A stretch of DNA of 64,000 nt from positions 434,001 to 498,000 of the forward strand of contig NC_015680.1 in the NCBI RefSeq assembly GCF_000215995.1. The letters run 5' to 3'. A model generated the notes under the pieces. That model worked only from the letters and a program-made list of their open reading frames with translations. It was not told where the DNA came from and made no database searches. The position numbers were made by a program, and so were the translations under genes. This document shows positions 1 to 64,000 of this stretch, one piece after another; within the stretch, counting starts at the first letter, position 1; each line of letters opens with the position of its first letter. This DNA comes from Pyrococcus yayanosii CH1 (lineage in GTDB: Archaea; Methanobacteriota_B; Thermococci; Thermococcales; Thermococcaceae).

Positions 1-78
1 GACGACTCCATCCGTTCCCTTCAGGGCTACCCTTCCACCCATCCCGGCTATTGGATTGATTATCAGTCCCACCCTCAT
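1..78 (-). CDS. ATP-NAD kinase-like protein, N-terminal fragment
   Basis: Only the first 26 codons lie in the window; the gene continues past the left edge. The peptide starts MRVGLIINPIAGMGG and goes on with a KGTDG stretch. This is the nucleotide-binding N-terminus seen in archaeal proteins annotated as ATP-NAD kinase family (diacylglycerol/NAD kinase fold). The ATG at 78 follows GGTGAGCGG, and the upstream channel-like gene ends at 83, so the two probably form one transcript. The assignment rests on a short stretch. Confidence 0.6.
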   Translation of the reverse strand, partial: MRVGLIINPIAGMGGRVALKGTDGVV

Positions 79-82
79 CCGC

Positions 83-1525
83 TCACCTCATGTACTTCCT
101 CGCGAAGACGGTAAGGAAAACGGCCCACATAAACATTCCGAAGATAGCCTCGACCGACGCTATCATCTTTCCAACTCCAACCGGGTGAAGGTCTCCATAG
201 CCAAGGGTCGTGGCTGTCACTATGCTGAAATAAACGTAGTCGAAGAAAGAATTCGTTACCTCCACGCTCCTCGTGAGGTAGTAAAAGAGAGGAAATACAC
301 CAAGCACAAGGGAGACCCAGAGGAAGACTGGCCTCCTCCAATCGGTTCCGTACTTGCAGGTCAGGTCCGCGAAAAGCCACTCGAAGAAGACCTCAAAAAG
401 TCTGAAAATCCTCCTAGGCGTCTTTGGTCCCCTAAGGTAGTGGTGAAGGAGCTTCTCCCTTCTGGCAATCATCTCAAGGTAATAGTATTCATCCGCCTTT
501 TCCTTGTCCCCGCTCCTCTCCCAAGTCGTTCTCGCTATCCTGTAGAAGACTTCCGCGAGGTAGGGATTGTTGAAGAGACAGTTCTCGATGACTATAAAGC
601 CCAATACCTCAAGCTCGGCGAGAAGATTGGGGAGGAACGTCAGGTTCCAAGTCTCATCGCTATAGAACCTTGAGTTCTTGAGAACAAAGTTGTTATGGAC
701 GGTAACGTGGACGAACTCGGGGTACCTTATCCTACTGTTCACGACTTCCGCGTGACCCGGGATGGAGGTATTCTCAATCGTGAGTCCTCCAATTAGAGCG
801 TTTATGTAGAGACGCACTTGCCTCTTGAAGCGGGGACTTTCATCGAACTTTATGCCGCCAATGTAGAGCATGTGGATCCGGACAGGCTTCCGTTTCCTAT
901 TAAACTCTATTCCCAACTCTTCAGCAAGCCTTTTTATGAGTGGATAGCGGGAGTTTATTGCTATTCTTCTGACGCCCCGTAGGTTCGAAAGCTCTACCCT
1001 ACCCGCCATCCTGCCCCTCTCGCCGTACTCTTCTTCCGCTGTTATCTGGGCTTCCCTGTATTCTACGGAGTTCAACATGACGTACTTTATTGAGCTGTTC
1101 CTGATGAGGATGGAAGATGAGAACTCAACGGAGCAGAGGCTGAGCCCGTAGAGGGTGGAGCCGTTCACGTAAAAGAAGTTAATCGACGATTCTATGACTA
1201 CCACGGATTCGACGTTCGTGTTGATGAGTGTGAGACCCTTGAGTTTTGAATTAGCTATAACAATCCGACCTATAGTGGAGTTCCTGAAGATGAGTGGTCC
1301 CTCAATGTCCTTTCCCGCTATCATGACCTCGTAGAGCTGAACGCCCTCGAAGTTCCTGACCCCCCTCTCGAGGGCCTTCTCGAATGCCCTCCTCTTTATT
1401 TCCTTAATCTTCTCGCCATAGAGGAGCTCTCCCTCCTCGAAGGGTATGTGGAGGGAGCAGTATTTGGAACCTTTTAGGGGCTTTCTCCGACATTTTTTGC
1501 CGTTTGAATAAGTGTACTCGCACAT
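83..1525 (-). CDS. pentapeptide-like repeat protein with C-terminal K+ channel pore
   Basis: A 480-residue membrane protein. Residues 2-27 carry a small Cys/His cluster (C-x9-C-x10-C-x2-H), probably a zinc knuckle. The middle, about residues 55-310, is rich in short hydrophobic/Asn/Ser repeats such as LIRNSSI and LINTNVE, which suggests a beta-helix of pentapeptide-like type. The C-terminus has two membrane segments (about 400-420 and 455-478) flanking a potassium-channel selectivity filter, TATTLGYGDL. Two-helix ion channels with this filter conduct K+. The start overlaps the stop of the upstream TrkA-C protein by one base (TAATG), so they are co-transcribed and translationally coupled. The gated ion and the role of the repeat domain are inferred. 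Confidence 0.8.
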   Translation of the reverse strand: MCEYTYSNGKKCRRKPLKGSKYCSLHIPFEEGELLYGEKIKEIKRRAFEKALERGVRNFEGVQLYEVMIAGKDIEGPLIFRNSTIGRIVIANSKLKGLTLINTNVESVVVIESSINFFYVNGSTLYGLSLCSVEFSSSILIRNSSIKYVMLNSVEYREAQITAEEEYGERGRMAGRVELSNLRGVRRIAINSRYPLIKRLAEELGIEFNRKRKPVRIHMLYIGGIKFDESPRFKRQVRLYINALIGGLTIENTSIPGHAEVVNSRIRYPEFVHVTVHNNFVLKNSRFYSDETWNLTFLPNLLAELEVLGFIVIENCLFNNPYLAEVFYRIARTTWERSGDKEKADEYYYLEMIARREKLLHHYLRGPKTPRRIFRLFEVFFEWLFADLTCKYGTDWRRPVFLWVSLVLGVFPLFYYLTRSVEVTNSFFDYVYFSIVTATTLGYGDLHPVGVGKMIASVEAIFGMFMWAVFLTVFARKYMR

Positions 1526-2310
1526 TAAATCCTTCCCTCCATTTCTTCCTGCATGCTCCTGAGCCTCGCCTTCTCGACTGCCTCCTCGTGCTCCGCCTTA
1601 CCTCTGGCTCCCTTAACCCTCCGGGAGAGGTTAAGTAGTGTGTCCTCCGGCCCGTACAGAATCACGAGGTCGCCGGGCATTATCTTCGTGTTGCCGTGCG
1701 GGGCCCCGATGTACACCTCCTTCCCGTTTACCTTCCTATATATTCCGAGGACGAGTACACCCTCCTTGTCGAGCTCCAGCTCCCTCAGGGTTTTGTTTGC
1801 AAGCCAGCTGTTCTTCTTAACCCTAATTTGGGATATTGAATAACCCCTCGTTATCCCAAGGAGCTGACTGTAGTCGTATATTCTCAGAGATGGAGCGAGA
1901 CGACCGAGAACTTTTCGGATAACCCTCCTCATTGCCCTCTCCACGAGCTTGGAGCGGAAGAAGATATACATGGCGATGAGGCCTACCACGAGAAGGAGAA
2001 GCCTTACTCCCGCCTGCTGCGGAGAGGTCTCCATAAAGCTCAGGACGAGGGTCGCTATTGCGGAGGTTATCCCAGCGCTACCGAGGAACATAAGGGTTCT
2101 TATGATCCTCCGCCTCACCGGATGGGCTACCACGTATTCGCTCTCGCTGGTGGTGAACCCAACCCCCGAGAAGGCAGACTGAGCCTGAAACGCCGCGACA
2201 TCCCTTGACAGGCCTGTCATCTCTAGGGCAACGGCCCCTATCCTAACGATAATGACGGAGATTAGAACGACCAGCAGGAAGGAGACGAGGGGTATTATGC
2301 CTAGGGCCAT
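1525..2310 (-). CDS. membrane protein with C-terminal TrkA-C (RCK-C) domain
   Basis: A protein of about 261 residues. Three hydrophobic segments lie in the first 130 residues (starting MALGIIPLVSFLLVVLISV). A TrkA-C-like beta-rich domain follows at about 155-230 (SWLANKTLRELELDKEGVLV, then KIMPGDLVILYGP), ending in a charged tail. TrkA-C domains bind nucleotides or small ligands and gate cation transporters. I placed the start at 2310 because a TATA-like TTATAAAGG lies about 25 bp upstream, giving a leaderless transcript; a longer reading frame to 2439 has no better start. It is coupled to the downstream K+ channel-like gene, so the two may form a regulated K+ channel or transporter. Confidence 0.75.
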   Translation of the reverse strand: MALGIIPLVSFLLVVLISVIIVRIGAVALEMTGLSRDVAAFQAQSAFSGVGFTTSESEYVVAHPVRRRIIRTLMFLGSAGITSAIATLVLSFMETSPQQAGVRLLLLVVGLIAMYIFFRSKLVERAMRRVIRKVLGRLAPSLRIYDYSQLLGITRGYSISQIRVKKNSWLANKTLRELELDKEGVLVLGIYRKVNGKEVYIGAPHGNTKIMPGDLVILYGPEDTLLNLSRRVKGARGKAEHEEAVEKARLRSMQEEMEGRI

Positions 2311-2425
2311 CGGCCCTAACTTGATGGATACCTTTATAACCCCTACCCCCAAAGGAGGGCGGGAATGATGAGGGAGATTTCGGCTGAGTGATGACGAGAC
2401 TCGCATGGGCTGACCCGGTGATAGT

Positions 2426-3397
2426 ATGAGGTGCTCCAAGTGTGGTAGGGAAGCAGTATATTTTGCAAGGTACGAAGGTAGATATTACTGCCACAGGCAT
2501 TTCAACGAGATGGTAGAGAGGAAAGTCAAGGCAACCATCAGGAAGTACCAGATGATACGGAGGGGCGAAAAGATAGGGGTTGCCGTGAGTGGTGGCAAGG
2601 ACAGCGTCGTTCTCATGCACCTTCTCGCGAAGCTCAGGAGGAAGTTCCCCTTCGAGCTTGTCGCCATAACGATAGACGAGGGAATAAGGGGTTACAGGGA
2701 CAGGAGCGTTGAAATCGCGAAGAGGAACGCGGAGCTTCTTGGCATTGAGCACCACATATACTCCTTCAGGGATTACATAGGCCTCACCCTTGACGAGACC
2801 GTCGAGATAATGGGCCCTCGTGAGGAGCGTGTCGGAGCCTGCTCATACTGCGGCGTCTGGAGAAGATGGCTTCTCAACTGCGCGGCGAGAGAACTCGGGG
2901 TTGACAAGCTGGCGGTTGGCCTAAACCTCGACGATGAGGTGCAAATGTTCCTCATGAACCTAATGAGGGGAGATGTAGCGAGGCTCGGCAGAACGGGTCC
3001 TTACTATGAAGAAATTCATGAGGGTCTCGTTCCGAGAATAAAACCCCTCCGCGAGGTTCCCGAGAAGGAGATCGTCCTTTATGCTGTTCTCAACGATATC
3101 GAGGTCGATCTGAGCGAGTGTCCCTACGCCGTTGAGGCCTTTAGGGCCGAGATAAGGGACTGGCTCAACGAGATGGAGGAAAAGCATCCGGGCACAAAGT
3201 ATCAGCTCCTCAGGAGCTATGACAGACTCTTCCCCCTCATAGCTAAGACCTACGCGAGGGAGATAGGGCTTAACCGCTGCAAGCTCTGCGGCCAGCCGAC
3301 GGCGGGGAAGATATGCAAGGCCTGCCAGTTCAGACTTCAGGTCGTGGAGAGGGCGAGAAAGAAGGGCATTGCTTTCACTCTTCAAGGAGAACCATAA
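2426..3397 (+). CDS. ttuA: tRNA 2-thiolation enzyme TtuA (TtuA/Ncs6 family)
   Basis: A 323-residue PP-loop ATPase that adenylates and thiolates a tRNA uridine. In Thermococcales and Thermus the product is 2-thio-m5U54, which stabilises tRNA at high temperature. Visible features: an N-terminal zinc site (CSKCG, then CHRH), the PP-loop SGGKDS at about 55-60, the CSYCG pair and a later Cys in SECPYA (expected Fe-S ligands), and a C-terminal zinc site (CKLCG, then CKACQ). The domain order and length match archaeal TtuA. GGTGAT precedes the ATG. The gene converges on the eL34-cmk-eL14 operon and diverges from the K+ channel pair. Confidence 0.9.
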   Translation: MRCSKCGREAVYFARYEGRYYCHRHFNEMVERKVKATIRKYQMIRRGEKIGVAVSGGKDSVVLMHLLAKLRRKFPFELVAITIDEGIRGYRDRSVEIAKRNAELLGIEHHIYSFRDYIGLTLDETVEIMGPREERVGACSYCGVWRRWLLNCAARELGVDKLAVGLNLDDEVQMFLMNLMRGDVARLGRTGPYYEEIHEGLVPRIKPLREVPEKEIVLYAVLNDIEVDLSECPYAVEAFRAEIRDWLNEMEEKHPGTKYQLLRSYDRLFPLIAKTYAREIGLNRCKLCGQPTAGKICKACQFRLQVVERARKKGIAFTLQGEP

Positions 3398-3419
3398 CTG
3401 CCAGAAGGATGGAGGAGGG

Positions 3420-3671
3420 TCAGGCCAGGCTTATGCCGGCCTGCTCAAGGGCCTGCCTGACCTCCTCGTCGGAGGCGCCCCTCGGGATGTTAATCTTCTC
3501 GGGGAGGGGCTCGATGTGCTTTATGTTCATCCTCCTGCGCTTTACTTTGTTGAGGCCGGCCCCGGTAACGAGCACGAAGTTCTTGTCTATGATGTCCACG
3601 ACCACGACCTTCTGTCCTGCCCTCCTTCCGGCTATTATAACACCAATCCTACCGACCTCGATCGCAGGCAT
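3420..3671 (-). CDS. rpl14e: 50S ribosomal protein eL14
   Basis: An 83-residue protein starting [20 protein letters not shown], the KOW-like N-terminus of eL14, with the usual basic middle ([14 protein letters not shown]). It is the normal length for archaeal eL14. It is the last gene of an eL34-cmk-eL14 operon: its ATG directly follows the cmk stop, so translation is coupled. This gene trio is conserved in Thermococcales. Confidence 0.95.
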
Positions 3672-4250
3672 TCATCCCACCTCCTTCTCTTTTTTCGACC
3701 CCGCGTCGCCGACGGGGTCAAGGTGGTCGATGGCGGCCTTCACGATGGCGAAGACCCCATCGGGCGACCATTTCGAAGTGTCGATTATCAGGTCGTAGAT
3801 GGAGAGGTCGTTGATGTCGATTCCATATAAGTTTAAATATCTTTTCCTGTTCTGCATTTCTCTCTCGGCGATTTTCATGAAGGCCTCCTCGACGCTTATA
3901 CCCTCCCTGCGGGCAACCCTCTCGGCCCTCACCCTTATGGGGGCGTCGAGCCATATCTTCAGATCTGCGTTCTTTACCATCCATCCGGCGAGACGACCTT
4001 CAATTACCACGTTGCACTCCTTTGCGGCCTCGATTTGGCGCCTGTCAACCTCCCTGTCTATCTCGGGATGTAGCTCGGCATACTTTTGGAACTCCTCAAG
4101 GGTCATGCCGTGCTCCTTGGCCATCTGCCTGAAGATGAGGCCCGCGTAAACGTGCTTGAAGCCGTAGTACTCTGCAAGCTTCCTGCAGAGGGTTGTGGTT
4201 CCTGAACCTGCCAAACCACTTACGGTTACGACGAGGCACCCCTTGGGCAT
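3672..4250 (-). CDS. cmk: cytidylate (CMP/dCMP) kinase
   Basis: A 192-residue P-loop kinase phosphorylating CMP and dCMP to the diphosphates. The Walker A motif SGLAGSGTTT is at about 11-20, followed by the archaeal Cmk signature (YAGLIFRQMA) and a lid-region run of basic residues (RVARREG, REMQNRKRY). The length fits the archaeal family. It sits between two ribosomal protein genes, 11 nt after eL34 and abutting eL14, an arrangement that couples nucleotide supply to translation genes. GGGGTG precedes the ATG. Confidence 0.93.
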   Translation of the reverse strand: MPKGCLVVTVSGLAGSGTTTLCRKLAEYYGFKHVYAGLIFRQMAKEHGMTLEEFQKYAELHPEIDREVDRRQIEAAKECNVVIEGRLAGWMVKNADLKIWLDAPIRVRAERVARREGISVEEAFMKIAEREMQNRKRYLNLYGIDINDLSIYDLIIDTSKWSPDGVFAIVKAAIDHLDPVGDAGSKKEKEVG

Positions 4251-4261
4251 GGGGCACCCCT

Positions 4262-4531
4262 TCAGCTGAGCTGGGCCCTAATTTGCTCTTTCATTGCCCT
4301 GCGCATGCATTTGGGACAGAGGTGTGGATAAGGCCTCTCGGGCCTCTTCTTGGTCTTGGGAAGCTTCCTGAGCTCGACGGGCCTGCCCCTGGGTATCCCG
4401 TTGAGGGGCCTGCCGCAGATGGCGCAGTGAGCGATCTTTGGCTTCCTCCTCTCGAAGTGGATAACCACCCTTCCGCCAGGCGTCCTGACGTACTTCCTCC
4501 TCCATGACCTTGACCTGTACATAGGCTTCAT
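4262..4531 (-). CDS. rpl34e: 50S ribosomal protein eL34
   Basis: An 89-residue basic protein starting [20 protein letters not shown], with a zinc-ribbon made of CAIC and CPKC pairs. This is typical of archaeal eL34. I chose the ATG at 4531, preceded at normal spacing by GAGGTGG; a GTG three codons upstream would overlap that site. It is the first gene of the eL34-cmk-eL14 operon. Confidence 0.94.
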
Positions 4532-4626
4532 TCTCTCCACCTCGGCTATGCATTTAGGGGAGCATTTTTAAATTTAACCCGGAATAAGTTTAAAAGCCTC
4601 CTCCTTTAGGCTTGGGTGGTGGTGGG

Positions 4627-4881
4627 ATGGAGCCAAGACCGATGATCCTTGAGGGAGAGCCAGAGGTTGTTCCCGGAGGAGAGGAAGAGGTAGAGGCTAG
4701 CGAGGAGACCGTGGAGCAGTTCTTCGCTCACAGCAAGGGAAATACCGTCTACATATCCTTTGCGACCACGGACGCCAAGATAACCATAGGTATAAGCCAC
4801 GACAAAGCCACCCTGGAAGAGATGGTTAGGGCTGTTAAAGAGCTCATCTTGGAGTTTAAGGAGAGAAGGGGTAGGGTATGA
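4627..4881 (+). CDS. small acidic protein of unknown function
   Basis: An 84-residue protein. The N-terminal third is acidic and probably disordered (EGEPEVVPGGEEEVEASEET). The rest looks like a small alpha/beta fold ending in an amphipathic helix (EEMVRAVKELILEFKERRGR). I do not recognise the family. The ATG at 4627 follows a GGTGGTGGG site. The stop overlaps the start of the downstream radical SAM gene (ATGA), so the two are translationally coupled and probably work together. A TTTAAAAG TATA-like element lies about 35 bp upstream. Confidence 0.7.
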   Translation: MEPRPMILEGEPEVVPGGEEEVEASEETVEQFFAHSKGNTVYISFATTDAKITIGISHDKATLEEMVRAVKELILEFKERRGRV

Positions 4882-5900
4882 GGGAGTTAGAGAAAGCAAA
4901 AAAAGCTCTTCCCAAATATTTTGCAATCCTTGAGGGGGAAGATGTTCCCAATTTCTTCCTCGTGAGGAAGGTAGGCGTTGACTTCTCTCCTGATGCCCCT
5001 CTGGATGACCTCTGGACAAAGCATGGGGAAGGCCTGGACAGACTAAGGGAGAACGACCTCAGGGAGGGCCCGAAAAACCTGCTCGACCTTAAGGTGGCCA
5101 TCGCGGAGAGGATTCTGGAGAGCTGTCACCTCTGCGAGATTAAGTGCGGAGTCAATAGGAAGAGGGATATCGGATATTGTCGCGTCAGGGAAAGCCTCGT
5201 CGCCAGCGACTTCCTGCACCTCGGAGAGGAGCCGGAGTTGGTGCCATCTTACACCATCTTCTTCAGCGGGTGCAACTTCCGCTGCGTCTTCTGCCAGAAC
5301 TGGGACATAAGCCAGTTCCGCGTTGGCGTGCCCTACGACCCTCACATTATGGCGAGGAAAATAGAGCTGGCATTTGCCGAGGGGGCTAAGAACGTCAACT
5401 TCGTCGGCGGCGAGCCTACGCCAAACCTACCATTCATACTTGAAACACTAAGGCACGTTAGGGTTCCAATCCCCGTTATCTGGAACTCAAACATGTATAT
5501 GAGCGAGGCCGCGATGAAGCTCCTGGATGGTATAGTGGACATATATCTAGGTGACTTCAAGTGGGGCAACGACGAATGCGCCCTTAAATATTCGAAGGCT
5601 CCCCGCTACTGGGCCGTTGTAACCCGGAACTTCCTCCTCGCGAAGGGGCACTTTAGAGCTGAGTTCCTAATAAGGCACCTCGTGATGCCCGGCCACCTCG
5701 AGTGCTGCACGAGGCCGATTCTGGAGTGGGTAGCGGAGAACCTCGGCCGGGACGTGCGGGTTAACGTCATGTTCCAGTATAGGCCTGAGTACAAGGCTGA
5801 TGAATACCCAGAAATTAACAGGCTTCTCTGGGGAGAGGAGATGGAAAGGGCCGAAATGATTGTAAAGGAGCTCGGCCTCAGGAACGCCTTGGTGGGCTAA
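4878..5900 (+). CDS. radical SAM protein, PflA/COG1313-like
   Basis: A 340-residue protein. An N-terminal Cys region (CHLCEIKCGVNRKRDIGYC) precedes the radical SAM cluster motif CNFRCVFC at about 133-140, which binds a [4Fe-4S] cluster and S-adenosylmethionine. The downstream GGEPTPN is the SAM-binding glycine motif. The organisation matches the COG1313 'PflX-like' group, whose substrates are largely unknown. It overlaps the small acidic protein upstream (ATGA) and abuts a DUF192 gene downstream, giving a three-gene operon. Confidence 0.85.
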   Translation: MRELEKAKKALPKYFAILEGEDVPNFFLVRKVGVDFSPDAPLDDLWTKHGEGLDRLRENDLREGPKNLLDLKVAIAERILESCHLCEIKCGVNRKRDIGYCRVRESLVASDFLHLGEEPELVPSYTIFFSGCNFRCVFCQNWDISQFRVGVPYDPHIMARKIELAFAEGAKNVNFVGGEPTPNLPFILETLRHVRVPIPVIWNSNMYMSEAAMKLLDGIVDIYLGDFKWGNDECALKYSKAPRYWAVVTRNFLLAKGHFRAEFLIRHLVMPGHLECCTRPILEWVAENLGRDVRVNVMFQYRPEYKADEYPEINRLLWGEEMERAEMIVKELGLRNALVG

Positions 5901-6242
5901 ATGCTGAGAAACGATACAAAGGGGAAGGTGTGGACGGGGGAAGTTTGTATCGCGGATACGTTCCTTAAGAGGTTCCTTGGCCTGATGTTCCGCCGGGTAA
6001 CCTACGCCCTCATCCTCGTTCTACCGACCGAAACACGGACCAACGCTTCAATTCACGGCTTCTTTATGAGGGAGCCCATAGACGTCATCTTCCTTGACTC
6101 CGAGAGACGGGTTGTTGATATGACCCTGCTTAAGCCTTGGCACGTTTACCTTCCAAAAAGGCCGGCTCGCTACGTGGTGGAGGGGCCCGTGGGCCTTATA
6201 AGTGCCCTGAACGCGGAGGAAGGGGATGTTATAACCTGGTGA
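5901..6242 (+). CDS. DUF192 family protein
   Basis: A 113-residue protein of the DUF192 fold: an early [11 protein letters not shown] segment, the central [15 protein letters not shown] core, and the closing RYVVEGP...G-D-V-I-T-W. The family is widespread in archaea and bacteria and its biochemical role is not settled. There is no signal peptide here, unlike many bacterial members. The ATG follows the radical SAM stop directly, so it ends that operon. The 3' end overlaps the convergent taw3 gene by 14 bp. Confidence 0.85.
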
Positions 6243-6816
6243 CGGCTTCCTCAAGCCTCTTAAGCTTTCCTTTAAACCTCCTGAGCTGGGCATTTGCAAT
6301 CTCCACTATTCTGGCCAGGTAGTTCTCATCGACCCATAGCGTTCCGTTCAGACCAAGGGGCACGTCCATTCTCTCAGTTGAGCGGATTTCGACTATCAGC
6401 TTTCTTTCGCTTACGCTTTTTATGCAGGAGTACTTGAAGCCCGCCCCGATAGCGAGGTTGAGGAGCTTTAGAGCATCTTCCAACGTTCTTGCCCCAACGT
6501 GGAGTATGGGGCTCCTCACGAGGAACCATAGCTGGCCTTTTCTATGCTTCCTCACAGCCCCAAGGACCTCCTCAAGGGAAACCTCTCGGTGCCATTTACC
6601 AAGCCAAACGGCATTAACCTTGTCTCCGAAGTTGGGCATCTCCATAACTGATATTCGGCCCGAGCAGGAGGAGGTGGTAAAATAGCTGGGAAGGGCGTTG
6701 AACTTCCCCAGGAGGGGAATTATGTCTTCATCGACATCTCCCCTCTCCATGGCCGCCCTGAGTTTTTCGAGGGCCTTCCTTTTCTCGGCCTCGAAGCTCT
6801 TCGTGAAGGGGAGCAC
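6229..6816 (-). CDS. taw3: tRNA(Phe) wybutosine-derivative methyltransferase Taw3
   Basis: A 195-residue member of the Taw3/TYW3 family, which methylates the 4-demethylwyosine-type base at position 37 of tRNA(Phe). The family core is visible: an early [14 protein letters not shown] segment, then ...[21 protein letters not shown], and an [10 protein letters not shown] segment. The GTG start at 6816 follows GGGGGTG and lies 1 nt after the stop of the upstream helicase gene, so the pair forms an operon. The 3' end overlaps the convergent DUF192 gene. Confidence 0.9.
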
Positions 6817-6817
6817 C

Positions 6818-8788
6818 TTACACCCCCCTCAACTCTCTCGCGTCCACGAGCTTGCCCTTCTCCTTCACGAACTCCACGAGCCTTTTGTAGGTCGGGTGGG
6901 AGCTTAAGGTCGCGGAGTCACCCACGATTATGAGCTTCCTTTTGGCTCTTGTCAGGGAGACGTTCAGTCTCCTTAAATCCCTGAGGAATCCAATCTCGCC
7001 CCTCTCATTGGAGCGAACGAGCGAGAGTATTATAACCTCCTTCTCCCTCCCCTGATAACCGTCAACCGTCTTGACCTCAACATCTTCCGGAACGTTTAGG
7101 CTTATCAGGTCCCTCTGGTCATCGTAGGGAGTTATGACGCCTATCCACTCTGGCTTAACTCCCATCTCGATGAGCTTCCCGACGATTGTCGCAACTATCT
7201 TGGCCTCAAGCGGGTTTTCCCTCGATTCACTTCCCCTCCTTTGTCTCTCCCACTTGTCATGCCTATGAGCCGTGTCTATGAACACGAGGACGTTCTCCGG
7301 CCTTAGTATTTCGGCCCAGGGTTCGCTGAACCCTGGCTCCTTAACGCCCAGGTCGGCGAGCGTTATATTCTTGACGCTCTCGTCGGCGATTATTTTTCCC
7401 TCGTAGAACTCCCTACTTGGAAAGGCCATTAGGCGCTCGTTCATCCTGTATTGGATGTTCAGCATGGCACTCTTCTCGGGGTAGCGTTCTATGAGCCCCT
7501 CGAAGAGAGTTTTGGAGAGGGCTTGGGCCTCAAGGCTGAGGATGGTTGGGGGCAGTTGCCTGTGGTCACCCGCAAGTATGAACCGCTCCACCCTGTTTAT
7601 CGGAATCAGTATGCTCGGTATGGTTGCCTGCGTTGCCTCGTCTATGACGGCAACATCGAAGTCAGCCACGTCAAGGATTTCAAGAGCGGCCGAGGAGTTC
7701 GTCGTCAGGACAACATCGGCCTCCCTTATAATTTCCCGCGCTATCCTCTCCTCAAGCTTTCTCGCCTCATCGAAGGCCTTTTGGACCTGCCGGTTGAGCT
7801 TTATCCATTCCGCCATCTCCCTTATCAAACGTGCAGGGACACCCCTTGCCCCTATCCCCCTCTCAGCAAGCCTGAGTATTTCGTTGTCGCTCAGGCCGCG
7901 CCTGAACTTAGGCAGCGGCTTCGTGTAAGTGTCCCTCTTCTCCGCGAGCCCCTGGGCCGTTACGAGAAGCTCCCTCAGTTCACCATAAAGCTCGTGCCGG
8001 GTCATCTGATAGGCGAGGGTCGTCTCATGGAGGTGCTTCGACACTCGGCTAGGATGCCCGATGCGGACGACATTCAACTCTGCCAGCCTCTCGACTAGGT
8101 TGTCCACGGCGACGTTGCTCTCTGCCGTCGCTAGAACCTTGTTGCCGCGCTTTACTTCCTGCCTGATTAGCTCTGCTAGGGTTCTTGTCTTCCCGGTCCC
8201 GAATGGGCCGTGGATGAGGAAGAAGTCGGAGCTTCCAAGGGCGAGGCTTACAGCTTTTTTCTGGCTCGCGTTCAGCCTCTTATCTATTGGCTCGAACTCG
8301 ACAGGTTCACTTTTTTCCGGTTCCCTGAGGCCAAGATAGAACTCTAGGGCCTTTCTTCCACCCTCCCTCAGGTTGTCAAGGTTCTCAAGCCAGCGCCTAA
8401 AGGTTATGTCGTTGGCGTAGAGGTCAAGCCGGATTCCCTTGAGAGCCCATTCCGGCACGGTTTCGAGGGCGACGGTTATGAAGCGCTTTCCCTTTTCGAC
8501 AACCGTCCCCACGAGGTCGCTCTTCAGTGGGTCTCTCTTGCTGATTACTACCAAATCGCCAACGCTTATTTCTGTCTTTATCTCTCTCTCGCGGCCGTAT
8601 CTGACGAGAAAATAACCAAGTTCTTCACCCACCACCTTCCCGTTGAGGCCGAGAATCGCCCTACCAAGCTTTTCCCTCTCCCTTCCACTCAGCCTTCTCA
8701 TCTCTAACCTCATGGCCTCTATTTCAGCCTCTCTCTCGATTTCAACGAGTTCTTTTAGCTTGTTTACGAATCCCTTTATGCTCACCAT
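6818..8788 (-). CDS. superfamily 1B (Upf1/IGHMBP2-like) helicase
   Basis: A protein of about 656 residues. An N-terminal coiled-coil and beta-barrel region precedes the helicase core: Walker A GPFGTGKT at about 198-205, motif II DEATQAT, motif III GDHRQLPP, then QYRM, motif V (TVDGYQGRE) and motif VI (NVSLTRAKRKL). The order is that of Upf1/IGHMBP2-type 5'-3' RNA/DNA helicases found across Thermococcales. The start at 8788 follows GGGGCGG; the overlapping GTG just downstream is an alternative. It is the first gene of an operon with taw3. Its physiological substrate is unknown. Confidence 0.88.
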   Translation of the reverse strand: MVSIKGFVNKLKELVEIEREAEIEAMRLEMRRLSGREREKLGRAILGLNGKVVGEELGYFLVRYGREREIKTEISVGDLVVISKRDPLKSDLVGTVVEKGKRFITVALETVPEWALKGIRLDLYANDITFRRWLENLDNLREGGRKALEFYLGLREPEKSEPVEFEPIDKRLNASQKKAVSLALGSSDFFLIHGPFGTGKTRTLAELIRQEVKRGNKVLATAESNVAVDNLVERLAELNVVRIGHPSRVSKHLHETTLAYQMTRHELYGELRELLVTAQGLAEKRDTYTKPLPKFRRGLSDNEILRLAERGIGARGVPARLIREMAEWIKLNRQVQKAFDEARKLEERIAREIIREADVVLTTNSSAALEILDVADFDVAVIDEATQATIPSILIPINRVERFILAGDHRQLPPTILSLEAQALSKTLFEGLIERYPEKSAMLNIQYRMNERLMAFPSREFYEGKIIADESVKNITLADLGVKEPGFSEPWAEILRPENVLVFIDTAHRHDKWERQRRGSESRENPLEAKIVATIVGKLIEMGVKPEWIGVITPYDDQRDLISLNVPEDVEVKTVDGYQGREKEVIILSLVRSNERGEIGFLRDLRRLNVSLTRAKRKLIIVGDSATLSSHPTYKRLVEFVKEKGKLVDARELRGV

Positions 8789-8854
8789 CCGCCCCAGCCT
8801 CGCCGGCAAGGATTAAAATCTTTTTGTAAATGCAAAATCGAGATGGTGGTTGAA

Positions 8855-9613
8855 ATGGTGTTCGAGTATCACTGGACAGTTCCGGAGCTGAACCTTAAAA
8901 AGCACAGGAAAATCGACGCCCACGCTCACATCCAGGAGCTTGGAGACCCCTTCAACGTCGGAATAACGGAAAGGGACATGCTAAGGCTGATGGAAGAATA
9001 CTCAATAGAACTTGCCGTGATATCGGATGTTGACAACGAAAAGATAATGAGGATAGTGAGAGGGAATCCAGACAGATTTATTGGCATATACTGGGCAAAT
9101 CCAAGGGCCGAAAGTCCGAAAGAAGCTGAGGACAACATTATTAACAGCGGATTCAGGGGAATAAAATTGCACCCCCTCTTGCACATGTTCCGCCCTTCCT
9201 CCGTTAGAGTACGGAAAATCGTCGAGATTGCAGGAAAGTTAGGCATTCCGGTTTTCATTCACACAGGCCATGCCCCTACTTCTCTCCCATCCCAAGTAGC
9301 CAGACTTGTCAAGGATTTTCCAGACGTAAAATTCGTTTTTGTCCACATGGGACATGGTAACGCATACTACATTCAAGAGGCCATAGACATCGGCAAGGAG
9401 CTCGACAATGTCTACCTTGAGACATCTGGTATGCCAATGTCTTCAAAAATTGCCGAGGCCTATTTGGAGGTTCCCGACAGGGTGATGTTCGGTACCGACG
9501 TGCCATGCCACCACCCCGCCGTTGAAATCGTGAAAGTGCTGAGTAGTGGACTTAATGAAAAAGCCCTAAGAAAGGTGTTCTACGAAAATGCTAAGGAACT
9601 GTTGGAGCTGTAA
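8855..9613 (+). CDS. amidohydrolase family protein (TIM-barrel metal hydrolase)
   Basis: A 252-residue protein of the amidohydrolase-2 (ACMSD-like) group. Metal-ligand motifs are in order: HAHIQ near the N-terminus, KLHP in the middle, HTGH, HMGHG, and GTDVP towards the C-terminus. The substrate cannot be told from sequence. The ATG at 8855 follows GGTGGTTGA; ATGs a few codons upstream lack a site. The gene is divergent from the helicase and lies just upstream of two tRNA genes on the other strand. Confidence 0.82.
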   Translation: MVFEYHWTVPELNLKKHRKIDAHAHIQELGDPFNVGITERDMLRLMEEYSIELAVISDVDNEKIMRIVRGNPDRFIGIYWANPRAESPKEAEDNIINSGFRGIKLHPLLHMFRPSSVRVRKIVEIAGKLGIPVFIHTGHAPTSLPSQVARLVKDFPDVKFVFVHMGHGNAYYIQEAIDIGKELDNVYLETSGMPMSSKIAEAYLEVPDRVMFGTDVPCHHPAVEIVKVLSSGLNEKALRKVFYENAKELLEL

Positions 9614-9618
9614 ATTTC

Positions 9619-9696
9619 TGGTGGGCCCGCGGGGCTTCGAACCCCGGACCTCCCGCTTATCAGGCGGGCGCTCTAACCAGGCTGAGCCACGGGCCC
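9619..9696 (-). tRNA. tRNA-Ile (GAU)
   Basis: A full cloverleaf on the minus strand: acceptor GGGCCCG paired with CGGGCCC, T loop GGTTCGAAGCC, and anticodon stem CCCGC/GCGGG around the loop CTGATAA, giving anticodon GAU. The terminal CCA is encoded (9619-9621). No intron is seen. Confidence 0.96.
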
Positions 9697-9703
9697 AGGA
9701 GAA

Positions 9704-9781
9704 TGGTGCCCCGGCCGGGATTTGAACCCGGGTCGCGGGATCGAGAGTCCCGCATGATTGACCGGGCTACACCACCGGGGC
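9704..9781 (-). tRNA. tRNA-Glu (CUC)
   Basis: A complete minus-strand cloverleaf: acceptor GCCCCGG/CCGGGGC, T arm with GGTTCAAATCC, and anticodon loop CTCTCGA giving anticodon CUC. The CCA end is encoded. It lies 7 bp upstream of tRNA-Ile on the same strand and the two are probably co-transcribed. Confidence 0.96.
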
Positions 9782-9824
9782 GCGCCGATATTGAGGGGGC
9801 GGGAGCAATTTATAAAGTTTTCGG

Positions 9825-10322
9825 TCACTCCTCAGGCAGTATGTAGTAGACGTAGTTGGGCCTGTTCGTGAACTCGTCTATGTATACAACGACTCCCGGT
9901 TTCGGTGGCTTCATGTAGTGAACCTCGCCCTTTCTCGTCGTTACGGCCGCGAAGGCGTCTCCTGTCCTCACCCTGTTTCCAACGTCCGCGATAAGCGTGA
10001 CGACGTATCCCTCTACTGGGAGGAGAAGGAGCTCGTCCCCTTTTTGGAGCCTGATCTCCGTCCTTCTATCTGGCAGGACTATGATGGCATCAACTCTCAT
10101 CCGGTGCTCGTACTGGTCAACATAAAAGTGGAACCTGTCGTAAACCTCCTTGGCAAGGAACTTGGCCTCCTTCGGGTCTATGAAAGCAGGTAGCTTCTCG
10201 CCCTTCCTCATTCTAACCTCGACGTTCCCCTGGATAACTATGCAGTCGACCTTTGCTTTCCCCTCCTCGTCGAAGCACTCCTCGTAGCTCGCTTCTACGA
10301 AGAGTTGTGGAAGTCTTCTCAT
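9825..10322 (-). CDS. DUF2118 family protein
   Basis: A 165-residue protein matching archaeal DUF2118, a family with a C-terminal barrel-sandwich (biotinyl/lipoyl-like) half. Visible here are GYVVTLIADVGNRVRTGDAF and KPGVVVYID, which lack the lysine that would carry biotin. The N-terminal half carries the FIDPKEAKFLAKEVYDRFHF segment. I chose the ATG at 10322 after GAGCGGTGC; a longer open frame upstream lacks a site and runs over the promoter. Its role is unknown. It is divergent from the oxidoreductase gene. Confidence 0.8.
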   Translation of the reverse strand: MRRLPQLFVEASYEECFDEEGKAKVDCIVIQGNVEVRMRKGEKLPAFIDPKEAKFLAKEVYDRFHFYVDQYEHRMRVDAIIVLPDRRTEIRLQKGDELLLLPVEGYVVTLIADVGNRVRTGDAFAAVTTRKGEVHYMKPPKPGVVVYIDEFTNRPNYVYYILPEE

Positions 10323-10471
10323 GCACCGCTCACCAAATCCGGCTGGTGTTTGGAAGTTTAAAAGGTTTTGACGTTTAACGAGTGCACTTTCCTGCTCTTC
10401 TGCGATTAAATATCTTCTTAAGCCCAAAACATTTATTAAAAAGGTTCGCCAACGATCAATGGTGATCTTCT

Positions 10472-12331
10472 ATGAAAGGTTGGTGGGGAAGAATTCTCAG
10501 GATCGATCTGACCACCGGCAAGGTCAGGGTTCAGGAATACTCCCCCAACATCGCCCAGCAGTTCATAGGTGGCAGGGGTCTTGCAATCAAGATTCTCTGG
10601 GACGAGGTCAAGGGCGTTGATCCGCTTAGTCCGGAGAACAAGCTAATATTCGCTGCCGGACCATTTAACGGCCTGCCTACACCAAGCGGTGGCAAGATGG
10701 TAGTCGCAGCGAAGAGCCCGCTCACTGGTGGCTACGGTGACGGGAACCTTGGAACAATGGCTACCGTCCATCTGAGGAAGGCTGGCTACGATGCCCTCGT
10801 CGTCGAGGGCAAGGCGAAAAAGCCGGTCTACATATACATTGAGGATGATAACGTGAGCATACTCAGCGCAGAAGGCCTCTGGGGTAGGGGAACCTTCGAG
10901 ACCGAGAGGAAGCTCAGGGAGATACACGGCAAGAACGTTGGAATACTAAGCATAGGTCCCGCAGGTGAGAACTTAGTTAGGTACGCCGTCGTCATGTCCC
11001 AGGAGGGCAGAGCGGCTGGAAGGCCCGGTATGGGTGCCGTAATGGGAAGCAAGAATCTTAAGGCTGTGGTCATAAGGGGAACCAAGGATATACCCGTCGC
11101 CGATAAAGAGGAGCTCAAGAGGCTCAGTCAAGAGGCTTATCAGGCCATACTCAACTCGCCCGGCTATCCGTTCTGGAAGAGGCAGGGCACAATGGCCGCG
11201 GTGGAATGGACGAATGAGAACTACGCCTTACCAACAAGGAACTTCCAGGACGGTCAGTTCGAGTTTGCCCGCTCCATTGACGGCTACACCCTCGAGGGGA
11301 TGAAGGTCAAGCAGAGAGGTTGCCCCTACTGTAACATGCCCTGCGGAAACGTTGTCCTTGACGTCGAGGGTCTAGAGAGCGAGCTCGACTATGAGAACGT
11401 CGCCCTTCTTGGTTCGAACCTCGGCATAGGGAAGCTCAACGAGGTCGCCGCCCTCAACAGGATTGCCGACGACATGGGCATGGACACTATCTCGCTTGGC
11501 GTCTCCATAGGCTTCGTCATGGAGGCCGTCGAGAGGGGTCTGCTTAAGGAAGGGCCGACCTTTGGCGACTTCAAGGGCGCCAAACAACTGGCCCTTGACA
11601 TAGCCTATCGCAGAGGAGAACTCGGTAACTTCGCGGCCGAGGGGGTCATGAGGATGGCCCAGAAGCTCGGCGATGACAGCTTCGCCATGCACGTTAAGGG
11701 CCTCGAGGTCAGTGGATACAACAGCTACATTTATCCCGCGATGGCCCTCGCCTACGGAACCAGCTCCATAGGTGCCCACCATAAGGAGGCCTGGGTCATA
11801 GCCTGGGAGATTGGAACGGCCCCAATCGAGGGTGAGCAGGCCAAGAAGGTCGAGTATAAGATAACCTACAGTCCGGAGAAGCCCGCCAAGGTCATAGAGC
11901 TCCAGAGGCTCAGGGGCGGTCTCTTCGAGATGCTCACCGCCTGTAGACTGCCATGGGTCGAGGTTGGCCTGAGTCTCGACTACTACCCGAGGCTCCTTGA
12001 AGCCATAACCGGCGTCAAGTACACCTGGGACGACCTATATAAAGCTGCGGACAGGGTCTACGCCCTTATCAGGGCCTACTGGGTCAGGGAGTTCAACGGC
12101 AAGTGGGACAGAACGATGGACTATCCGCCTAAGAGGTGGTTCATTGATGGTCTCAAGAGCGGACCCTACAAGGGCCAGCACCTCGACAGGGAGAAGTACG
12201 ATGCTCTGCTCAGCGAGTACTACAGGCTTAGGGGCTGGGACGAGCGTGGAATACCGAAGAAGGAGACCCTCAAGGAGCTCGGCCTCGAATTCGTCATTCC
12301 AGAGCTGGAGAAGGTCACGGAGCTCCACTGA
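10472..12331 (+). CDS. for: formaldehyde:ferredoxin oxidoreductase (tungstopterin enzyme)
   Basis: A 619-residue member of the aldehyde ferredoxin oxidoreductase (AOR) family, oxidising aldehydes with ferredoxin as acceptor in the cytoplasm. The N-terminal [13 protein letters not shown] and GGRGLA motifs bind the tungstopterin. Fe-S ligands include the CPYCNMPC cluster near residue 285. The sequence is very close to what I know of the Pyrococcus furiosus formaldehyde enzyme over its whole length, including the C-terminal [16 protein letters not shown], so I prefer FOR to AOR, GAPOR or WOR. GGTGATC precedes the ATG; TATA-like ATTTATTAAAA lies about 30 bp upstream. It is a single-gene unit. Confidence 0.92.
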
Positions 12332-12398
12332 GTCCTCCTACCACATTTATTTTTCGCAATCCCTTTTTGGGTGAAAAACGTAAAGGCCAAAAATATTC

Positions 12399-13478
12399 TC
12401 ACGCCGTCACTGGCTCTAGCTTGTCCTTCTTTACTACATATGTGTCCTCTCTCTTTATCGCCCCCTCAGGCAACATAAGGGGTGGGTGTATTATGGCCAG
12501 GACCATATTCTCCTGAACCTTCTGGGCCCTCTGCGGGACGACGATTGTCGCTATCGGCGGCTCCTCAATGAGAAGACCGACACCGTGCGTGTATCCAGCC
12601 AGATAGAAGTCGCCGAACCCCCTTTTCCTGACAAGGGCCACTATTTTCTTCTCGACTGCTGAGAGCGGGATGCCAACCCTCGTCTCCTCAAGCGCAATCC
12701 TGTATGCCTCTTCCTTGACTTCGATGGCCCTTCTGACCCTTCGCCCCGGCTCTCCGACGATGAAGGTTCTCGCCATGTTGGCGTAGTAGTGGTTCCAGTC
12801 CGCCCCGATGACCACGGTAACGACGCCGTTCTCGGGGACCTTCAAATCGCGGAAGGGTTCTGCATGCGCTCTGGGGGTTACGGAAACGTAGACCTTCGGG
12901 TTTTCACTGCCGTTGAGCATGAGCTCCCTAGTAACTTCCGCGGCTATCTCCAGTTCGCTGATTCCGGGTCTTATGACTTCTTCAGCGACCTTCATGCCCT
13001 TTATCGCGATTTTCCCGGCCCTCCTGATGTTTTCAAGCTCCCACTCGTCCTTTATCACCCTCAGCCTCATGGTGAGGTCAAGGATGTCAACTATTTCCAC
13101 GGTGGGATTGAGGCGCTCGAATATCTTGAGGAATATCAGGTAGGCGTCCCTTTCGATGCCAAACTCAAGGCCTACTCTCGTCATTCCGTTCCCGTGTATC
13201 CACGTTACTATACCCGCCATGAGATCCTCAACGCGCTGGAACTCCACGACGTTTTCGATCCAGCTCTTCTCCCGGAAAAGCTCTTCTTCACCCTTGACGA
13301 CGTAAACCACTGGCTCTCCCTCTGCCGGGATGAGGAGGCTCGGCCTGAGCCACTTGGTTCCGGTGAAGTATATGAAGCTGGAGAGTGTCCTTATGACCGC
13401 ACCGTCAATCCCGTTCTCCCTGAGGAGCTCCTGAAAGCGCTCCACACGTTTTCGAAATACCTCGGGGTCACCCCTCAT
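12399..13478 (-). CDS. M24 (aminopeptidase P/creatinase-fold) protein, metal site incomplete
   Basis: A 359-residue protein with an N-terminal creatinase domain (to about 130) and a C-terminal pita-bread fold. Compared with Pyrococcus prolidase, the two metal-binding aspartates appear replaced: the segment reads VIGADWNHYYANMART where prolidases have D-x-G...S-D-x-T-R-T. THGVG keeps the catalytic histidine, the next His is Glu (LIEEPP), the EPG glutamate is lost (IIHPPL), and the last Glu (KREDT) stays. It is therefore probably not a dimetal peptidase; a creatinase-like metal-free hydrolase or a ligand-binding role is possible. It is the third gene of the DUF438-cupin-M24 operon, 3 nt after the cupin. 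Confidence 0.8.
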   Translation of the reverse strand: MRGDPEVFRKRVERFQELLRENGIDGAVIRTLSSFIYFTGTKWLRPSLLIPAEGEPVVYVVKGEEELFREKSWIENVVEFQRVEDLMAGIVTWIHGNGMTRVGLEFGIERDAYLIFLKIFERLNPTVEIVDILDLTMRLRVIKDEWELENIRRAGKIAIKGMKVAEEVIRPGISELEIAAEVTRELMLNGSENPKVYVSVTPRAHAEPFRDLKVPENGVVTVVIGADWNHYYANMARTFIVGEPGRRVRRAIEVKEEAYRIALEETRVGIPLSAVEKKIVALVRKRGFGDFYLAGYTHGVGLLIEEPPIATIVVPQRAQKVQENMVLAIIHPPLMLPEGAIKREDTYVVKKDKLEPVTA

Positions 13479-13481
13479 CTT

Positions 13482-13793
13482 TCACACCACCTTGATAACG
13501 AGGAATGCCATGTCGAGGCTCCCTCCGTTGGAGACCGCGTGCGGCACTCCCTTGGGTAGGTATATGGCAGTCCCCTTCTTAACCTCTGCCCTTTCATCAC
13601 CGACCTCCACGATGCCCCTGCCCTTAAGGACGTAGATGAACGCATCAACTGGCGTTGTGTGTCTCTTCAGACTCTCTCCCGGCTTCAGGGTTATGTAAAA
13701 TATCTGGGCACTTTTCTCATCTATCAGCTTTCTCACATCCACTCCGTGAGGATTTTCAACCCTCTCGGCCTCTTCAACCCTCACAACCTTCAT
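13482..13793 (-). CDS. small cupin-domain protein
   Basis: A 103-residue single-cupin protein. The two cupin motifs are visible: G-E-S-L-K-R-H-T...VLKGRGIVEVG and the later KGTAIYLPKGVPHAVSN. Potential metal ligands are the His residues in these motifs. The substrate is unknown. The ATG follows the DUF438 stop by 1 nt with a GGAGGG site, so it is coupled within the DUF438-cupin-M24 operon under the palindromic operator at 15153-15166. That makes a stress-linked role likely. Confidence 0.85.
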   Translation of the reverse strand: MKVVRVEEAERVENPHGVDVRKLIDEKSAQIFYITLKPGESLKRHTTPVDAFIYVLKGRGIVEVGDERAEVKKGTAIYLPKGVPHAVSNGGSLDMAFLVIKVV

Positions 13794-13794
13794 C

Positions 13795-15135
13795 TCAGTC
13801 CCTCCAGTCCAGCAGTCTCTTCTCTCCCTTAATCTTCCTGTAGGGCTCGATGTCCATTGTTATTTCGAGGGTTCCCAGATAGTTGCCCTCCTTGTCAAAG
13901 AGAGGCACGTATTTTATGTAAACGTATCTCTCCCCAATCCTGAGCCAGAAGGTTGCTTCGCTCTTCCTGCCCTCCTTGAAGGCCTTTAGAATCTTGTTTA
14001 CGATGGGGACGCTCTTCGGCGGGTGGCAGAGCTGGACCGGCCTTCCGAGGACCGAGAGAGTTCTAGTGAATATTCTCTCGCCCGGAGAGAAAAAGCGAAC
14101 GCGGTCGTCCTTATCGATGAAGGTCACATCAACCGGAAGGGCCTCAAATATCGCCTTAAGTTCCTCGATGCTGAGAAAGCCAGTTCCGAGGTCGATGTCG
14201 CCCTCGCGCTTCAGCTGACTTTTGTCAAACTCCAGAGGACGGCCTTTCAGGGCCTGCTGAACTTCCTTTGGAAGGTTCAAAAGTTCCTCAACGCTCAGTT
14301 CAGGGTTGATTTCCCATGGATGGAGCGGTTTAACGTCCTCACCGGGATCCCAGGCGGGTGGGTTGACCTTGTAATAGCCGATCTCATCCTCCTGCATCCT
14401 TATTGCCTTCCACTCGCCCTCGCTTAGCAACGCTTTGAGCGTTGGGTAGAGTATGTTGTTCTCCCTGAAGACCATATCGCTCAGCGCAAAGGAAACCTCG
14501 CTGGCTTTCTCCTTAAAGCGCTCAACGAACTCTTCCCAGGGCATCTCATCCTTTTTCCTTAAGAGTTCAGCAAGCCTCTTTACCATGAACCTGATTTCGT
14601 CGTGCTTCGTCCAGAGAACCGTCGCTATGGCAGTCAAACCCCTGCGCTCAATGTAGGGGAAGGTGAGCATCTCCTCCCTGTTGTAGTGGGTGAAGCCGAC
14701 CTTTCTGAGGTTGCCCACTATCTCCTCCAGGACACCGAGGATTTCAGCTTTCATGCGCTCATCTTTGGTAGTCGCCAAAGTCCTCGCGTAGAGGTTGAGC
14801 ATCTCGGCGTCCTTCATTATCTCCTTGTTTTCGAGGTAGAGCGTCTTGAGCGGGTGCCCGTCCGGAAGGTCTTTCTCCTCAACCTCTTCCGTCCCAGCAA
14901 CCGCTTCCCTGAACAGCTCGACGTGCAGGTCGCACATCTTGGCTATATCCTTGGCCGAAATTCCTTCCTTAACGAGCTCCTGCTCTATGATGGGAATCTC
15001 AAGGGGCGAAATGCCGCTTAAAACCTGGCGGAACTCTTCCTTGAGTTTGTTGACATCTTCACCCTCGTGAATTCTAAGGAGGAGCTTCTTCAGTTGCTCC
15101 TTCTTGTATTCGCGATTGTTCAGCAACTCAGTCAT
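13795..15135 (-). CDS. DUF438 protein: helical domain, hemerythrin-like domain and PAS domain
   Basis: A 446-residue protein. Residues about 5-90 form the helical DUF438 domain, 95-240 a hemerythrin-like His/Glu helix bundle (THYNREE, KHDEIRFMV), and about 315-440 a PAS domain (VDVTFIDKDDRVRFFSPGE, then LCHPPKS, then GTLEITMDI). Such proteins are linked in many anaerobes with Hcp and DUF2249 and are thought to sense or bind NO or O2. The ATG at 15135 follows GGTGATAAAG. The promoter has TATA-like GCTTAAAAG, with a palindromic operator at the expected transcription start. It is the first gene of an operon with the cupin and M24 genes. The sensing role is inferred. Confidence 0.85.
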   Translation of the reverse strand: MTELLNNREYKKEQLKKLLLRIHEGEDVNKLKEEFRQVLSGISPLEIPIIEQELVKEGISAKDIAKMCDLHVELFREAVAGTEEVEEKDLPDGHPLKTLYLENKEIMKDAEMLNLYARTLATTKDERMKAEILGVLEEIVGNLRKVGFTHYNREEMLTFPYIERRGLTAIATVLWTKHDEIRFMVKRLAELLRKKDEMPWEEFVERFKEKASEVSFALSDMVFRENNILYPTLKALLSEGEWKAIRMQEDEIGYYKVNPPAWDPGEDVKPLHPWEINPELSVEELLNLPKEVQQALKGRPLEFDKSQLKREGDIDLGTGFLSIEELKAIFEALPVDVTFIDKDDRVRFFSPGERIFTRTLSVLGRPVQLCHPPKSVPIVNKILKAFKEGRKSEATFWLRIGERYVYIKYVPLFDKEGNYLGTLEITMDIEPYRKIKGEKRLLDWRD

Positions 15136-15152
15136 CTTTATCACCTTCTTTC

Positions 15153-15166
15153 ATGACAGGTGTCAT
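15153..15166. promoter_or_regulatory. palindromic operator ATGACA-GG-TGTCAT of the DUF438 operon
   Basis: ATGACAGGTGTCAT is a perfect 6-bp inverted repeat around a 2-bp centre. It lies about 20 bp downstream of the TATA-like element of the DUF438 operon, so it should overlap the transcription start and allow repression. The same 14-mer plan occurs in front of hcp and the HTH gene. Confidence 0.75.
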
Positions 15167-15215
15167 ATTAGACACTTTTAAGCTTTTCTGGGCAGATTTG
15201 CCCAACAATTTTTAT

Positions 15216-15229
15216 ATGTCGCACGTCAT
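15216..15229. promoter_or_regulatory. degenerate copy of the operator before the DUF2249 gene
   Basis: ATGTCGCACGTCAT matches 9 of the 12 informative positions of ATGACA-N2-TGTCAT. It sits directly after a TATA-like TTTTTATATG and ahead of the DUF2249 start at 15244. On its own it is weak; its position gives it some support. Confidence 0.45.
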
Positions 15230-15243
15230 AGAAGGGAGCGGTG

Positions 15244-15729
15244 ATGAAAAATTATGCTGACGTTCGTGGATTACAGCCTCCCCAGCCGGCGGTCATGATA
15301 ATCCAACTCCCTCGAAAAGCTCCAGGTGGGGGAGACTCTTGAAGTTATAGAAGACAAGCCCTTCGTTGACATGCTGGGGAGACTTGAGGAGGCAGGTTAT
15401 CGGGTTGAACTGAAAGAAGTTGGCGGGGCATTCGTGCTCAGGATTATGAAGACCGAGGACTCCATGGAGCTTAGGATGGAAATCAGGGAGTGCGACGATA
15501 AGCTGGACGAGATAACGGAGGAAACCAACGTGGCCAAACTCCTGAAGGCCTATCCCGAATCTCTGAAGATACTTGTGAAGTACGGATTCTCCCCCTTGAG
15601 AATCCCGAGATGAGGAAGACCCTCGCGAGGACGATTACGTTGAAGCAGGCGAAGGAGCTCATTGGGATGGGAGACGAGAAGTTTAGGGAAATGATGGAGG
15701 AACTGAAAGAGTTGGAAAGAGGTAGATAG
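15244..15729 (+). pseudogene. DUF2249 + DUF1858-like protein, broken by two frameshifts
   Basis: Starting at ATG 15244 (site GGAGCGGTG), the frame reads the DUF2249 signature DVRGLQPPQPAVMIIQL and then shifts at a C run near 15309. The rest of DUF2249 continues in another frame from about 15310 (LEKLQVGETLEVIEDK) into a DUF1858-like helical domain (NVAKLLKAYPESLKILVKYGF). A second shift in a run of five C near 15593-15597 moves the end (ENPEMRKTLARTITLKQ) to a third frame, stopping at 15729. Restoring one base at each run gives one protein of about 161 residues. DUF2249 proteins are companions of Hcp and DUF438. It is either inactivated or affected by homopolymer errors. Confidence 0.75.
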
Positions 15730-15913
15730 CCCAGTTCAAAGAGTTTCCTATTGAAGTTATTTTGTTTTTTCAGTAATTTCAACCTATGATGGATTATTTT
15801 TGTTAATTCTTAAAGCCACTAGACTTTTAGACTTTGGCGAGGCCGCTGCTCGCTCAATATGGTTCAGCCCCTGTTTGAGCTTTAAAGTATTCCTCGGCCC
15901 TTTTGGTTAGGAA

Positions 15914-16068
15914 TTAGTTTTCAATTTTCTTTCCAATACGCTTGAAAACCGTTGCAGTTATGTGCAGACTGAACCATGCTTTGTCCTCGAGTAAGTCTTG
16001 GTAGCATTCTTCGTCCCTCAAATGCTCTTCAAATACTGTAACAAGTATCTTATTATTGTTCAGACTCT
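15914..16068 (-). pseudogene. out-of-frame C-terminal tail of the upstream immunity-like protein
   Basis: The reading frame upstream ends at 16069 with an odd basic tail. One base over, the sequence stays open for about 54 further codons (REEKEYVLVKSLNNNKILV ... VFKRIGKKIEN), ending at 15914. The shift lies close to 16100. The composition fits the preceding protein, so this is very probably its true C-terminus. Confidence 0.55.
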
Positions 16069-17169
16069 TCACCAGCACGTACTCCTTCTCCTCACGCTTG
16101 GGTCTTCAATCAGCTCGTAGAGACCATCCTCCAAGTCTAAGAGTTCTCTCTTCACAATAGTAATGCTAGAGGGAAGGACTTCAAGCTTCCCCCGTTTTAC
16201 GGTCTCGACCAACCATTCGTACAGGAGGCACTGGTTATTCTCTTCAAAGCCCGCTTTCCTGAAGTCCAGGTCGTCCGTGTAACCACAGATGAGAACCGCC
16301 CCAGCTTTCATCAGCTTTCTGAGGAACTTCATAAGTTCAGGGCTCAGGACGAACATCCACGCGCTTAACCGGGTTTCAATCTGGATGAGTGTCATGTTTT
16401 CTTTTGAGTACGTCTCGACCTCGAACCAGTCAACAGTGCTCTGCTCAGTGGTTCTGAGAGTGTAATGCGCCTCCCCCACTGCGACCAGATTAAAGCCTCT
16501 CACGTCAAACAGGAACCGCAGGTGCTTTTTCCTGTCCCCCTGCTGGTACGCGAGTTCGCGGGTGTACCTGAACTCGCGCGAGAGCTTCTCGAGCACTTCT
16601 CCCCAAGGCTTATCAAACACGGCGACAACATAATACGTGGTTCCCATACCACTCCCCCCTGTCTCATAAAGAGAAAAATGTAACTTCAGTATCAAGCATT
16701 TCACAGCATCAACCCTCGAGCACGTCCTTGTACTGTCCCTGGTTCCCTTCAGGCACTCCTCAAGGAATTCCAGGGCGGCTTTCACGTACTCCCTGACTTC
16801 AACCCTCTCCCTACCAATAAATCGTCCATCCTCGAAGGCTTCAATGAGCAGGTAATCGCCCTCCTTCCTGAACACCACGGGAGAGACAGGCTCGTAAGTG
16901 CCGAAACCCACCTCGAGCTTCCCGCCCCTGCAGTTCCTCCTAATCACCCACCCCCCTTCCTCCTCGAACTTTTCAAGCACGTAGGGGATTTCATCACATG
17001 ACGAGACTGCAAAGGTTACTGTAGCGAGGATTGCCGACAGCGCCTGCACAATATAGCAGGCGACCCACACAATCCGCTTTCCATTCACCTCTATAATAAC
17101 CCAAGCCCCAAACCCCTCGGATTCCTCCAACTCTTCGAGAGTGAGATCAACCAAGAACTTAACCGGCAT
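16069..17169 (-). CDS. immunity-like protein: family A domain joined to a second unknown domain
   Basis: A 366-residue open frame made of two parts. Residues about 1-155 belong to the family A repeat of this locus: a variable beta-rich start (MPVKFLVDLTLEELEESEGF), then GFGTYEPVSPVVFRKEGDYL and a V-E-V-R-E-Y-V-K-A-A-L-E-F-L helix. The part from about residue 175 (internal ATG 16647, with GGGGGGAGTGG before it) is a different alpha/beta protein. In the next frame the first part would end naturally at 16709 (KEGNQGQYKDVLEG), so the fusion probably arose by a frameshift between two genes. ATG 17169 is preceded by GGGGGAGG and overlaps the gene upstream. No known family is recognised; an immunity role is inferred from position. 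Confidence 0.5.
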   Translation of the reverse strand: MPVKFLVDLTLEELEESEGFGAWVIIEVNGKRIVWVACYIVQALSAILATVTFAVSSCDEIPYVLEKFEEEGGWVIRRNCRGGKLEVGFGTYEPVSPVVFRKEGDYLLIEAFEDGRFIGRERVEVREYVKAALEFLEECLKGTRDSTRTCSRVDAVKCLILKLHFSLYETGGSGMGTTYYVVAVFDKPWGEVLEKLSREFRYTRELAYQQGDRKKHLRFLFDVRGFNLVAVGEAHYTLRTTEQSTVDWFEVETYSKENMTLIQIETRLSAWMFVLSPELMKFLRKLMKAGAVLICGYTDDLDFRKAGFEENNQCLLYEWLVETVKRGKLEVLPSSITIVKRELLDLEDGLYELIEDPSVRRRSTCW

Positions 17170-18221
17170 TAAGACTACCTCCCCCGGATACGCCAGGCAC
17201 GTCCGCTTCACGAACATCTTTGAGTTCCCCTGCGAGCATTGAAGCCGCTTCCCTCCCGGTCCATCCACCCAAGAGAGTGCCGTCCCATTGGCTTATGTGT
17301 TTAATAATCTCCACAACCGCGCGTTTTACTGCCTCAAAAAGCTCATCCATGCCTATTTTTACCACGATTTTTGTGTATGAGCTCACAAGGAGAACTTCCT
17401 CGCCCTTTTTAAAAACTAAAACCGGCTTTGGGTACTCACTTCTAAACGTGAGGAGGATGAAGCTTCCCTCAGTCGACCTTTGGTCAATCGCCCTGAGTAG
17501 AGATAAACTTTCATTGAACCAGTCAACATATGCCACCGACATACCTTGAATGCTCATGCCTTCAAAATTGCCCCGGCTGAACTTCAGGAGGTTTATCAGG
17601 TCTCCTGCAAAGGCTACAGGCTCGATGAGCCCGCTGAATATTTCCCTCCCATGGCTTACAACAGCGTAAACCATTGGAAACTTCTCTTTCCCGCATTTAA
17701 CTTTCCCCCAGGGGGAAGCATGCCCTTTCTCCTCGCCATTTCCTCTACAATTTCAAGCTCCCTCATTAATTCCTCATCCGGAAACTCCTTTAGAAAAGAA
17801 CGAACAAAGTCCAGAGCAGATGAAACGAACTCTGACGTTGCCAAAGTTATTTTGGTTTTGGGTAAATCCTCCTCGTGCACTTCGATTTCTAACGTACCTC
17901 TATGTTTTCTTATAACCAGGCAGGACATCGGTTCATACGTCCCAAGAGTTAGGATAATCTTGTTTTTGTTATCCTGACAGTGGGCCGAGTCCCCACGAAA
18001 GGTCCACCACTTTCCTCTCCTGAGGTACAGCTCTTTAACGCCCTTACAAGAGTTAGTGGCGAATGCTATTGCCTCAATAACGTCACCAACCGCGTCCTTA
18101 GTAAAGCAATCGCCCAGGAGTATGGTTTTCTCCCCGTGTTTGATAGCGATGGTTGGATATCCACAGGCACCTCCCCCCGGAGCGCCTCCTCAAAGCCGAA
18201 GAAAACAAAGGAGAAAGACAC
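17159..18221 (-). pseudogene. family A immunity-like gene with two frameshifts
   Basis: The GTG at 18221 follows AGAGGTGA, as in the intact homologue at 40709. The sequence then reads SFSFVFFGFEEALRGEVP, shifts frame near 18165, continues IAIKHGEKTILLGDCFTK to RRKGMLPPGGK, shifts again near 17690, and finishes MVYAVVSHGREIFSGLIEP through to 17159. Put together it aligns over its whole length with the 342-residue protein at 40709-41737, and parts of the DNA are near-identical. The last bases overlap the start of the next immunity-like gene. It is decayed, or contains homopolymer-type errors. Confidence 0.7.
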
Positions 18222-18226
18222 GAAGT

Positions 18227-19088
18227 TCACCTCTTAGGCAGCTTTATCCTTTCGAGTTCCTTTTCTGTATCTTTGATGGCCTCATCAATGGCCCTTAGGA
18301 GGACATTCTTTGGGACTTTGACGGCCATACCGGAATACAGGACGAATGCCAGCAAAAAGTCCTTCTCTAATTTTGCCGCGTAGAGAACTTCAAAGGGGTC
18401 GTAGGTTGAAAGGGTAAAGCGAACGAAGGGAGGAGCCGCTCCTGCTGAGAGCTTTTTAAGGCCCGCCAGTTCGCGGAGAAGGCCCCTATCCTCCGGCTTT
18501 TCTGCCCTTTTGGAAGACAGCCTCTTGATTTCGCCATCAACGTTCCGCTTTACCCGCCACTCCTCTGCGGGCAGTTTGCCGTCCGCCACGAAAGCCTTGA
18601 GAAGTTTAAGCTCCTTAACGTACCCCTCGAGATTAACGAACGCCTCCAGTATGTACGTGCTCCCGTAAACTTGAACTTCGTATTCGTCCATAACGTCCTC
18701 AGGTTCACCGAACATCTCAAGCACTTCAGTTGAAGGCGGCTTTAGCTTAAACCTGAGCCACTCCATCCGCACAGGTTTATTGTTGAGAACCGCTTTTAGG
18801 TTCTGGATGGAAGTCCGGATTATCTCGACGAGTTTTTTTACGGGTGACCTGTACTTCCCTACCACTCCGGAGGGTTAGGCAAACCCATTCACCTTCGACC
18901 CTTATCTTCAGGTCCCAGAGCTTTTTCGGGAAAGCATCCATTGATTGGAGCGCCTTTAGGGAGCTCATGAATTCATCCAGCGTCACTGGGGTTTCGCTGA
19001 TGAAAACCGGCCTATCTCCGAGCACCAGCATGGGGAATCCCCTGTCTCCATCCTGGGGGAAGAAGGAAAAAGCAAAGATTGAAATCAC
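18227..19088 (-). pseudogene. family B immunity-like gene with an A-run frameshift
   Basis: Reading from about GTG 19088 (after AGGAG), the product SIFAFSFFPQDGDRGFPMLV to REVQVTRKK aligns with the N-terminal third of the intact protein at 42684-43475. A run of seven A near 18840 then shifts the frame. Removing one A restores KKLVEIIRTSIQNLKAVLNN and the rest (PVRMEWLRFKLK ... FTLSTYDPFEVLYAAKLEKD) down to the stop at 18227. That stop overlaps the AGAGGTGA site of the next gene. It is a family B member: a predicted soluble protein of about 285 residues with no recognised domain. Confidence 0.65.
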
Positions 19089-19691
19089 CTCCTGTGAGTA
19101 TCTCCCTGAAGATGGTGGGAATGCCGTAACTATCCGGTACAGCCCCCAATATTTAGATGCTGAAATATATTCCATAATCCTCCTCTTCCATTCCAGGTAT
19201 TCGTCCCTTAAACCCTCCGGAATCCTATCATCAAGCCTCCCGAGCGCGTTGAGTGCCGCACTTTTCATGCACAACCCAAGCTCCCTCGCAGGGAGCTCCA
19301 CTTTTCTGATGGAATACGTGGGGAGCAAGAGGTTGAAATCATCAGGGTAACAGAGGGTGACTTTATCGCCCTCCCTCTTCATCAGTACTCCAAAGTCCTC
19401 TGGTAGTCCGAGAGTTAGCAGGAAAAAGCCGTTAAAGGCTCTGCAGGAGCTTATAAGTGTGGTGTAATCAGGCTCATCCTCAAGCTCCATCCCTTCAAAG
19501 TCACTGGAGAGAAGGTAGATGGTACTTTTAGCAAGGCCATCTATGGCGAGTATCAACTTCAAGCTGTGGACCCTCGAGAACACATTCACCGGGCCAAGCA
19601 TTATCCTGTAGTGTCCGGGAGGAACGATAAGGGCTTTCCAGAGGGGCCCATCCGCAGGGATGAGCTCGTCCCACGTTAGAGAGCATTCCAT
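19089..19691 (-). pseudogene. family A-like immunity module fused to a toxin C-terminal tail
   Basis: The ATG at 19691 has GGGGGTG upstream. About 185 residues follow with the weak family A pattern (FFLLTLGLPEDFGVLMKREG, then KVELPARELGL, then LRDEYLEWKRRIMEYIS). The frame then runs on into YRIVTAFPP, which is the closing motif of the toxin domains in this window, and from there into the family B gene without a stop. The simplest reading is that a deletion removed an orphan toxin domain and left only its last codons, joined to the immunity gene in front of it. Locus 2 has exactly this gene order with the orphan toxin still present. Confidence 0.5.
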
Positions 19692-19737
19692 GCATACTAC
19701 ACCCCCTTTAAAATTTAGTTGGGGTTAAAAATAAAAA

Positions 19738-20483
19738 TCAAAGGGGAGGAGCGTCCCTTGGAAATGCAGTAACAACCTCCCACCAGTATCTAACCCTTTC
19801 TATCACCACTGTGTACCATTTCCCATTTATGTTTTTATGAGGACAGCTCTGTGCGTATCCTTCCATGGTTTGCATTCTTCAATATCGGGATTCTCTATAA
19901 CTTGTTTAATGATGTCCAACAATTCTCTTGCTGAATTAACTTCCCATGGAGTCCCTCCAGGGATTTCTTGAGTTATGTGTCGCCTGATAATGTGCCGAGC
20001 TCCATACTGCTTGATTATCACCGGGTCCCGCTTCACAACTTGGATGATATCCGCCACTGTAAAATGCATAGAAGTCCTTGTACTCTCTCTCAAATTCTTC
20101 TACTTCATCCTAACGCCCTTCGCAAGTTCCCAACCATTGTACGAAATCCTGTCAGGAATCTCGCTCACGAAAGCTTCAGTAAATTCTCTAACCGGTTTTG
20201 AATAAACGTACTTCGCGATTGCCGCGATGATACTTCCTACTGCTACAATCCACCCTACGCCCGGAACAAAAACCTCAAGGAAAGGCTGTACTACAACAGT
20301 AGCACCCCCAAACTGCGGCTGAACCTCGCCTCCTGGTTTCCTCTCAGGACTGAACTCCGGCGGAACCGTTACTGTACTGTTCACCGTCGCGTTAACAAAG
20401 CTGGCAGTGGCGCTGGCACTACTGAGGGTCATTCCCAAGAAGAGTACCACCAAGGCCAGAGCAAGAAGCCTCCTCCAACCCAT
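19738..20483 (-). pseudogene. decayed secreted toxin-like protein (locus 1 copy)
   Basis: The ATG at 20483, with GGAGGTGA before it, opens MGWRRLLALALVVLFLGM, a signal peptide nearly identical to that of the gene at 39696. It continues through a TM segment (GWIVAVGSIIAAIAKYVYSKP) and EIPDRISYNGWELAKGV, then stops at 20100. The middle of the protein is deleted. In other frames the C-terminal domain continues: VEEFEREYKDFY, then KQYGARHIIRRHI and IENPDIEEC, then, after an A-run shift near 19840, RYWWEVVTAFPRD and a stop at 19738. At least three lesions make it non-functional. It lies immediately downstream of hcp on the same strand. Confidence 0.75.
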
Positions 20484-20707
20484 GAGTTCACCTCCAATAT
20501 TGTTCACCAGGATAATAAATCCAAACCTTATAAAATTTACTATTTGAAGTATTAACAAAGCAACGGCAATTAAAATCAGATTACTGCATTACAAGAGAGA
20601 AAGGTTACAACTACCAAAACATGACAATCTAAGAACCACCAGAAGGCCAACAGAATCAAATCCAAGAACTCAAACACCAACAAATCAAAGAGAAAAGAAG
20701 AGCTGGC

Positions 20708-22048
20708 TTAACCCAGCTCCTCCGCGAGGGGTGAACTCTCCTCCACGCTTATTCCCTTGCTTAGCATATCCCTTAGATCCTTCTCAGGATCACCAATGAG
20801 CCTTAGGTCAAACTGCCTCTTGAGGATCTCAAACACATTAGGAGTCAGGAACTCCGGTGACTTAGGACCGATGTAAATGCCCTTAATCCCTAGATAGAGG
20901 AGCGAGTAGAGTATCGCTATGGCCTTCTGCTCCATCCAGCTCAGGACTATGCTGACAGGCAAAGAGTTCACATCGGTGCCAAGCTCTTTTGCCAGCGTAA
21001 GGGCAATCTCGATTATGGAATAAACGTTGTTGCACTGGCCGAAGTCGAGGAAGCGCGGGATTCCCTCGATGGTGCCGTAGTCCCTCGCGTTGTAGCGGAA
21101 CTTGCCACATGCTGCAGAGAGTATCAGTGCATCCCTTGGAATCAGTGCGGTGAGTCTCTCGTAGTAGCTCATCTTTGGACTTGGCGTGTCACAGCCGCCG
21201 ACGACAAAGATATGCCTTATCTTGCCCTCCTGGATTAGCTCTATCAGTTTGTCCTTCATCGCCAAAACGTTGGTGTGGTGGAAGCCCGTGAGAAGCTTTC
21301 CGCCCTCCCTGCGCTCCATCTTAGGCGTCTCCAGAGCCCTCTTTATCAGTGGCTCGAAGTCGTAGTCCCTTATGTGCGGCACACCTTCAAGGCCCGCTAT
21401 CCCAACGGTGAAGATTCTGTCGGCGTAAGCCTTGGTTGGCTGCTGGACACAGTTGCTTGTGCCCAGAATGACGCCTGGAAACTCCGCGAACTCTCTCCTC
21501 TGGTAGAGCCAGCTGCCACCCCAGTTGCCGTAGAGGGCCTTGAACTTCCTAAGCTCTGGATACGCGTGGGCCGGGAACATCTCGGCGTGTGTGTAGACCT
21601 TTATCTCCTCATCGAGGCCCATCTCCTCGATCTGCCTGAGAAGCTCGTAAAGGGCTTTGTAGCTGTGGCCGGTGACGAGGATGCCATGCCCCTCCGCGGT
21701 TCCGGTTGGGACTTCAACCGGCTCGGGCCTTCCAAAGGTCTCAACGTAGGCCTTATCGAGGAGCTTCATAGCCTCAAGGTGAATTCTCCCGGTTTCAAGT
21801 ATCAACTCAAGGAAGCGGTTCTTGTCGAAGTTGACGTTGGTCAGCGTCGAGTAGAGGGCCTCAGCTAAAAAGTGGCCTATCCTCGGGTCGTCGTAGCCGA
21901 CCTCAAGGGCGTGGTAGTAGTAGGCGGCCGTTCCTTTTATCCCGTAGAGCAGGGCCTCCTGAAGCGAGTTCAGATCTGGATCCTTTCCGCACACGCCCCT
22001 GACGGTACATCCTCCCTTCAAGCTCATCGAACACTGGTTGCACAGCAT
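20708..22048 (-). CDS. hcp: hybrid cluster protein (Hcp)
   Basis: A 446-residue archaeal Hcp. The N-terminal cluster ligands are C3, C6, C14 and C20 (LCNQC, then C-x5-C). Hybrid-cluster ligands follow: the GTSNCVQQP, GGCDTPSPK, CGKFRYN and DFGQCNNVYS segments. Hcp is an NO reductase/nitrosative stress protein with a 4Fe hybrid cluster. I chose the ATG at 22048 because GGAGTGGAG precedes it; the ATG at 22063 is part of the operator region. The promoter has TATA-like CTTTTATAAA and the perfect palindrome at 22064-22077. It is divergent from a HTH regulator. The toxin-like pseudogene follows on the same strand. Confidence 0.93.
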   Translation of the reverse strand: MLCNQCSMSLKGGCTVRGVCGKDPDLNSLQEALLYGIKGTAAYYYHALEVGYDDPRIGHFLAEALYSTLTNVNFDKNRFLELILETGRIHLEAMKLLDKAYVETFGRPEPVEVPTGTAEGHGILVTGHSYKALYELLRQIEEMGLDEEIKVYTHAEMFPAHAYPELRKFKALYGNWGGSWLYQRREFAEFPGVILGTSNCVQQPTKAYADRIFTVGIAGLEGVPHIRDYDFEPLIKRALETPKMERREGGKLLTGFHHTNVLAMKDKLIELIQEGKIRHIFVVGGCDTPSPKMSYYERLTALIPRDALILSAACGKFRYNARDYGTIEGIPRFLDFGQCNNVYSIIEIALTLAKELGTDVNSLPVSIVLSWMEQKAIAILYSLLYLGIKGIYIGPKSPEFLTPNVFEILKRQFDLRLIGDPEKDLRDMLSKGISVEESSPLAEELG

Positions 22049-22063
22049 CTCCACTCCCTCCAT

Positions 22064-22077
22064 ATGACACGTGTCAT
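22064..22077. promoter_or_regulatory. perfect palindromic operator of hcp
   Basis: ATGACACGTGTCAT is a complete 14-bp palindrome about 30 bp downstream of the hcp TATA-like element, so it covers the likely transcription start. It matches the 15153 site at all 12 arm positions. It is a strong candidate for the binding site of the adjacent HTH regulator or another redox/NO regulator. Confidence 0.78.
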
Positions 22078-22256
22078 ATATTTCGAATTTGGATATGCCG
22101 GCCCGTTTATAAAAGAATTTCGGTTTCTTAACTTAAAGTATGTGCTTTGCATTTAAAAGTTAGACTACTTTGATATAAAATTTCAAATAATTAATACTAA
22201 ATGTTTAGTTATTTTCCAAATAAAATTACAATATGCTCGGATAAGTTTGGGTTTAC

Positions 22257-22270
22257 ATGACACATGTCAT
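22257..22270. promoter_or_regulatory. operator copy upstream of the HTH regulator gene
   Basis: ATGACACATGTCAT has both arms of the ATGACA-N2-TGTCAT motif intact. It is about 90 bp upstream of the HTH gene and between the divergent hcp and HTH promoters. It may help form a looped or cooperative repressor complex with the sites at 22064 and 22336. Confidence 0.7.
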
Positions 22271-22335
22271 AAAATGCTCTCTACCGGGAGCTTTCTGGGC
22301 ATAAATCAACCAGAGGCCTTCCAAAACCCTTATAT

Positions 22336-22349
22336 ATTCCACTTGTCAT
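22336..22349. promoter_or_regulatory. promoter-proximal degenerate operator of the HTH gene
   Basis: ATTCCACTTGTCAT matches 10 of 12 arm positions of the shared motif, with the TGTCAT arm perfect. It directly follows TATA-like CTTATATATT and precedes the start codon at 22361. This suggests autoregulation. Confidence 0.5.
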
Positions 22350-22360
22350 ATGGCCCAACC

Positions 22361-22759
22361 ATGAGAACCAACGCCTTTGAGATTGTGGCTCGCTACGTTT
22401 ATCCATCGCTTAGAAGGAGACTCGTGGAGATACTCCGTGAGAAAGGCCTTAAACAGACGGAGATAGCAGGGTTGCTCCATATAACCCAGTCAGCAGTCTC
22501 CCGATACCTGAAGATGGATCGGGGTGCCCTTATAGACGTGACAAAATTCCCCGACATCGATGAGAAGCTTAAGGTGCTAGCTGATGAGATAATCTCCAGA
22601 AGGCCAAGCGAGTACGAGATCCACTTGGGGCTTGTTCAGGTGTCCCTGGAAATGCTCGGCAGGGGCTACGTATGCTCCTTCCACTCAAAGATAGATCCCG
22701 AGCTTGATCCCATGAAGTGTCGCATCTGTCTGGAGCTCTTCGAGAATTTAGCCTTTTAA
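22361..22759 (+). CDS. HTH transcriptional regulator with C-terminal cysteine cluster
   Basis: A 132-residue protein. The helix-turn-helix is at about 27-47 (LKQTEIAGLLHITQSAVSRY). A helical linker leads to a C-terminal cluster C-x13-16-C-x2-C (VCSFHSKIDPE, then MKCRICLEL), which could bind an Fe-S cluster or metal. The ATG at 22361 lies about 25 bp after CTTATATATT, so the transcript is close to leaderless; an in-frame extension upstream crosses operator and promoter sequence and is rejected. It is divergent from hcp with three motif copies in between. I infer that it is the redox/NO-responsive repressor of the hcp/DUF438/DUF2249 set. Confidence 0.8.
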   Translation: MRTNAFEIVARYVYPSLRRRLVEILREKGLKQTEIAGLLHITQSAVSRYLKMDRGALIDVTKFPDIDEKLKVLADEIISRRPSEYEIHLGLVQVSLEMLGRGYVCSFHSKIDPELDPMKCRICLELFENLAF

Positions 22760-22783
22760 AAGCTAAATTGTGGAAAAAAGAAA

Positions 22784-23557
22784 TTACTCGTCGTAGAATT
22801 CTTTCTCAAAGACTTCTATTCCAACTTCCAGGCTTTCGAGCCAGTCGAGAAATTTGCCAACGTTCTTGTCCCTGAATATTGCCCCATGTTGTGGAGCTAT
22901 GGCCTTTGGATTCAACTTTCTGACCGAGCGAACCCACGCCCTTAACGCCTTGGTGGAACCCATATAACGTCTGTGGAATCCTTCCATGAGCTTTGTATGG
23001 CTTTTGAAATCCTCCACAAAGAGGTACCACTCGCCTTGAGGAAAGGCCGCCGCGCCTATGTCAGAGCTGAATAGAACACCGCTCTTCTCGTCGTAAAAAC
23101 TGAAATTCCCTGGGCTGTGAAGGTAATGGCTTGGGATTGCCCTTATCACCGAGCTGCCGAGCTTGATGTCCATTCCCTTGTCGGGGATTCCTATAACCCT
23201 ACCCCCATTTAGGACCGCTAAATGAGGTATAAAGCGGACCCACAGCTCCGAGATGACAATCTTTGCAAGGGGTGCGTATTCAAACCAGAGGTTCAAGCCG
23301 GCGACAACATCCGGGTCTTGATGAGAATATAGGAGGTACTTAATCTGTGCAGGTGGAATCAGTGAGGAAACGTTTTTGAGAACGCGTGAAAAGACGAAGA
23401 ACCCACCGGGCTCTATTAAAGCGGCCTCGTTTCCGTCAATCACAAGGTACTGGTTGGTTAAGATGCCCTTTTCGTCCTCGGCCTCCTCAATACCGAGCCA
23501 GTAAACCTTATGCTCCCCATCATCGTAGAGAGGATAGCTGTTCATGTTCCTTATCAT
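22784..23557 (-). CDS. ODP-type metallo-beta-lactamase-fold diiron protein
   Basis: A 257-residue protein with a beta-lactamase fold like the N-terminal half of flavodiiron proteins, but with no flavodoxin domain. Diiron motifs: HQDPDVV (ODP version of H-x-E-x-D-H), a middle HYLHSPGN, SSDIGAAAF and a C-terminal PQHGAIF. ODP proteins bind O2 and may signal or reduce O2/NO. The ATG at 23557 lies 1 nt after the upstream stop, with GGAGGTGAG in front. It is the last gene of a three-gene operon (24661 to 22784). No copy of the hcp operator was found before this operon. Confidence 0.82.
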   Translation of the reverse strand: MIRNMNSYPLYDDGEHKVYWLGIEEAEDEKGILTNQYLVIDGNEAALIEPGGFFVFSRVLKNVSSLIPPAQIKYLLYSHQDPDVVAGLNLWFEYAPLAKIVISELWVRFIPHLAVLNGGRVIGIPDKGMDIKLGSSVIRAIPSHYLHSPGNFSFYDEKSGVLFSSDIGAAAFPQGEWYLFVEDFKSHTKLMEGFHRRYMGSTKALRAWVRSVRKLNPKAIAPQHGAIFRDKNVGKFLDWLESLEVGIEVFEKEFYDE

Positions 23558-23558
23558 T

Positions 23559-24350
23559 TCACTCACCTCCAACAGGCACCCAGATGTTAATCATATAAGT
23601 TCCCTCAATTCGCGACAAAATCTCAAAGACCTTCCTTGCGGTTTCTTCATCGTCCACTTTTATTGTTTCGGCCGTGACCCCGTCGCGGTGCTCAAGGGCG
23701 AGTATTTGACTATCCTTTATGAGAACCTTAAACGCCTTGTTTCCGTCCGGAGTTATGCCAGAAATATAAATTATCCTGGCGCTGACAGTTTTCTTGAGCT
23801 CCATCAGGACGTCGAAGAACTTTCTGTTTTCTATCATGTGGAGCCCGCTGTGAATCATCTTTGCCTTGGCTAGGAAGTTCGCAACGCTCATCGGATCGGC
23901 GAAGTCTACCTGGAGGATAACATCACTTGAGGTAACGTATTCTGGCGGGGAATAGCTCTTGGCCAGTTCTTTAAGGCTCTTCGCTATGCCCTCGGCCAAA
24001 AGCTCAAGGGTTTTCCCTAAGAAAAACTCCCCCCTACCATGGTAGGCAACCTCTATCTCGCCGGATACGTTTCTTTGCCACTTCTTTAGCGTTACTGTAA
24101 CGATGATATCGCTTTTCTTACCTGAACCATCATATATGAAGGTTGTTCTATCCTCATGGAAGGCAAATCTATATATGTCGTTGAACTTGAACAGGAATCT
24201 CGGGAGGGATATCTCAGCGGTGATTCCATTCTTAGTGCTTACCCGGACAACGTATGGCCAGTTCATTATAAACTGAGCTGGGTCAGAGAGAACTTTTCGA
24301 ACGGAATCTAAGGGGACGTCTATAGTTACCTCCTTGGTTTTCCGCTTCAT
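23559..24350 (-). CDS. unrecognised two-domain protein, SRPBCC-like N-terminus
   Basis: A 263-residue protein. The first about 140 residues (MKRKTKEVTIDVPLDSVRKV, then beta strands ending in a long helix ELLAEGIAKSLKELAKSY) look like a START/SRPBCC lipid-binding helix-grip fold. The rest is an alpha/beta domain (SSDVILQVDFADPMSVANFL ... MINIWVPVG). I do not recognise a named family. It starts inside the previous gene (ATGA overlap) and is followed 1 nt later by the ODP gene, so the three proteins probably act together. Confidence 0.65.
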   Translation of the reverse strand: MKRKTKEVTIDVPLDSVRKVLSDPAQFIMNWPYVVRVSTKNGITAEISLPRFLFKFNDIYRFAFHEDRTTFIYDGSGKKSDIIVTVTLKKWQRNVSGEIEVAYHGRGEFFLGKTLELLAEGIAKSLKELAKSYSPPEYVTSSDVILQVDFADPMSVANFLAKAKMIHSGLHMIENRKFFDVLMELKKTVSARIIYISGITPDGNKAFKVLIKDSQILALEHRDGVTAETIKVDDEETARKVFEILSRIEGTYMINIWVPVGGE

Positions 24351-24661
24351 TTCATCTCACCCAAGACCTCGATCAGCCGGAGGTATACTCCTTCTACACC
24401 TTCGCTAACATCAAAGGGGATTATGAAGAACACCTCATCTCCATCTTTGAATGTAAATTTCTGTTCCTTTTCATAAAGAACAGGCCATAGGTTGAGGTCG
24501 ACCACGGTTCGATGCCTAAGCTTTATCCTTCCGACTAGATGGGGTTTGCCCCTCTCATCGTTCATAGCCATTATGGTGCTCCATGAAGAGTGGATAACTT
24601 CTAACGGGTTTATCCCCCATGAGGTATTCCGAATCGTGCCAGCGAAGTCACGGGTAAGCAT
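24347..24661 (-). CDS. small protein of unknown function
   Basis: A 104-residue soluble protein with no recognised family. It has basic and beta-rich stretches (HLVGRIKLRHRTVVDLNLWP; KFTFKDGDEVFFIIPFD). The ATG at 24661 follows GAGGGATTAAAG. It is the first gene of the operon leading to the SRPBCC-like and ODP genes, and its stop overlaps the next start. Confidence 0.65.
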   Translation of the reverse strand: MLTRDFAGTIRNTSWGINPLEVIHSSWSTIMAMNDERGKPHLVGRIKLRHRTVVDLNLWPVLYEKEQKFTFKDGDEVFFIIPFDVSEGVEGVYLRLIEVLGEMK

Positions 24662-24873
24662 CTTTAATCCCTCCGAAATTGCTTTTTCTTGTCTAAAACT
24701 TTAATAGTTTGGTTTTTAAACTTTTCTTTTCGATTTTCGCGCATATTGTTTTCCACTTTATAAATTTCCCAAGTTGAATGACCAAGGCCGATAAAGCTTT
24801 TATAAGCAGGGAAGAATACAAGGTCCGTCCCCTGAACCAAAATCGTTTTAACGCTTAAACTGCAGCTTCACCC

Positions 24874-25755
24874 ATGGATATCCTAGAGATGCTTGGGCTC
24901 ATCTTATTGGGGTATGGGCTCAGGAGGATAGTAAGGGAAGAGAAATTCTTCGATGCCCTCCGGTTCGTTACCAACCAGATCCTTCTCGCCTTCTTCGTAT
25001 TCGGAAACGTTGCGAGCAAGGATCTGGAATACCTTTTGAGTATCAAGCTCGTCTTCCTCTACGTCTTTTTAGTGATAGGGATGAGCCTGGGCCTCTCCTA
25101 CCTCTATGGTCGCCTCTTTTTAAAGGATAAGGAGTGGGCAGGAGCTCTTATGGCGCTTTCCGCTTATCCGAACACGGCTGCCCTAGGTTTTCCTGTGGTG
25201 AGCCTTTTTCTCGACGACATAACTCCTGCCATCCTCTACTCGACGACCAACTCGCTTATCGTGCTTCCCATAGTGACCTTCATAGCGGCTCACTACTCTA
25301 CTGGTGGAGCCTCTCTGAAGAGGAGCTTCTTTAGGGCTCTCCGCTTTCCCCCAACCTTAGCGAACCTCCTTGCAATTTTCTTGGTGCTGGGAGGCGTGAG
25401 GTTGCCGGCCGCGGTTCTCGACACCATCAAGGCCGTAGGGTGGTGGAGCATCCCGCTGATACTCGTCTACTTCGGCTCTAGGATAAGCCTGAGAGCTCTG
25501 CACGTCAGGCGACTTCTAGAGGTGGCCGCCTTCAGGATAGCGATTCCCTTCACCTTCGTCTTTCTAACGCTGAGGAATGCTGACCCCAAGGTCTTCTACT
25601 CTGTTCTCGTCGAAGCCTCGATGCCGCCGGCTATAGCCGCCAATGCTATCCTGGCACAGTACAGGCTGAAGGCAGAAGAGGCGATAAGCGTTACCTTTGT
25701 GCTGACCCTAGCCGTCCTTGGCCTTTTCTTAATCTTCAGGCTCCTTATTGGATGA
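24874..25755 (+). CDS. AEC (auxin efflux carrier) family transporter
   Basis: A 293-residue integral membrane protein with about ten hydrophobic segments. It has the AEC pattern: a long N-terminal half, the conserved SAYPNTAALGFPVV segment in the middle, and a PPAIAANAILAQ segment near the C-terminus. AEC proteins export or take up small organic acids and other metabolites; the substrate is not predictable. TATA-like CTTTTATAAG is about 75 bp upstream. It is a single-gene unit. Confidence 0.85.
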   Translation: MDILEMLGLILLGYGLRRIVREEKFFDALRFVTNQILLAFFVFGNVASKDLEYLLSIKLVFLYVFLVIGMSLGLSYLYGRLFLKDKEWAGALMALSAYPNTAALGFPVVSLFLDDITPAILYSTTNSLIVLPIVTFIAAHYSTGGASLKRSFFRALRFPPTLANLLAIFLVLGGVRLPAAVLDTIKAVGWWSIPLILVYFGSRISLRALHVRRLLEVAAFRIAIPFTFVFLTLRNADPKVFYSVLVEASMPPAIAANAILAQYRLKAEEAISVTFVLTLAVLGLFLIFRLLIG

Positions 25756-25844
25756 TCCGCTACCGGGGGTTAGGTGGCTCCAGTCTTGGCTTTCAATCAT
25801 TTTTCGAAACCTTCGCTAAAAAAGTATAGAGAAAAAGGGGAGAA

Positions 25845-28800
25845 TTACCTTATCACGACTCTCGCGAACTCCGTGAAGAAGTCTTCATCAGTCCATTCGT
25901 TGCCGGGCTCGTTGTCGTGGAGGGCTGACTGATCTGGGAGAGCGTCAACAGCAGAGTCTCCGGCTCCCTGGCCGGTCACGTAGGCGACAATGTATATCTC
26001 CGTGGGTTTTCCTCCGAGGACCTTCCACGGAATCGCTATCTCAATGACCTGCAGGCCGTTCTCTGATCCTCCGGTGTAGGCATAGAATGCCACCGAGTCA
26101 AGATCATTGTAGACCCAGGCCGTTCCGTTCCAGAGCGCGAGCTGGGCGCTGGTTATGGTGCTCGTTCCCGGGTCACCGAAGAATTCACCGTTCCAGAAGA
26201 AGTACAGCTGAGCGTCTATGCCTCTGTCAAAGCTTATACTCCTGCTCCAAGCGTCCTGGCCAGCCGTGTATCCGCCCTCCTTGAAGTCTAACGATATACC
26301 ATATGCAACCCTCCAGGAAGCCTTGTTCTCGGTGGTGAGTGCTATGTAGAGGAAGTTCTCGTCGTAGTCAACGTATAAGGCCTTAAGGTTTGCACCGTCC
26401 TGGCCAAAGCCCGTGGTGTCCTCAACTACCGGCTTGACTTTCCAGTCGCTGATATCTCCGTCAATTTCCTTGGTGAGGTTTTGCCTGAGACGCTCCATTT
26501 CCTTCTGCCACTCCAGCTCACCGCTCTCGATCATATTCATGATCTCCTCGAGGTCTCTGACTATGCTCCTGAGCCTGATATAGGCCCGGTATATCTTGAG
26601 GGCGGCTCCGAAGGCGAGGTAATTCTTCTCTATCCTCTCCTTTCCGTAGTTGTAGAGGTTCAGGAGCTCTTGAACCTCGAATTCGTACTCGCGGAGCTTC
26701 CCCCTGACTTCATCTGGTAGGGGCTTGGAGGATAGCATCTCAACTAGCTCCCTATATCTGGCGTAGTCCCTCTGAAAGCTCCTGATTCCGTAGAACTTCG
26801 CTACGTTCACAAAGGCGTTCATATACTGAATTCTGCGCATTTCCTCCTGCTTCTGCCTCATGAGCTCTTCTATAACCCTATAATCCACTACCTCCGCATA
26901 TTCGACTATCGAGTTCATCTTGATCTTCACATAGAAGTGGGGAACGTTGTCTGCGAGCTCCTGCACAGTGTCCTCGGTCGATATCGTGTCCACGATGTCT
27001 GTCTTCTCGTCATTGGCGAATGGGTCGCCAAAGTTCCAAACAGCTGGACCGTAGCTGAAAGCGGTGGCGACTTGGAAGCTGAACTCCTTCGCACCTTCGA
27101 AGATGCTTAGCGGTATCCTGACTTCAACGGTGTTCTTGGTGAGGTCAACACCTATAAGTGCGTCTTCAACTGGAATGATGTCACCTTTAGCATCGACGAA
27201 ATACAGCAGGGAAGTCTTGCTTTCGCCTGCCGGAGCTATGGCCTGCACCTGTCCTGAATACTCAGTTCCACCTAGGTTCACGACCATTTGAATGTCCCAT
27301 AGGATGACGGTCTTGGTGTCCATCTCACCAGCGAACCAGTCGGCACCGCCCTCCTTGTAATCGATTGGAACGGCTATGAACGTAGCTCCGTTATCCCCGA
27401 TTTTGATGTTGCTCATATCGGCAAACCTGAAGAGGAAGTACACATACCTATCGTCCTTCGTGACACCCACTCCGACAAGGTCGGCATGGGACGATGTCTC
27501 ACCCGGGAGGTAAAGATCCTTGCTATGCCTCTGGTCTCCTACCGAGTCGTTCCAGAAGAAGACGCCATCCTTGAGCGTGTAAGAGTTAGGTTCGACGGTA
27601 ATCGTTGGCCAATCGCCTGGATCTCCGTCCACATTTACCGTGCCCACCCACACTACGTTCACTGTCATTACGAATTCGTTGTTGTTTTCGTTGGCCTCAG
27701 CTATGAGATTGTCCTCATCGACGATGGCCCTCAAGGTGTAGGTGCCCTCTACCTCGGGCGTCCAGATGGTAGTAAGGGACGTTTCCTCACCGGGGCCTAG
27801 GTCTACCCTCCATTCGGCGTGGAGCTCCTCATTTATGTAGAGCTTAACGGACGCCCCTGTGACTGGCAGGGATCCCTCGTTCTTAACCCTGACTGTAAAC
27901 TCAGCCTCCTTACCGACCCCTACGGCGGCAGGTCCGCTCACCGTGACCGTCAGGTCGGGCATGAGGAACCACTCAAAGGTAGCCAGATTCGTAAAGATGT
28001 CGCTGTCGGTCCACTCACCATTGATGTTCGTGTAGTCGATGCCGGTGTCAACAGGTGCGGAGTCAACGGCACTACTTCCATCTCCACCGGCAACCCATGT
28101 GATGATAGCGAAGCTGGACTGCTTACCTCCGAGCGCGCTCCACGGGATTGCTATCTCAAGGGTCTGGAGGCCGGTAGAGGTGTCGCCTGTGTAGGCAAAG
28201 GTGGCCCCGATCTCGGCCAAGCTCTTATAGTCCCAGCCGTTGCCGGTCCACCTTATGAAGTTGTCAGCTCCCATGCCGGTGTTCCAGCCCCACCAGAAGT
28301 AAATCTCGTAATCAACGGCGTATCCATTTCCGAATCCTATCTTCCTTCCCCAAGCGTCAGAGGGGTTATCTCCTCCTGTGTATCCGCTCCCTGTTCCTGG
28401 GTCGACGTCTATACCCACTCCGTAAGCTACGTCCCAGCTCTGGGTGTTGCCCGTCTCGATGGCAATGTAGAGGTATTCACTATCCCAGGAGACATATAAG
28501 GCCTTTATCTCAGCTCCAGCCAGTCCGCTGTCCGCGGAAGAAATTCTCTCGTTGGGCGTCCAGTCACTGAGGTCTCCGTCGATGGTTTTAGTTCCAACGT
28601 AGAGTTCTGCAAGGTTAGTAAGGGTATCCCCGTCTGTCCACTCGCTACCAATGTTGTTGTAATCAATTGCTGGGTCAATTGGGAGGGTGTCTACGGCAGA
28701 GTCTCCACCGTTGCCACCGGAAATCCATGAGATTATGGCGATTTTGTTTGGTTTCCCTCCAAGGGCGCTCCATGGAATTGCCATTTCAAGAACTTGAAGA

Positions 28801-29324
28801 CCGCTTCCGCTAGTCTGGGCGTACTGGAGTACGTTGTTAACGTCGGTCGTTTCCCATCCGCTACCAGTCCACGTTCCAAAGCTCCCACCACCAATCCTAT
28901 CGTTTTCGGCATCGTACCAGAAGTATATTTCATAGTCAATCGCATATCCGCTACCGAAAGCAATGTTTCTCCACCACATGTCCTCCGTAGTTGAAGGATT
29001 GCCATCCTGGTCGTAGAAGGTATATCCGCTCCCTGTTCCTGGGTCGACGTCTATTCCTATGCCGTAGACGATGCCCCAGCTCTCAGTGTTGTTAGTTTTG
29101 ATAGCTATGTAAAGGTACTGGTCGTCCCACGCGACGTAAAGTCTGTCGAGATTGGCTCCTGCCTGGCCATTGTCTACACCTACCGCCACGATATCGGAGG
29201 GCGTCCAATCACTTAGGTCGCCGTCGATGATCTTAGTGCCATACATTGCACTGACGACGTCTGTCATCGGAACGAGGCTCAAGAAGAGCAGGAGAACTAC
29301 GAGCAGTCCTGCCCCCTTTTTCAT
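25845..29324 (-). CDS. large secreted protein with four DOMON/CBM9-like repeats and a CARDB domain
   Basis: A protein of 1159 residues. A Sec signal peptide (KKGAGLLVVLLLFLSLVPM) leads to two repeats of about 225 residues, each opening with IDGDLSDWTP and ending with a ...SEWTDGDTLTNLA-type tail. A CARDB domain follows (PDLTVTVSGPAAVGVGKEAE), then a glucodextranase-C-like third repeat (VDGDPGDWPTIT). Next comes a coiled-coil stretch (about 840-965) and a fourth repeat (IDGDISDWKVK) at the C-terminus. Such repeats bind sugars or cofactors at the cell surface. There is no catalytic domain, SLH domain or C-terminal anchor. TATA GTATATAAG at 29362-29370 and a GGTGAAC site support ATG 29324. The repeats probably arose by tandem duplication. 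Confidence 0.82.
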   Translation of the reverse strand: MKKGAGLLVVLLLFLSLVPMTDVVSAMYGTKIIDGDLSDWTPSDIVAVGVDNGQAGANLDRLYVAWDDQYLYIAIKTNNTESWGIVYGIGIDVDPGTGSGYTFYDQDGNPSTTEDMWWRNIAFGSGYAIDYEIYFWYDAENDRIGGGSFGTWTGSGWETTDVNNVLQYAQTSGSGLQVLEMAIPWSALGGKPNKIAIISWISGGNGGDSAVDTLPIDPAIDYNNIGSEWTDGDTLTNLAELYVGTKTIDGDLSDWTPNERISSADSGLAGAEIKALYVSWDSEYLYIAIETGNTQSWDVAYGVGIDVDPGTGSGYTGGDNPSDAWGRKIGFGNGYAVDYEIYFWWGWNTGMGADNFIRWTGNGWDYKSLAEIGATFAYTGDTSTGLQTLEIAIPWSALGGKQSSFAIITWVAGGDGSSAVDSAPVDTGIDYTNINGEWTDSDIFTNLATFEWFLMPDLTVTVSGPAAVGVGKEAEFTVRVKNEGSLPVTGASVKLYINEELHAEWRVDLGPGEETSLTTIWTPEVEGTYTLRAIVDEDNLIAEANENNNEFVMTVNVVWVGTVNVDGDPGDWPTITVEPNSYTLKDGVFFWNDSVGDQRHSKDLYLPGETSSHADLVGVGVTKDDRYVYFLFRFADMSNIKIGDNGATFIAVPIDYKEGGADWFAGEMDTKTVILWDIQMVVNLGGTEYSGQVQAIAPAGESKTSLLYFVDAKGDIIPVEDALIGVDLTKNTVEVRIPLSIFEGAKEFSFQVATAFSYGPAVWNFGDPFANDEKTDIVDTISTEDTVQELADNVPHFYVKIKMNSIVEYAEVVDYRVIEELMRQKQEEMRRIQYMNAFVNVAKFYGIRSFQRDYARYRELVEMLSSKPLPDEVRGKLREYEFEVQELLNLYNYGKERIEKNYLAFGAALKIYRAYIRLRSIVRDLEEIMNMIESGELEWQKEMERLRQNLTKEIDGDISDWKVKPVVEDTTGFGQDGANLKALYVDYDENFLYIALTTENKASWRVAYGISLDFKEGGYTAGQDAWSRSISFDRGIDAQLYFFWNGEFFGDPGTSTITSAQLALWNGTAWVYNDLDSVAFYAYTGGSENGLQVIEIAIPWKVLGGKPTEIYIVAYVTGQGAGDSAVDALPDQSALHDNEPGNEWTDEDFFTEFARVVIR

Positions 29325-29454
29325 CAATGTTCACCTCAAGTGATACATACAAAGTTGAAGACTTATATACCTTACCCACGATGCACGATGGCCTTTGAAC
29401 TGTTCAAAAAAGATCTGTCAAACAATGTATGAAAAAATACTTGGGGAAAAGAGT

Positions 29455-31176
29455 TCACTTGTGGGCGAATATTGCCACGACTTCCTTTGGAGTTACATCA
29501 TCTATCCTGACGAAGCCGAAGCGCTCGAACTGGACGACTTCATCAACATTAACGGCCGCATCGGCTTCCAGCAGGCCCCTTCTCACGAGGAGCTCATCCC
29601 CTTGTGGCACAAACACCTTGCAGGGTTTCCCATCCGTGACCCAGTGAATCATGCGCCACCCTTTCTCCCTTGCAACCTCGTAGTCAACGCTATGGAACTT
29701 AGCCTCAATCCCTTCCTCCGATGCCTCCAGTATCTCGACGTTGAAGAGGTCCTTCAAGCGGACGAAATTGCCGGGCTTGATGAGATTCAGGTCATCACGG
29801 GAGACGTAGACGGGCTTCCCGGGCCTGAAGACGAGCCTCCTCTTTCCGCGCTCGGGGTGGTCCGGGTGGAGGGGTATCTCGGCAATGAATTCTTCATCGT
29901 AGCCCTCGATGTACATCGGAATCGGGTCGGCGACGAAGAAGTAGCGGTTCGCGACCGGGTCCACGAGCTTCCTGTTTATGGCCGCGAGGTTGTCCCAGCT
30001 AACCGTCGCGTCGCTCTTCTTGAGACCCACCCCAATTATGAGCTCCCTTATCGCCTCCGGCCTTATGCCCCGCCTCCTAAGGGCCCTTATAGTTCCGAGC
30101 CTTGGGTCGTCCCAGCCGAGGTACTTGCCCTCCTCGATTCCCTTCCTCGTCTTGGACTTGCTCAGTATCACGCCCTCTATGGAGAGGCGGCCGTGATGAA
30201 CCGTAACCGGGTACTCCCAACCGAAGTACTCGTAGATGTACCTCTGCCTCGTCTCATTCTCTGCATGTTCTTGACCACGGAAGATGTGGGTAATGCCGAG
30301 CTCGTGGTCGTCTATGGCAGAGGCGAAATTATAGAGGGGCCAAACCCTGTACTCGTTACCAGTCCTCGGATGGTTCGGGTTATCAATTATCCTTAGAGCC
30401 GGCCAGTCCCTCACAGCGGGATTTGGGTGGTTTAGGTCTGTCTTTATCCTGACTACGGCTTCGCCCTCCTTGTACTCGCCATTGAGCATTTTATACCAGC
30501 GCTCCAGCTGAACCTCGACGGGCTCATCCCTGTGCGGGCAGGGCTTTCCGGCGTCTCTCAGCCTGCGGAACTCCTCCGGTGGGCATGTGCAGACGTAAGC
30601 CTTACCCATCTTGATGAGCTCCTCTGCGTACCTATAGTATATCTCTAGCCTATCGCTGGCGTAGTGGATTTCGTCCGGGTTTATGCCGAGCCACTCGAGG
30701 TCCTCGATGATCATCTCGTAGAAGATAGGCTCCGGCCTCTTGACCTTCGGGTCAGTGTCGTCGAAGCGGAGAATAAACTTGCCGTCGTACATGCGGGCGT
30801 ATTCGTGGCTGAGAATTGCGGCGCGGGCATTACCCAGGTGGAAGGCGCCGTCGGGGTTTGGTGCAAACCGTGTTACTACTTTACCTTTCTCGGCCTTCGG
30901 AAGTGGAGGAAGACCTTTCTTCTCCTCCCTCTTATCCTTCTTAGCCTTGAAGAACTCCGGATAAATTTCCCTCAACTTGGCCTCTTGCTCTTCAAGGGAG
31001 AGTGCGTTTACCTGCTCGACTATCCGGTTGACAAGGGGGATTATCTCCTTGGCCTTTGGCCTGAGCTCCGGGTTCTCGCCAAGGACCTTGCCGATGACGG
31101 CCTTCGGGTTCGCCCTTCCCCCGTGCTGATATGCGTTGATGAGCGCGTGCTTGAGGATAAGCCTCTCAATGTCCAT
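29455..31176 (-). CDS. gltX: glutamyl-tRNA synthetase (archaeal type)
   Basis: A 573-residue class I synthetase charging tRNA-Glu. The HIGH-type motif is in FAPNPDGAFHLGNARAA (about 106-122) and the KMSKS-type motif in LSKSKTRKG. The N-terminal helical GlnRS/GluRS archaeal extension starts MDIERLILKHALINAYQHGG. The C-terminal anticodon-binding beta-barrels are complete. The ATG at 31176 follows GGTGGGTC; the longer open frame upstream crosses the promoter. Monocistronic. Confidence 0.95.
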   Translation of the reverse strand: MDIERLILKHALINAYQHGGRANPKAVIGKVLGENPELRPKAKEIIPLVNRIVEQVNALSLEEQEAKLREIYPEFFKAKKDKREEKKGLPPLPKAEKGKVVTRFAPNPDGAFHLGNARAAILSHEYARMYDGKFILRFDDTDPKVKRPEPIFYEMIIEDLEWLGINPDEIHYASDRLEIYYRYAEELIKMGKAYVCTCPPEEFRRLRDAGKPCPHRDEPVEVQLERWYKMLNGEYKEGEAVVRIKTDLNHPNPAVRDWPALRIIDNPNHPRTGNEYRVWPLYNFASAIDDHELGITHIFRGQEHAENETRQRYIYEYFGWEYPVTVHHGRLSIEGVILSKSKTRKGIEEGKYLGWDDPRLGTIRALRRRGIRPEAIRELIIGVGLKKSDATVSWDNLAAINRKLVDPVANRYFFVADPIPMYIEGYDEEFIAEIPLHPDHPERGKRRLVFRPGKPVYVSRDDLNLIKPGNFVRLKDLFNVEILEASEEGIEAKFHSVDYEVAREKGWRMIHWVTDGKPCKVFVPQGDELLVRRGLLEADAAVNVDEVVQFERFGFVRIDDVTPKEVVAIFAHK

Positions 31177-31288
31177 ATGACCCACCGGGTTGAGTGAGGC
31201 AGGCCGGGTTATAAATCTTGACGTGGGCGGAAGGTTTAGATACGAAATGTTAATAAATGTCATCGGGAAGATTAGTTGGTGATGCCCG

Positions 31289-31648
31289 ATGGTGCACGAA
31301 TACATCAAGGGAAAAATAAAGGAGTTCTCAAAGGAGGAGAAGGAGAAGCGCTACAAGTATCTCGGCAAGGAGGTCATAGACGTTGGAGATCCTGGTCTTG
31401 ACAGTATCCCTGAGTTCTATGGCATAGCCAATGCCATCTGGCGCGACTGGAAGAACGGTGAGATAAACACGAAGACTGCCATCGGAAGGCTGGCACTTCT
31501 CAAGTTGCTCACCTACAAGAGCAAGAACAGGAAGATAAAGGACATTCCAGAGGAGGAGCTCGAGGAAGTTAGGAAGTTCATTGATTACATAATCCAGGTT
31601 ATAGAGAACGAGAGCCGGAGGAAGAGCGAGTCAGGAGAGAATAAATAG
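31289..31648 (+). CDS. small helical protein of unknown function
   Basis: A 119-residue charged, mainly helical protein (MVHEYIKGKIKEFSKEEKEK; later KTAIGRLALLKLLTYKSKN, then EEELEEVRKFIDYIIQVIEN). I do not recognise a named family. The ATG at 31289 has GGTGATG just upstream. It is divergent from gltX and lies upstream of ileS, but a promoter and a hairpin separate it from ileS. Confidence 0.7.
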   Translation: MVHEYIKGKIKEFSKEEKEKRYKYLGKEVIDVGDPGLDSIPEFYGIANAIWRDWKNGEINTKTAIGRLALLKLLTYKSKNRKIKDIPEEELEEVRKFIDYIIQVIENESRRKSESGENK

Positions 31649-31710
31649 ACTACTATTGTTATCCAAAAACCTTATAAACACCTCTCCCCGATTTTGCCCG
31701 ATGCCAATGA

Positions 31711-31764
31711 GGGGGGATTTATTTATCTTCGGTTTTGTCGTATCGGCCTGAGGTAAAATCCCCC
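31711..31764 (+). ncRNA. long hairpin between a promoter and ileS; small RNA or leader structure
   Basis: GGGGGATTT (31712-31720) can pair with AAATCCCCC (31756-31764), closing a loop of about 35 nt with inner pairing potential and a CTGA element. A TATA-like CCTTATAAAC lies about 40 bp upstream, so the hairpin would sit just after the transcription start, about 40 nt ahead of the ileS start. It could be a regulatory leader of ileS or a separate small guide-type RNA. A clear H/ACA or C/D box set is not seen. Confidence 0.35.
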
Positions 31765-31802
31765 GTTAGCGGTCATTCTGAAAGCTTCTGGAGGGTTCTG
31801 CC

Positions 31803-34800
31803 ATGATTAGGGAGCCCGAGTTCAGAGAATACGATGCGAACAGGCTGGAAGAGAAAATCGAACGCTTTTGGAAAGAGAACGACATATACGGGAAAGTGAA
31901 AGCAAGCAGGGCGAACGGTCCGAAGTATTACTTCCTCGACGGGCCACCCTACGTGAGCGGTGCCATACACCTCGGAACGGCTTGGAACAAGATAATTAAG
32001 GACATGATAATCCGCTTCAGGACGATGCAGGGCTACAACGTGAGAAGACAGCCGGGCTTCGACATGCATGGATTGCCAATAGAGGTCAAGGTCGAGCAGG
32101 CCCTTGGCCTTAAGACCAAGAAGGAAATTGAGGAGAAGATAGGTGTCGAGAACTTCATCAGGAAGTGCAGGGAGTTCGCCCTCAACAACCTGAGGATAAT
32201 GACGGAACAGTTCAAGATGCTCGGAATCTGGATGGACTGGGACAACCCCTACATGACCATAAAGAACGAGTACATTGAGTCAGCATGGTTCACGCTCAAG
32301 AGGGCCTGGGAGAAGGGCCTCCTTGAGAAGGACAAAAGAGTTTTGCACTGGTGTCCGAGGTGTGAGACGGCCCTGGCCGAGCATGAGGTTCGCGGCGAGT
32401 ACAAGATGAGGAAGGACCCGAGTATATACGTTAAGTTCCCGGTTGAGGGGAAGGAGAACGAGTACATCCTCATCTGGACGACCACGCCTTGGACTCTGCC
32501 GGCCAACCTCGCGGTTGCGGTTCACCCCGAATACGACTACGCCAAGGTTAGGGTTAAGACCGAAAGCGGCGAGGAGTATTGGATAATCGCGAAGGCCCTT
32601 GTCGAGAAGGTTCTTGGGGAAGTTGGCGTTGAGGGTGAGGTAGTGGAGGAGTTCAAGGGCGAGGAGCTCGAAGGTCTCCGCTACGTCCACGTTCTCCTCG
32701 ACGAGTATCCGAGACAAAAAGAGTTTCGGGAGAAATATGAGTGGGCCCATCGCGTAATCCTCGGCGAGCACGTCACGCTTGAGGAGGGTACAGGTGTCGT
32801 TCACACCGCTCCAGGCCACGGTGAAGAGGACTTCGAGGTTAGTCAGAGGTACGGCCTGCCCGTTTACTCCCCTGTAGACGACCAGGGCCGATACGTGGAG
32901 GGCAAGTGGAAGGGCATCTACGTCAAGGATGCTGACCCGCAGATAATAGAACACCTCAAAGCCAAGGGCTACCTCGTGAAGGCTGGAACGATAGAGCACA
33001 AGTATCCTCACTGCTGGCGTTGCAAGACCCCGCTGATATTCAGGGCAACAGACCAGTGGTTCCTCAAGGTCAGCAAAGTTAAGGAGAAGATAATCAAGGA
33101 GAACGACGAGAAGGTGACCTGGTATCCGGACTGGGTAAAGGTTAGGTACGACAATGGCGTTCTCAATTCGGGCGACTGGGTCATAAGCAGGCAACGCTAC
33201 TGGGGCATACCGCTCCCTATATGGCAGAGCGATGACGGTGAGATATACGTCGTTGGAAGCTTCAGGGAGCTCGTTGAATTAGCCGTCGCGATAGAGGTTA
33301 ACGGAGAGAGGATAGAGCTTCCCGAAAGCTACGAAGAGAAGCTCAAGGTCATTGAAGAGAAGCTCGGCCCAGAGGATTTACACAGGCCCTACGTCGATGC
33401 CTTCATCATAAAGGTCAACGGCAAGGAGATGCGCCGCGTCAAGGACGTCGTTGACGTCTGGTTCGACAGCGGAATAGCCAGCTGGGCCTCCTTAGGCTAT
33501 CCAAGGAACAAGGAACTTTTCGAGAAGCTTTGGCCGGCTGATTTCATAGTCGAGGGTGAAGACCAAGTTACGAAATGGTTCTACTCCCAGCAGGCTGCCA
33601 GCGTTATAGCCTTCGACACAGTCCCCTATAGAAAAGTGGCGATGCACGGGTACGTTCTCGACGAGAAGGGCGACAAGATGAGCAAGAGCCTTGGCAATAT
33701 TATAAGGCCGGAGGATGTCGTTCAGAAAGAGGGCAGGGACTCGTTCAGGTTCTACATGCTCTGGGCGACGAACCCGTGGGAGAACCTGCGCTTCAGCTGG
33801 AAGGGATTGGCGCAGGTCAAGAGGATGCTCAACATACTCTGGAACGTGTATGTGCTTTCAGCCACTTATATGAGCCTCGACAACTTTGACCCCACAAAGC
33901 TTAAGCCGGAGGAGCTTCCGTTCAGGGAAGAGGATAGATGGATACTCAGCAGGGTAAACGGCCTAATCTCGAAAGTCGAGAACGGCATAGAGACCTTCTA
34001 CCTCACGAGGGCAACTAGGGCAATATACGACTTCGTAGTTGAGGATTTGAGCAGGTGGTACGTCAGGCTCATAAGAAAGAGGCTCTGGGTTGAGGGCGAC
34101 GACCCGGACAAGCTGGCGGCATACTACACGCTCTGGAAGGTCTTTGATGTGTTGCTGAGGCTCATGGCTCCCTTCACGCCATACATAGCTGAAGAGATAT
34201 ACCAGAATCTACTGAGGCCATTCATCGGTGTTGAGAGCGTCCACATGCTCGACTGGCCTAAAGCGGACGAGAAGGCCATTGATGAAGAGCTCGAGCGCGA
34301 GATGGAGTACGTCAGGAGGATAGTCGAGGCGGGCTCTTCAGCAAGACAGAGGGCTAAGATAAAGCTCCGTTATCCGGTCAGGAGGATAATAATTGAGACC
34401 GAGGACGAGACCGTAAAAAAGGCCGTCGAGAGGCTCAACCGCATTTTGAAGGACCAGCTCAACGCCAAGGAAGTTGTTGTAGGAAGGGTTGAGAGGGAGC
34501 TCGTCATCAAGCCGAACTTCGCGAAAGTTGGCCCCGAGTTCAAGGGCGATGCCAGGCTCGTAATAGCGTGGATAAACGAGCACGGAAGGGAACTCTACGA
34601 GAGGGGCGAGATGGACGTGAAAATCGGAGGAAAGACCTTCCACCTCACGAGGGAGCACCTCAGCATAGAGGAGAAGCTGCCGGACTTCTTCGTTGCTGAG
34701 GACTTCGAGGGCGGAAGGGTCTTCGTGGACAAGACACTCACGAGGGAGCTTTTAGCGGAGGGCCTCGCGAGGGAGTTCGTGCGCAGGATACAGGAGATGA

Positions 34801-35006
34801 GGAAGAGGCTCGATCTCGACGTCAACGACAGGATAGTTGTTACGATAGAGACGAGCGAAGAGAACCGCGAGCTGCTCAGCGAGAACCTCAACTACGTGAA
34901 GAAGGAGACGAGAGCTGTGGAAGTAATCTTCGGCGAGGCAAAGGGCTACGTGGTTGAGTGGCCAGAAGTCCAGGCGAAGATAGGGATTGAGAGGGTCGAG
35001 GGATAA
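31803..35006 (+). CDS. ileS: isoleucyl-tRNA synthetase
   Basis: A 1067-residue class Ia synthetase charging tRNA-Ile. The HIGH-type motif is in GPPYVSGAIHLGTAWNK near residue 50, the KMSKS motif in KMSKSLGNI near 620, and a large editing CP1 domain lies between them (IWTTTPWTLPANLA; threonine-rich motif). The C-terminal anticodon-binding region is complete. GGAGGG precedes the ATG. The accessory island starts right after its stop. Confidence 0.96.
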   Translation: MIREPEFREYDANRLEEKIERFWKENDIYGKVKASRANGPKYYFLDGPPYVSGAIHLGTAWNKIIKDMIIRFRTMQGYNVRRQPGFDMHGLPIEVKVEQALGLKTKKEIEEKIGVENFIRKCREFALNNLRIMTEQFKMLGIWMDWDNPYMTIKNEYIESAWFTLKRAWEKGLLEKDKRVLHWCPRCETALAEHEVRGEYKMRKDPSIYVKFPVEGKENEYILIWTTTPWTLPANLAVAVHPEYDYAKVRVKTESGEEYWIIAKALVEKVLGEVGVEGEVVEEFKGEELEGLRYVHVLLDEYPRQKEFREKYEWAHRVILGEHVTLEEGTGVVHTAPGHGEEDFEVSQRYGLPVYSPVDDQGRYVEGKWKGIYVKDADPQIIEHLKAKGYLVKAGTIEHKYPHCWRCKTPLIFRATDQWFLKVSKVKEKIIKENDEKVTWYPDWVKVRYDNGVLNSGDWVISRQRYWGIPLPIWQSDDGEIYVVGSFRELVELAVAIEVNGERIELPESYEEKLKVIEEKLGPEDLHRPYVDAFIIKVNGKEMRRVKDVVDVWFDSGIASWASLGYPRNKELFEKLWPADFIVEGEDQVTKWFYSQQAASVIAFDTVPYRKVAMHGYVLDEKGDKMSKSLGNIIRPEDVVQKEGRDSFRFYMLWATNPWENLRFSWKGLAQVKRMLNILWNVYVLSATYMSLDNFDPTKLKPEELPFREEDRWILSRVNGLISKVENGIETFYLTRATRAIYDFVVEDLSRWYVRLIRKRLWVEGDDPDKLAAYYTLWKVFDVLLRLMAPFTPYIAEEIYQNLLRPFIGVESVHMLDWPKADEKAIDEELEREMEYVRRIVEAGSSARQRAKIKLRYPVRRIIIETEDETVKKAVERLNRILKDQLNAKEVVVGRVERELVIKPNFAKVGPEFKGDARLVIAWINEHGRELYERGEMDVKIGGKTFHLTREHLSIEEKLPDFFVAEDFEGGRVFVDKTLTRELLAEGLAREFVRRIQEMRKRLDLDVNDRIVVTIETSEENRELLSENLNYVKKETRAVEVIFGEAKGYVVEWPEVQAKIGIERVEG

Positions 35007-35028
35007 CTTTGGGCATTAATGGCCGTTT

Positions 35029-35212
35029 TTATTTCTCTTCTCCCATTTCTTCTGAGAATTCAAGCATTGTCAACAGAATAACACCAACTATTGCGAGGTA
35101 TATAGGCGAGTTTTCCCCAGAGTGCAAATATCGAAGAGAACATCGCAATAAGGATCACAATAAGGCCTGTAAGCTTTACAACCTCTATTACCAACCTTTT
35201 TCTAGATTTCAT
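35029..35212 (-). pseudogene. small two-helix membrane protein gene with a G-run frameshift
   Basis: The ATG at 35212 lies 1 nt after the stop of the membrane protein at 35214. The frame gives a hydrophobic helix (VVKLTGLIVILIAMFSSIFA). It then hits a run of four G followed by four A near 35120, where removing one base restores ENSPIYLAIVGVILLTMLEF and an acidic tail ending at 35029. The restored protein has about 60 residues and two membrane segments. It would be the last gene of the halocin-like operon, perhaps an immunity accessory. Confidence 0.5.
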
Positions 35213-35213
35213 C

Positions 35214-36005
35214 TTAAATACCCCCGGCAGAATTTAAAGGTTGAAGGATGCTCCAGACAACAAAGAGCATGGCCACTGCAAGTGAGAGCAAGACAATCGT
35301 GAGGATTCTCCTTCCACCTCTGCGCGGGAGGTAAACCCCCAGAAAGCCGAACAGAGTGTTCAAAACTGAGAGAATCAAAAACCCTTCGGCGTTCCTAACC
35401 ACGGCATTGAACATCCTCAGAACGTCTTCTGGATAGTTCTGGGTTAAAACGTAAGAGGAGACGGCCCAGATAACGGGAATCGCGAGAGTTGAGGCAAGAG
35501 AGGTTTTACCAACGAACTCAAAGCCATCATCTGTCCTTTTACTCCTGAGAAAGTACAACGGGAGGACTATAATCCATACCACCATCGTGGCGAAGACAGG
35601 ATACATCACCACCATAAGAAAAGCCAGGCCAACGAACGCCATTATGGCAAGGAAAACATCATGAAACCCCAGGAGAGACGTACTGAAAATTCCCCAGAGA
35701 ATGAGGTGATGGGCTATGCATTCCTGCACGTCGTACTTCAGGTAGCCTGAATCCCACGGCTCATCCCAGTGCTCCTCAAGAATCTCGTCAATTCTCTTGA
35801 TGTCCCTCTTCCTGTATCCATGCTTCTCTAGAATGCGGGCGAGGAAGAAGACCATTGAAGCTACCATGAGGACAAAAAGAAGGACCGTACTAAGAACCCA
35901 TTCAAGGGTTATGACGCCAAGTTTCACCCAGGCGAAACCAAATAGCACCGCGAAGAGCACCACAGGAAAAACAAAGATCTTAAGAATGATTTTTCTCCTC
36001 CTCAT
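35214..36005 (-). CDS. multi-span membrane protein, putative bacteriocin immunity/export partner
   Basis: A 263-residue protein with about seven hydrophobic segments (starting MRRRKIILKIFVFPVVLFAV) and a charged cytoplasmic loop (ARILEKHGYRKRDIKRIDEI). No named family is recognised. The ATG at 36005 follows GGTGGTCTC. It lies 44 nt downstream of the halocin C8-like precursor on the same strand, the usual place of an immunity gene. A disrupted homologue is found in two halves at 38803-39277 and 44096-44363, so the family recurs in this island. Immunity is an inference from position. Confidence 0.6.
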   Translation of the reverse strand: MRRRKIILKIFVFPVVLFAVLFGFAWVKLGVITLEWVLSTVLLFVLMVASMVFFLARILEKHGYRKRDIKRIDEILEEHWDEPWDSGYLKYDVQECIAHHLILWGIFSTSLLGFHDVFLAIMAFVGLAFLMVVMYPVFATMVVWIIVLPLYFLRSKRTDDGFEFVGKTSLASTLAIPVIWAVSSYVLTQNYPEDVLRMFNAVVRNAEGFLILSVLNTLFGFLGVYLPRRGGRRILTIVLLSLAVAMLFVVWSILQPLNSAGGI

Positions 36006-36049
36006 TGAGACCACCGGGGGATTTTTATAAATTGAAAAAATAAAAACAT

Positions 36050-37126
36050 TTAGATTCGTGAAGCCAAAAGCGCGCAGAATTGGGGACAAAATAGAGGAGT
36101 AAAAACTGCCGCACAGCCAGATTCACATCCAGGAAATGGTATTTTACATATGTATCTTCCACAGAATACTTTTTTCACAAGGATTTCACTGCAACCATAA
36201 GAACAACCCGCACTTGAAGCAAGTGACTTTATGTCCATTGAGCCGCATAAAGTACTACATCCCAACGTGCAAACTCCGCCTCCAATAAGACAGATGGCAC
36301 TAAGCACCCATCCACCAGATGCCATAGCCCCTAAGCATACTATAGTAAAAGCAGAGGTACATGCTAAATCACAAAGGTGGGAGCATCCTGAGTAGTCATC
36401 GATGACTATAGCGTACCCTAAGTTTGTTTTTCCGTTGTACTCAGGAAGCTTAAGCCTCACAAGGTGTGAAAGATGTCTTAACTCGTAAGCACTCCTGCCC
36501 CAAATCCAGCTCGTCTCGTCACTCCTACGAAGCTTCATAAGAATTTTGTTCAGAGTCCAGTAGTAATCTGAAAGCGTAAGGTTGCCGAGCACAAGCACAG
36601 TATCCCCGACAGGAAGAGCTTTATCCTTATCATGGGGAGCGATGTTCATCCCAGTAACAAAAGCCCTGTACTCCCCAGTCTCCGGGTCGGTTAGGATTTT
36701 AGTGATTAGCGTAAAATTATACTGACTTCTCTCGGCTCTATAAACAAGGTTATATATGGTATAGTTAACGGTGGCATTGTAGGCAGTAACCTTGACGAAC
36801 AACAACTGTTCATGATCCCTTGTCATGTTGTACAGGGTTATTATCGAAACATTAACGTGAGCGCTCGTATTAAAAGCACCACAGGAACTACCGTTCTGGC
36901 AAACGCATGGAGAATGCGTCAAATTAGTGAAGTTTAATGTTGCATTCACCCAAGTTACGTTCATCTGAAGTTTACCATTCTCATCGTACCAAGCAACGAC
37001 TGCCCTCCTAAAGGTTACGCTGGCGTTGCTGGTACTCATTGCCATGGCCTGCGGTGCCGCAATCAACTGCAGGCTCAACACTATGAAGATCAGAAACACG
37101 CCGAACGTCGCCTTTCTCCAGTTCAT
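36050..37126 (-). CDS. halocin C8-like bacteriocin precursor
   Basis: A 358-residue secreted protein. A Sec-type signal peptide (MNWRKATFGVFLIFIVL ... AMA) is followed by an extracellular region of about 215 residues rich in N-x-S/T sites. The C-terminal domain of about 115 residues holds 16 cysteines in a hydrophobic, glycine-rich context (CSHLCDLAC, AICLIGGGVCTLGCSTLC, CESGC, CPQFC). This matches the pattern of halocin C8-type microhalocins, whose precursor carries a cleavable Cys-rich peptide at the C-terminus. The ATG at 37126 follows GGTGGTGGCC. Membrane-protein genes follow on the same strand. Antimicrobial activity is inferred. Confidence 0.65.
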   Translation of the reverse strand: MNWRKATFGVFLIFIVLSLQLIAAPQAMAMSTSNASVTFRRAVVAWYDENGKLQMNVTWVNATLNFTNLTHSPCVCQNGSSCGAFNTSAHVNVSIITLYNMTRDHEQLLFVKVTAYNATVNYTIYNLVYRAERSQYNFTLITKILTDPETGEYRAFVTGMNIAPHDKDKALPVGDTVLVLGNLTLSDYYWTLNKILMKLRRSDETSWIWGRSAYELRHLSHLVRLKLPEYNGKTNLGYAIVIDDYSGCSHLCDLACTSAFTIVCLGAMASGGWVLSAICLIGGGVCTLGCSTLCGSMDIKSLASSAGCSYGCSEILVKKVFCGRYICKIPFPGCESGCAAVFTPLFCPQFCALLASRI

Positions 37127-37327
37127 GGCCACCACCTGACCAGTCGGTCAAGGAGAGCAGGCAATCTCCATATATAAATTTTTTCCTTTTATAAGTTGGA
37201 TTTAATAACGTTTTTTTTTCGTAGGATTTTCAATTTCCAACCGTACCAAAACGACGAGAACAAGACGAAAGAAGGGAGAGTAAAAGAGTGAACAAAAGAA
37301 CACAAAAGTTCACCCTTAGCAATATCA

Positions 37328-38063
37328 TCATTGGTCATCGAGTTCTATTCCATGAACCTTCAACCTCAACCACCCGAGAAACGTCCCAAAGGGGAGGAAA
37401 ACCGTCGTGAATATATAAAACAGCCTGAACATCGTCAGCAGGGATTCCCTGATGAAGAAATCACTGTACTTCCCCGTGAATATCATCAGAGCCACTACCA
37501 CCCCAAACTCATAAAAGATGCTGTAAAACAACCGCCAGGCCCCGCCTTCGGCGTATTTCCTCTCCAGCAGACCCGTTTCCAGGAGTTTTTGTGTTACCTT
37601 GTAGTCTTTTTCAGAAACAACCGCGAAAAGTATCCCAATCAGCCCGCTTATGACCAGACTATCAATCACGAAGAGGTAAAGCCCCAAAAGTTATGGCCAC
37701 AAAATTTACAACGGCCCGGATTTTGAGTATCCGGTCGGATATTACGTACCTGTGGGCCATCATGGAACAGTACCAGCCAGCTATAACAGGAACGTAAAGC
37801 GCCATCGAGAGGCTCTTTTCCAGACTCACCCCCGAGGAGTACGCGATTGTGAACACAAGGAGGAATGCTGAAAGTTCCTTGAGGAAGTCTCTCCAGGAGT
37901 AGAAGACTTTTTCCGGTGTTTTCTTGTCCCTTTCCTGTAGTGTCACCACAAGAAACAGCGCGAAGGCACCGATTATGAACAAAACACCGAGCATTTTAAC
38001 GAGGGGAATGAAAGAAGTGCCCGGTTTCGCAAACATCAAGTAGATAAACCCAAATAATAGCAC
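37328..38063 (-). pseudogene. multi-span membrane protein gene split by a T-run frameshift
   Basis: From GTG 38063 the frame encodes about four hydrophobic helices (LLFGFIYLMFAKPG ... SGVSLEKSLSMALYVPVIAG) and ends at 37662. An overlapping frame beginning at TTG 37687 continues with further helices (GLYLFVIDSLVISGLIGILF ... LRLKVHGIELDDQ) to 37328. It has no start site of its own. A run of four T near 37682 is the likely slip point; one base less joins them into one protein of about 245 residues. No family is recognised. TATA-like CCTATATCTTT is about 45 bp upstream. Confidence 0.5.
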
Positions 38064-38156
38064 TCTGAACCCAAACGAAATCAGGAAAAGGGGGCGTACC
38101 TAAATGCTAAAGATATAGGGTTTTTACTCACAAAGCATCCCCCGGCTTTCTGAGGT

Positions 38157-38528
38157 TCACCTCTCCAAAACCTTTACCCTCAGACCGTACTCCTTAAAGC
38201 GCTCAAAATCAGCATCGCAGGTATAGAGCGTTGCGTTATGGGCTATGGCAGTGGAAGCTATGAGAAGGTCCTTTGTTGGAGGTCTCAGGCCCTTTGACAT
38301 CAGGTCCCTGAATATCTCACCTGCAATCTCTGCACTTGTCCTGTCAAAGTCCAGGACAGGCATCTTTTCAAGGGCCAGCCTTTGTCGGGGTTTGAGATTC
38401 CCGCAGAGGAGCTCAAAGAGCACTATCGACGGAAGGGCATACTCGGCATCTTCGGAGAGCTGCACTAAAACCTTCTGATTGCCTTTGAACAGCTCAATCA
38501 CCACGCTGGTGTCCAGGAGTTCAGCCAT
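38157..38528 (-). CDS. vapC: PIN-domain ribonuclease toxin VapC
   Basis: A 123-residue PIN domain. The acidic active site residues are present: D6 in [10 protein letters not shown] in FELLCGN, D in [10 protein letters not shown], and D in TCDADF. VapC toxins cleave RNA (often tRNA) and are held inactive by VapB. The gene overlaps the vapB 3' end by 31 bp, as is usual for these pairs. Confidence 0.9.
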
Positions 38529-38728
38529 TCCTCGACCTCCTTCATTTCCTTCTCAAATTCCTTGGCCTCTTCTTCCGTCATTGTCCCGAAGGCTATCATG
38601 AGCACACCGAGGTTGCCCTTCTTTTTCTTGCCTATGAGCTCCCTCAGGAGCTCGGAGAAGCTCTTGTTCCCCTTCATCCTGACGAGCTCGTAGTAAACGT
38701 CATCCGCTATGGTTATCGTCTTTCCCAA
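38498..38728 (-). CDS. vapB: VapB-type antitoxin (DUF217/UPF0330 family)
   Basis: A 76-residue antitoxin. It has an N-terminal DNA-binding segment ([20 protein letters not shown]), a [11 protein letters not shown] helix and a C-terminal acidic, toxin-binding helix. The start is probably TTG 38728 after GGTGGTG; GTG 38737 is the alternative. Upstream, GTGCATGCATGCAC (38744-38757) is a palindrome just ahead of the gene and could be the autoregulatory site of the pair. Confidence 0.82.
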
Positions 38729-38802
38729 CGGCACCACCTATAAGTGCATGCATGCACGAAATATTTAAAACTTGCCCGCGAGCATCTCCAAACCATCCAG
38801 AT

Positions 38803-39277
38803 TTAGGCCACAAAAATCATTGTTAAAGCCAGAGCGGTTAGTTTCTTCGATCTTTTAGGAAGGTAAAGGCCAATTAAACCAAAGAGTAAGTTTAACCCGG
38901 AAAGCTCTAGCAGTGAGACCACCAATTCCGTTTTCCGCCCGAAGGCCATGAGCTCCCGATAGGGTCGTCGCCAGCCGGATAGCTGGAGTGGAGCGCGATG
39001 AGCCTGACCGCGACGAGGACTGCCGTATAAAAGAGGTTCTGTCTAACCGTCAGCTCAATTAAAAAATCTCTATCAGGTTCCTTTCCCTTGAATAACTCGT
39101 AGAGGGCAAAGGGAAGCCCCAGGATCCAGATGACCATGGAAACGAGGAGAACGAAGAAGGCAAAGATTCTGGCGAATATAGCAACCCCATTGAGAACTCC
39201 CCTCACCGGGCCTCCGGCCATCACCAGGGAGCTCGCGAAGAGGCCCCAGAAGACGAGTGTTTTTCCGATTATGTTAA
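38803..39277 (-). pseudogene. C-terminal half of a disrupted membrane protein gene
   Basis: From the TTAA joint at 39274-39277 the minus strand reads NIIGKTLVFWGLFASSLVMA with further membrane segments (ILGLPFALYELFKGKEPDRD). After a frame shift near 38940 it continues ELVVSLLELSGLNLLFGLIG to the stop at 38803. It aligns with the second half of the membrane protein at 35214 (LILWGIFSTSLLGFH; VLNTLFGFLGVYLP). The first half of the same gene is 4.8 kb away at 44096-44363, and the reading frames join exactly across the two TTAA joints. Confidence 0.7.
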
Positions 39278-39280
39278 AGT

Positions 39281-39469
39281 CTACCTAGGGATTAAGGGCA
39301 TCTACCTCGGCCCCAAGCCACCGGAGTTCCTCACCCCAGAGTCTTTGAAATCTTCAGGAAGCAGTTCGACCTAAGGCTCACCGGCGACCCGGAGGCTGAC
39401 CTCAGGGACATACTCAGCAAGGGGGTTAAAATAGAAGAAGGCTCCGCTCTGGCGGAGGAGCTTGATTAA
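39281..39469 (+). pseudogene. hcp: 3'-terminal remnant of a second hcp gene
   Basis: The sequence encodes YLGIKGIYLGPKPPEFLTPE. After a one-base shift near 39341 it continues VFEIFRKQFDLRLTGDPEAD to the end EEGSALAEELD. This is the last about 60 codons of an Hcp. It differs from the intact hcp at 20708 in about ten residues, so it is not a recent copy of it and probably came from a related strain. It sits upstream of the toxin gene just as the intact hcp sits upstream of the locus 1 toxin. Confidence 0.8.
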
Positions 39470-39695
39470 ACCAACTCTACTTTTTCTCTTTCGGCTACTG
39501 GTGTTTAGATTCATGGATTTGGATTCTGTGGGGCTTCTGGCTGTTCTTAGATTGTCATGTTTCGGCGGTTGTAATCTGAACTCCCTATGGAGTAGTGATC
39601 TAATTTTAATTGCCGTTGTTTTGTTAATACTAATAATAGAAAACTTTTTAAGACTTGGATTTGTTATCCTTATGAACAATATTGGAGGTGAACTC
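39470..39695 (+). promoter_or_regulatory. conserved hcp-toxin intergenic region with toxin promoter
   Basis: This 226-bp stretch has no gene. It is strongly similar to the region between hcp and the locus 1 toxin (about 20484-20707, opposite strand), including the shared TTCTTAGATTGTCATGTTT and the run up to the start codon. TATA-like CTTTTTAAG lies about 45 bp before the toxin start, and GGAGGTGA is the ribosome site. Confidence 0.55.
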
Positions 39696-40703
39696 ATGGG
39701 CTGGAAGCGGTTTGTTGCGCTGGCATTGGTGGTGCTCTTCCTTGGAATGACGGTCAGTGGAGCCAGTGCTACTGCCAGCTTCGTTAATGCAACGGTGAAC
39801 AGTACGGCAACGCTACCCGGAGACCTCAGTCCGGGGAAGCCGGGCGATGAGGTCCAGCCTGAGAATGTTGGTGCTGAGATTGTAGTAGAGAAATTCTTTG
39901 GTACATTTGTTCCGGGCATAGGATGGGTAGTGTTTATAAGCGGAGTTGTATTGGCAATTTCAAAATATTTGTACTCCAAACCGGTTAGTGAGTTCACTGA
40001 AGCGTTCTATAAAGAACTTCCAGACAGAATTTCATACAACGGGCAGGAACTGGCAAAAGGAATCGAGAACAAGAACCGATGGGGGACTAAAGTAGAAATT
40101 GGATACGGCTATGTTAAAAAGAAGTGGTTTGGCCTCAAAAAGGAAACCGTCATAGTGAAGTCAGTCATAACAATAACCAGAGACGAAGTCAAGGCTGTCG
40201 AAGACTTATTCAGCCCGAAGGAATATGGCAAACTCCTTGCACGGGCATACCTCAAAGGCTGGGACGCTAACGATGCGAAGAATGTAGTAGAAGAATTCTA
40301 TGATGCGTACAAAGATGTATTCGTTAAGAACAGAGTGACGTTCAGAGGAGCCCCATGTGGGAACTTCCCACCTGGCAAGGTTGTACTCACAAAGAAACGA
40401 GTTGCGCACATAGTTGGCAGGCACGTCTTTGGGATCTACGAGTATGCTGGTCAATCAGATCCAACGATATTTCCAAAATACCTAACGATAAGGGAAATAG
40501 TAATCTTAATCAAGAAGGCCATAGAAACTGGTAGCGTAACATGTGACCCAAAGGATCCAAATACTGTGATAATTAGAAAAACATTCCCAGAGCTTAGGAC
40601 TAACCCACATACGTCAAAAACACTAAGGGTAATACTAAGGTACAACAGGTCAAAGGGATGGTATGAAATTATCACTGCGTACTTAGAGTGGCTAAGGAGG
40701 TGA
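39696..40703 (+). CDS. secreted/membrane polymorphic toxin-like protein with C-terminal BECR-type nuclease domain
   Basis: A 335-residue protein. The signal peptide is MGWKRFVALALVVLFLGM, and an Ala/Asn/Thr-rich linker follows. A hydrophobic segment at about 75-95 (IGWVVFISGVVLAISKYLYS) is followed by a conserved stalk (SEFTEAFYKELPDRISYNGQ). The variable C-terminal domain from about 215 carries VAHIVGRHVF, a mid-domain IKKAIETG and the closing WYEIITAYL. That H...RH...T-A-[FY] pattern resembles BECR-fold (barnase/EndoU/ColE5-D/RelE-like) RNase toxins of bacterial CDI systems. The domain varies between copies in this window while the N-terminus is almost constant. The stop overlaps the ribosome site of the immunity gene. 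Nuclease activity is inferred. Confidence 0.6.
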   Translation: MGWKRFVALALVVLFLGMTVSGASATASFVNATVNSTATLPGDLSPGKPGDEVQPENVGAEIVVEKFFGTFVPGIGWVVFISGVVLAISKYLYSKPVSEFTEAFYKELPDRISYNGQELAKGIENKNRWGTKVEIGYGYVKKKWFGLKKETVIVKSVITITRDEVKAVEDLFSPKEYGKLLARAYLKGWDANDAKNVVEEFYDAYKDVFVKNRVTFRGAPCGNFPPGKVVLTKKRVAHIVGRHVFGIYEYAGQSDPTIFPKYLTIREIVILIKKAIETGSVTCDPKDPNTVIIRKTFPELRTNPHTSKTLRVILRYNRSKGWYEIITAYLEWLRR

Positions 40704-40800
40704 ATGTGGTGTCTTTCTCCTTTGTTTTCTTCGGCTTTGAGGAGGCGCTTCGTGGGGAAGTTCCAGAGGATACTCTAACCATTGCCATCAAACACGGGGA
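40694..40800 (+). repeat. 107-bp direct repeat, copy 1 (start of family A immunity gene)
   Basis: This stretch, from the ribosome site AAGGAGGTGA into the first about 30 codons of the immunity gene, is identical to 43893-43999. Part of it is also near-identical on the other strand around 18150-18230. Such identity inside otherwise diverged genes points to recent recombination or gene conversion. Confidence 0.85.
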
Positions 40801-41737
40801 TGAGATTATACCCTTGGGCGATTGCTTCACCAAGGACGCGGTTGGTGACGTTATTGAGGCAATAGCATTCGCCATCAACTCCTGCGAAGGCGTTAAAGAA
40901 TTGTACCTCAGGAGCGGACGGTGTGGAGTTTTGTTGTTTCCAGGCAGATATTGCCGAGATAACAGCATTACCTTGAGGTTAGGCACTTATGAACCAATGT
41001 CTCATATTAGGTTTAAAATCAGGGGCGACCTCCTCCAGCTCAAAATACACAGAGAGAACAGAAAAGATTTGGAGACTGTGGAGGTTCCTCGTGAGGAGTT
41101 TGTTTCCTCTTCTCTGGCTTTTGTTCGTTCTTTTCTTGCGAAGTTTCCGGATGAGGGGTTGATGAGGAAGGTTGAGATTGTGGAGGAAATGGCGAGGAGG
41201 AAGGGTCTTCTTCCAGCTGAGGGAAAATTTGAAATTAAGGTTGAATGGCTTGGGGAAGTTAAATGCGGGAAGGAGAAATTTCCGTTGGTTTACGCTGTCG
41301 TAAGCCATGGGAGGGAAATATTCAGCGGGCTCGTCGAGCCTGTAGCCTTTGCAGGAGACTTGATAAACCTCCTAAAATTCAGCCGGGGCATGGAAATTAG
41401 GTGTGAGATTGACATGACACCCCACACTGACGTCCTTGAAAAGGCGCTGTCTCTTGTTGAAAGCGATAATCCGGGTAACTACCTCTTACTCTGGTTTGGA
41501 GGCGAGTGGCCTGGCACGGTGTTTGTATTCAATGTTGATGACGAACTCGTTTTTGTGAACACTAAAACCGGGTCAGTCATTAGGGTCAAGAAAGAAGAAG
41601 CGGAGGCTGTAGCTGTTAATGTTGTTAGGGAGATAATAAGGGAGTTAAGGAAATGGAATGAGGAGTTCATCGGCCCCATAAGGAAGAAGGATGCCGTTTC
41701 CATGCTCATAGGGGAGCTTGAGGGGGCCCTTCAATGA
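40709..41737 (+). CDS. family A immunity-like protein (intact)
   Basis: A 342-residue soluble protein with no family I recognise. The N-terminal half carries the family A pattern: SFSFVFFGFEEALRGEVPED, then GDCFTKDAVGDVIEAIAFAI, then RLGTYEPMSHIRFKIRG, then a V-P-R-E-E-F helix. The C-terminal half contains VVSHGREIFSGLVEPVAFAG. I chose GTG 40709 because it is conserved in all three copies and lies 6 nt after AAGGAGGTG. It follows the toxin gene with overlapping signals and overlaps the next gene (ATGA), the expected position for a cognate immunity protein. The immunity role is an inference. Confidence 0.6.
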   Translation: MSFSFVFFGFEEALRGEVPEDTLTIAIKHGDEIIPLGDCFTKDAVGDVIEAIAFAINSCEGVKELYLRSGRCGVLLFPGRYCRDNSITLRLGTYEPMSHIRFKIRGDLLQLKIHRENRKDLETVEVPREEFVSSSLAFVRSFLAKFPDEGLMRKVEIVEEMARRKGLLPAEGKFEIKVEWLGEVKCGKEKFPLVYAVVSHGREIFSGLVEPVAFAGDLINLLKFSRGMEIRCEIDMTPHTDVLEKALSLVESDNPGNYLLLWFGGEWPGTVFVFNVDDELVFVNTKTGSVIRVKKEEAEAVAVNVVREIIRELRKWNEEFIGPIRKKDAVSMLIGELEGALQ

Positions 41738-42254
41738 TTCACACAAAGATGCTCTGTTGGCACTTCAACTTGGAGAGAATTAGACGGAAGCTTGCTGAGA
41801 GGTTTATTCCTCCTAAAAAATCCATCCCGATCCACGGCTTAAAGAAACACCTATCTCGGAGCTTGAGTATGAGTACGGCCTCAAATGCTCCAAAATAAAA
41901 GGTACAGCGTTTGAGGTCTGGTTCGGGAAGCTTAACCGACCAATTCTTTTCAAACTGAAAGGGGATAGCGCTTATATCTGTGCAAATAAAGCGATCCCCT
42001 CCGGTGACCATAATTGTGAAATTGTAGAAGTTTTCATAAGATGCAATGCAAGGGCCCTCGCCTGTGAGTTTCACAAACTGGGTGAGGTAACCTTTGACGA
42101 GCTAGACGAGCTCACGTCGCTAATTAGAGAACCACTTCAAGATGTTGCGAGAGCTTACCTTGACTTTCTAAGGAGAATTGGAAAGTTCTCTTCAAAAGTC
42201 GCACGTAAGTGCGGTGGGAACTATAACGTCTCAATGAACAACATTGAGAATTGA
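41734..42254 (+). pseudogene. second family A-like immunity gene, frameshifted
   Basis: The ATG at 41734 overlaps the stop of the preceding gene. The first about 40 codons (MIHTKMLCWHFNLERIRRKL ... HGLKKH) are followed by a one-base shift near 41850. The other frame then stays open (PISELEYEYGLKCSKIKGTA ... VTFDELDELTSLIREPLQD) to the stop at 42252-42254. The second part shows the strand-helix plan of family A (beta strands, then an F-D-E-L helix and a ...AYLDFLRRI helix). It overlaps the start of the orphan toxin domain. Confidence 0.5.
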
Positions 42255-42672
42255 CACGACAGTCTGATAAGCCCAGTTGTATTTTTGCAAACGCATGGCT
42301 GAGTGAATGGTTGAATAGGAAGTACAAAAATTTCAGGGCACACTTCAGGGAAAGATACAACTGTGGAGGCTACTTCCCTGGGGGAGAAGTCATCATTGAT
42401 AAGGAAGGCGCTAAACACATCATTGTACGACACATACTCACAAACGTATACAAATTCAAGGACAAATTTAAGTACATCTCTGCCCAGGATATCATAAGAG
42501 AAATAAAGGAAACCATACGAAATCCAGATTACATGGACTGTGGAAAGAAACCGAACAGAATAGTACTCGTGAGATACTCTCCAAAACTTGGAACAAAAAT
42601 GGCAATAGTTCTTGAAAAGTGGGGAAAGGGTGGTATAGGATAGTCACCGCATTCCCTGCATCTAAATATTAG
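42251..42672 (+). pseudogene. orphan toxin C-terminal domain, frameshifted near its end
   Basis: About 127 codons from TTG 42251 encode a toxin domain without signal peptide or TM segment: YFPGGEVIIDKEGAKHIIVR, then RH, IIREIKETIRNPDYMDCGKK and VLEKWGKG. At a G run near 42632 the frame shifts, and one base over the terminal motif WYRIVTAFPASKY follows to the stop at 42670-42672. It aligns with the C-terminal domain of the protein at 39696 and with locus 1. A toxin tip without the delivery part, followed by its own immunity gene, is typical of orphan cassettes of polymorphic toxins. The frameshift may keep it silent. Confidence 0.6.
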
Positions 42673-42683
42673 GGGGTTGTGTT

Positions 42684-43475
42684 ATGGCCCATCTTTCCTT
42701 TTATTTCACTGCAGAAGAGGAAGGATTTCCCGTTCTAATAACGGCCGATGAACCCATATTCCTCACCGATGAACCCGTCCCGGTACAGGAGTTCATGGAA
42801 GTGCTGAAGATGCTTGCAGAGTTAAAAGCTCCAGGTAACTTTTTCAGACTGAAAATCGTGGGAAATGGAGGGCACGTTACGATTAAACTTCCCGACGACA
42901 GGGACTTCCAGGTTCCCATTAGGGAGTTTACTAAAAACATTCAACGCACTATCGAAAACATAAGTAGTATTATGCAGAAGAAGCCGGTGAAAGTTGAGCA
43001 TTTAAGATTTAGACTCCTCCGTCCTGGTGAGTTTTGGAACGAGAGCGATGAAAGCTACTTGAATGAATATGATGTTGAGATTTATGGTGATATTTATATT
43101 TTAAATGCTACCATCAACTTAAAGAATTACATTGATGATCTGAAAAAACTGAAAGAGTTCATTGAGAAAGAAAAACTGCCCAAGGAAGAGTGGAGAGTAG
43201 TGTGGGACACTGCCCAGCTAAAGCCGGGTCTGGAAAAAGCGTTATCAATACTGGTTAGGTTGGCCAGCCCTACCCGTCCACCTTTTGTCAGGTTTACGCT
43301 TGGGACTTACGACCCGCTGGAAATAATCTACGTCTCCAGTATTGGTGGCATGGTAGTTCTGTTCTTTGTTGCATGGGCTAAAATCACAGTTAAAGTTTCA
43401 AAAGGAGTCCTTTTAAAAGCCCTGGATGAAGCAATCATAAACGCGGAAAGGGAACTCGAAAGACTGAAGGCTTAA
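42684..43475 (+). CDS. family B immunity-like protein (intact)
   Basis: A 263-residue soluble protein. It opens MAHLSFYFTAEEEGFPVLIT and continues with FLTDEPVPVQEFMEVLKML, a charged helical middle, and RPPFVRFTLGTYDPLEIIYV near the C-terminus, ending in a Lys/Glu-rich helix. I recognise no named family. A full but frameshifted homologue is at 18227-19088 and a C-terminal remnant at about 43640-43871. It lies 11 nt after the orphan toxin domain, so it is the probable immunity partner of that domain. Function is inferred from position. Confidence 0.6.
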   Translation: MAHLSFYFTAEEEGFPVLITADEPIFLTDEPVPVQEFMEVLKMLAELKAPGNFFRLKIVGNGGHVTIKLPDDRDFQVPIREFTKNIQRTIENISSIMQKKPVKVEHLRFRLLRPGEFWNESDESYLNEYDVEIYGDIYILNATINLKNYIDDLKKLKEFIEKEKLPKEEWRVVWDTAQLKPGLEKALSILVRLASPTRPPFVRFTLGTYDPLEIIYVSSIGGMVVLFFVAWAKITVKVSKGVLLKALDEAIINAERELERLKA

Positions 43476-43507
43476 CTCCATCTAAGTCCCCTCCAAAAAT
43501 CTGAAAT

Positions 43508-43871
43508 CCGTCATAGTGAAGCCCGTTATAACAATAACCAGAGACGAGGAGAACGAGTTCAGAAATTTCATTGGAGGACCGGGAGTTAAAACGCCTGCAG
43601 GAGACGGCAGGATGGTTTCTGAGGATATTCTGAAGCCCGTTGAAAGTCTTCCAAGCTGGGTGGGAATACGACCAAAGGTCAAACTCTACGTGGACATGGA
43701 CTTTGGGGCCTTTGACCCTACCCTTCATGCGGTACTTTTAAGGAGTGGAAACTTTCTGATTTGGATTTTCGATATGTCCTAACCGATCGTATTGATATTC
43801 GTTCATCCCTGGCCAAGGCCACAATAAGGCACATTGACAGGTCAATTGAAATACTCTCGTTCGATAGGTAG
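43508..43871 (+). pseudogene. composite remnant: toxin stalk fragment joined to family B C-terminus
   Basis: The first part, VIVKPVITITRDE, copies the middle of the toxin at 39696 (VIVKSVITITRDE there). After that the sequence changes to a stretch resembling the end of family B (VDMDFGAFDPTLHAVLLRSG). After a frame shift near 43778 it reads IDIRSSLAKATIRHIDRSIE and stops at 43871. It is a recombination scar of two cassette genes and is not expected to be functional. Confidence 0.5.
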
Positions 43872-43892
43872 CTCGGATGACATAGGGAAAAG

Positions 43893-43999
43893 AAGGAGGT
43901 GAATGTGGTGTCTTTCTCCTTTGTTTTCTTCGGCTTTGAGGAGGCGCTTCGTGGGGAAGTTCCAGAGGATACTCTAACCATTGCCATCAAACACGGGGA
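43893..43999 (+). repeat. 107-bp direct repeat, copy 2
   Basis: Identical to 40694-40800, 3199 bp upstream. Beyond the repeat the two sequences stay very similar to about 44090 but with scattered differences. Some of these match the locus 1 copy instead (GAAAACCA...ACTCCTGGGCGATT), a mosaic pattern. Confidence 0.85.
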
Positions 44000-44093
44000 G
44001 AAAACCACACTCCTGGGCGATTGCTTCACCAAGGACCCGGTTGGTGACGTTATTGAGGCAATAGCATTCGCAATCAACTCCTGCGAGGGCATT
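43908..44093 (+). pseudogene. 5' fragment of a family A immunity gene
   Basis: The GTG at 43908 with the same ribosome site starts SFSFVFFGFEEALRGEVPED and runs to AINSCEG. There the similarity to the intact gene ends at the TTAA joint (44092-44095). Beyond it the frame reads antisense through the disrupted membrane gene. It marks the right end of the 4.8-kb insertion. Confidence 0.7.
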
Positions 44094-44095
44094 AA

Positions 44096-44363
44096 TTTCC
44101 TTCGAAAAATAGAGCCTACCGTGGGTCTTTTCGATTATTTCTGGGAGACGTTTCAAGTCATCTTGTGAGTAGCCGTAGCGTTCAAGGGCCTTTCCAACGA
44201 AGTGAAGCGCTACAAGGAGAAACGGGATGAGAAGGAGGAAGGCAATGAAAAGGTTCACGGCGTTGAGGTTTTTCCTCGTCTGGGAGGAGAGAGTCCACAG
44301 GGCGAACCAGGAGCCCGGAACGAGAAGCCACGGGATGAGGTAGTCCCTGATGAAAACCCTCAT
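44096..44363 (-). pseudogene. N-terminal half of the disrupted membrane protein gene
   Basis: The ATG at 44363 starts MRVFIRDYLIPWLLVPGSWF, two hydrophobic segments and a charged loop (KALERYGYSQDDLKRLPEII). These align with ARILEKHGYRKRDIKRIDEI of the membrane protein at 35214. The coding sequence stops making sense at the TTAA joint, where the inserted segment begins; the second half is at 38803-39277. TATA-like ACTTATTTACT lies about 27 bp upstream, so the promoter survives. Confidence 0.7.
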
Positions 44364-44563
44364 GGCCGTTAATATTATCGGGAGTAAATAAGTCTTTTGA
44401 ACCCCTGACCTCCTCCCCGCCCTGAAGGGAGACGAGATTATCCTTTCTTTTTCCTGTCGACTTTCCCTTCATCTTGATTGGCTTTTGAGGGAGTTACGGG
44501 AAAAATTTCCAAAAATGAACTCCTACTGCCCCGGCAGTTGGAGTTTAATGTCCTAATTCAGCT
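44364..44563. other. intergenic stretch at the right end of the island
   Basis: About 200 bp between the disrupted membrane gene and folP. Apart from the promoter of the membrane gene I see no gene, tRNA fragment or repeat here. Confidence 0.4.
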
Positions 44564-45382
44564 TTAGGGAATAAATCGCCTCACAAAATCAGCTACCTTA
44601 ACGGCATCGAGCGTCTCCCTGACGTCGTGGGTTCTAACTATGTTCGCCCCCTTCAAGACGGCTATTGCCGTCGCAGAGAGGCTGCCCGCCAATCTCTCGG
44701 ATGGGTCTTTTCTCCTTGTTATGGCTCCGATAAAAGATTTCCTCGAGACACCGATAAGGATGGGCCTTCCGAACAGTTTGAGGAGGTTTAAATTTGCTAT
44801 GACCTTTGAGTCCCACTCGTACCAGGGTGGATAGGCAGGTCTTAGGAATCCTATTGCGGGGTCAATGGCTATATCCTTAATCCCATGTTCCTCAGCTATT
44901 GCCAGACTTTCCTGTAGGAACTCAATGACTGTTTTAACAGGGTCAAGTAAGTCTCTCACCTGCCCATGGGCGCATAAAACGACTGGAGCACTGTATTCTG
45001 AGGCAACTTTTGCCATGTCAGGGTCTCCTTTAAAACCCGTAACATCATTTATTATGTCAGCACCGGCCTTGAGAGCTTCCTCGGCGACCTTAGCGTTCGT
45101 TGTATCTATACTCACCGGGACATCAACAACATCCTTGACAATTTTAATTGCCCACTTGGCCCGTCTAATTTCCTCCTCGAGCGGTATCTGAGTCTCGAGA
45201 TAGGGGGCAGTAGATTTGGCTCCGATATCTATGAAACTTGCCCCCTCATCAACCATCTTCACTGCCGTTTCAACTAAGGCCTTCTCATTGTTTCTCACAC
45301 TCCCCTTGTAGAAGCTTTCGGGTGAGACATTTATGACACCCATTATCCTCGGCTCGTCCAGTTTAACACCCGCAAACTTCAT
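44564..45382 (-). CDS. folP: dihydropteroate synthase-like protein
   Basis: A 272-residue TIM-barrel of the DHPS family, which joins the pterin to the aromatic amine in folate or methanopterin-like cofactors. Motifs: GVINVSPESF, then IDIGAKSTAPY, then SIDTTNAKVAEEAL, ADIINDVTG and GVSRKSFIG. The ATG at 45382 follows GGTGGTGCTC. The gene is divergent from a beta-RFAP synthase gene, the enzyme that makes the aryl-amine side of methanopterin-type cofactors. The pair therefore suggests a methanopterin-like C1 carrier rather than ordinary folate. Confidence 0.85.
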   Translation of the reverse strand: MKFAGVKLDEPRIMGVINVSPESFYKGSVRNNEKALVETAVKMVDEGASFIDIGAKSTAPYLETQIPLEEEIRRAKWAIKIVKDVVDVPVSIDTTNAKVAEEALKAGADIINDVTGFKGDPDMAKVASEYSAPVVLCAHGQVRDLLDPVKTVIEFLQESLAIAEEHGIKDIAIDPAIGFLRPAYPPWYEWDSKVIANLNLLKLFGRPILIGVSRKSFIGAITRRKDPSERLAGSLSATAIAVLKGANIVRTHDVRETLDAVKVADFVRRFIP

Positions 45383-45438
45383 GAGCACCACCCTTGGAAA
45401 AGTTTGAGGAAGAAATAAAAAACTTCGAGGTGGTGGTC

Positions 45439-46407
45439 GTGATAATTCGCACTCCCCGGAGACTTCACCTCGGTCTGATAGATCCCACTGGAAGCCTTGG
45501 GAGACGGTTTGGAAGCCTTGGCGTTGCTCTCGAAGGGGGTTATGAGCTCAAAGTTCTTTCAGCTGAGAGGCTTGAAATCATGGCCGAAGCTGAAGACAGG
45601 AAGACGATAGAGAAGGCCGTCGAGAGGATGAACTCCGCCTTTGGAACCGGGACGAGCTACAAGTTTGAGGTAATAAAATCCATTCCAAGGCACGTTGGCC
45701 TAGGCTCGACGACGCAGCTGAGCCTTGCGGTAGGCACTGCCATAGCGAGGCTCAACAAAATTAGCGTTCCAATCGAAAAGCTTGCCAAAGTTCTTGGGAG
45801 GGGGAAGAACAGCGGGGTAGGAATTTACGCCTTTTCAGTTGGAGGCTTCGTGGTTGACGGCGGTGTGAAAGATGGAATTCCCCCACTCATACTCAGGGAG
45901 GACTTTCCCGAGGATTGGGCTTTCCTGCTCGTTATTCCAGATGTAAAACCGGGTCTTGACGAGGAGGAGGAAAAACCGATAATGGAGAAAACCTTCGGGC
46001 GCGTTGATGTGGCAATGGAGATAAGCTATCGGGTTATCCTTGGCCTTCTGCCCGCTTTGAAGGAAAGGAACATCAGAGTTTTTGGTAAGCACCTTTCGGC
46101 TATTCAAAGACTAGTTGGGAGACACTTCTCGGAGTTCCAAGGAGGAGAGTTCAGGGACGATGTGAGGCTGATTCTTGAGTGGTTGGAAGAGAAAACCTAC
46201 GGGGCAGGACAAAGCAGCTGGGGACCAACAGTTTACGGCCTCATCCTGAAGTCCGAATTTCAGGAGCTTTTCGACGAGATAACCGATTATCTGCGGGAGC
46301 ACGGAATTAGGGCGAGGGTTGAGTTGGGTTTGCCCAGGAACAGTGGGGCTGAGATAGTCCGGGAAAACGCCTTCCTGGAAAGGTTGATAAAGAGCGTAGC
46401 CGAATGA
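45439..46407 (+). CDS. beta-ribofuranosylaminobenzene 5'-phosphate synthase
   Basis: A protein of about 322 residues in the GHMP kinase superfamily. Signs: the opening RTPRRLHLGLIDPTGSLGRR, the HVGLGSTTQLSLAVGTAIAR ATP/PRPP loop, and GPTVYGL near the C-terminus. The enzyme condenses 4-hydroxybenzoate or pABA with PRPP as the first step of methanopterin-type cofactor synthesis. I placed the start at GTG 45439 after GAGGTGGTGG; a TTG at 45394 would add 15 residues. It is divergent from folP. Confidence 0.82.
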   Translation: MIIRTPRRLHLGLIDPTGSLGRRFGSLGVALEGGYELKVLSAERLEIMAEAEDRKTIEKAVERMNSAFGTGTSYKFEVIKSIPRHVGLGSTTQLSLAVGTAIARLNKISVPIEKLAKVLGRGKNSGVGIYAFSVGGFVVDGGVKDGIPPLILREDFPEDWAFLLVIPDVKPGLDEEEEKPIMEKTFGRVDVAMEISYRVILGLLPALKERNIRVFGKHLSAIQRLVGRHFSEFQGGEFRDDVRLILEWLEEKTYGAGQSSWGPTVYGLILKSEFQELFDEITDYLREHGIRARVELGLPRNSGAEIVRENAFLERLIKSVAE

Positions 46408-46413
46408 AGTACG

Positions 46414-47499
46414 TTAGGGTAAGGGAATCCTCTCCACTTCAAGCCTGTCCCACGTCGGATACTCCTCGACGATGAAGAACCTTACGTCGCCTTCTATAGC
46501 TTCAGCCAGCTCAATGGCAACCTCCACGGGCATCTCTATCCTACCCTTCTCACGGTTTATGTAGAGCCACTCAGCCGGAACTTCAGCATCCTTCACGAGG
46601 AGAGCGTAAAGCTCGTCGAGGTTCCCGTATTCGGCTATGCCGAAGCGAAGCGTCCCGTCCTCGGTTATCTCCATGTAAGGCTTTGCCACGTTCTTGGCCA
46701 TTCTCCTGAGTCGGTTCCTGAGCTGGACGGCATCCTTAAGCTTGGCGGTGCAGAGGTGGTAGCTCAGGGATGTGTTTTCCTCGCCCCAGCGAAGGATTTC
46801 GAGGCCGAGCTCTAAGCTTCCCTTTATGGCCGAGCTTTCGTCGTTTATCGGCTTGTATCCTCTGTCAAGGAGGTTCCTCATGTTGGTCTCGCTGAACTCA
46901 AGCTCGTTCACGTTGAGGAACTTCGCCCCAAGCCTGTCTAGGAACTCCGCGAACCACTTTATCCGTTCACCCTGGCCCGGAACGGCCGGGACCTCTCCAC
47001 CCACGTCCCAGCTGAAGTCGAAGGCGTTCTTTATGTTCTCAATTTCCCTCTCGAAGAGCTTTGAATTCGGAGTGAAAATATCTGGATGAAACCTTATCTC
47101 ATCTAGGCCGGCATCGTAGAGCTTTTCGAGGGCCTTCTTCGTAGCCAGGGCACCGGTGGTGTAGAGGTGTAGATGGAACTCCTCGCCGAACCGCTCCTTC
47201 AGGGCCCTGATGTATTCGACCGTCCTGTTCAGCCTCGCGAGCGGGTCACCACCGGTAACTCCAGCTCCCCCTGCCTCCTGTATCAGTGCCTCCGCTATTA
47301 TGTCATCCACGCTCCTGACAGGCCTCTCGTTGGCATAAACGACATCTCCCCTCCTCCATGGACTCAGCGGGCAGTAGAAGCAGTTTCTGGGGCAGACCCC
47401 AGTGACGAAGAGGACGAGCTTCTCACCCCTAACGCAGAGCTGGCAACCCTCGGGGAGTTCTCCCACAACGTATGAGTAGTAGGTTGTCTCCCTGGGCAT
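46414..47499 (-). CDS. radical SAM protein (COG2108-like)
   Basis: A 361-residue protein. An N-terminal C-x2-C pair (GCQLC) precedes the radical SAM motif CPRNCFYC at about 36-43, then TGGDPLAR as the SAM-binding glycine motif. The rest is a TIM-barrel (HLHLYTTGALAT, then DEIRFHPDIF) with a C-terminal extension. The family is archaeal and its substrate is unknown. The ATG follows GGTCGGTGC. It is convergent with the beta-RFAP synthase gene, with only 6 bp between. Confidence 0.82.
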   Translation of the reverse strand: MPRETTYYSYVVGELPEGCQLCVRGEKLVLFVTGVCPRNCFYCPLSPWRRGDVVYANERPVRSVDDIIAEALIQEAGGAGVTGGDPLARLNRTVEYIRALKERFGEEFHLHLYTTGALATKKALEKLYDAGLDEIRFHPDIFTPNSKLFEREIENIKNAFDFSWDVGGEVPAVPGQGERIKWFAEFLDRLGAKFLNVNELEFSETNMRNLLDRGYKPINDESSAIKGSLELGLEILRWGEENTSLSYHLCTAKLKDAVQLRNRLRRMAKNVAKPYMEITEDGTLRFGIAEYGNLDELYALLVKDAEVPAEWLYINREKGRIEMPVEVAIELAEAIEGDVRFFIVEEYPTWDRLEVERIPLP

Positions 47500-47558
47500 A
47501 GCACCGACCGGTAGCCCTTCCGGAGGACTACCTTTTAAAGGTGGCGGCTGATTCTAGG

Positions 47559-47852
47559 ATGGTGGAGAACGTGAGGGGTGAGCTTATAAGGGTGCTTAGC
47601 GCCGTTGAGGAAAAGGCCAATGAGCTCAAGATGGATGGCTTCGAGCCCGACGTCGTGCTCTTCGGGAGAGAGGCCTACAACTTCTTATCTTCCCTCGTCA
47701 AGTCGGAATTAGGTGGTGAGGAGCTTCCAACGGAGCTCTCTGGCCTGAAAATCGTGATCTTAGATGAGCTCAGAGGATATGCTGTGGTCATAGACTCAAA
47801 GGCATTAGGTTTTGCACTAGGAGCGGCGAGGAGAATTAGAATCGTGGGATGA
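47559..47852 (+). CDS. DUF1884 family protein
   Basis: A protein of about 97 residues, small and soluble, restricted to Thermococcales as far as I know. Recognisable segments are [20 protein letters not shown] and the closing [11 protein letters not shown]. Function is unknown. ATG 47559 is about 25 bp after TTTTAAAG, consistent with a leaderless transcript; GTG 47541 is possible but would leave no leader at all. It is divergent from the radical SAM gene; tRNA-Leu follows on the opposite strand. Confidence 0.75.
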
Positions 47853-47853
47853 A

Positions 47854-47941
47854 TGGTGCGGGGGCGGGGATTTGAACCCCGGAACCCCTACGGGAGGGGA
47901 TCTTGAGTCCCCCGCCTTTGACCAGGCTCGGCAACCCCCGC
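47854..47941 (-). tRNA. tRNA-Leu (CAA)
   Basis: A minus-strand class II tRNA with a long variable arm (TCCCGTAGGGGT). Acceptor GCGGGGG/CCCCCGC, T loop GGTTCAAATCC, anticodon loop CTCAAGA giving CAA. CCA is encoded (47854-47856). Confidence 0.96.
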
Positions 47942-47991
47942 ACCAAGATGAAGTTTCGAAGGGTGGCTTATAAGCTTAATGGGTGGTTCCC

Positions 47992-48744
47992 ATGAGGGGT
48001 AGGCTGATGATTGCTCTCCTCCTGCTCCTGCTGGCCTCCGGCTGCATTGGACCGACGACCTCCCCAACCATCACCCGCACCACCCGACCAATGAAAGTTA
48101 TCTTTAACGAAACCCACACTTTTGGGAGTAGATTCTCCATCAGAGTGAACTTGACCGAGGAGGCTGTTGTGAGTGTCAAGCTCGAGATGCCCGAGGGTGC
48201 AGTTCTGAAGTACCTAGGGGTAATAAGGGCCGAGGATGCGAGGACGTGGATTTTAAACGATGAGGGAGTTCAATACGTAGCCAGGAAGAATTCTGTCACT
48301 GCCGGAACGTACAATTTCACGCTTGGTTCTGGTAAGTATTACATCGTCTTTGGACCGCCGGAGGCTCCCCTAGAGGATGTCGTTCTTGGTGAGGGAACCG
48401 TCGAGTTGCTTCCCTCCAACAGGACTGTCATAACCTTCAACGCAAGCCAATACATCCTCCTGAAGAACCTTCAGCTCAAGCTGATAATTCAGGGGAACGT
48501 GTCCTTCCAGCTCCTCGACAGTTATCAGCATGGCAAATGGGAGAGGGGCCAGCATTTCGTCCCCGTGACGGAAAAGAAGAACGCCGAAAGCGGGATATAC
48601 AGGATATCAAGGGACCTGCCGGGCACGGTGTACTACCTCATCATTAACAACGACTCATCCGAAGAGAAGGCCGTCGTGGAATACGAACTTCGGGCAAGCG
48701 CCGTGAGGCCATTCAAAGGCAGGATAGTTGTTTCTCTTGGCTGA
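47992..48744 (+). CDS. secreted lipoprotein of unknown function
   Basis: A 250-residue protein with a lipoprotein signal: MRGRLMIALLLLLLASGC, the lipobox Cys at about 18, followed by a Thr/Pro-rich linker. The mature part is beta-rich with several N-x-S/T sites (SVKLEMPEGAVLKYLG; TVITFNASQYILLKNL), probably facing outside. No known family is recognised. The ATG at 47992 follows GGTGGTTCC. Confidence 0.72.
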   Translation: MRGRLMIALLLLLLASGCIGPTTSPTITRTTRPMKVIFNETHTFGSRFSIRVNLTEEAVVSVKLEMPEGAVLKYLGVIRAEDARTWILNDEGVQYVARKNSVTAGTYNFTLGSGKYYIVFGPPEAPLEDVVLGEGTVELLPSNRTVITFNASQYILLKNLQLKLIIQGNVSFQLLDSYQHGKWERGQHFVPVTEKKNAESGIYRISRDLPGTVYYLIINNDSSEEKAVVEYELRASAVRPFKGRIVVSLG

Positions 48745-48775
48745 TCCCTTTCATTAAAATTTTAGAAGAGAGGGC

Positions 48776-49723
48776 TCAGCCCTTAATCCCACCCATCAGC
48801 AGGGCAAGCACAGCCTTTTGGGCGTGGAGCCTGTTCTCCGCTTCGTCCCAGACCACACTGTTGGGCCCATCTATGACGTCGTCCGTGACCTCCTCGCCCC
48901 TGTGGGCCGGAAGGCAGTGCATGAAGAGGAAGTCCGGCTTTGCGTGCTTTACTAGGTCCTTGTTAACCTGGAACGGCCTAAAGATTCTCCTCCTCTCCTC
49001 GGCCTCTGCCTCCTGTCCCATGCTCGCCCAAACATCAGTGTAAATGACGTCCGCATCTTTGACGGCCTTAATTGGGTCATGGAGGAGCTCGAAGCTTCCA
49101 CCGCTCTCGGCCGCGTTAGCCTCGGCCCACTTGATGACCTTCTCGTCGGGCTCGAAGCCCTCTGGCGTTGCAACGACGACGTGAGCGCCAAGCTTGGTTC
49201 CGGCTATCATGAGCGAATGGGCTACGTTGTTTCCGTCGCCGACGTAGACAACCTTGAGGCCAGCTATGTGGCCCTTCTTCTCCCATATTGTCATGTAGTC
49301 CGCTAAAGCCTGGCACGGGTGAGAAAAGTCAGATAGACCGTTTATCACCGGAACGCTTGCGTACTTGGCGAGGTCTTCAACATCCTTGTGGTCGTAAACT
49401 CTCGCCATTATGGCATCCACGTAACGGCTGAGGACGCGGGCGGTGTCGGCTATCGTTTCGCCCCTGCGGAGCTGGAGGTCCTGGGCGTTGAGGTAGAGGG
49501 CATGGCCGCCGAGGTGTGCCATGGCAACCTCAAAGCTCACCCTTGTCCTCGTGGAGGGCTTCTGGAATATCATTGCCAGGGTCTTGCCCTCAAGGAGCCT
49601 GTGGGGCTTGCCTATCTTCTGCCAAATCTTCATCATTTTGGCCGTCTCGAGAATCGTCCATATCTCCTCGGCCGTGTAGTCCTGGAGGCAGAGAAGGTCC
49701 CTTCCTGCAAGGCTCACGACCAT
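48776..49723 (-). CDS. argF: ornithine carbamoyltransferase
   Basis: A 315-residue enzyme making citrulline from ornithine and carbamoyl phosphate. Motifs: carbamoyl phosphate loop STRTR at about 55, HPCQ in the middle, and FMHCLPAHRG in the C-terminal domain. In Thermococcales the same enzyme can also serve arginine breakdown. The ATG at 49723 follows GGTGATGG. No other arginine genes are adjacent. It is probably a single-gene unit. Confidence 0.95.
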   Translation of the reverse strand: MVVSLAGRDLLCLQDYTAEEIWTILETAKMMKIWQKIGKPHRLLEGKTLAMIFQKPSTRTRVSFEVAMAHLGGHALYLNAQDLQLRRGETIADTARVLSRYVDAIMARVYDHKDVEDLAKYASVPVINGLSDFSHPCQALADYMTIWEKKGHIAGLKVVYVGDGNNVAHSLMIAGTKLGAHVVVATPEGFEPDEKVIKWAEANAAESGGSFELLHDPIKAVKDADVIYTDVWASMGQEAEAEERRRIFRPFQVNKDLVKHAKPDFLFMHCLPAHRGEEVTDDVIDGPNSVVWDEAENRLHAQKAVLALLMGGIKG

Positions 49724-49837
49724 GGCCATCACCGGAATTATCTAGGGGACCCGATTAATAACCGTTTCGTCGGTGTGAAATAGTCAGGTGCGGAAAATAT
49801 TCGGGGAGAAGGGCCCAGGGCTTTAAAGAAGTAAAGG

Positions 49838-51040
49838 TCAGCCAAGGGCGCTCAGGAAGACGCCCGCGACCACGGCAGTTCCTATGACCCCGGCCACGTT
49901 GGGTCCCATTGCATGCATGAGGATAAAGTTCCCCGGATCCTCCTCGCTGGCCAGCCTCTGCACGACGCGAGCACTCATGGGGACGGCGGAGACACCGGCT
50001 GCGCCTATCATCGGGTTTATCCTGCCGCCGCTGAGCTTCATCATGAGCTTTCCAAAGAGCACTCCTCCAGCCGTCGCGGAAGCGAACGCAACTATGCCGA
50101 GGCCGAGTATTATGAGGGTCTTTGCCGTCAGGAAGCTCTCCGCCCTCATTGTTGAGCCAATACCAAGGCCGAGGAATATGGTGACGATGTTCATGAGCTC
50201 CTCCTGGGCAGCTTTGCTGAGCCTCTCGACCACGCCGCTCTCCCTGAAGAGGTTGCCAATCATGAGCATGCCTATGAGCGGGGCAGCGCTGGGCACGAGG
50301 AGCCCTATGATGATCATGCTGGCTATGGGGAAGATTATCTTCTCCCTCTTTGACACAGGCCTGAGCTGCTCCATCCTTATCCGTCTTTCCTCGGGTGTGG
50401 TGAGGGCCTTTATGACGGGCGGCTGAATCAGTGGAACGAGGCTCATATAAGAGTAGGCCGCGACCGCCGTTGCCGAGAGGATATGCGGGGCGAGCTTCGT
50501 GGTAAGGTAAATCGTCGTAGGTCCGTCGGCACCGCCAATTATCCCTATCGAAGCGGCCTCCGTGAGATCAAAACCAAGAACGAGGGCCGCGAGCATGGCC
50601 ACGAAGACTCCTATCTGTGCAGCAGCACCGAGAAGGGCAGTCTTTGGGTCGGCTATCATCGGACCGAAGTCTGTCATGGCGCCAAGGCCGAAGAATATCA
50701 GCAGGGGCACGACCTCCGTCCTGATGAGGAGGTAGTAGATGAGGTCGAAGATGCCCGGTGGGCCATACTGCTGGTTCAGGTAGCTCAGCGTGGCGAAGAT
50801 GTTGTCCTGCACTTCTGGAGGCAGTTGGGGGGCTAAGGGCCAATTGGCGAGGTGCGAAAGCGGAAGGTTCACGAGGACGGCGCTTATGCCTATGGGTAGG
50901 AGGAGGAGCGGTTCCATCTTATAGCGGATTGCGAGGTAGACGAGGGTTAGCCCGACGAGTATCATGATGATGTTGCCAATCGTAAGGTTCACGAGGCCCA
51001 TGTGCTCAAAGAAGTCAATTATTGCCTGCTCAATACCCAT
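49838..51040 (-). CDS. mmdB: Na+-transporting methylmalonyl-CoA/oxaloacetate decarboxylase, beta subunit
   Basis: A 400-residue membrane protein with about nine hydrophobic segments. It has the decarboxylase beta signature (GADGPTTIYLTTKLAPHILS; the acidic residue in IGGADGP is central to Na+ translocation). The end reads FILMHAMGPNVAGVIGTAVV. It is the last gene of the operon mmdA-mmdD-mmdC-mmdB and overlaps or abuts the biotin carrier gene. The complex decarboxylates methylmalonyl-CoA and pumps Na+ outward. Confidence 0.9.
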   Translation of the reverse strand: MGIEQAIIDFFEHMGLVNLTIGNIIMILVGLTLVYLAIRYKMEPLLLLPIGISAVLVNLPLSHLANWPLAPQLPPEVQDNIFATLSYLNQQYGPPGIFDLIYYLLIRTEVVPLLIFFGLGAMTDFGPMIADPKTALLGAAAQIGVFVAMLAALVLGFDLTEAASIGIIGGADGPTTIYLTTKLAPHILSATAVAAYSYMSLVPLIQPPVIKALTTPEERRIRMEQLRPVSKREKIIFPIASMIIIGLLVPSAAPLIGMLMIGNLFRESGVVERLSKAAQEELMNIVTIFLGLGIGSTMRAESFLTAKTLIILGLGIVAFASATAGGVLFGKLMMKLSGGRINPMIGAAGVSAVPMSARVVQRLASEEDPGNFILMHAMGPNVAGVIGTAVVAGVFLSALG

Positions 51041-51045
51041 GGCCA

Positions 51046-51474
51046 TCACCCGAGCTCTATTAGGGCTTGTCCCGTATCGACTGTATCTCCCTCCTTCACG
51101 AGGATTTTCTTCACGACGCCGTCCCTTGGGGCTGGAATTTCGTTCTCCATTTTCATGGCCTCAAGGATGAGTAGCCCCTGCCCTATCTTCACCTCTTGGC
51201 CTTCGCTGACGAGTATCCTGAGGACCTTGCCAGGCATAGGGGCCGTGACGATGTTATCTGACACCGGTTGGGGCTGTGCTGGGACAGGGGCTGGAGCGGG
51301 TGCTGGCGTGGGCGCTGGGGCTGGGGTCGGTGTCACGACGGGTGCGGCTCTCTGAATGCCCCTGGCCTCGACCTCGTAGGTCTCTCCCTCGAGGGTAACC
51401 CTAAACTTCCCGGGCATGAGCTCCTCCACTTCGACCTCGAACTCTTCACCATTTATGACGATCCTAACCTTCAT
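51046..51474 (-). CDS. mmdC: biotin carboxyl carrier subunit of the decarboxylase
   Basis: A 142-residue protein. N-terminal strand region (MKVRIVINGEEFEVEVEELM), a Pro/Ala linker at about 50-72 (TPTPAPAPTPAPAPAPVPAQ), and a C-terminal biotinyl domain with the biotin-lysine motif EAMKMEN. It carries CO2 from the carboxyltransferase to the membrane subunit. ATG 51474 follows GGTGAAG and lies 2 nt after the stop of the delta-like gene. Confidence 0.93.
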   Translation of the reverse strand: MKVRIVINGEEFEVEVEELMPGKFRVTLEGETYEVEARGIQRAAPVVTPTPAPAPTPAPAPAPVPAQPQPVSDNIVTAPMPGKVLRILVSEGQEVKIGQGLLILEAMKMENEIPAPRDGVVKKILVKEGDTVDTGQALIELG

Positions 51475-51476
51475 CT

Positions 51477-51830
51477 TCACCACTTCCCGAGCTTGTAGTT
51501 GAAGTTCTCGACCTCTCCAACATGGCTTGTTACACCGGAAAGCCACCAGGCTTCGGAAGGCTTCCTCTTAATCGGGAGCTCCTTAGGCCTTTTCTGGTCC
51601 AGATACGCCATTATGGCGGCCGTTATCACGGCAATCTTCTTCTCATCAAGACCCTTCTTTGGTGGACTCTCTTGAACCGGCTCCTCACCACCATCCTCCT
51701 TCTCAACGAGGCGCCTCTCGAGCCATCCAATGGCGTACATAGTAACCGCCAGTATTCCGAGAACACCGAAGACGACGGTGACACCGAGGACGGTTATGCT
51801 AAGACCCTCCATAAGCCCCCCAATCACCAT
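51477..51830 (-). CDS. mmdD: decarboxylase delta/gamma (OadG-like) subunit
   Basis: A 117-residue membrane protein. One N-terminal hydrophobic helix (LSITVLGVTVVFGVLGILAV) is followed by a charged soluble tail. This is the size and topology of OadG/MmdD subunits, which hold the complex together. GAGGTGAAAGC precedes the ATG at 51830. It lies between mmdA and the biotin carrier gene. Confidence 0.85.
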   Translation of the reverse strand: MVIGGLMEGLSITVLGVTVVFGVLGILAVTMYAIGWLERRLVEKEDGGEEPVQESPPKKGLDEKKIAVITAAIMAYLDQKRPKELPIKRKPSEAWWLSGVTSHVGEVENFNYKLGKW

Positions 51831-51839
51831 GCTTTCACC

Positions 51840-53408
51840 TCACAGTGGTATGTTGCCGTGCTTCTTCGGCGGCAGTTTAACGCGCTTACCCTCCAAGGCC
51901 TCAAGGGCGAGGATTATCTTAGCTCTCGTTTCAGCAGGATCGATGACATCATCGATATAACCGCGAGCAGCCGCCACGTAGGGGTTGGCGAACTTCTCCC
52001 TGTACTCCTTAATTTTCTGCTTCCTGAACTCCTCTGGGTTCTCGGCCTTGGCTATCTCCTTCCTGAAGATTATATTGGCCGCTCCCTCCGGACCCATAAC
52101 TGCTATCTCTGCTGTAGGCCAGGCGAAGACGAAGTCCGCTCCAAGGTGCTTGCTTCCCATCGCGAGGTATGCTCCACCGTAAGCCTTCCTGAGGATAACC
52201 GTTACCATCGGAACGGTTGCCTCGGCGTAGGCGTAAAGAACTTTAGCCCCGTGCCTTATGATTCCCCTGCTTTCCTGATCAACGCCCGGCAAGTAACCCG
52301 GCACGTCAACGAGGGTAACTATGGGAATGTTGAAGGCATCGCAGAAGCGGACGAACCTCGCGATCTTGTCGGAGCTGTCTATGTCGAGCACACCCGCAAG
52401 GTGAATGGGGTTGTTAGCTACAATCCCCACGGTCTGACCGTTCATCCTTCCAAAGCCTATGACGGCGTTAGGGGCGAAGTAGGGCTGGAGCTCAAGGAAG
52501 TCCGGGTTGCCGTCCTCATCGCGGTCAACTATCTCGTAAATGACCTGCCTGACGTCGTAGCCCTTGTTGGGGTCATCCGGCACGATATTATAGAGGTTCT
52601 CGGTCCTCCTGAAGGGGGAGTCGCTTGTCTTCACGCGAGGCGGCTTCTCCATATTGTTGGAGGGGAGGTAGCTGAGAAGCCTCCTAATCAAGGCCAAAAC
52701 TTCCTCGTCATTTTTGCCCACGAGGTGTGCCTGGCCTGAGCGCTGGGCGTGAACCATGGCACCACCAAGCTGGACCGGCGTAACATCGACACCCGTAACG
52801 GCCTTCACGACCTGCGGACCGGTGATGAACATGAAGGTTGAGGGATTATCCACCATGAGTATGAAGTCACCTATGGCAGGGCTGTAAACGGCTCCTCCGG
52901 CACAGGGCCCCATGATGGCCGTTATCTGGGGAACGACGCCACTGAGAATGGTGTTCATCTTGAATATCTCACCGTAGCCTTTGAGGGAGTCAACGCCCTC
53001 CTGAATTCTCGCTCCACCAGAATCGTTGAGGCCTATAACTGGCGCTCCAGCCTCGAGAGCGAGCTCCATGATGCGCTTAATCTTCATGGCGTGCATCTCG
53101 CCGAGGGAGCCGCCCATCACCGTGAAGTCCTGCGAGTAGACGAAGACAAGTCTGCCGTCGATTGTTCCGTAGCCTGTGATTACGCCATCAGCTGGCAGTT
53201 CCCTCTTATCCATGCCAAACTCGGTGGCCCTGTGCTTCACGAACATTCCTATTTCGACGAAGCTTCCGGGGTCGAGAAGGAGCTCGATTCTTTCTCTAGC
53301 GGTCAGCTTTCCTTTCTCATGCTGCTTTTTGATGGCCTCCTCTCCACCCATTTCCATTATCTTCTTTTTCCGTTCGTATAGCTCTTTAACCTTCTCCTCC
53401 ATGCTCAT
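51840..53408 (-). CDS. mmdA: methylmalonyl-CoA decarboxylase carboxyltransferase subunit
   Basis: A protein of about 522 residues with two crotonase-like carboxyltransferase domains. N-terminal half: GKLTARERIELLLDPGSFVE and GGSLGEMHAMKI. C-terminal half: DVPGYLPGVDQE and KAYGGAYLAMGSK. It moves CO2 from methylmalonyl-CoA to biotin. It is the first gene of the operon, and the whole Na+-pump set is present. GGGGATG precedes the chosen ATG 53408; ATG 53402 is also possible. Confidence 0.92.
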   Translation of the reverse strand: MSMEEKVKELYERKKKIMEMGGEEAIKKQHEKGKLTARERIELLLDPGSFVEIGMFVKHRATEFGMDKRELPADGVITGYGTIDGRLVFVYSQDFTVMGGSLGEMHAMKIKRIMELALEAGAPVIGLNDSGGARIQEGVDSLKGYGEIFKMNTILSGVVPQITAIMGPCAGGAVYSPAIGDFILMVDNPSTFMFITGPQVVKAVTGVDVTPVQLGGAMVHAQRSGQAHLVGKNDEEVLALIRRLLSYLPSNNMEKPPRVKTSDSPFRRTENLYNIVPDDPNKGYDVRQVIYEIVDRDEDGNPDFLELQPYFAPNAVIGFGRMNGQTVGIVANNPIHLAGVLDIDSSDKIARFVRFCDAFNIPIVTLVDVPGYLPGVDQESRGIIRHGAKVLYAYAEATVPMVTVILRKAYGGAYLAMGSKHLGADFVFAWPTAEIAVMGPEGAANIIFRKEIAKAENPEEFRKQKIKEYREKFANPYVAAARGYIDDVIDPAETRAKIILALEALEGKRVKLPPKKHGNIPL

Positions 53409-53557
53409 GAGCATCCCCCGCTGGCATGGTCTGGCTGGTGTTTGTAAAAGGACTTAAAAGGGTTTTTCATAGAGCGTGAAATTAAATATAGGGGCGGTCA
53501 GCCGACTGTTTACTCATCATCCGTCAGCACTCGGCAAAGTCATCATCCCGGAAGACC

Positions 53558-53980
53558 TCAGAGATGCTGAATTGGGGTCTCGGCACCGCAGGCCTCACAC
53601 TTGAGGAAGTAGAACCTGTCCCTCTTGAGTATCTTGGTGTCCGGACTACCACATACCTGGCAGATAACGTACTCCTTGATGTACTTCTTTAGCTTGTTGG
53701 CTATGAGATATGGCGTAAAGCGACCCTGAAGGATGACACGCCTTCCTTCGAGCGTTCCAGCGGTAGCTATCTCTCTGAGTAGGAACTTCAGGACGTGCTG
53801 AGGATCCCTGTTCAGGGCCTCGGCTATGTCTTTGAAGTTCTCTATTATCGTTTTGTTGCCCTCAATCGTGACGAGAGCACCTGGAACCTCAAAACGGGAC
53901 TTGTGGTGCTTGACGTTCTCGGGAAGCTCCTCGTAAGCCTTCTCAAGCAGCTTTTCATAATCGTAATAGTCTATCTCCAT
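53558..53980 (-). CDS. translation initiation factor aIF2, beta subunit
   Basis: A 140-residue protein with the aIF2-beta plan: a short N-terminal helix, an alpha/beta core ([38 protein letters not shown]), and a C-terminal zinc ribbon (CQVCGSPDT and CEACG). It is a part of the factor that brings initiator tRNA to the ribosome. GGGGGTGATG precedes the ATG. Distance to mcm is about 50 bp and it lies downstream on the same strand. Confidence 0.95.
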
Positions 53981-54030
53981 AACATCACCCCCACACGGCT
54001 TTATCCGATGCCTTATAAAACGTTATTGGT

Positions 54031-57000
54031 TCAGAGGGTCTTGTAGTAGCCGGTCTCAGGCATATATATCTGGCCCCCTCTGAGGAGCTTCTCTATTATA
54101 TCTCTCGCTTCCTTTCTCTCTATTCCAGCTCTGCTCGCCTCTTCGAGAATGTCCTCAATGTAAGCACCCTTCTCGTTAACCTTCTCAAGCTTTTCTATAA
54201 TCGCAAGTATCTTCTCGACCTTGCTGAGCTTCTTAGCACTCTGTCCGACTTCAAGTATTGTCACATCTATCTGTCCCTCCTCATCCCTGGCAATCTGCCC
54301 AAGAGTGAACTCTATGAGCTTTATGGCCTCTCTGGCATCCTCTCTCGTCACTATGGGGCTGAGCCTCATCTTGGCATGTGCTTCGCTTAGACGAATTAAA
54401 GCTTCGAGCTGCCTCGGGGTTATGGGTATTGGCCTTATCCCTTCCTCGTCTTTTTCAGTAAGTCTCTTTGCGCTCCTTCTCATCTTCACGTAGTACTTCC
54501 TTATCTCCTCTATGGCCTCCTCGCTTATCACGGGATGGACGTTCTTCCTTGCGTAGGCTATGTACTTCCGGAGAAGGTCATGGGGGATCTTGGGCGTGAC
54601 GACCTCACTCTCTCCCCTCCTGACACGGAGTATGTGGGTCGCGATGGCGCTGTCTATCTCCTCGTCCGGCTCGTCTATGAGGACAAAAATTAGGTCGAAC
54701 CTGCTCAAGAGGGTTGGGGGTAGGTCGAGCTGCTCCGAGATGGGTTTCATGCGGTTAAAGCGGCCGTGTTTCGGGTTTGCTGCGGCAATAACCGTGGCCC
54801 TCGCGTTCAGCGTAGCCGTTATACCTGCCTTCGATATGCTGATGGTGTTATGGAGCACGAGGCCATGGGATACGAAGAGATGGTGGGGCTCAACTGTGAC
54901 GTCGTAGACCCATTCGGAGTCCTTGTTGGGAACTTCATTGACGGCAACGATTCTAACGAATCTTATCCTCTCTAGGTTCCTTTCCACGAATTCTATTAGC
55001 TTTTCAGCCTTTTCAAGCCGTTTTGTTGCCTCTTCCTTCACAATTTTTCTAATCTTCTCATCACTCAGCCTTCGCCTTAGGGAAAAGGGAGATATCCCGT
55101 GCTCGTAGTAAAGCCTCCACTTGGGAAGAATTTCCACGACCCTCTCCATGTCATCATTCTCGATTGCCCGCTTCAGCCTTTCAATGGTCTCCTGAACCTG
55201 TTGGGAATACTTGAGGACTATATTCCGGGAAACTACCTTGCGCCTGAGCCTCGACCTGCTCCCGGCTGGAATCCTTAAGCCTAAGAGGTCAGCGGCCTCC
55301 AGAATTGCCCTTCCAAAGTCCCCGGGCACCTTCTCCTCCCTTCCTTCGCCGAATCGCTTGCCCGTGATTTCTTCCAACCTTTTAATGCATTCTCTTTCCT
55401 GCACTATTAGCGAGAAGCTTCCCACTCCCTCTCTGAGCGTAGAGCAAACTCCCAGGAATAGCAGAAGGTCCTGGAAGTCCTCCGCCAGCTCCCTTGATGG
55501 GAATCTAATCACGGGCTTCCCGTTCAGTCCCCTGCCTCTAATTGTCCATATCCTCCTGACGAGTTCTTCTAGGAGCTCTCTTCTAAATCTAAAGACCTCT
55601 GGCGGAATTCTTGCCCCCTTCTTGAACCTGTTGCTCCCTTCTTTGAACAGATTTCTTAAAACAGCTTCAATATCTCCCTCTTCTTCTCCGAGGGGTGGGT
55701 ACTCTCTAACGCCTATTGCAAAGTCTCCTGGTCTAAGATCTTCGGCAGGAACCTCCTTGACACCATTCTCCCATACAAGAACCGGGTGCTCTGGCGTGAC
55801 AAGAATCTCCCTTCCGTTCTCGAGCTTAATCTGAATGAACTTCTCGGGTGGCTTGTGTCTGCTTACGCGGTCAGCCCTTACCCTGACTATCTGGCCCCTC
55901 TTAGGATCGTACGCGAGGATGTAGACGTCCTCGACGGGCAGGATTTCTGTGTCCTTGCCTATTATCACCCTATCGCGGTTCCTCTCAATTATTTCGTCCA
56001 CGAACTCGCCTATCTTTACCTTCCTTCCATCAGCTAGAAGGAGCTCGAAGTTCCTGTGGTAGCTCTGCTGCTCTAGGGCCTCGTGGATTACGCTCCTATC
56101 GCGGTCGCTCATCTTATCTATTTCATCGATCATCGCAAAGCCGCCGTCGGCAAGGACGAGGGCGCCCGCCTCAAGCACCCAGCCACCCGTGAACTCATCG
56201 CGGACGGCGGCGGCCGTAAGCCCGGCCGCCGAACTGGACTTTCCAGAAGTGTAGATGGCCCTGGGAGCTAAATTGGCCACGTAGCGGAGAAGCTGGCTGT
56301 TGTGGACAAAAATATCGTTGGCTATGAAGTTGTGGTGCTCCGGGACCTGAAGGTCGTAGACCCACCCGTGCTCTGGCTTATACTCTTCAATTTCGACTAC
56401 TCTATCCCAGAAGATGTCCGACTCTTCAAGGAGTTTCCTTAGGCTTTCGTCTTCTGTTTCGGGCACTATCCTCGGTTCGTTCTCTCTTCTTGGTACGGCT
56501 ATGAAGTCTCCAACCCTGAGCTCCTCGGCCTTTTTCGTCCGGAAATGTCCGTCCTCAAATGTGAAGAACGGGTGAGTTGGGGTGACCCTAATCTCGCGCC
56601 CGTTCGCGGTCTTTATCCTGAACATCTTCTTCGGAGCGGTTCTCTTCCAAGCGATGTTGGCCTTGACCTTTCTGACCTTCAGCGTTTTTGCGTCGAGAGC
56701 GTAGAGTTCGAGGTCAATTGGCGCATAGAAGCCATCATCAACAGTTTCGAGCGTTCCTTCCACTTTAGCTTTCTCAATAGCCTTTTCAACTATTTCACCA
56801 ATCTCCTTTAAGCTCCCATCGGCAAGCAGAACCTTCGTGTGGTAATCAACGCACTTGGCAACTCCTGGGTCGCCCACGAGCAGAACGTGAATGTCTCCCC
56901 TCAGCCTTGTTCCATCCGGAAGCGTTCTCGGAACACCGCCAAAAAGGGCCAGAGCTATGCCTTTCTTTACCTCCCTGTATCCATATATGGCGGGTGCTAT

Positions 57001-57855
57001 GGAATCCACGATGGCATCCACGATGTCCTTTCTCTTAGCGAGCTCTCTTATCTTCTGCTCCTCCTCTGGAGTAATTTCAAGTTCCTCCATCTCCTTGCTG
57101 AGGGGCTCTATGTGGTTGACCTCTATGATCTTCCTGAAGATCGGCGTCTTGTCTCCCTTCTCCTGCACCACCCTGAGTATTCCGGTAACGAGGACTCTAT
57201 CACCCGGGAGGGCCGTATCGACGAGGTCGTCGAGGAGTACTGCATCGATGAAGCGGGGCATTTGGCCGCCCTTTAGGCTCTCGGGCCTGTCCTGGAGGCG
57301 GAAGGTCTGGAAGTTTATGAAGGAGCTCTTGTTGACATCGAGCTCGATGTTCTTGCTCCCGCACTGTTCGCAGCGGGTAACCTTTGTCATGCCGCCGTAA
57401 GGCCTCTGGACGCGAATCATCTCATTGTAACAGTCCCGACACACGAAGACCGCCGTCCTGACGAAGGGCTTTATCTCACTCACCCTTGTTATTATCCCTT
57501 CCACTTGAATGAACCTGTTTATGTGTTCGGCCCCGATTTCCTTGACGAGGAGTGTCTCAGGAAGATTGAAGAACCGGGCGTGAACCTTGGGGGGTTCCTC
57601 CTTGAAGAAGTCTTCCTTCAGCACTATCTGGATGGCATCCTCTGCCGCCGCTATGCTCTCTTCAGGATTATTTAGAAGTTCTTCGGCGAGTTCTGGGTCA
57701 AAGGAGTTTAGATGTGTCCAATCTATGGATATGGAGCGCTTGGGAGTCACCGTCAGAATATCATTTATCCTTTCTTTGTAAACGGGTTCGCCAGATTCGT
57801 CGGCATATTCACGGAGGAAACTGACGAAGCGATTTATCATCTCATCCCTATCCAA
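54031..57855 (-). CDS. mcm: replicative helicase MCM with two inteins
   Basis: 1274 codons that give a host protein of 684 residues after removal of two inteins, the normal archaeal MCM length. N-terminal domain with a zinc site (CRDC, then CEQCG), AAA+ core with Walker A GDPGVAK/S split by intein 1, Walker B AMIDEIDKM, arginine finger region LLSRFDLIF, and a C-terminal winged helix. Intein 1 is at residues 335-519 and intein 2 at 598-1002, after EALEQQ. MCM unwinds DNA at the replication fork with GINS and Cdc45. The TTG at 57855, with GAGAGGTGAT before it, gives the expected N-terminus; it follows gins23 by 6 nt. Confidence 0.95.
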   Translation of the reverse strand: MDRDEMINRFVSFLREYADESGEPVYKERINDILTVTPKRSISIDWTHLNSFDPELAEELLNNPEESIAAAEDAIQIVLKEDFFKEEPPKVHARFFNLPETLLVKEIGAEHINRFIQVEGIITRVSEIKPFVRTAVFVCRDCYNEMIRVQRPYGGMTKVTRCEQCGSKNIELDVNKSSFINFQTFRLQDRPESLKGGQMPRFIDAVLLDDLVDTALPGDRVLVTGILRVVQEKGDKTPIFRKIIEVNHIEPLSKEMEELEITPEEEQKIRELAKRKDIVDAIVDSIAPAIYGYREVKKGIALALFGGVPRTLPDGTRLRGDIHVLLVGDPGVAKCVDYHTKVLLADGSLKEIGEIVEKAIEKAKVEGTLETVDDGFYAPIDLELYALDAKTLKVRKVKANIAWKRTAPKKMFRIKTANGREIRVTPTHPFFTFEDGHFRTKKAEELRVGDFIAVPRRENEPRIVPETEDESLRKLLEESDIFWDRVVEIEEYKPEHGWVYDLQVPEHHNFIANDIFVHNSQLLRYVANLAPRAIYTSGKSSSAAGLTAAAVRDEFTGGWVLEAGALVLADGGFAMIDEIDKMSDRDRSVIHEALEQQSYHRNFELLLADGRKVKIGEFVDEIIERNRDRVIIGKDTEILPVEDVYILAYDPKRGQIVRVRADRVSRHKPPEKFIQIKLENGREILVTPEHPVLVWENGVKEVPAEDLRPGDFAIGVREYPPLGEEEGDIEAVLRNLFKEGSNRFKKGARIPPEVFRFRRELLEELVRRIWTIRGRGLNGKPVIRFPSRELAEDFQDLLLFLGVCSTLREGVGSFSLIVQERECIKRLEEITGKRFGEGREEKVPGDFGRAILEAADLLGLRIPAGSRSRLRRKVVSRNIVLKYSQQVQETIERLKRAIENDDMERVVEILPKWRLYYEHGISPFSLRRRLSDEKIRKIVKEEATKRLEKAEKLIEFVERNLERIRFVRIVAVNEVPNKDSEWVYDVTVEPHHLFVSHGLVLHNTISISKAGITATLNARATVIAAANPKHGRFNRMKPISEQLDLPPTLLSRFDLIFVLIDEPDEEIDSAIATHILRVRRGESEVVTPKIPHDLLRKYIAYARKNVHPVISEEAIEEIRKYYVKMRRSAKRLTEKDEEGIRPIPITPRQLEALIRLSEAHAKMRLSPIVTREDAREAIKLIEFTLGQIARDEEGQIDVTILEVGQSAKKLSKVEKILAIIEKLEKVNEKGAYIEDILEEASRAGIERKEARDIIEKLLRGGQIYMPETGYYKTL
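54850..56064 (-). other. MCM intein 2 (405 residues, degenerate homing endonuclease)
   Basis: Residues 598-1002 of the MCM frame, inserted between EALEQQ and TISISKAG. It starts SYHRNFELLLADGRK. Block B is at LVTPEHPVLV, block F at WVYDVTVEPHHLFVSHG and block G at LVLHN, before Thr as the downstream nucleophile. A middle segment (FPSRELAEDFQDLLLFLGV) resembles the end of a LAGLIDADG endonuclease, but the expected acidic D-A-D-G or G-D motif is not visible. The splicing part looks intact; the homing nuclease is probably dead. Confidence 0.85.
56299..56853 (-). other. MCM intein 1 (185-residue mini-intein in Walker A)
   Basis: Residues 335-519 of the MCM frame, placed inside the Walker A motif (GDPGVAK | SQLLRY). 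It starts CVDYHTKVLLADGSLKE. Block B is at VTPTHPFFTF, block F at GWVYDLQVPEHHNFIAN and block G at IFVHN, with Ser as the next residue. It has no endonuclease domain. Excision is needed for ATP binding by the helicase. Confidence 0.88.
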
Positions 57856-57861
57856 ATCAAA

Positions 57862-58359
57862 TCACCTCTCGCCGAGCCACTCGTTCCTGATGCGGGACAT
57901 CTGGAGATATATCCTCCTTTCTTCTGGAGAGAGGCGGGTGAGTATCTCCATACTGCCAGGCCTCAGCCTAACGGCCTCAAGGATCTTCTTGAATCTAAGT
58001 TCCTTGAGGTGGTTGTATTTTTTCTTCAGGTTCGTGAGCTTCGCCATCTTTGTGTTTATTACCTCGACGCTTTCTCCTGCCCTTTCACGGATATATCGCT
58101 CAAGGTAATAGATGTAGAACTCCGCTCGCTCATAGAGGCCCTCTGGGATGGGCGTAAGGGGTTCACTTTTTCTCTCCTCGCTTATAACTTTGTCTATCTC
58201 TCCTATGACCTTCTCAACCTCATCCAGAACCTCAACCACTCCGCTCTCCCAGAGCTCCCTAGCCTTCCAATCCTCCAGAAGTATCATATCTCCTTCTTTC
58301 CAGCTCCCAAAGGACCTGATGACCTTGACTGGAATCAAGGCCTTGCCCGTTAGCATCAT
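57862..58359 (-). CDS. GINS complex subunit GINS23
   Basis: A 165-residue protein with a small beta-rich N-terminal part (GKALIPVKVIRSFGSWKEGD) and a helical C-terminal part (AEFYIYYLERYIRER; EVINTKMAKLTNLKK). In Thermococcales, the gene directly upstream of mcm encodes the GINS23 subunit, and this product fits its size and N-terminus. GINS binds MCM and GAN/RecJ at the replication fork. Start at ATG 58359 after GGTG; the neighbouring ATG or GTG codons are alternatives. Confidence 0.8.
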   Translation of the reverse strand: MMLTGKALIPVKVIRSFGSWKEGDMILLEDWKARELWESGVVEVLDEVEKVIGEIDKVISEERKSEPLTPIPEGLYERAEFYIYYLERYIRERAGESVEVINTKMAKLTNLKKKYNHLKELRFKKILEAVRLRPGSMEILTRLSPEERRIYLQMSRIRNEWLGER

Positions 58360-58423
58360 AAACACCGGAGGTGGATGGAGGGAGAGGGATTAAAACGTTT
58401 GCTTGCCCAAAAATGATGATCAA

Positions 58424-61121
<2,698 letters not shown>

Positions 61122-61207
61122 CGGGCATCCCATTATACCTTTGCGAAAAATCCTTAATATCATTTAGCCTGCGGAAAGCCTTAAATAGGGGTTGGAAAAA
61201 CATTTAG

Positions 61208-62281
<1,074 letters not shown>

Positions 62282-62320
62282 CAACTTTTTTAAGCTTCCT
62301 CCTCCCTTACCTCTTCTCGG

Positions 62321-62408
62321 GCGGGGGTGCCCGAGCCTGGCCAAAGGGGCCGGACTTAAGATCCGGTGCCGTAGGGCTGCGCGGGTTCGAATCCCGCCCC
62401 CCGCACCA
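62321..62408 (+). tRNA. tRNA-Leu (UAA)
   Basis: A class II tRNA with a long variable arm (TGCCGTAGGGCT). Acceptor GCGGGGG/CCCCCGC, T loop GGTTCGAATCC, anticodon loop CTTAAGA giving UAA. CCA is encoded. It lies 17 bp upstream of nac. Confidence 0.96.
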
Positions 62409-62425
62409 GTTTTAGGTGATGCTCT

Positions 62426-62758
62426 ATGCTCCCTATGAATCCAAAACAGCTCAGGAAGCTTATGAAGCAGATAAACATGGAGGAGCTCGAAGGAGTTAGC
62501 GAGGTTATAATAAGGATGGGGGACAGGGAAATAATCATAAAGAACCCGACGGTGACAGTAATAAAGGCCATGGGAGAGAAGAGTTACCAGATTCTCGGAG
62601 GCGTCGAGGAGGTTAGGGAGCTTCTGAAGATTCCGGAGGAGGATATAAGGCTCGTGATGGAGCAGGCTGGGGTTGACTATGAGACTGCGAAGAGGGCATT
62701 GGAGGAAACGAAGGGGGATATAGCGGAGGCGATAATAAGGCTCACGGAGGGGCAATAA
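62426..62758 (+). CDS. nac: nascent polypeptide-associated complex protein
   Basis: A 110-residue archaeal NAC: an N-terminal NAC barrel segment ([20 protein letters not shown], then [20 protein letters not shown]) and a C-terminal UBA domain ([20 protein letters not shown]). It binds ribosomes and nascent chains as a homodimer. ATG 62426 follows GGTGATG; ATG 62435 is possible. The 3' end overlaps the convergent HEAT-repeat gene by 17 bp. Confidence 0.94.
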
Positions 62759-64000
62759 AGCTCGCTAACTTCATCGTCAATCTCTTCTTAAGTTCTGGCT
62801 CAAGATCTTCAATTTCCCTCTCGTGCTTTTTAATGAACTCCAGGGCCTCGGGGGTAAGTCTATCCATTTCAACGAGCCTCCTAACGATCTCCTCAATGAG
62901 CCCGAGGTTCTCCACCCTTGAAAGTATTGCCTCGGCGAGCTCTAGGGCTGCCCCTACTTTCTTGGGATCTTTGGACTCCAAGTATTCGAGTATTGTCCTT
63001 ATGGCCTCGTCCATCAGGGAGGAGTAATTCACTGCGAGCTCACCGAAGAGCTTGGCGGATGTCGATTTTATCCATGGGTTGTCGTGGAGAAGTAGCTCCC
63101 TAAGCTGGGGTATGAGCTTCTCGGCATCGTCCCTCTTTATATAACCGGCGGCATTGGACAGGACCCAGAGAGCGTCCAGCTTCGTTAGCAAATCCTCCGA
63201 GAGGAATATCTTTATGACGAGCTTAAGGACCCCATAATCCCTCCTGGCAAGCTCTAGAACGGCAGGATGCTGTTCTCTCTCGAACATCTTCTTTATCATG
63301 CCTACCGAATACTCGGGAAGCTCCTCGACACTCGCTGGTTTGGTTTCTCCCCTAAGGTACTCATCTATCCTCTCCTTTGCCTCCATAGCCTTCTTTCCAA
63401 GGGATGACGAGCTGAGCTCTTTCGAAGCTCTTTCAAGACTTGCTCTGGACAGTAGCTCATTCCTGTCCACGGCAACCTCGACGATGCGGAGTGCGGCTCT
63501 CCTGACGATAGGATCTTCATTGTTCAAGAGGTCAAGCGCTAGATTGAAGGCTTCCTCCATTATCTGAGGGTTCTTGGTTCTCGCAACCATTTCCCGGAGG
63601 ACCCTGAGGACTGCAACCTTCTTATCCTCCGATGAGCCTCGGATAATTGCCCTTATCCAAGAGAATATCTTTCTTGCTACAGTCAGTATCTTGGCACCTA
63701 TTGCCGCGAGACCCTCAGCAGCGTATTCATTTATTGGGACAGGCTTATTCTCGACGGTCTTCATTAGGAGGGAGGAAAGCTCCTCGCTAGTCTTCTCGTC
63801 GAGCTCCACGAAGGTTATTATTGCGTTTATAGTTTCAACGGTCTGAAGAACAACGGACTCCTCTTTATCGTCTAAAAGGTCTATGAGGCTCGGAAGAAAA
63901 AATTTGACGTCCTCTAAGGAAAGCTTTCCTCTAGATGCCAGTTTCTTTATTATATAGAGAGCCCCTTTTTTCAAGAGGGGGTCCTTGTGATGTAAAAGCT
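62742..64000 (-). CDS. HEAT-repeat protein, N-terminus outside the window
   Basis: At least 419 residues of alpha-helical repeats of about 37-40 residues (for example [35 protein letters not shown]), typical of HEAT/armadillo solenoids that act as scaffolds. The frame is open to the right edge ([20 protein letters not shown]), so the true start lies beyond it and the TTG at 63974 is not the start. No catalytic motif is seen. It converges on nac. Confidence 0.78.

Follow-up and report, generated by a model that had tools for sequence, protein, structure and literature searches.

Class II bacteriocins are small hydrophobic secreted peptides that have dedicated small membrane immunity proteins. 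Among archaea, the recognised archaeocins are essentially the halocins and the sulfolobicins (PMC10105419). In the halocin C8 system (ProC8/HalI/HalC8; TIGR04449), a single gene encodes a secreted precursor, exported via the Tat pathway (PMC11509114), whose long N-terminal part, with the immunity domain HalI, precedes a hydrophobic, glycine- and cysteine-rich C-terminal peptide. Polymorphic toxin systems (Zhang et al. 2012; Makarova et al. 2019, cited in PMC8416519) consist of a constant N-terminal part and an exchangeable C-terminal module, with a matching immunity gene immediately downstream, orphan immunity genes, and fixed chromosomal sites. Finally, VARTIG, a module specific to Thermococcales, has a large (>500 aa) Ig-domain protein (arCOG07710) at its 5' end, a hypervariable C-terminus, and membrane-protein partners (PMC8416519).

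The locus analysed here lies in a 64,000-nucleotide stretch of the hyperthermophile Pyrococcus yayanosii CH1 (contig NC_015680.1, positions 434,001 to 498,000 of the forward strand; hereafter, the window) and quite probably represents a cassette belonging to a polymorphic, bacteriocin-like archaeocin system, in which a glycosylated pro-domain stays constant, the disulfide-rich peptide behind it is exchanged, and a membrane protein provides the matching immunity. Its overall plan (secreted precursor, long N-terminal part, and hydrophobic glycine- and cysteine-rich C-terminal peptide) is that of halocin C8, and a small ORF also lies 3' of some haloarchaeal halocin C8-like genes. It shares with the polymorphic toxin systems all the features listed above, the immunity role of its downstream gene being a prediction; however, its cargo appears to be a small, disulfide-rich, hydrophobic peptide rather than an enzyme, its precursor has no recognised trafficking domain, and its partners are membrane proteins. 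It resembles class II bacteriocins in the predicted pairing of a small hydrophobic secreted peptide with a small membrane immunity protein, but is archaeal, very rich in cysteine, and placed behind a 240-aa domain, and neither a double-glycine leader nor an ABC exporter was seen. Like VARTIG, the precursor family is specific to Thermococcales, with a hypervariable C-terminus and membrane-protein partners, yet the window precursor has only 358 aa and no Ig match. The papers searched contain no description of its N-domain family; the 2019 mBio work of Makarova and colleagues, which reportedly enlarged the family of halocin C8 and put forward further predicted archaeocins, may include part of this system.

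Precursor gene and promoter region

The minus-strand ORF at 36050–37126, which starts with ATG and is preceded by the ribosome-binding site GGTGGTGG (37129–37136, minus strand), is confirmed as a real gene. Its 358-aa product comprises a signal (residues approx. 1–30), a constant, sequon-rich N-domain (approx. 31–240), and a cysteine-rich tail (approx. 243–358). A sequence-only reading of this gene had proposed a signal peptide, a long glycosylatable middle part, and a 16-cysteine, glycine-rich, hydrophobic C-terminal domain of approx. 11 kDa, and each of these elements has been borne out. Residues 1–30 read as a Sec-type signal, and the twin arginine of Tat export signals is absent from it (MNWRKATFGVFLIFIVLSLQLIAAPQAMAM). 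The mature N-domain contains 13 N-x-S/T sequons compared with approx. 3.1 in shuffled sequences (0 of 5000 shuffles reached this number), and the tail contains none. With 16 cysteines in 124 aa, the tail far exceeds the 0.7% cysteine of neighbouring proteins (binomial P ~1e-15). The predicted mature peptide (DDYSGC...LLASRI; 36053..36400, minus strand), whose cleavage position before DDYSGC we infer from the boundary at which tails are swapped, has 116 aa, a computed mass of 11.85 kDa, which comes near the proposed value, a GRAVY of +0.89, 14 glycines, and all 16 cysteines.

Pfam and NCBIfam searches with the precursor returned zero matches, including none to an Ig domain; within these databases, the window tail could not be significantly matched to a known family of toxins or bacteriocins and showed no recognised toxin domain, the halocin C8 domain occurring in sibling tails of type D only. 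PDB sequence searches returned nothing relevant, and PHROGs, PADLOC, and Rfam yielded zero matches. No maturation protease was identified for the precursor, and its tail has no membrane anchor other than its own hydrophobicity. Because usable relatives are few, the AF2 models are of low confidence (mean pLDDT 35 for the precursor and 46 for the downstream membrane protein).

Approximately 110 bases 5' of the start codon are conserved across chromosomal sites and tail types. On the minus strand, they comprise an upstream element, GGTTGGAAATTGAAAATCCTACGAAAAAA (37214..37242), which conservation across the family marks as a family-wide regulatory site, a similarly conserved TATA-box-like sequence, ATTTATATAT (37170..37179), and, just before the ribosome-binding site, an inverted repeat, TGACCGACTGGTCA (37137..37150), whose family-wide form is TGACC(N)nTGGTCA. 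GGTTGGAAATTGAAAATCCTACGAAAAAA is unique in the genome at up to 3 mismatches, and before the second precursor copy of this genome the element is degenerate. Of the 34 matches to it in other loci, 28 are located where a precursor begins and a further two at least are found beside other genes, so that it is best regarded as a family promoter, although not an exclusive one. In locus L132 (6921-8910), it precedes a gene whose product terminates in a motif like that of C39 peptidases (DGCSPIAASMVVAYY), and in L048 and L108 (near 4100-5080), a gene for a 297-aa exported protein; these genes possibly encode alternative cargo or a processing enzyme.

N-domain family and exchangeable tails

When the whole precursor served as the query, 15 of 101 genomes proved to contain relatives, and an alignment query detected the N-domain in 29 of 94 Thermococcales genomes; within the phylum sample, it is restricted to this order (29 of 115 genomes). 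Relatives share the first approx. 240 residues, after which a sharp boundary (G-h-x-h-x-D) leads into a tail of one of about ten types (A to J), which, like their boundaries, were assigned by eye on aligned tails. The window precursor carries a type A tail and the second copy in the same genome a type C tail; types E and F are mutually related (hhalign 94%). Since tail B is found on two clearly different N-domain subtypes and the N-domain tree requires 18 changes of tail type, the tails evidently move. The number of cysteines is nearly fixed within tail types and mostly even, i.e., 16 in A (12 of 12 tails), 20 in B, 10 in C, 12 in D (one with 10), 6 in E, 12 in both F and G, 8 in H (4 of 5; one with 7), 10 and 12 in I, and 8 in J. 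This is the pattern that would be expected of fully disulfide-bonded exported peptides.

In one genome (locus L045, 6722-7687), the sole precursor copy is broken by a stop codon, and the type C tail and its partner are still there. Searches of viral contigs and plasmids returned no relatives of the cassette and thus gave no evidence of viral or plasmid carriage.

The relationship to halocin C8, to which the sequence-only reading had assigned the window precursor, is indirect. The TIGR04449 model matched neither the window protein nor any other protein of its genome, whereas the Haloferax volcanii control was positive; the HalC8 peptide, a second positive control, scored 61.5 bits. Type D tails, which occupy the same position after the same N-domain, match TIGR04449 with E values of 1e-10 to 1e-12, above the curated cut-off; however, hhalign relates the type A tail to them with a probability of only 22%. 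Moreover, the window tail has 16 cysteines in approx. 116 residues, compared with 10 in all haloarchaeal examples and the ten in approx. 76 residues that characterise halocin C8. Comparison of the N-domain with three haloarchaeal halocin C8-like precursors gave an hhalign probability of 0.09 (few sequences and hence low power), and no HalI-like N-terminal immunity domain was recognised by this method. As judged from these comparisons, literal identity of the window's own domain with halocin C8 fails, although the bacteriocin-like plan stands and the functional guess of a bacteriocin-like peptide is probably right.

A second Thermococcales precursor family has an unrelated N-domain and the same kind of tail as type D (hhalign 98%), and the protein encoded downstream of it resembles the partner of the type D tail in locus L040 (E ~1e-6). 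Given that type D siblings and this second family both carry halocin C8 tails, the window-type precursor, whose own tail differs, appears to belong to the halocin trade. Genes of the second family lie at 6135-6929 (L112), 6713-7498 (L113), 6102-6887 (L114), and 5952-6719 (L115), and are followed by genes for membrane proteins and a conserved, signal-bearing protein of approx. 170 aa (c49).

Partner membrane proteins

The gene located 44 nt downstream of the precursor (35214..36005, minus strand; ATG at 36005, stop at 35214) encodes a polytopic membrane protein of 263 aa of family c1, which the pairing with tail type described below predicts to be an immunity protein. The suggestion that membrane-protein genes (in the plural) follow in an operon was thus correct for one same-strand gene; beyond it lies the convergent ileS, and the other membrane-protein ORFs near the precursor are upstream and are broken remnants.

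A comparison of 46 precursor loci, located mainly at four chromosomal sites, revealed that the family of the downstream gene corresponds to the type of tail rather than to the site: tails A are followed by c1, B by c4 (with an overlap of approx. 9 bases), C by c46, F by c43, H by c62 or c44, and I by c117. A downstream family is shared by 109 of 141 same-type pairs and by 15 of 894 different-type pairs; when labels were shuffled 10000 times, the mean was 16.9, the number never exceeded 43, and 0 of 10000 shuffles were as high as observed, although the genomes are related and the loci are not independent. Partners of type D are diverse, and the pairing rule is thus looser for this type. A simple hydropathy scan predicts that the partners are membrane proteins. 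The correspondence extends to subtypes: within type A, the clade of the first downstream c1 matches the tail subtype in 4 of 4 A1 loci, the window included, and in 7 of 7 A2 loci, a match that seems hard to attribute to position alone. Taken as a whole, the pairing suggests that the downstream membrane protein probably protects the producer.

Putative orphan immunity genes and neighbouring loci

Loci for bacteriocins and polymorphic toxins typically contain immunity genes that have been left behind. Relatives of c1 occur in 50 of 94 genomes, and seven genomes that have no precursor carry close relatives (E < 1e-99); the precursor-less genes that were inspected lie at the ileS site, at a second site, or elsewhere. 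In one precursor-less genome (L127, 5064-5138), a possible 25-residue remnant of the end of a type A tail lies directly before c1 (E 0.007, suggestive), which is perhaps a deletion scar. The window itself contains, on the minus strand, a frameshifted and N-terminally truncated copy of c4, the partner family of type B tails (37331..38063), which similarity points to as an orphan immunity remnant, and a degraded c1-family remnant recognised in the same way (38785..39224). Another weak c1-like remnant (E 1e-4) lies at 44124-44339 on the same strand.

Two further loci of the window should be mentioned. At 38157-38737 (minus strand) lies a VapC/VapB-like toxin-antitoxin pair, which has the same position in several relatives whose cassette occupies the ileS site. 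The plus-strand region 39462-41737, located 2.5 kb from the cassette, encodes a protein (39687-40700) that looks secreted and whose basic C-terminal region recalls polymorphic nuclease toxins. Its ORF overlaps a gene for a protein of 349 aa that apparently contains an internal repeat. Pfam gave no match for the proteins of this region, which is possibly a second toxin-immunity pair.

Proposed function and alternative explanations

Within the context of a polymorphic archaeocin, the precursor would be exported by its Sec-type signal, and the constant, probably N-glycosylated N-domain would serve as a carrier or pro-domain, preventing the tail from doing harm and assisting it in folding. A cut near the conserved hydrophobic-x-D boundary would release a peptide of approx. 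116 aa and 11.8 kDa with up to eight disulfides, which may insert into or block a membrane target in related strains, while the membrane protein whose gene follows after 44 nt would shield the producer in a manner specific to the tail type. Diversity among strains would arise as the tail and its immunity gene are exchanged together at a few fixed chromosomal sites, with the promoter and N-domain in front of them staying the same. A role of the N-domain as a tail-specific immunity domain, like that of HalI for halocin C8, was considered and rejected, because the N-domain is constant while the tails change; a carrier or pro-domain is the more likely function.

The co-variation of tails and partners and the swapping of tails would fit a variable module of the cell surface or of self-recognition, involved in kin discrimination or adhesion, equally well. 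In such a module, which would follow a logic similar to that of VARTIG, itself a hypervariable Thermococcales module with membrane-protein partners (PMC8416519), a displayed tail would pair with a membrane protein without any killing. This explanation is nonetheless unlikely, since the halocin C8 domain, which secreted antimicrobials are known to carry, makes up one of the tail types, the persistence of partner genes without a precursor is a better fit to immunity than to pairwise recognition, and the tail, devoid of an anchor beyond its own hydrophobicity, goes with a protein in which no Ig domain was matched. It is also conceivable, although very improbable, that the cysteine-rich secreted peptide has another role, such as metal binding, signalling as a pheromone, or a structural function in the envelope: cysteine-rich tails could bind metal and secreted peptides can signal, but near-invariant and usually even cysteine numbers, high hydrophobicity, type-specific partners, and loci that retain only the partner are ill-suited to metal binding or structure, and a pheromone-receptor pair would account for the co-variation but not for the halocin C8 domain.

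Slightly more improbable still is a halocin C8 precursor in the strict sense, i.e., one gene that encodes a HalI-type immunity N-domain together with halocin C8. The overall plan and the halocin C8 tails of sibling precursors speak for it; against it are the absence of a TIGR04449 match, of N-domain similarity, and of a Tat signal, the presence of 16 rather than 10 cysteines, an N-domain that is invariant across tails and hence is no tail-specific immunity domain, and a predicted immunity function encoded by a separate gene. The polymorphic archaeocin is thus the explanation that we prefer. Its broader form, in which Thermococcales employ about ten unrelated or very distant peptide types, mostly outside described families, with one glycosylated pro-domain, one conserved promoter, and their own membrane immunity proteins, in cassettes swapped at four chromosomal sites, is somewhat less secure, albeit still rather likely.

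Significance

If this explanation is true, hyperthermophilic Euryarchaeota would have a first bacteriocin system, one that is modular in a way not known for halocins. Such a modular peptide-immunity system would arm hyperthermophiles with peptides of about ten families that withstand temperatures near 100 °C, and the matched immunity genes would serve in finding their targets. Furthermore, it would demonstrate that the peptide weapons of archaea, like the polymorphic toxins of bacteria, evolve through the exchange of cassettes.
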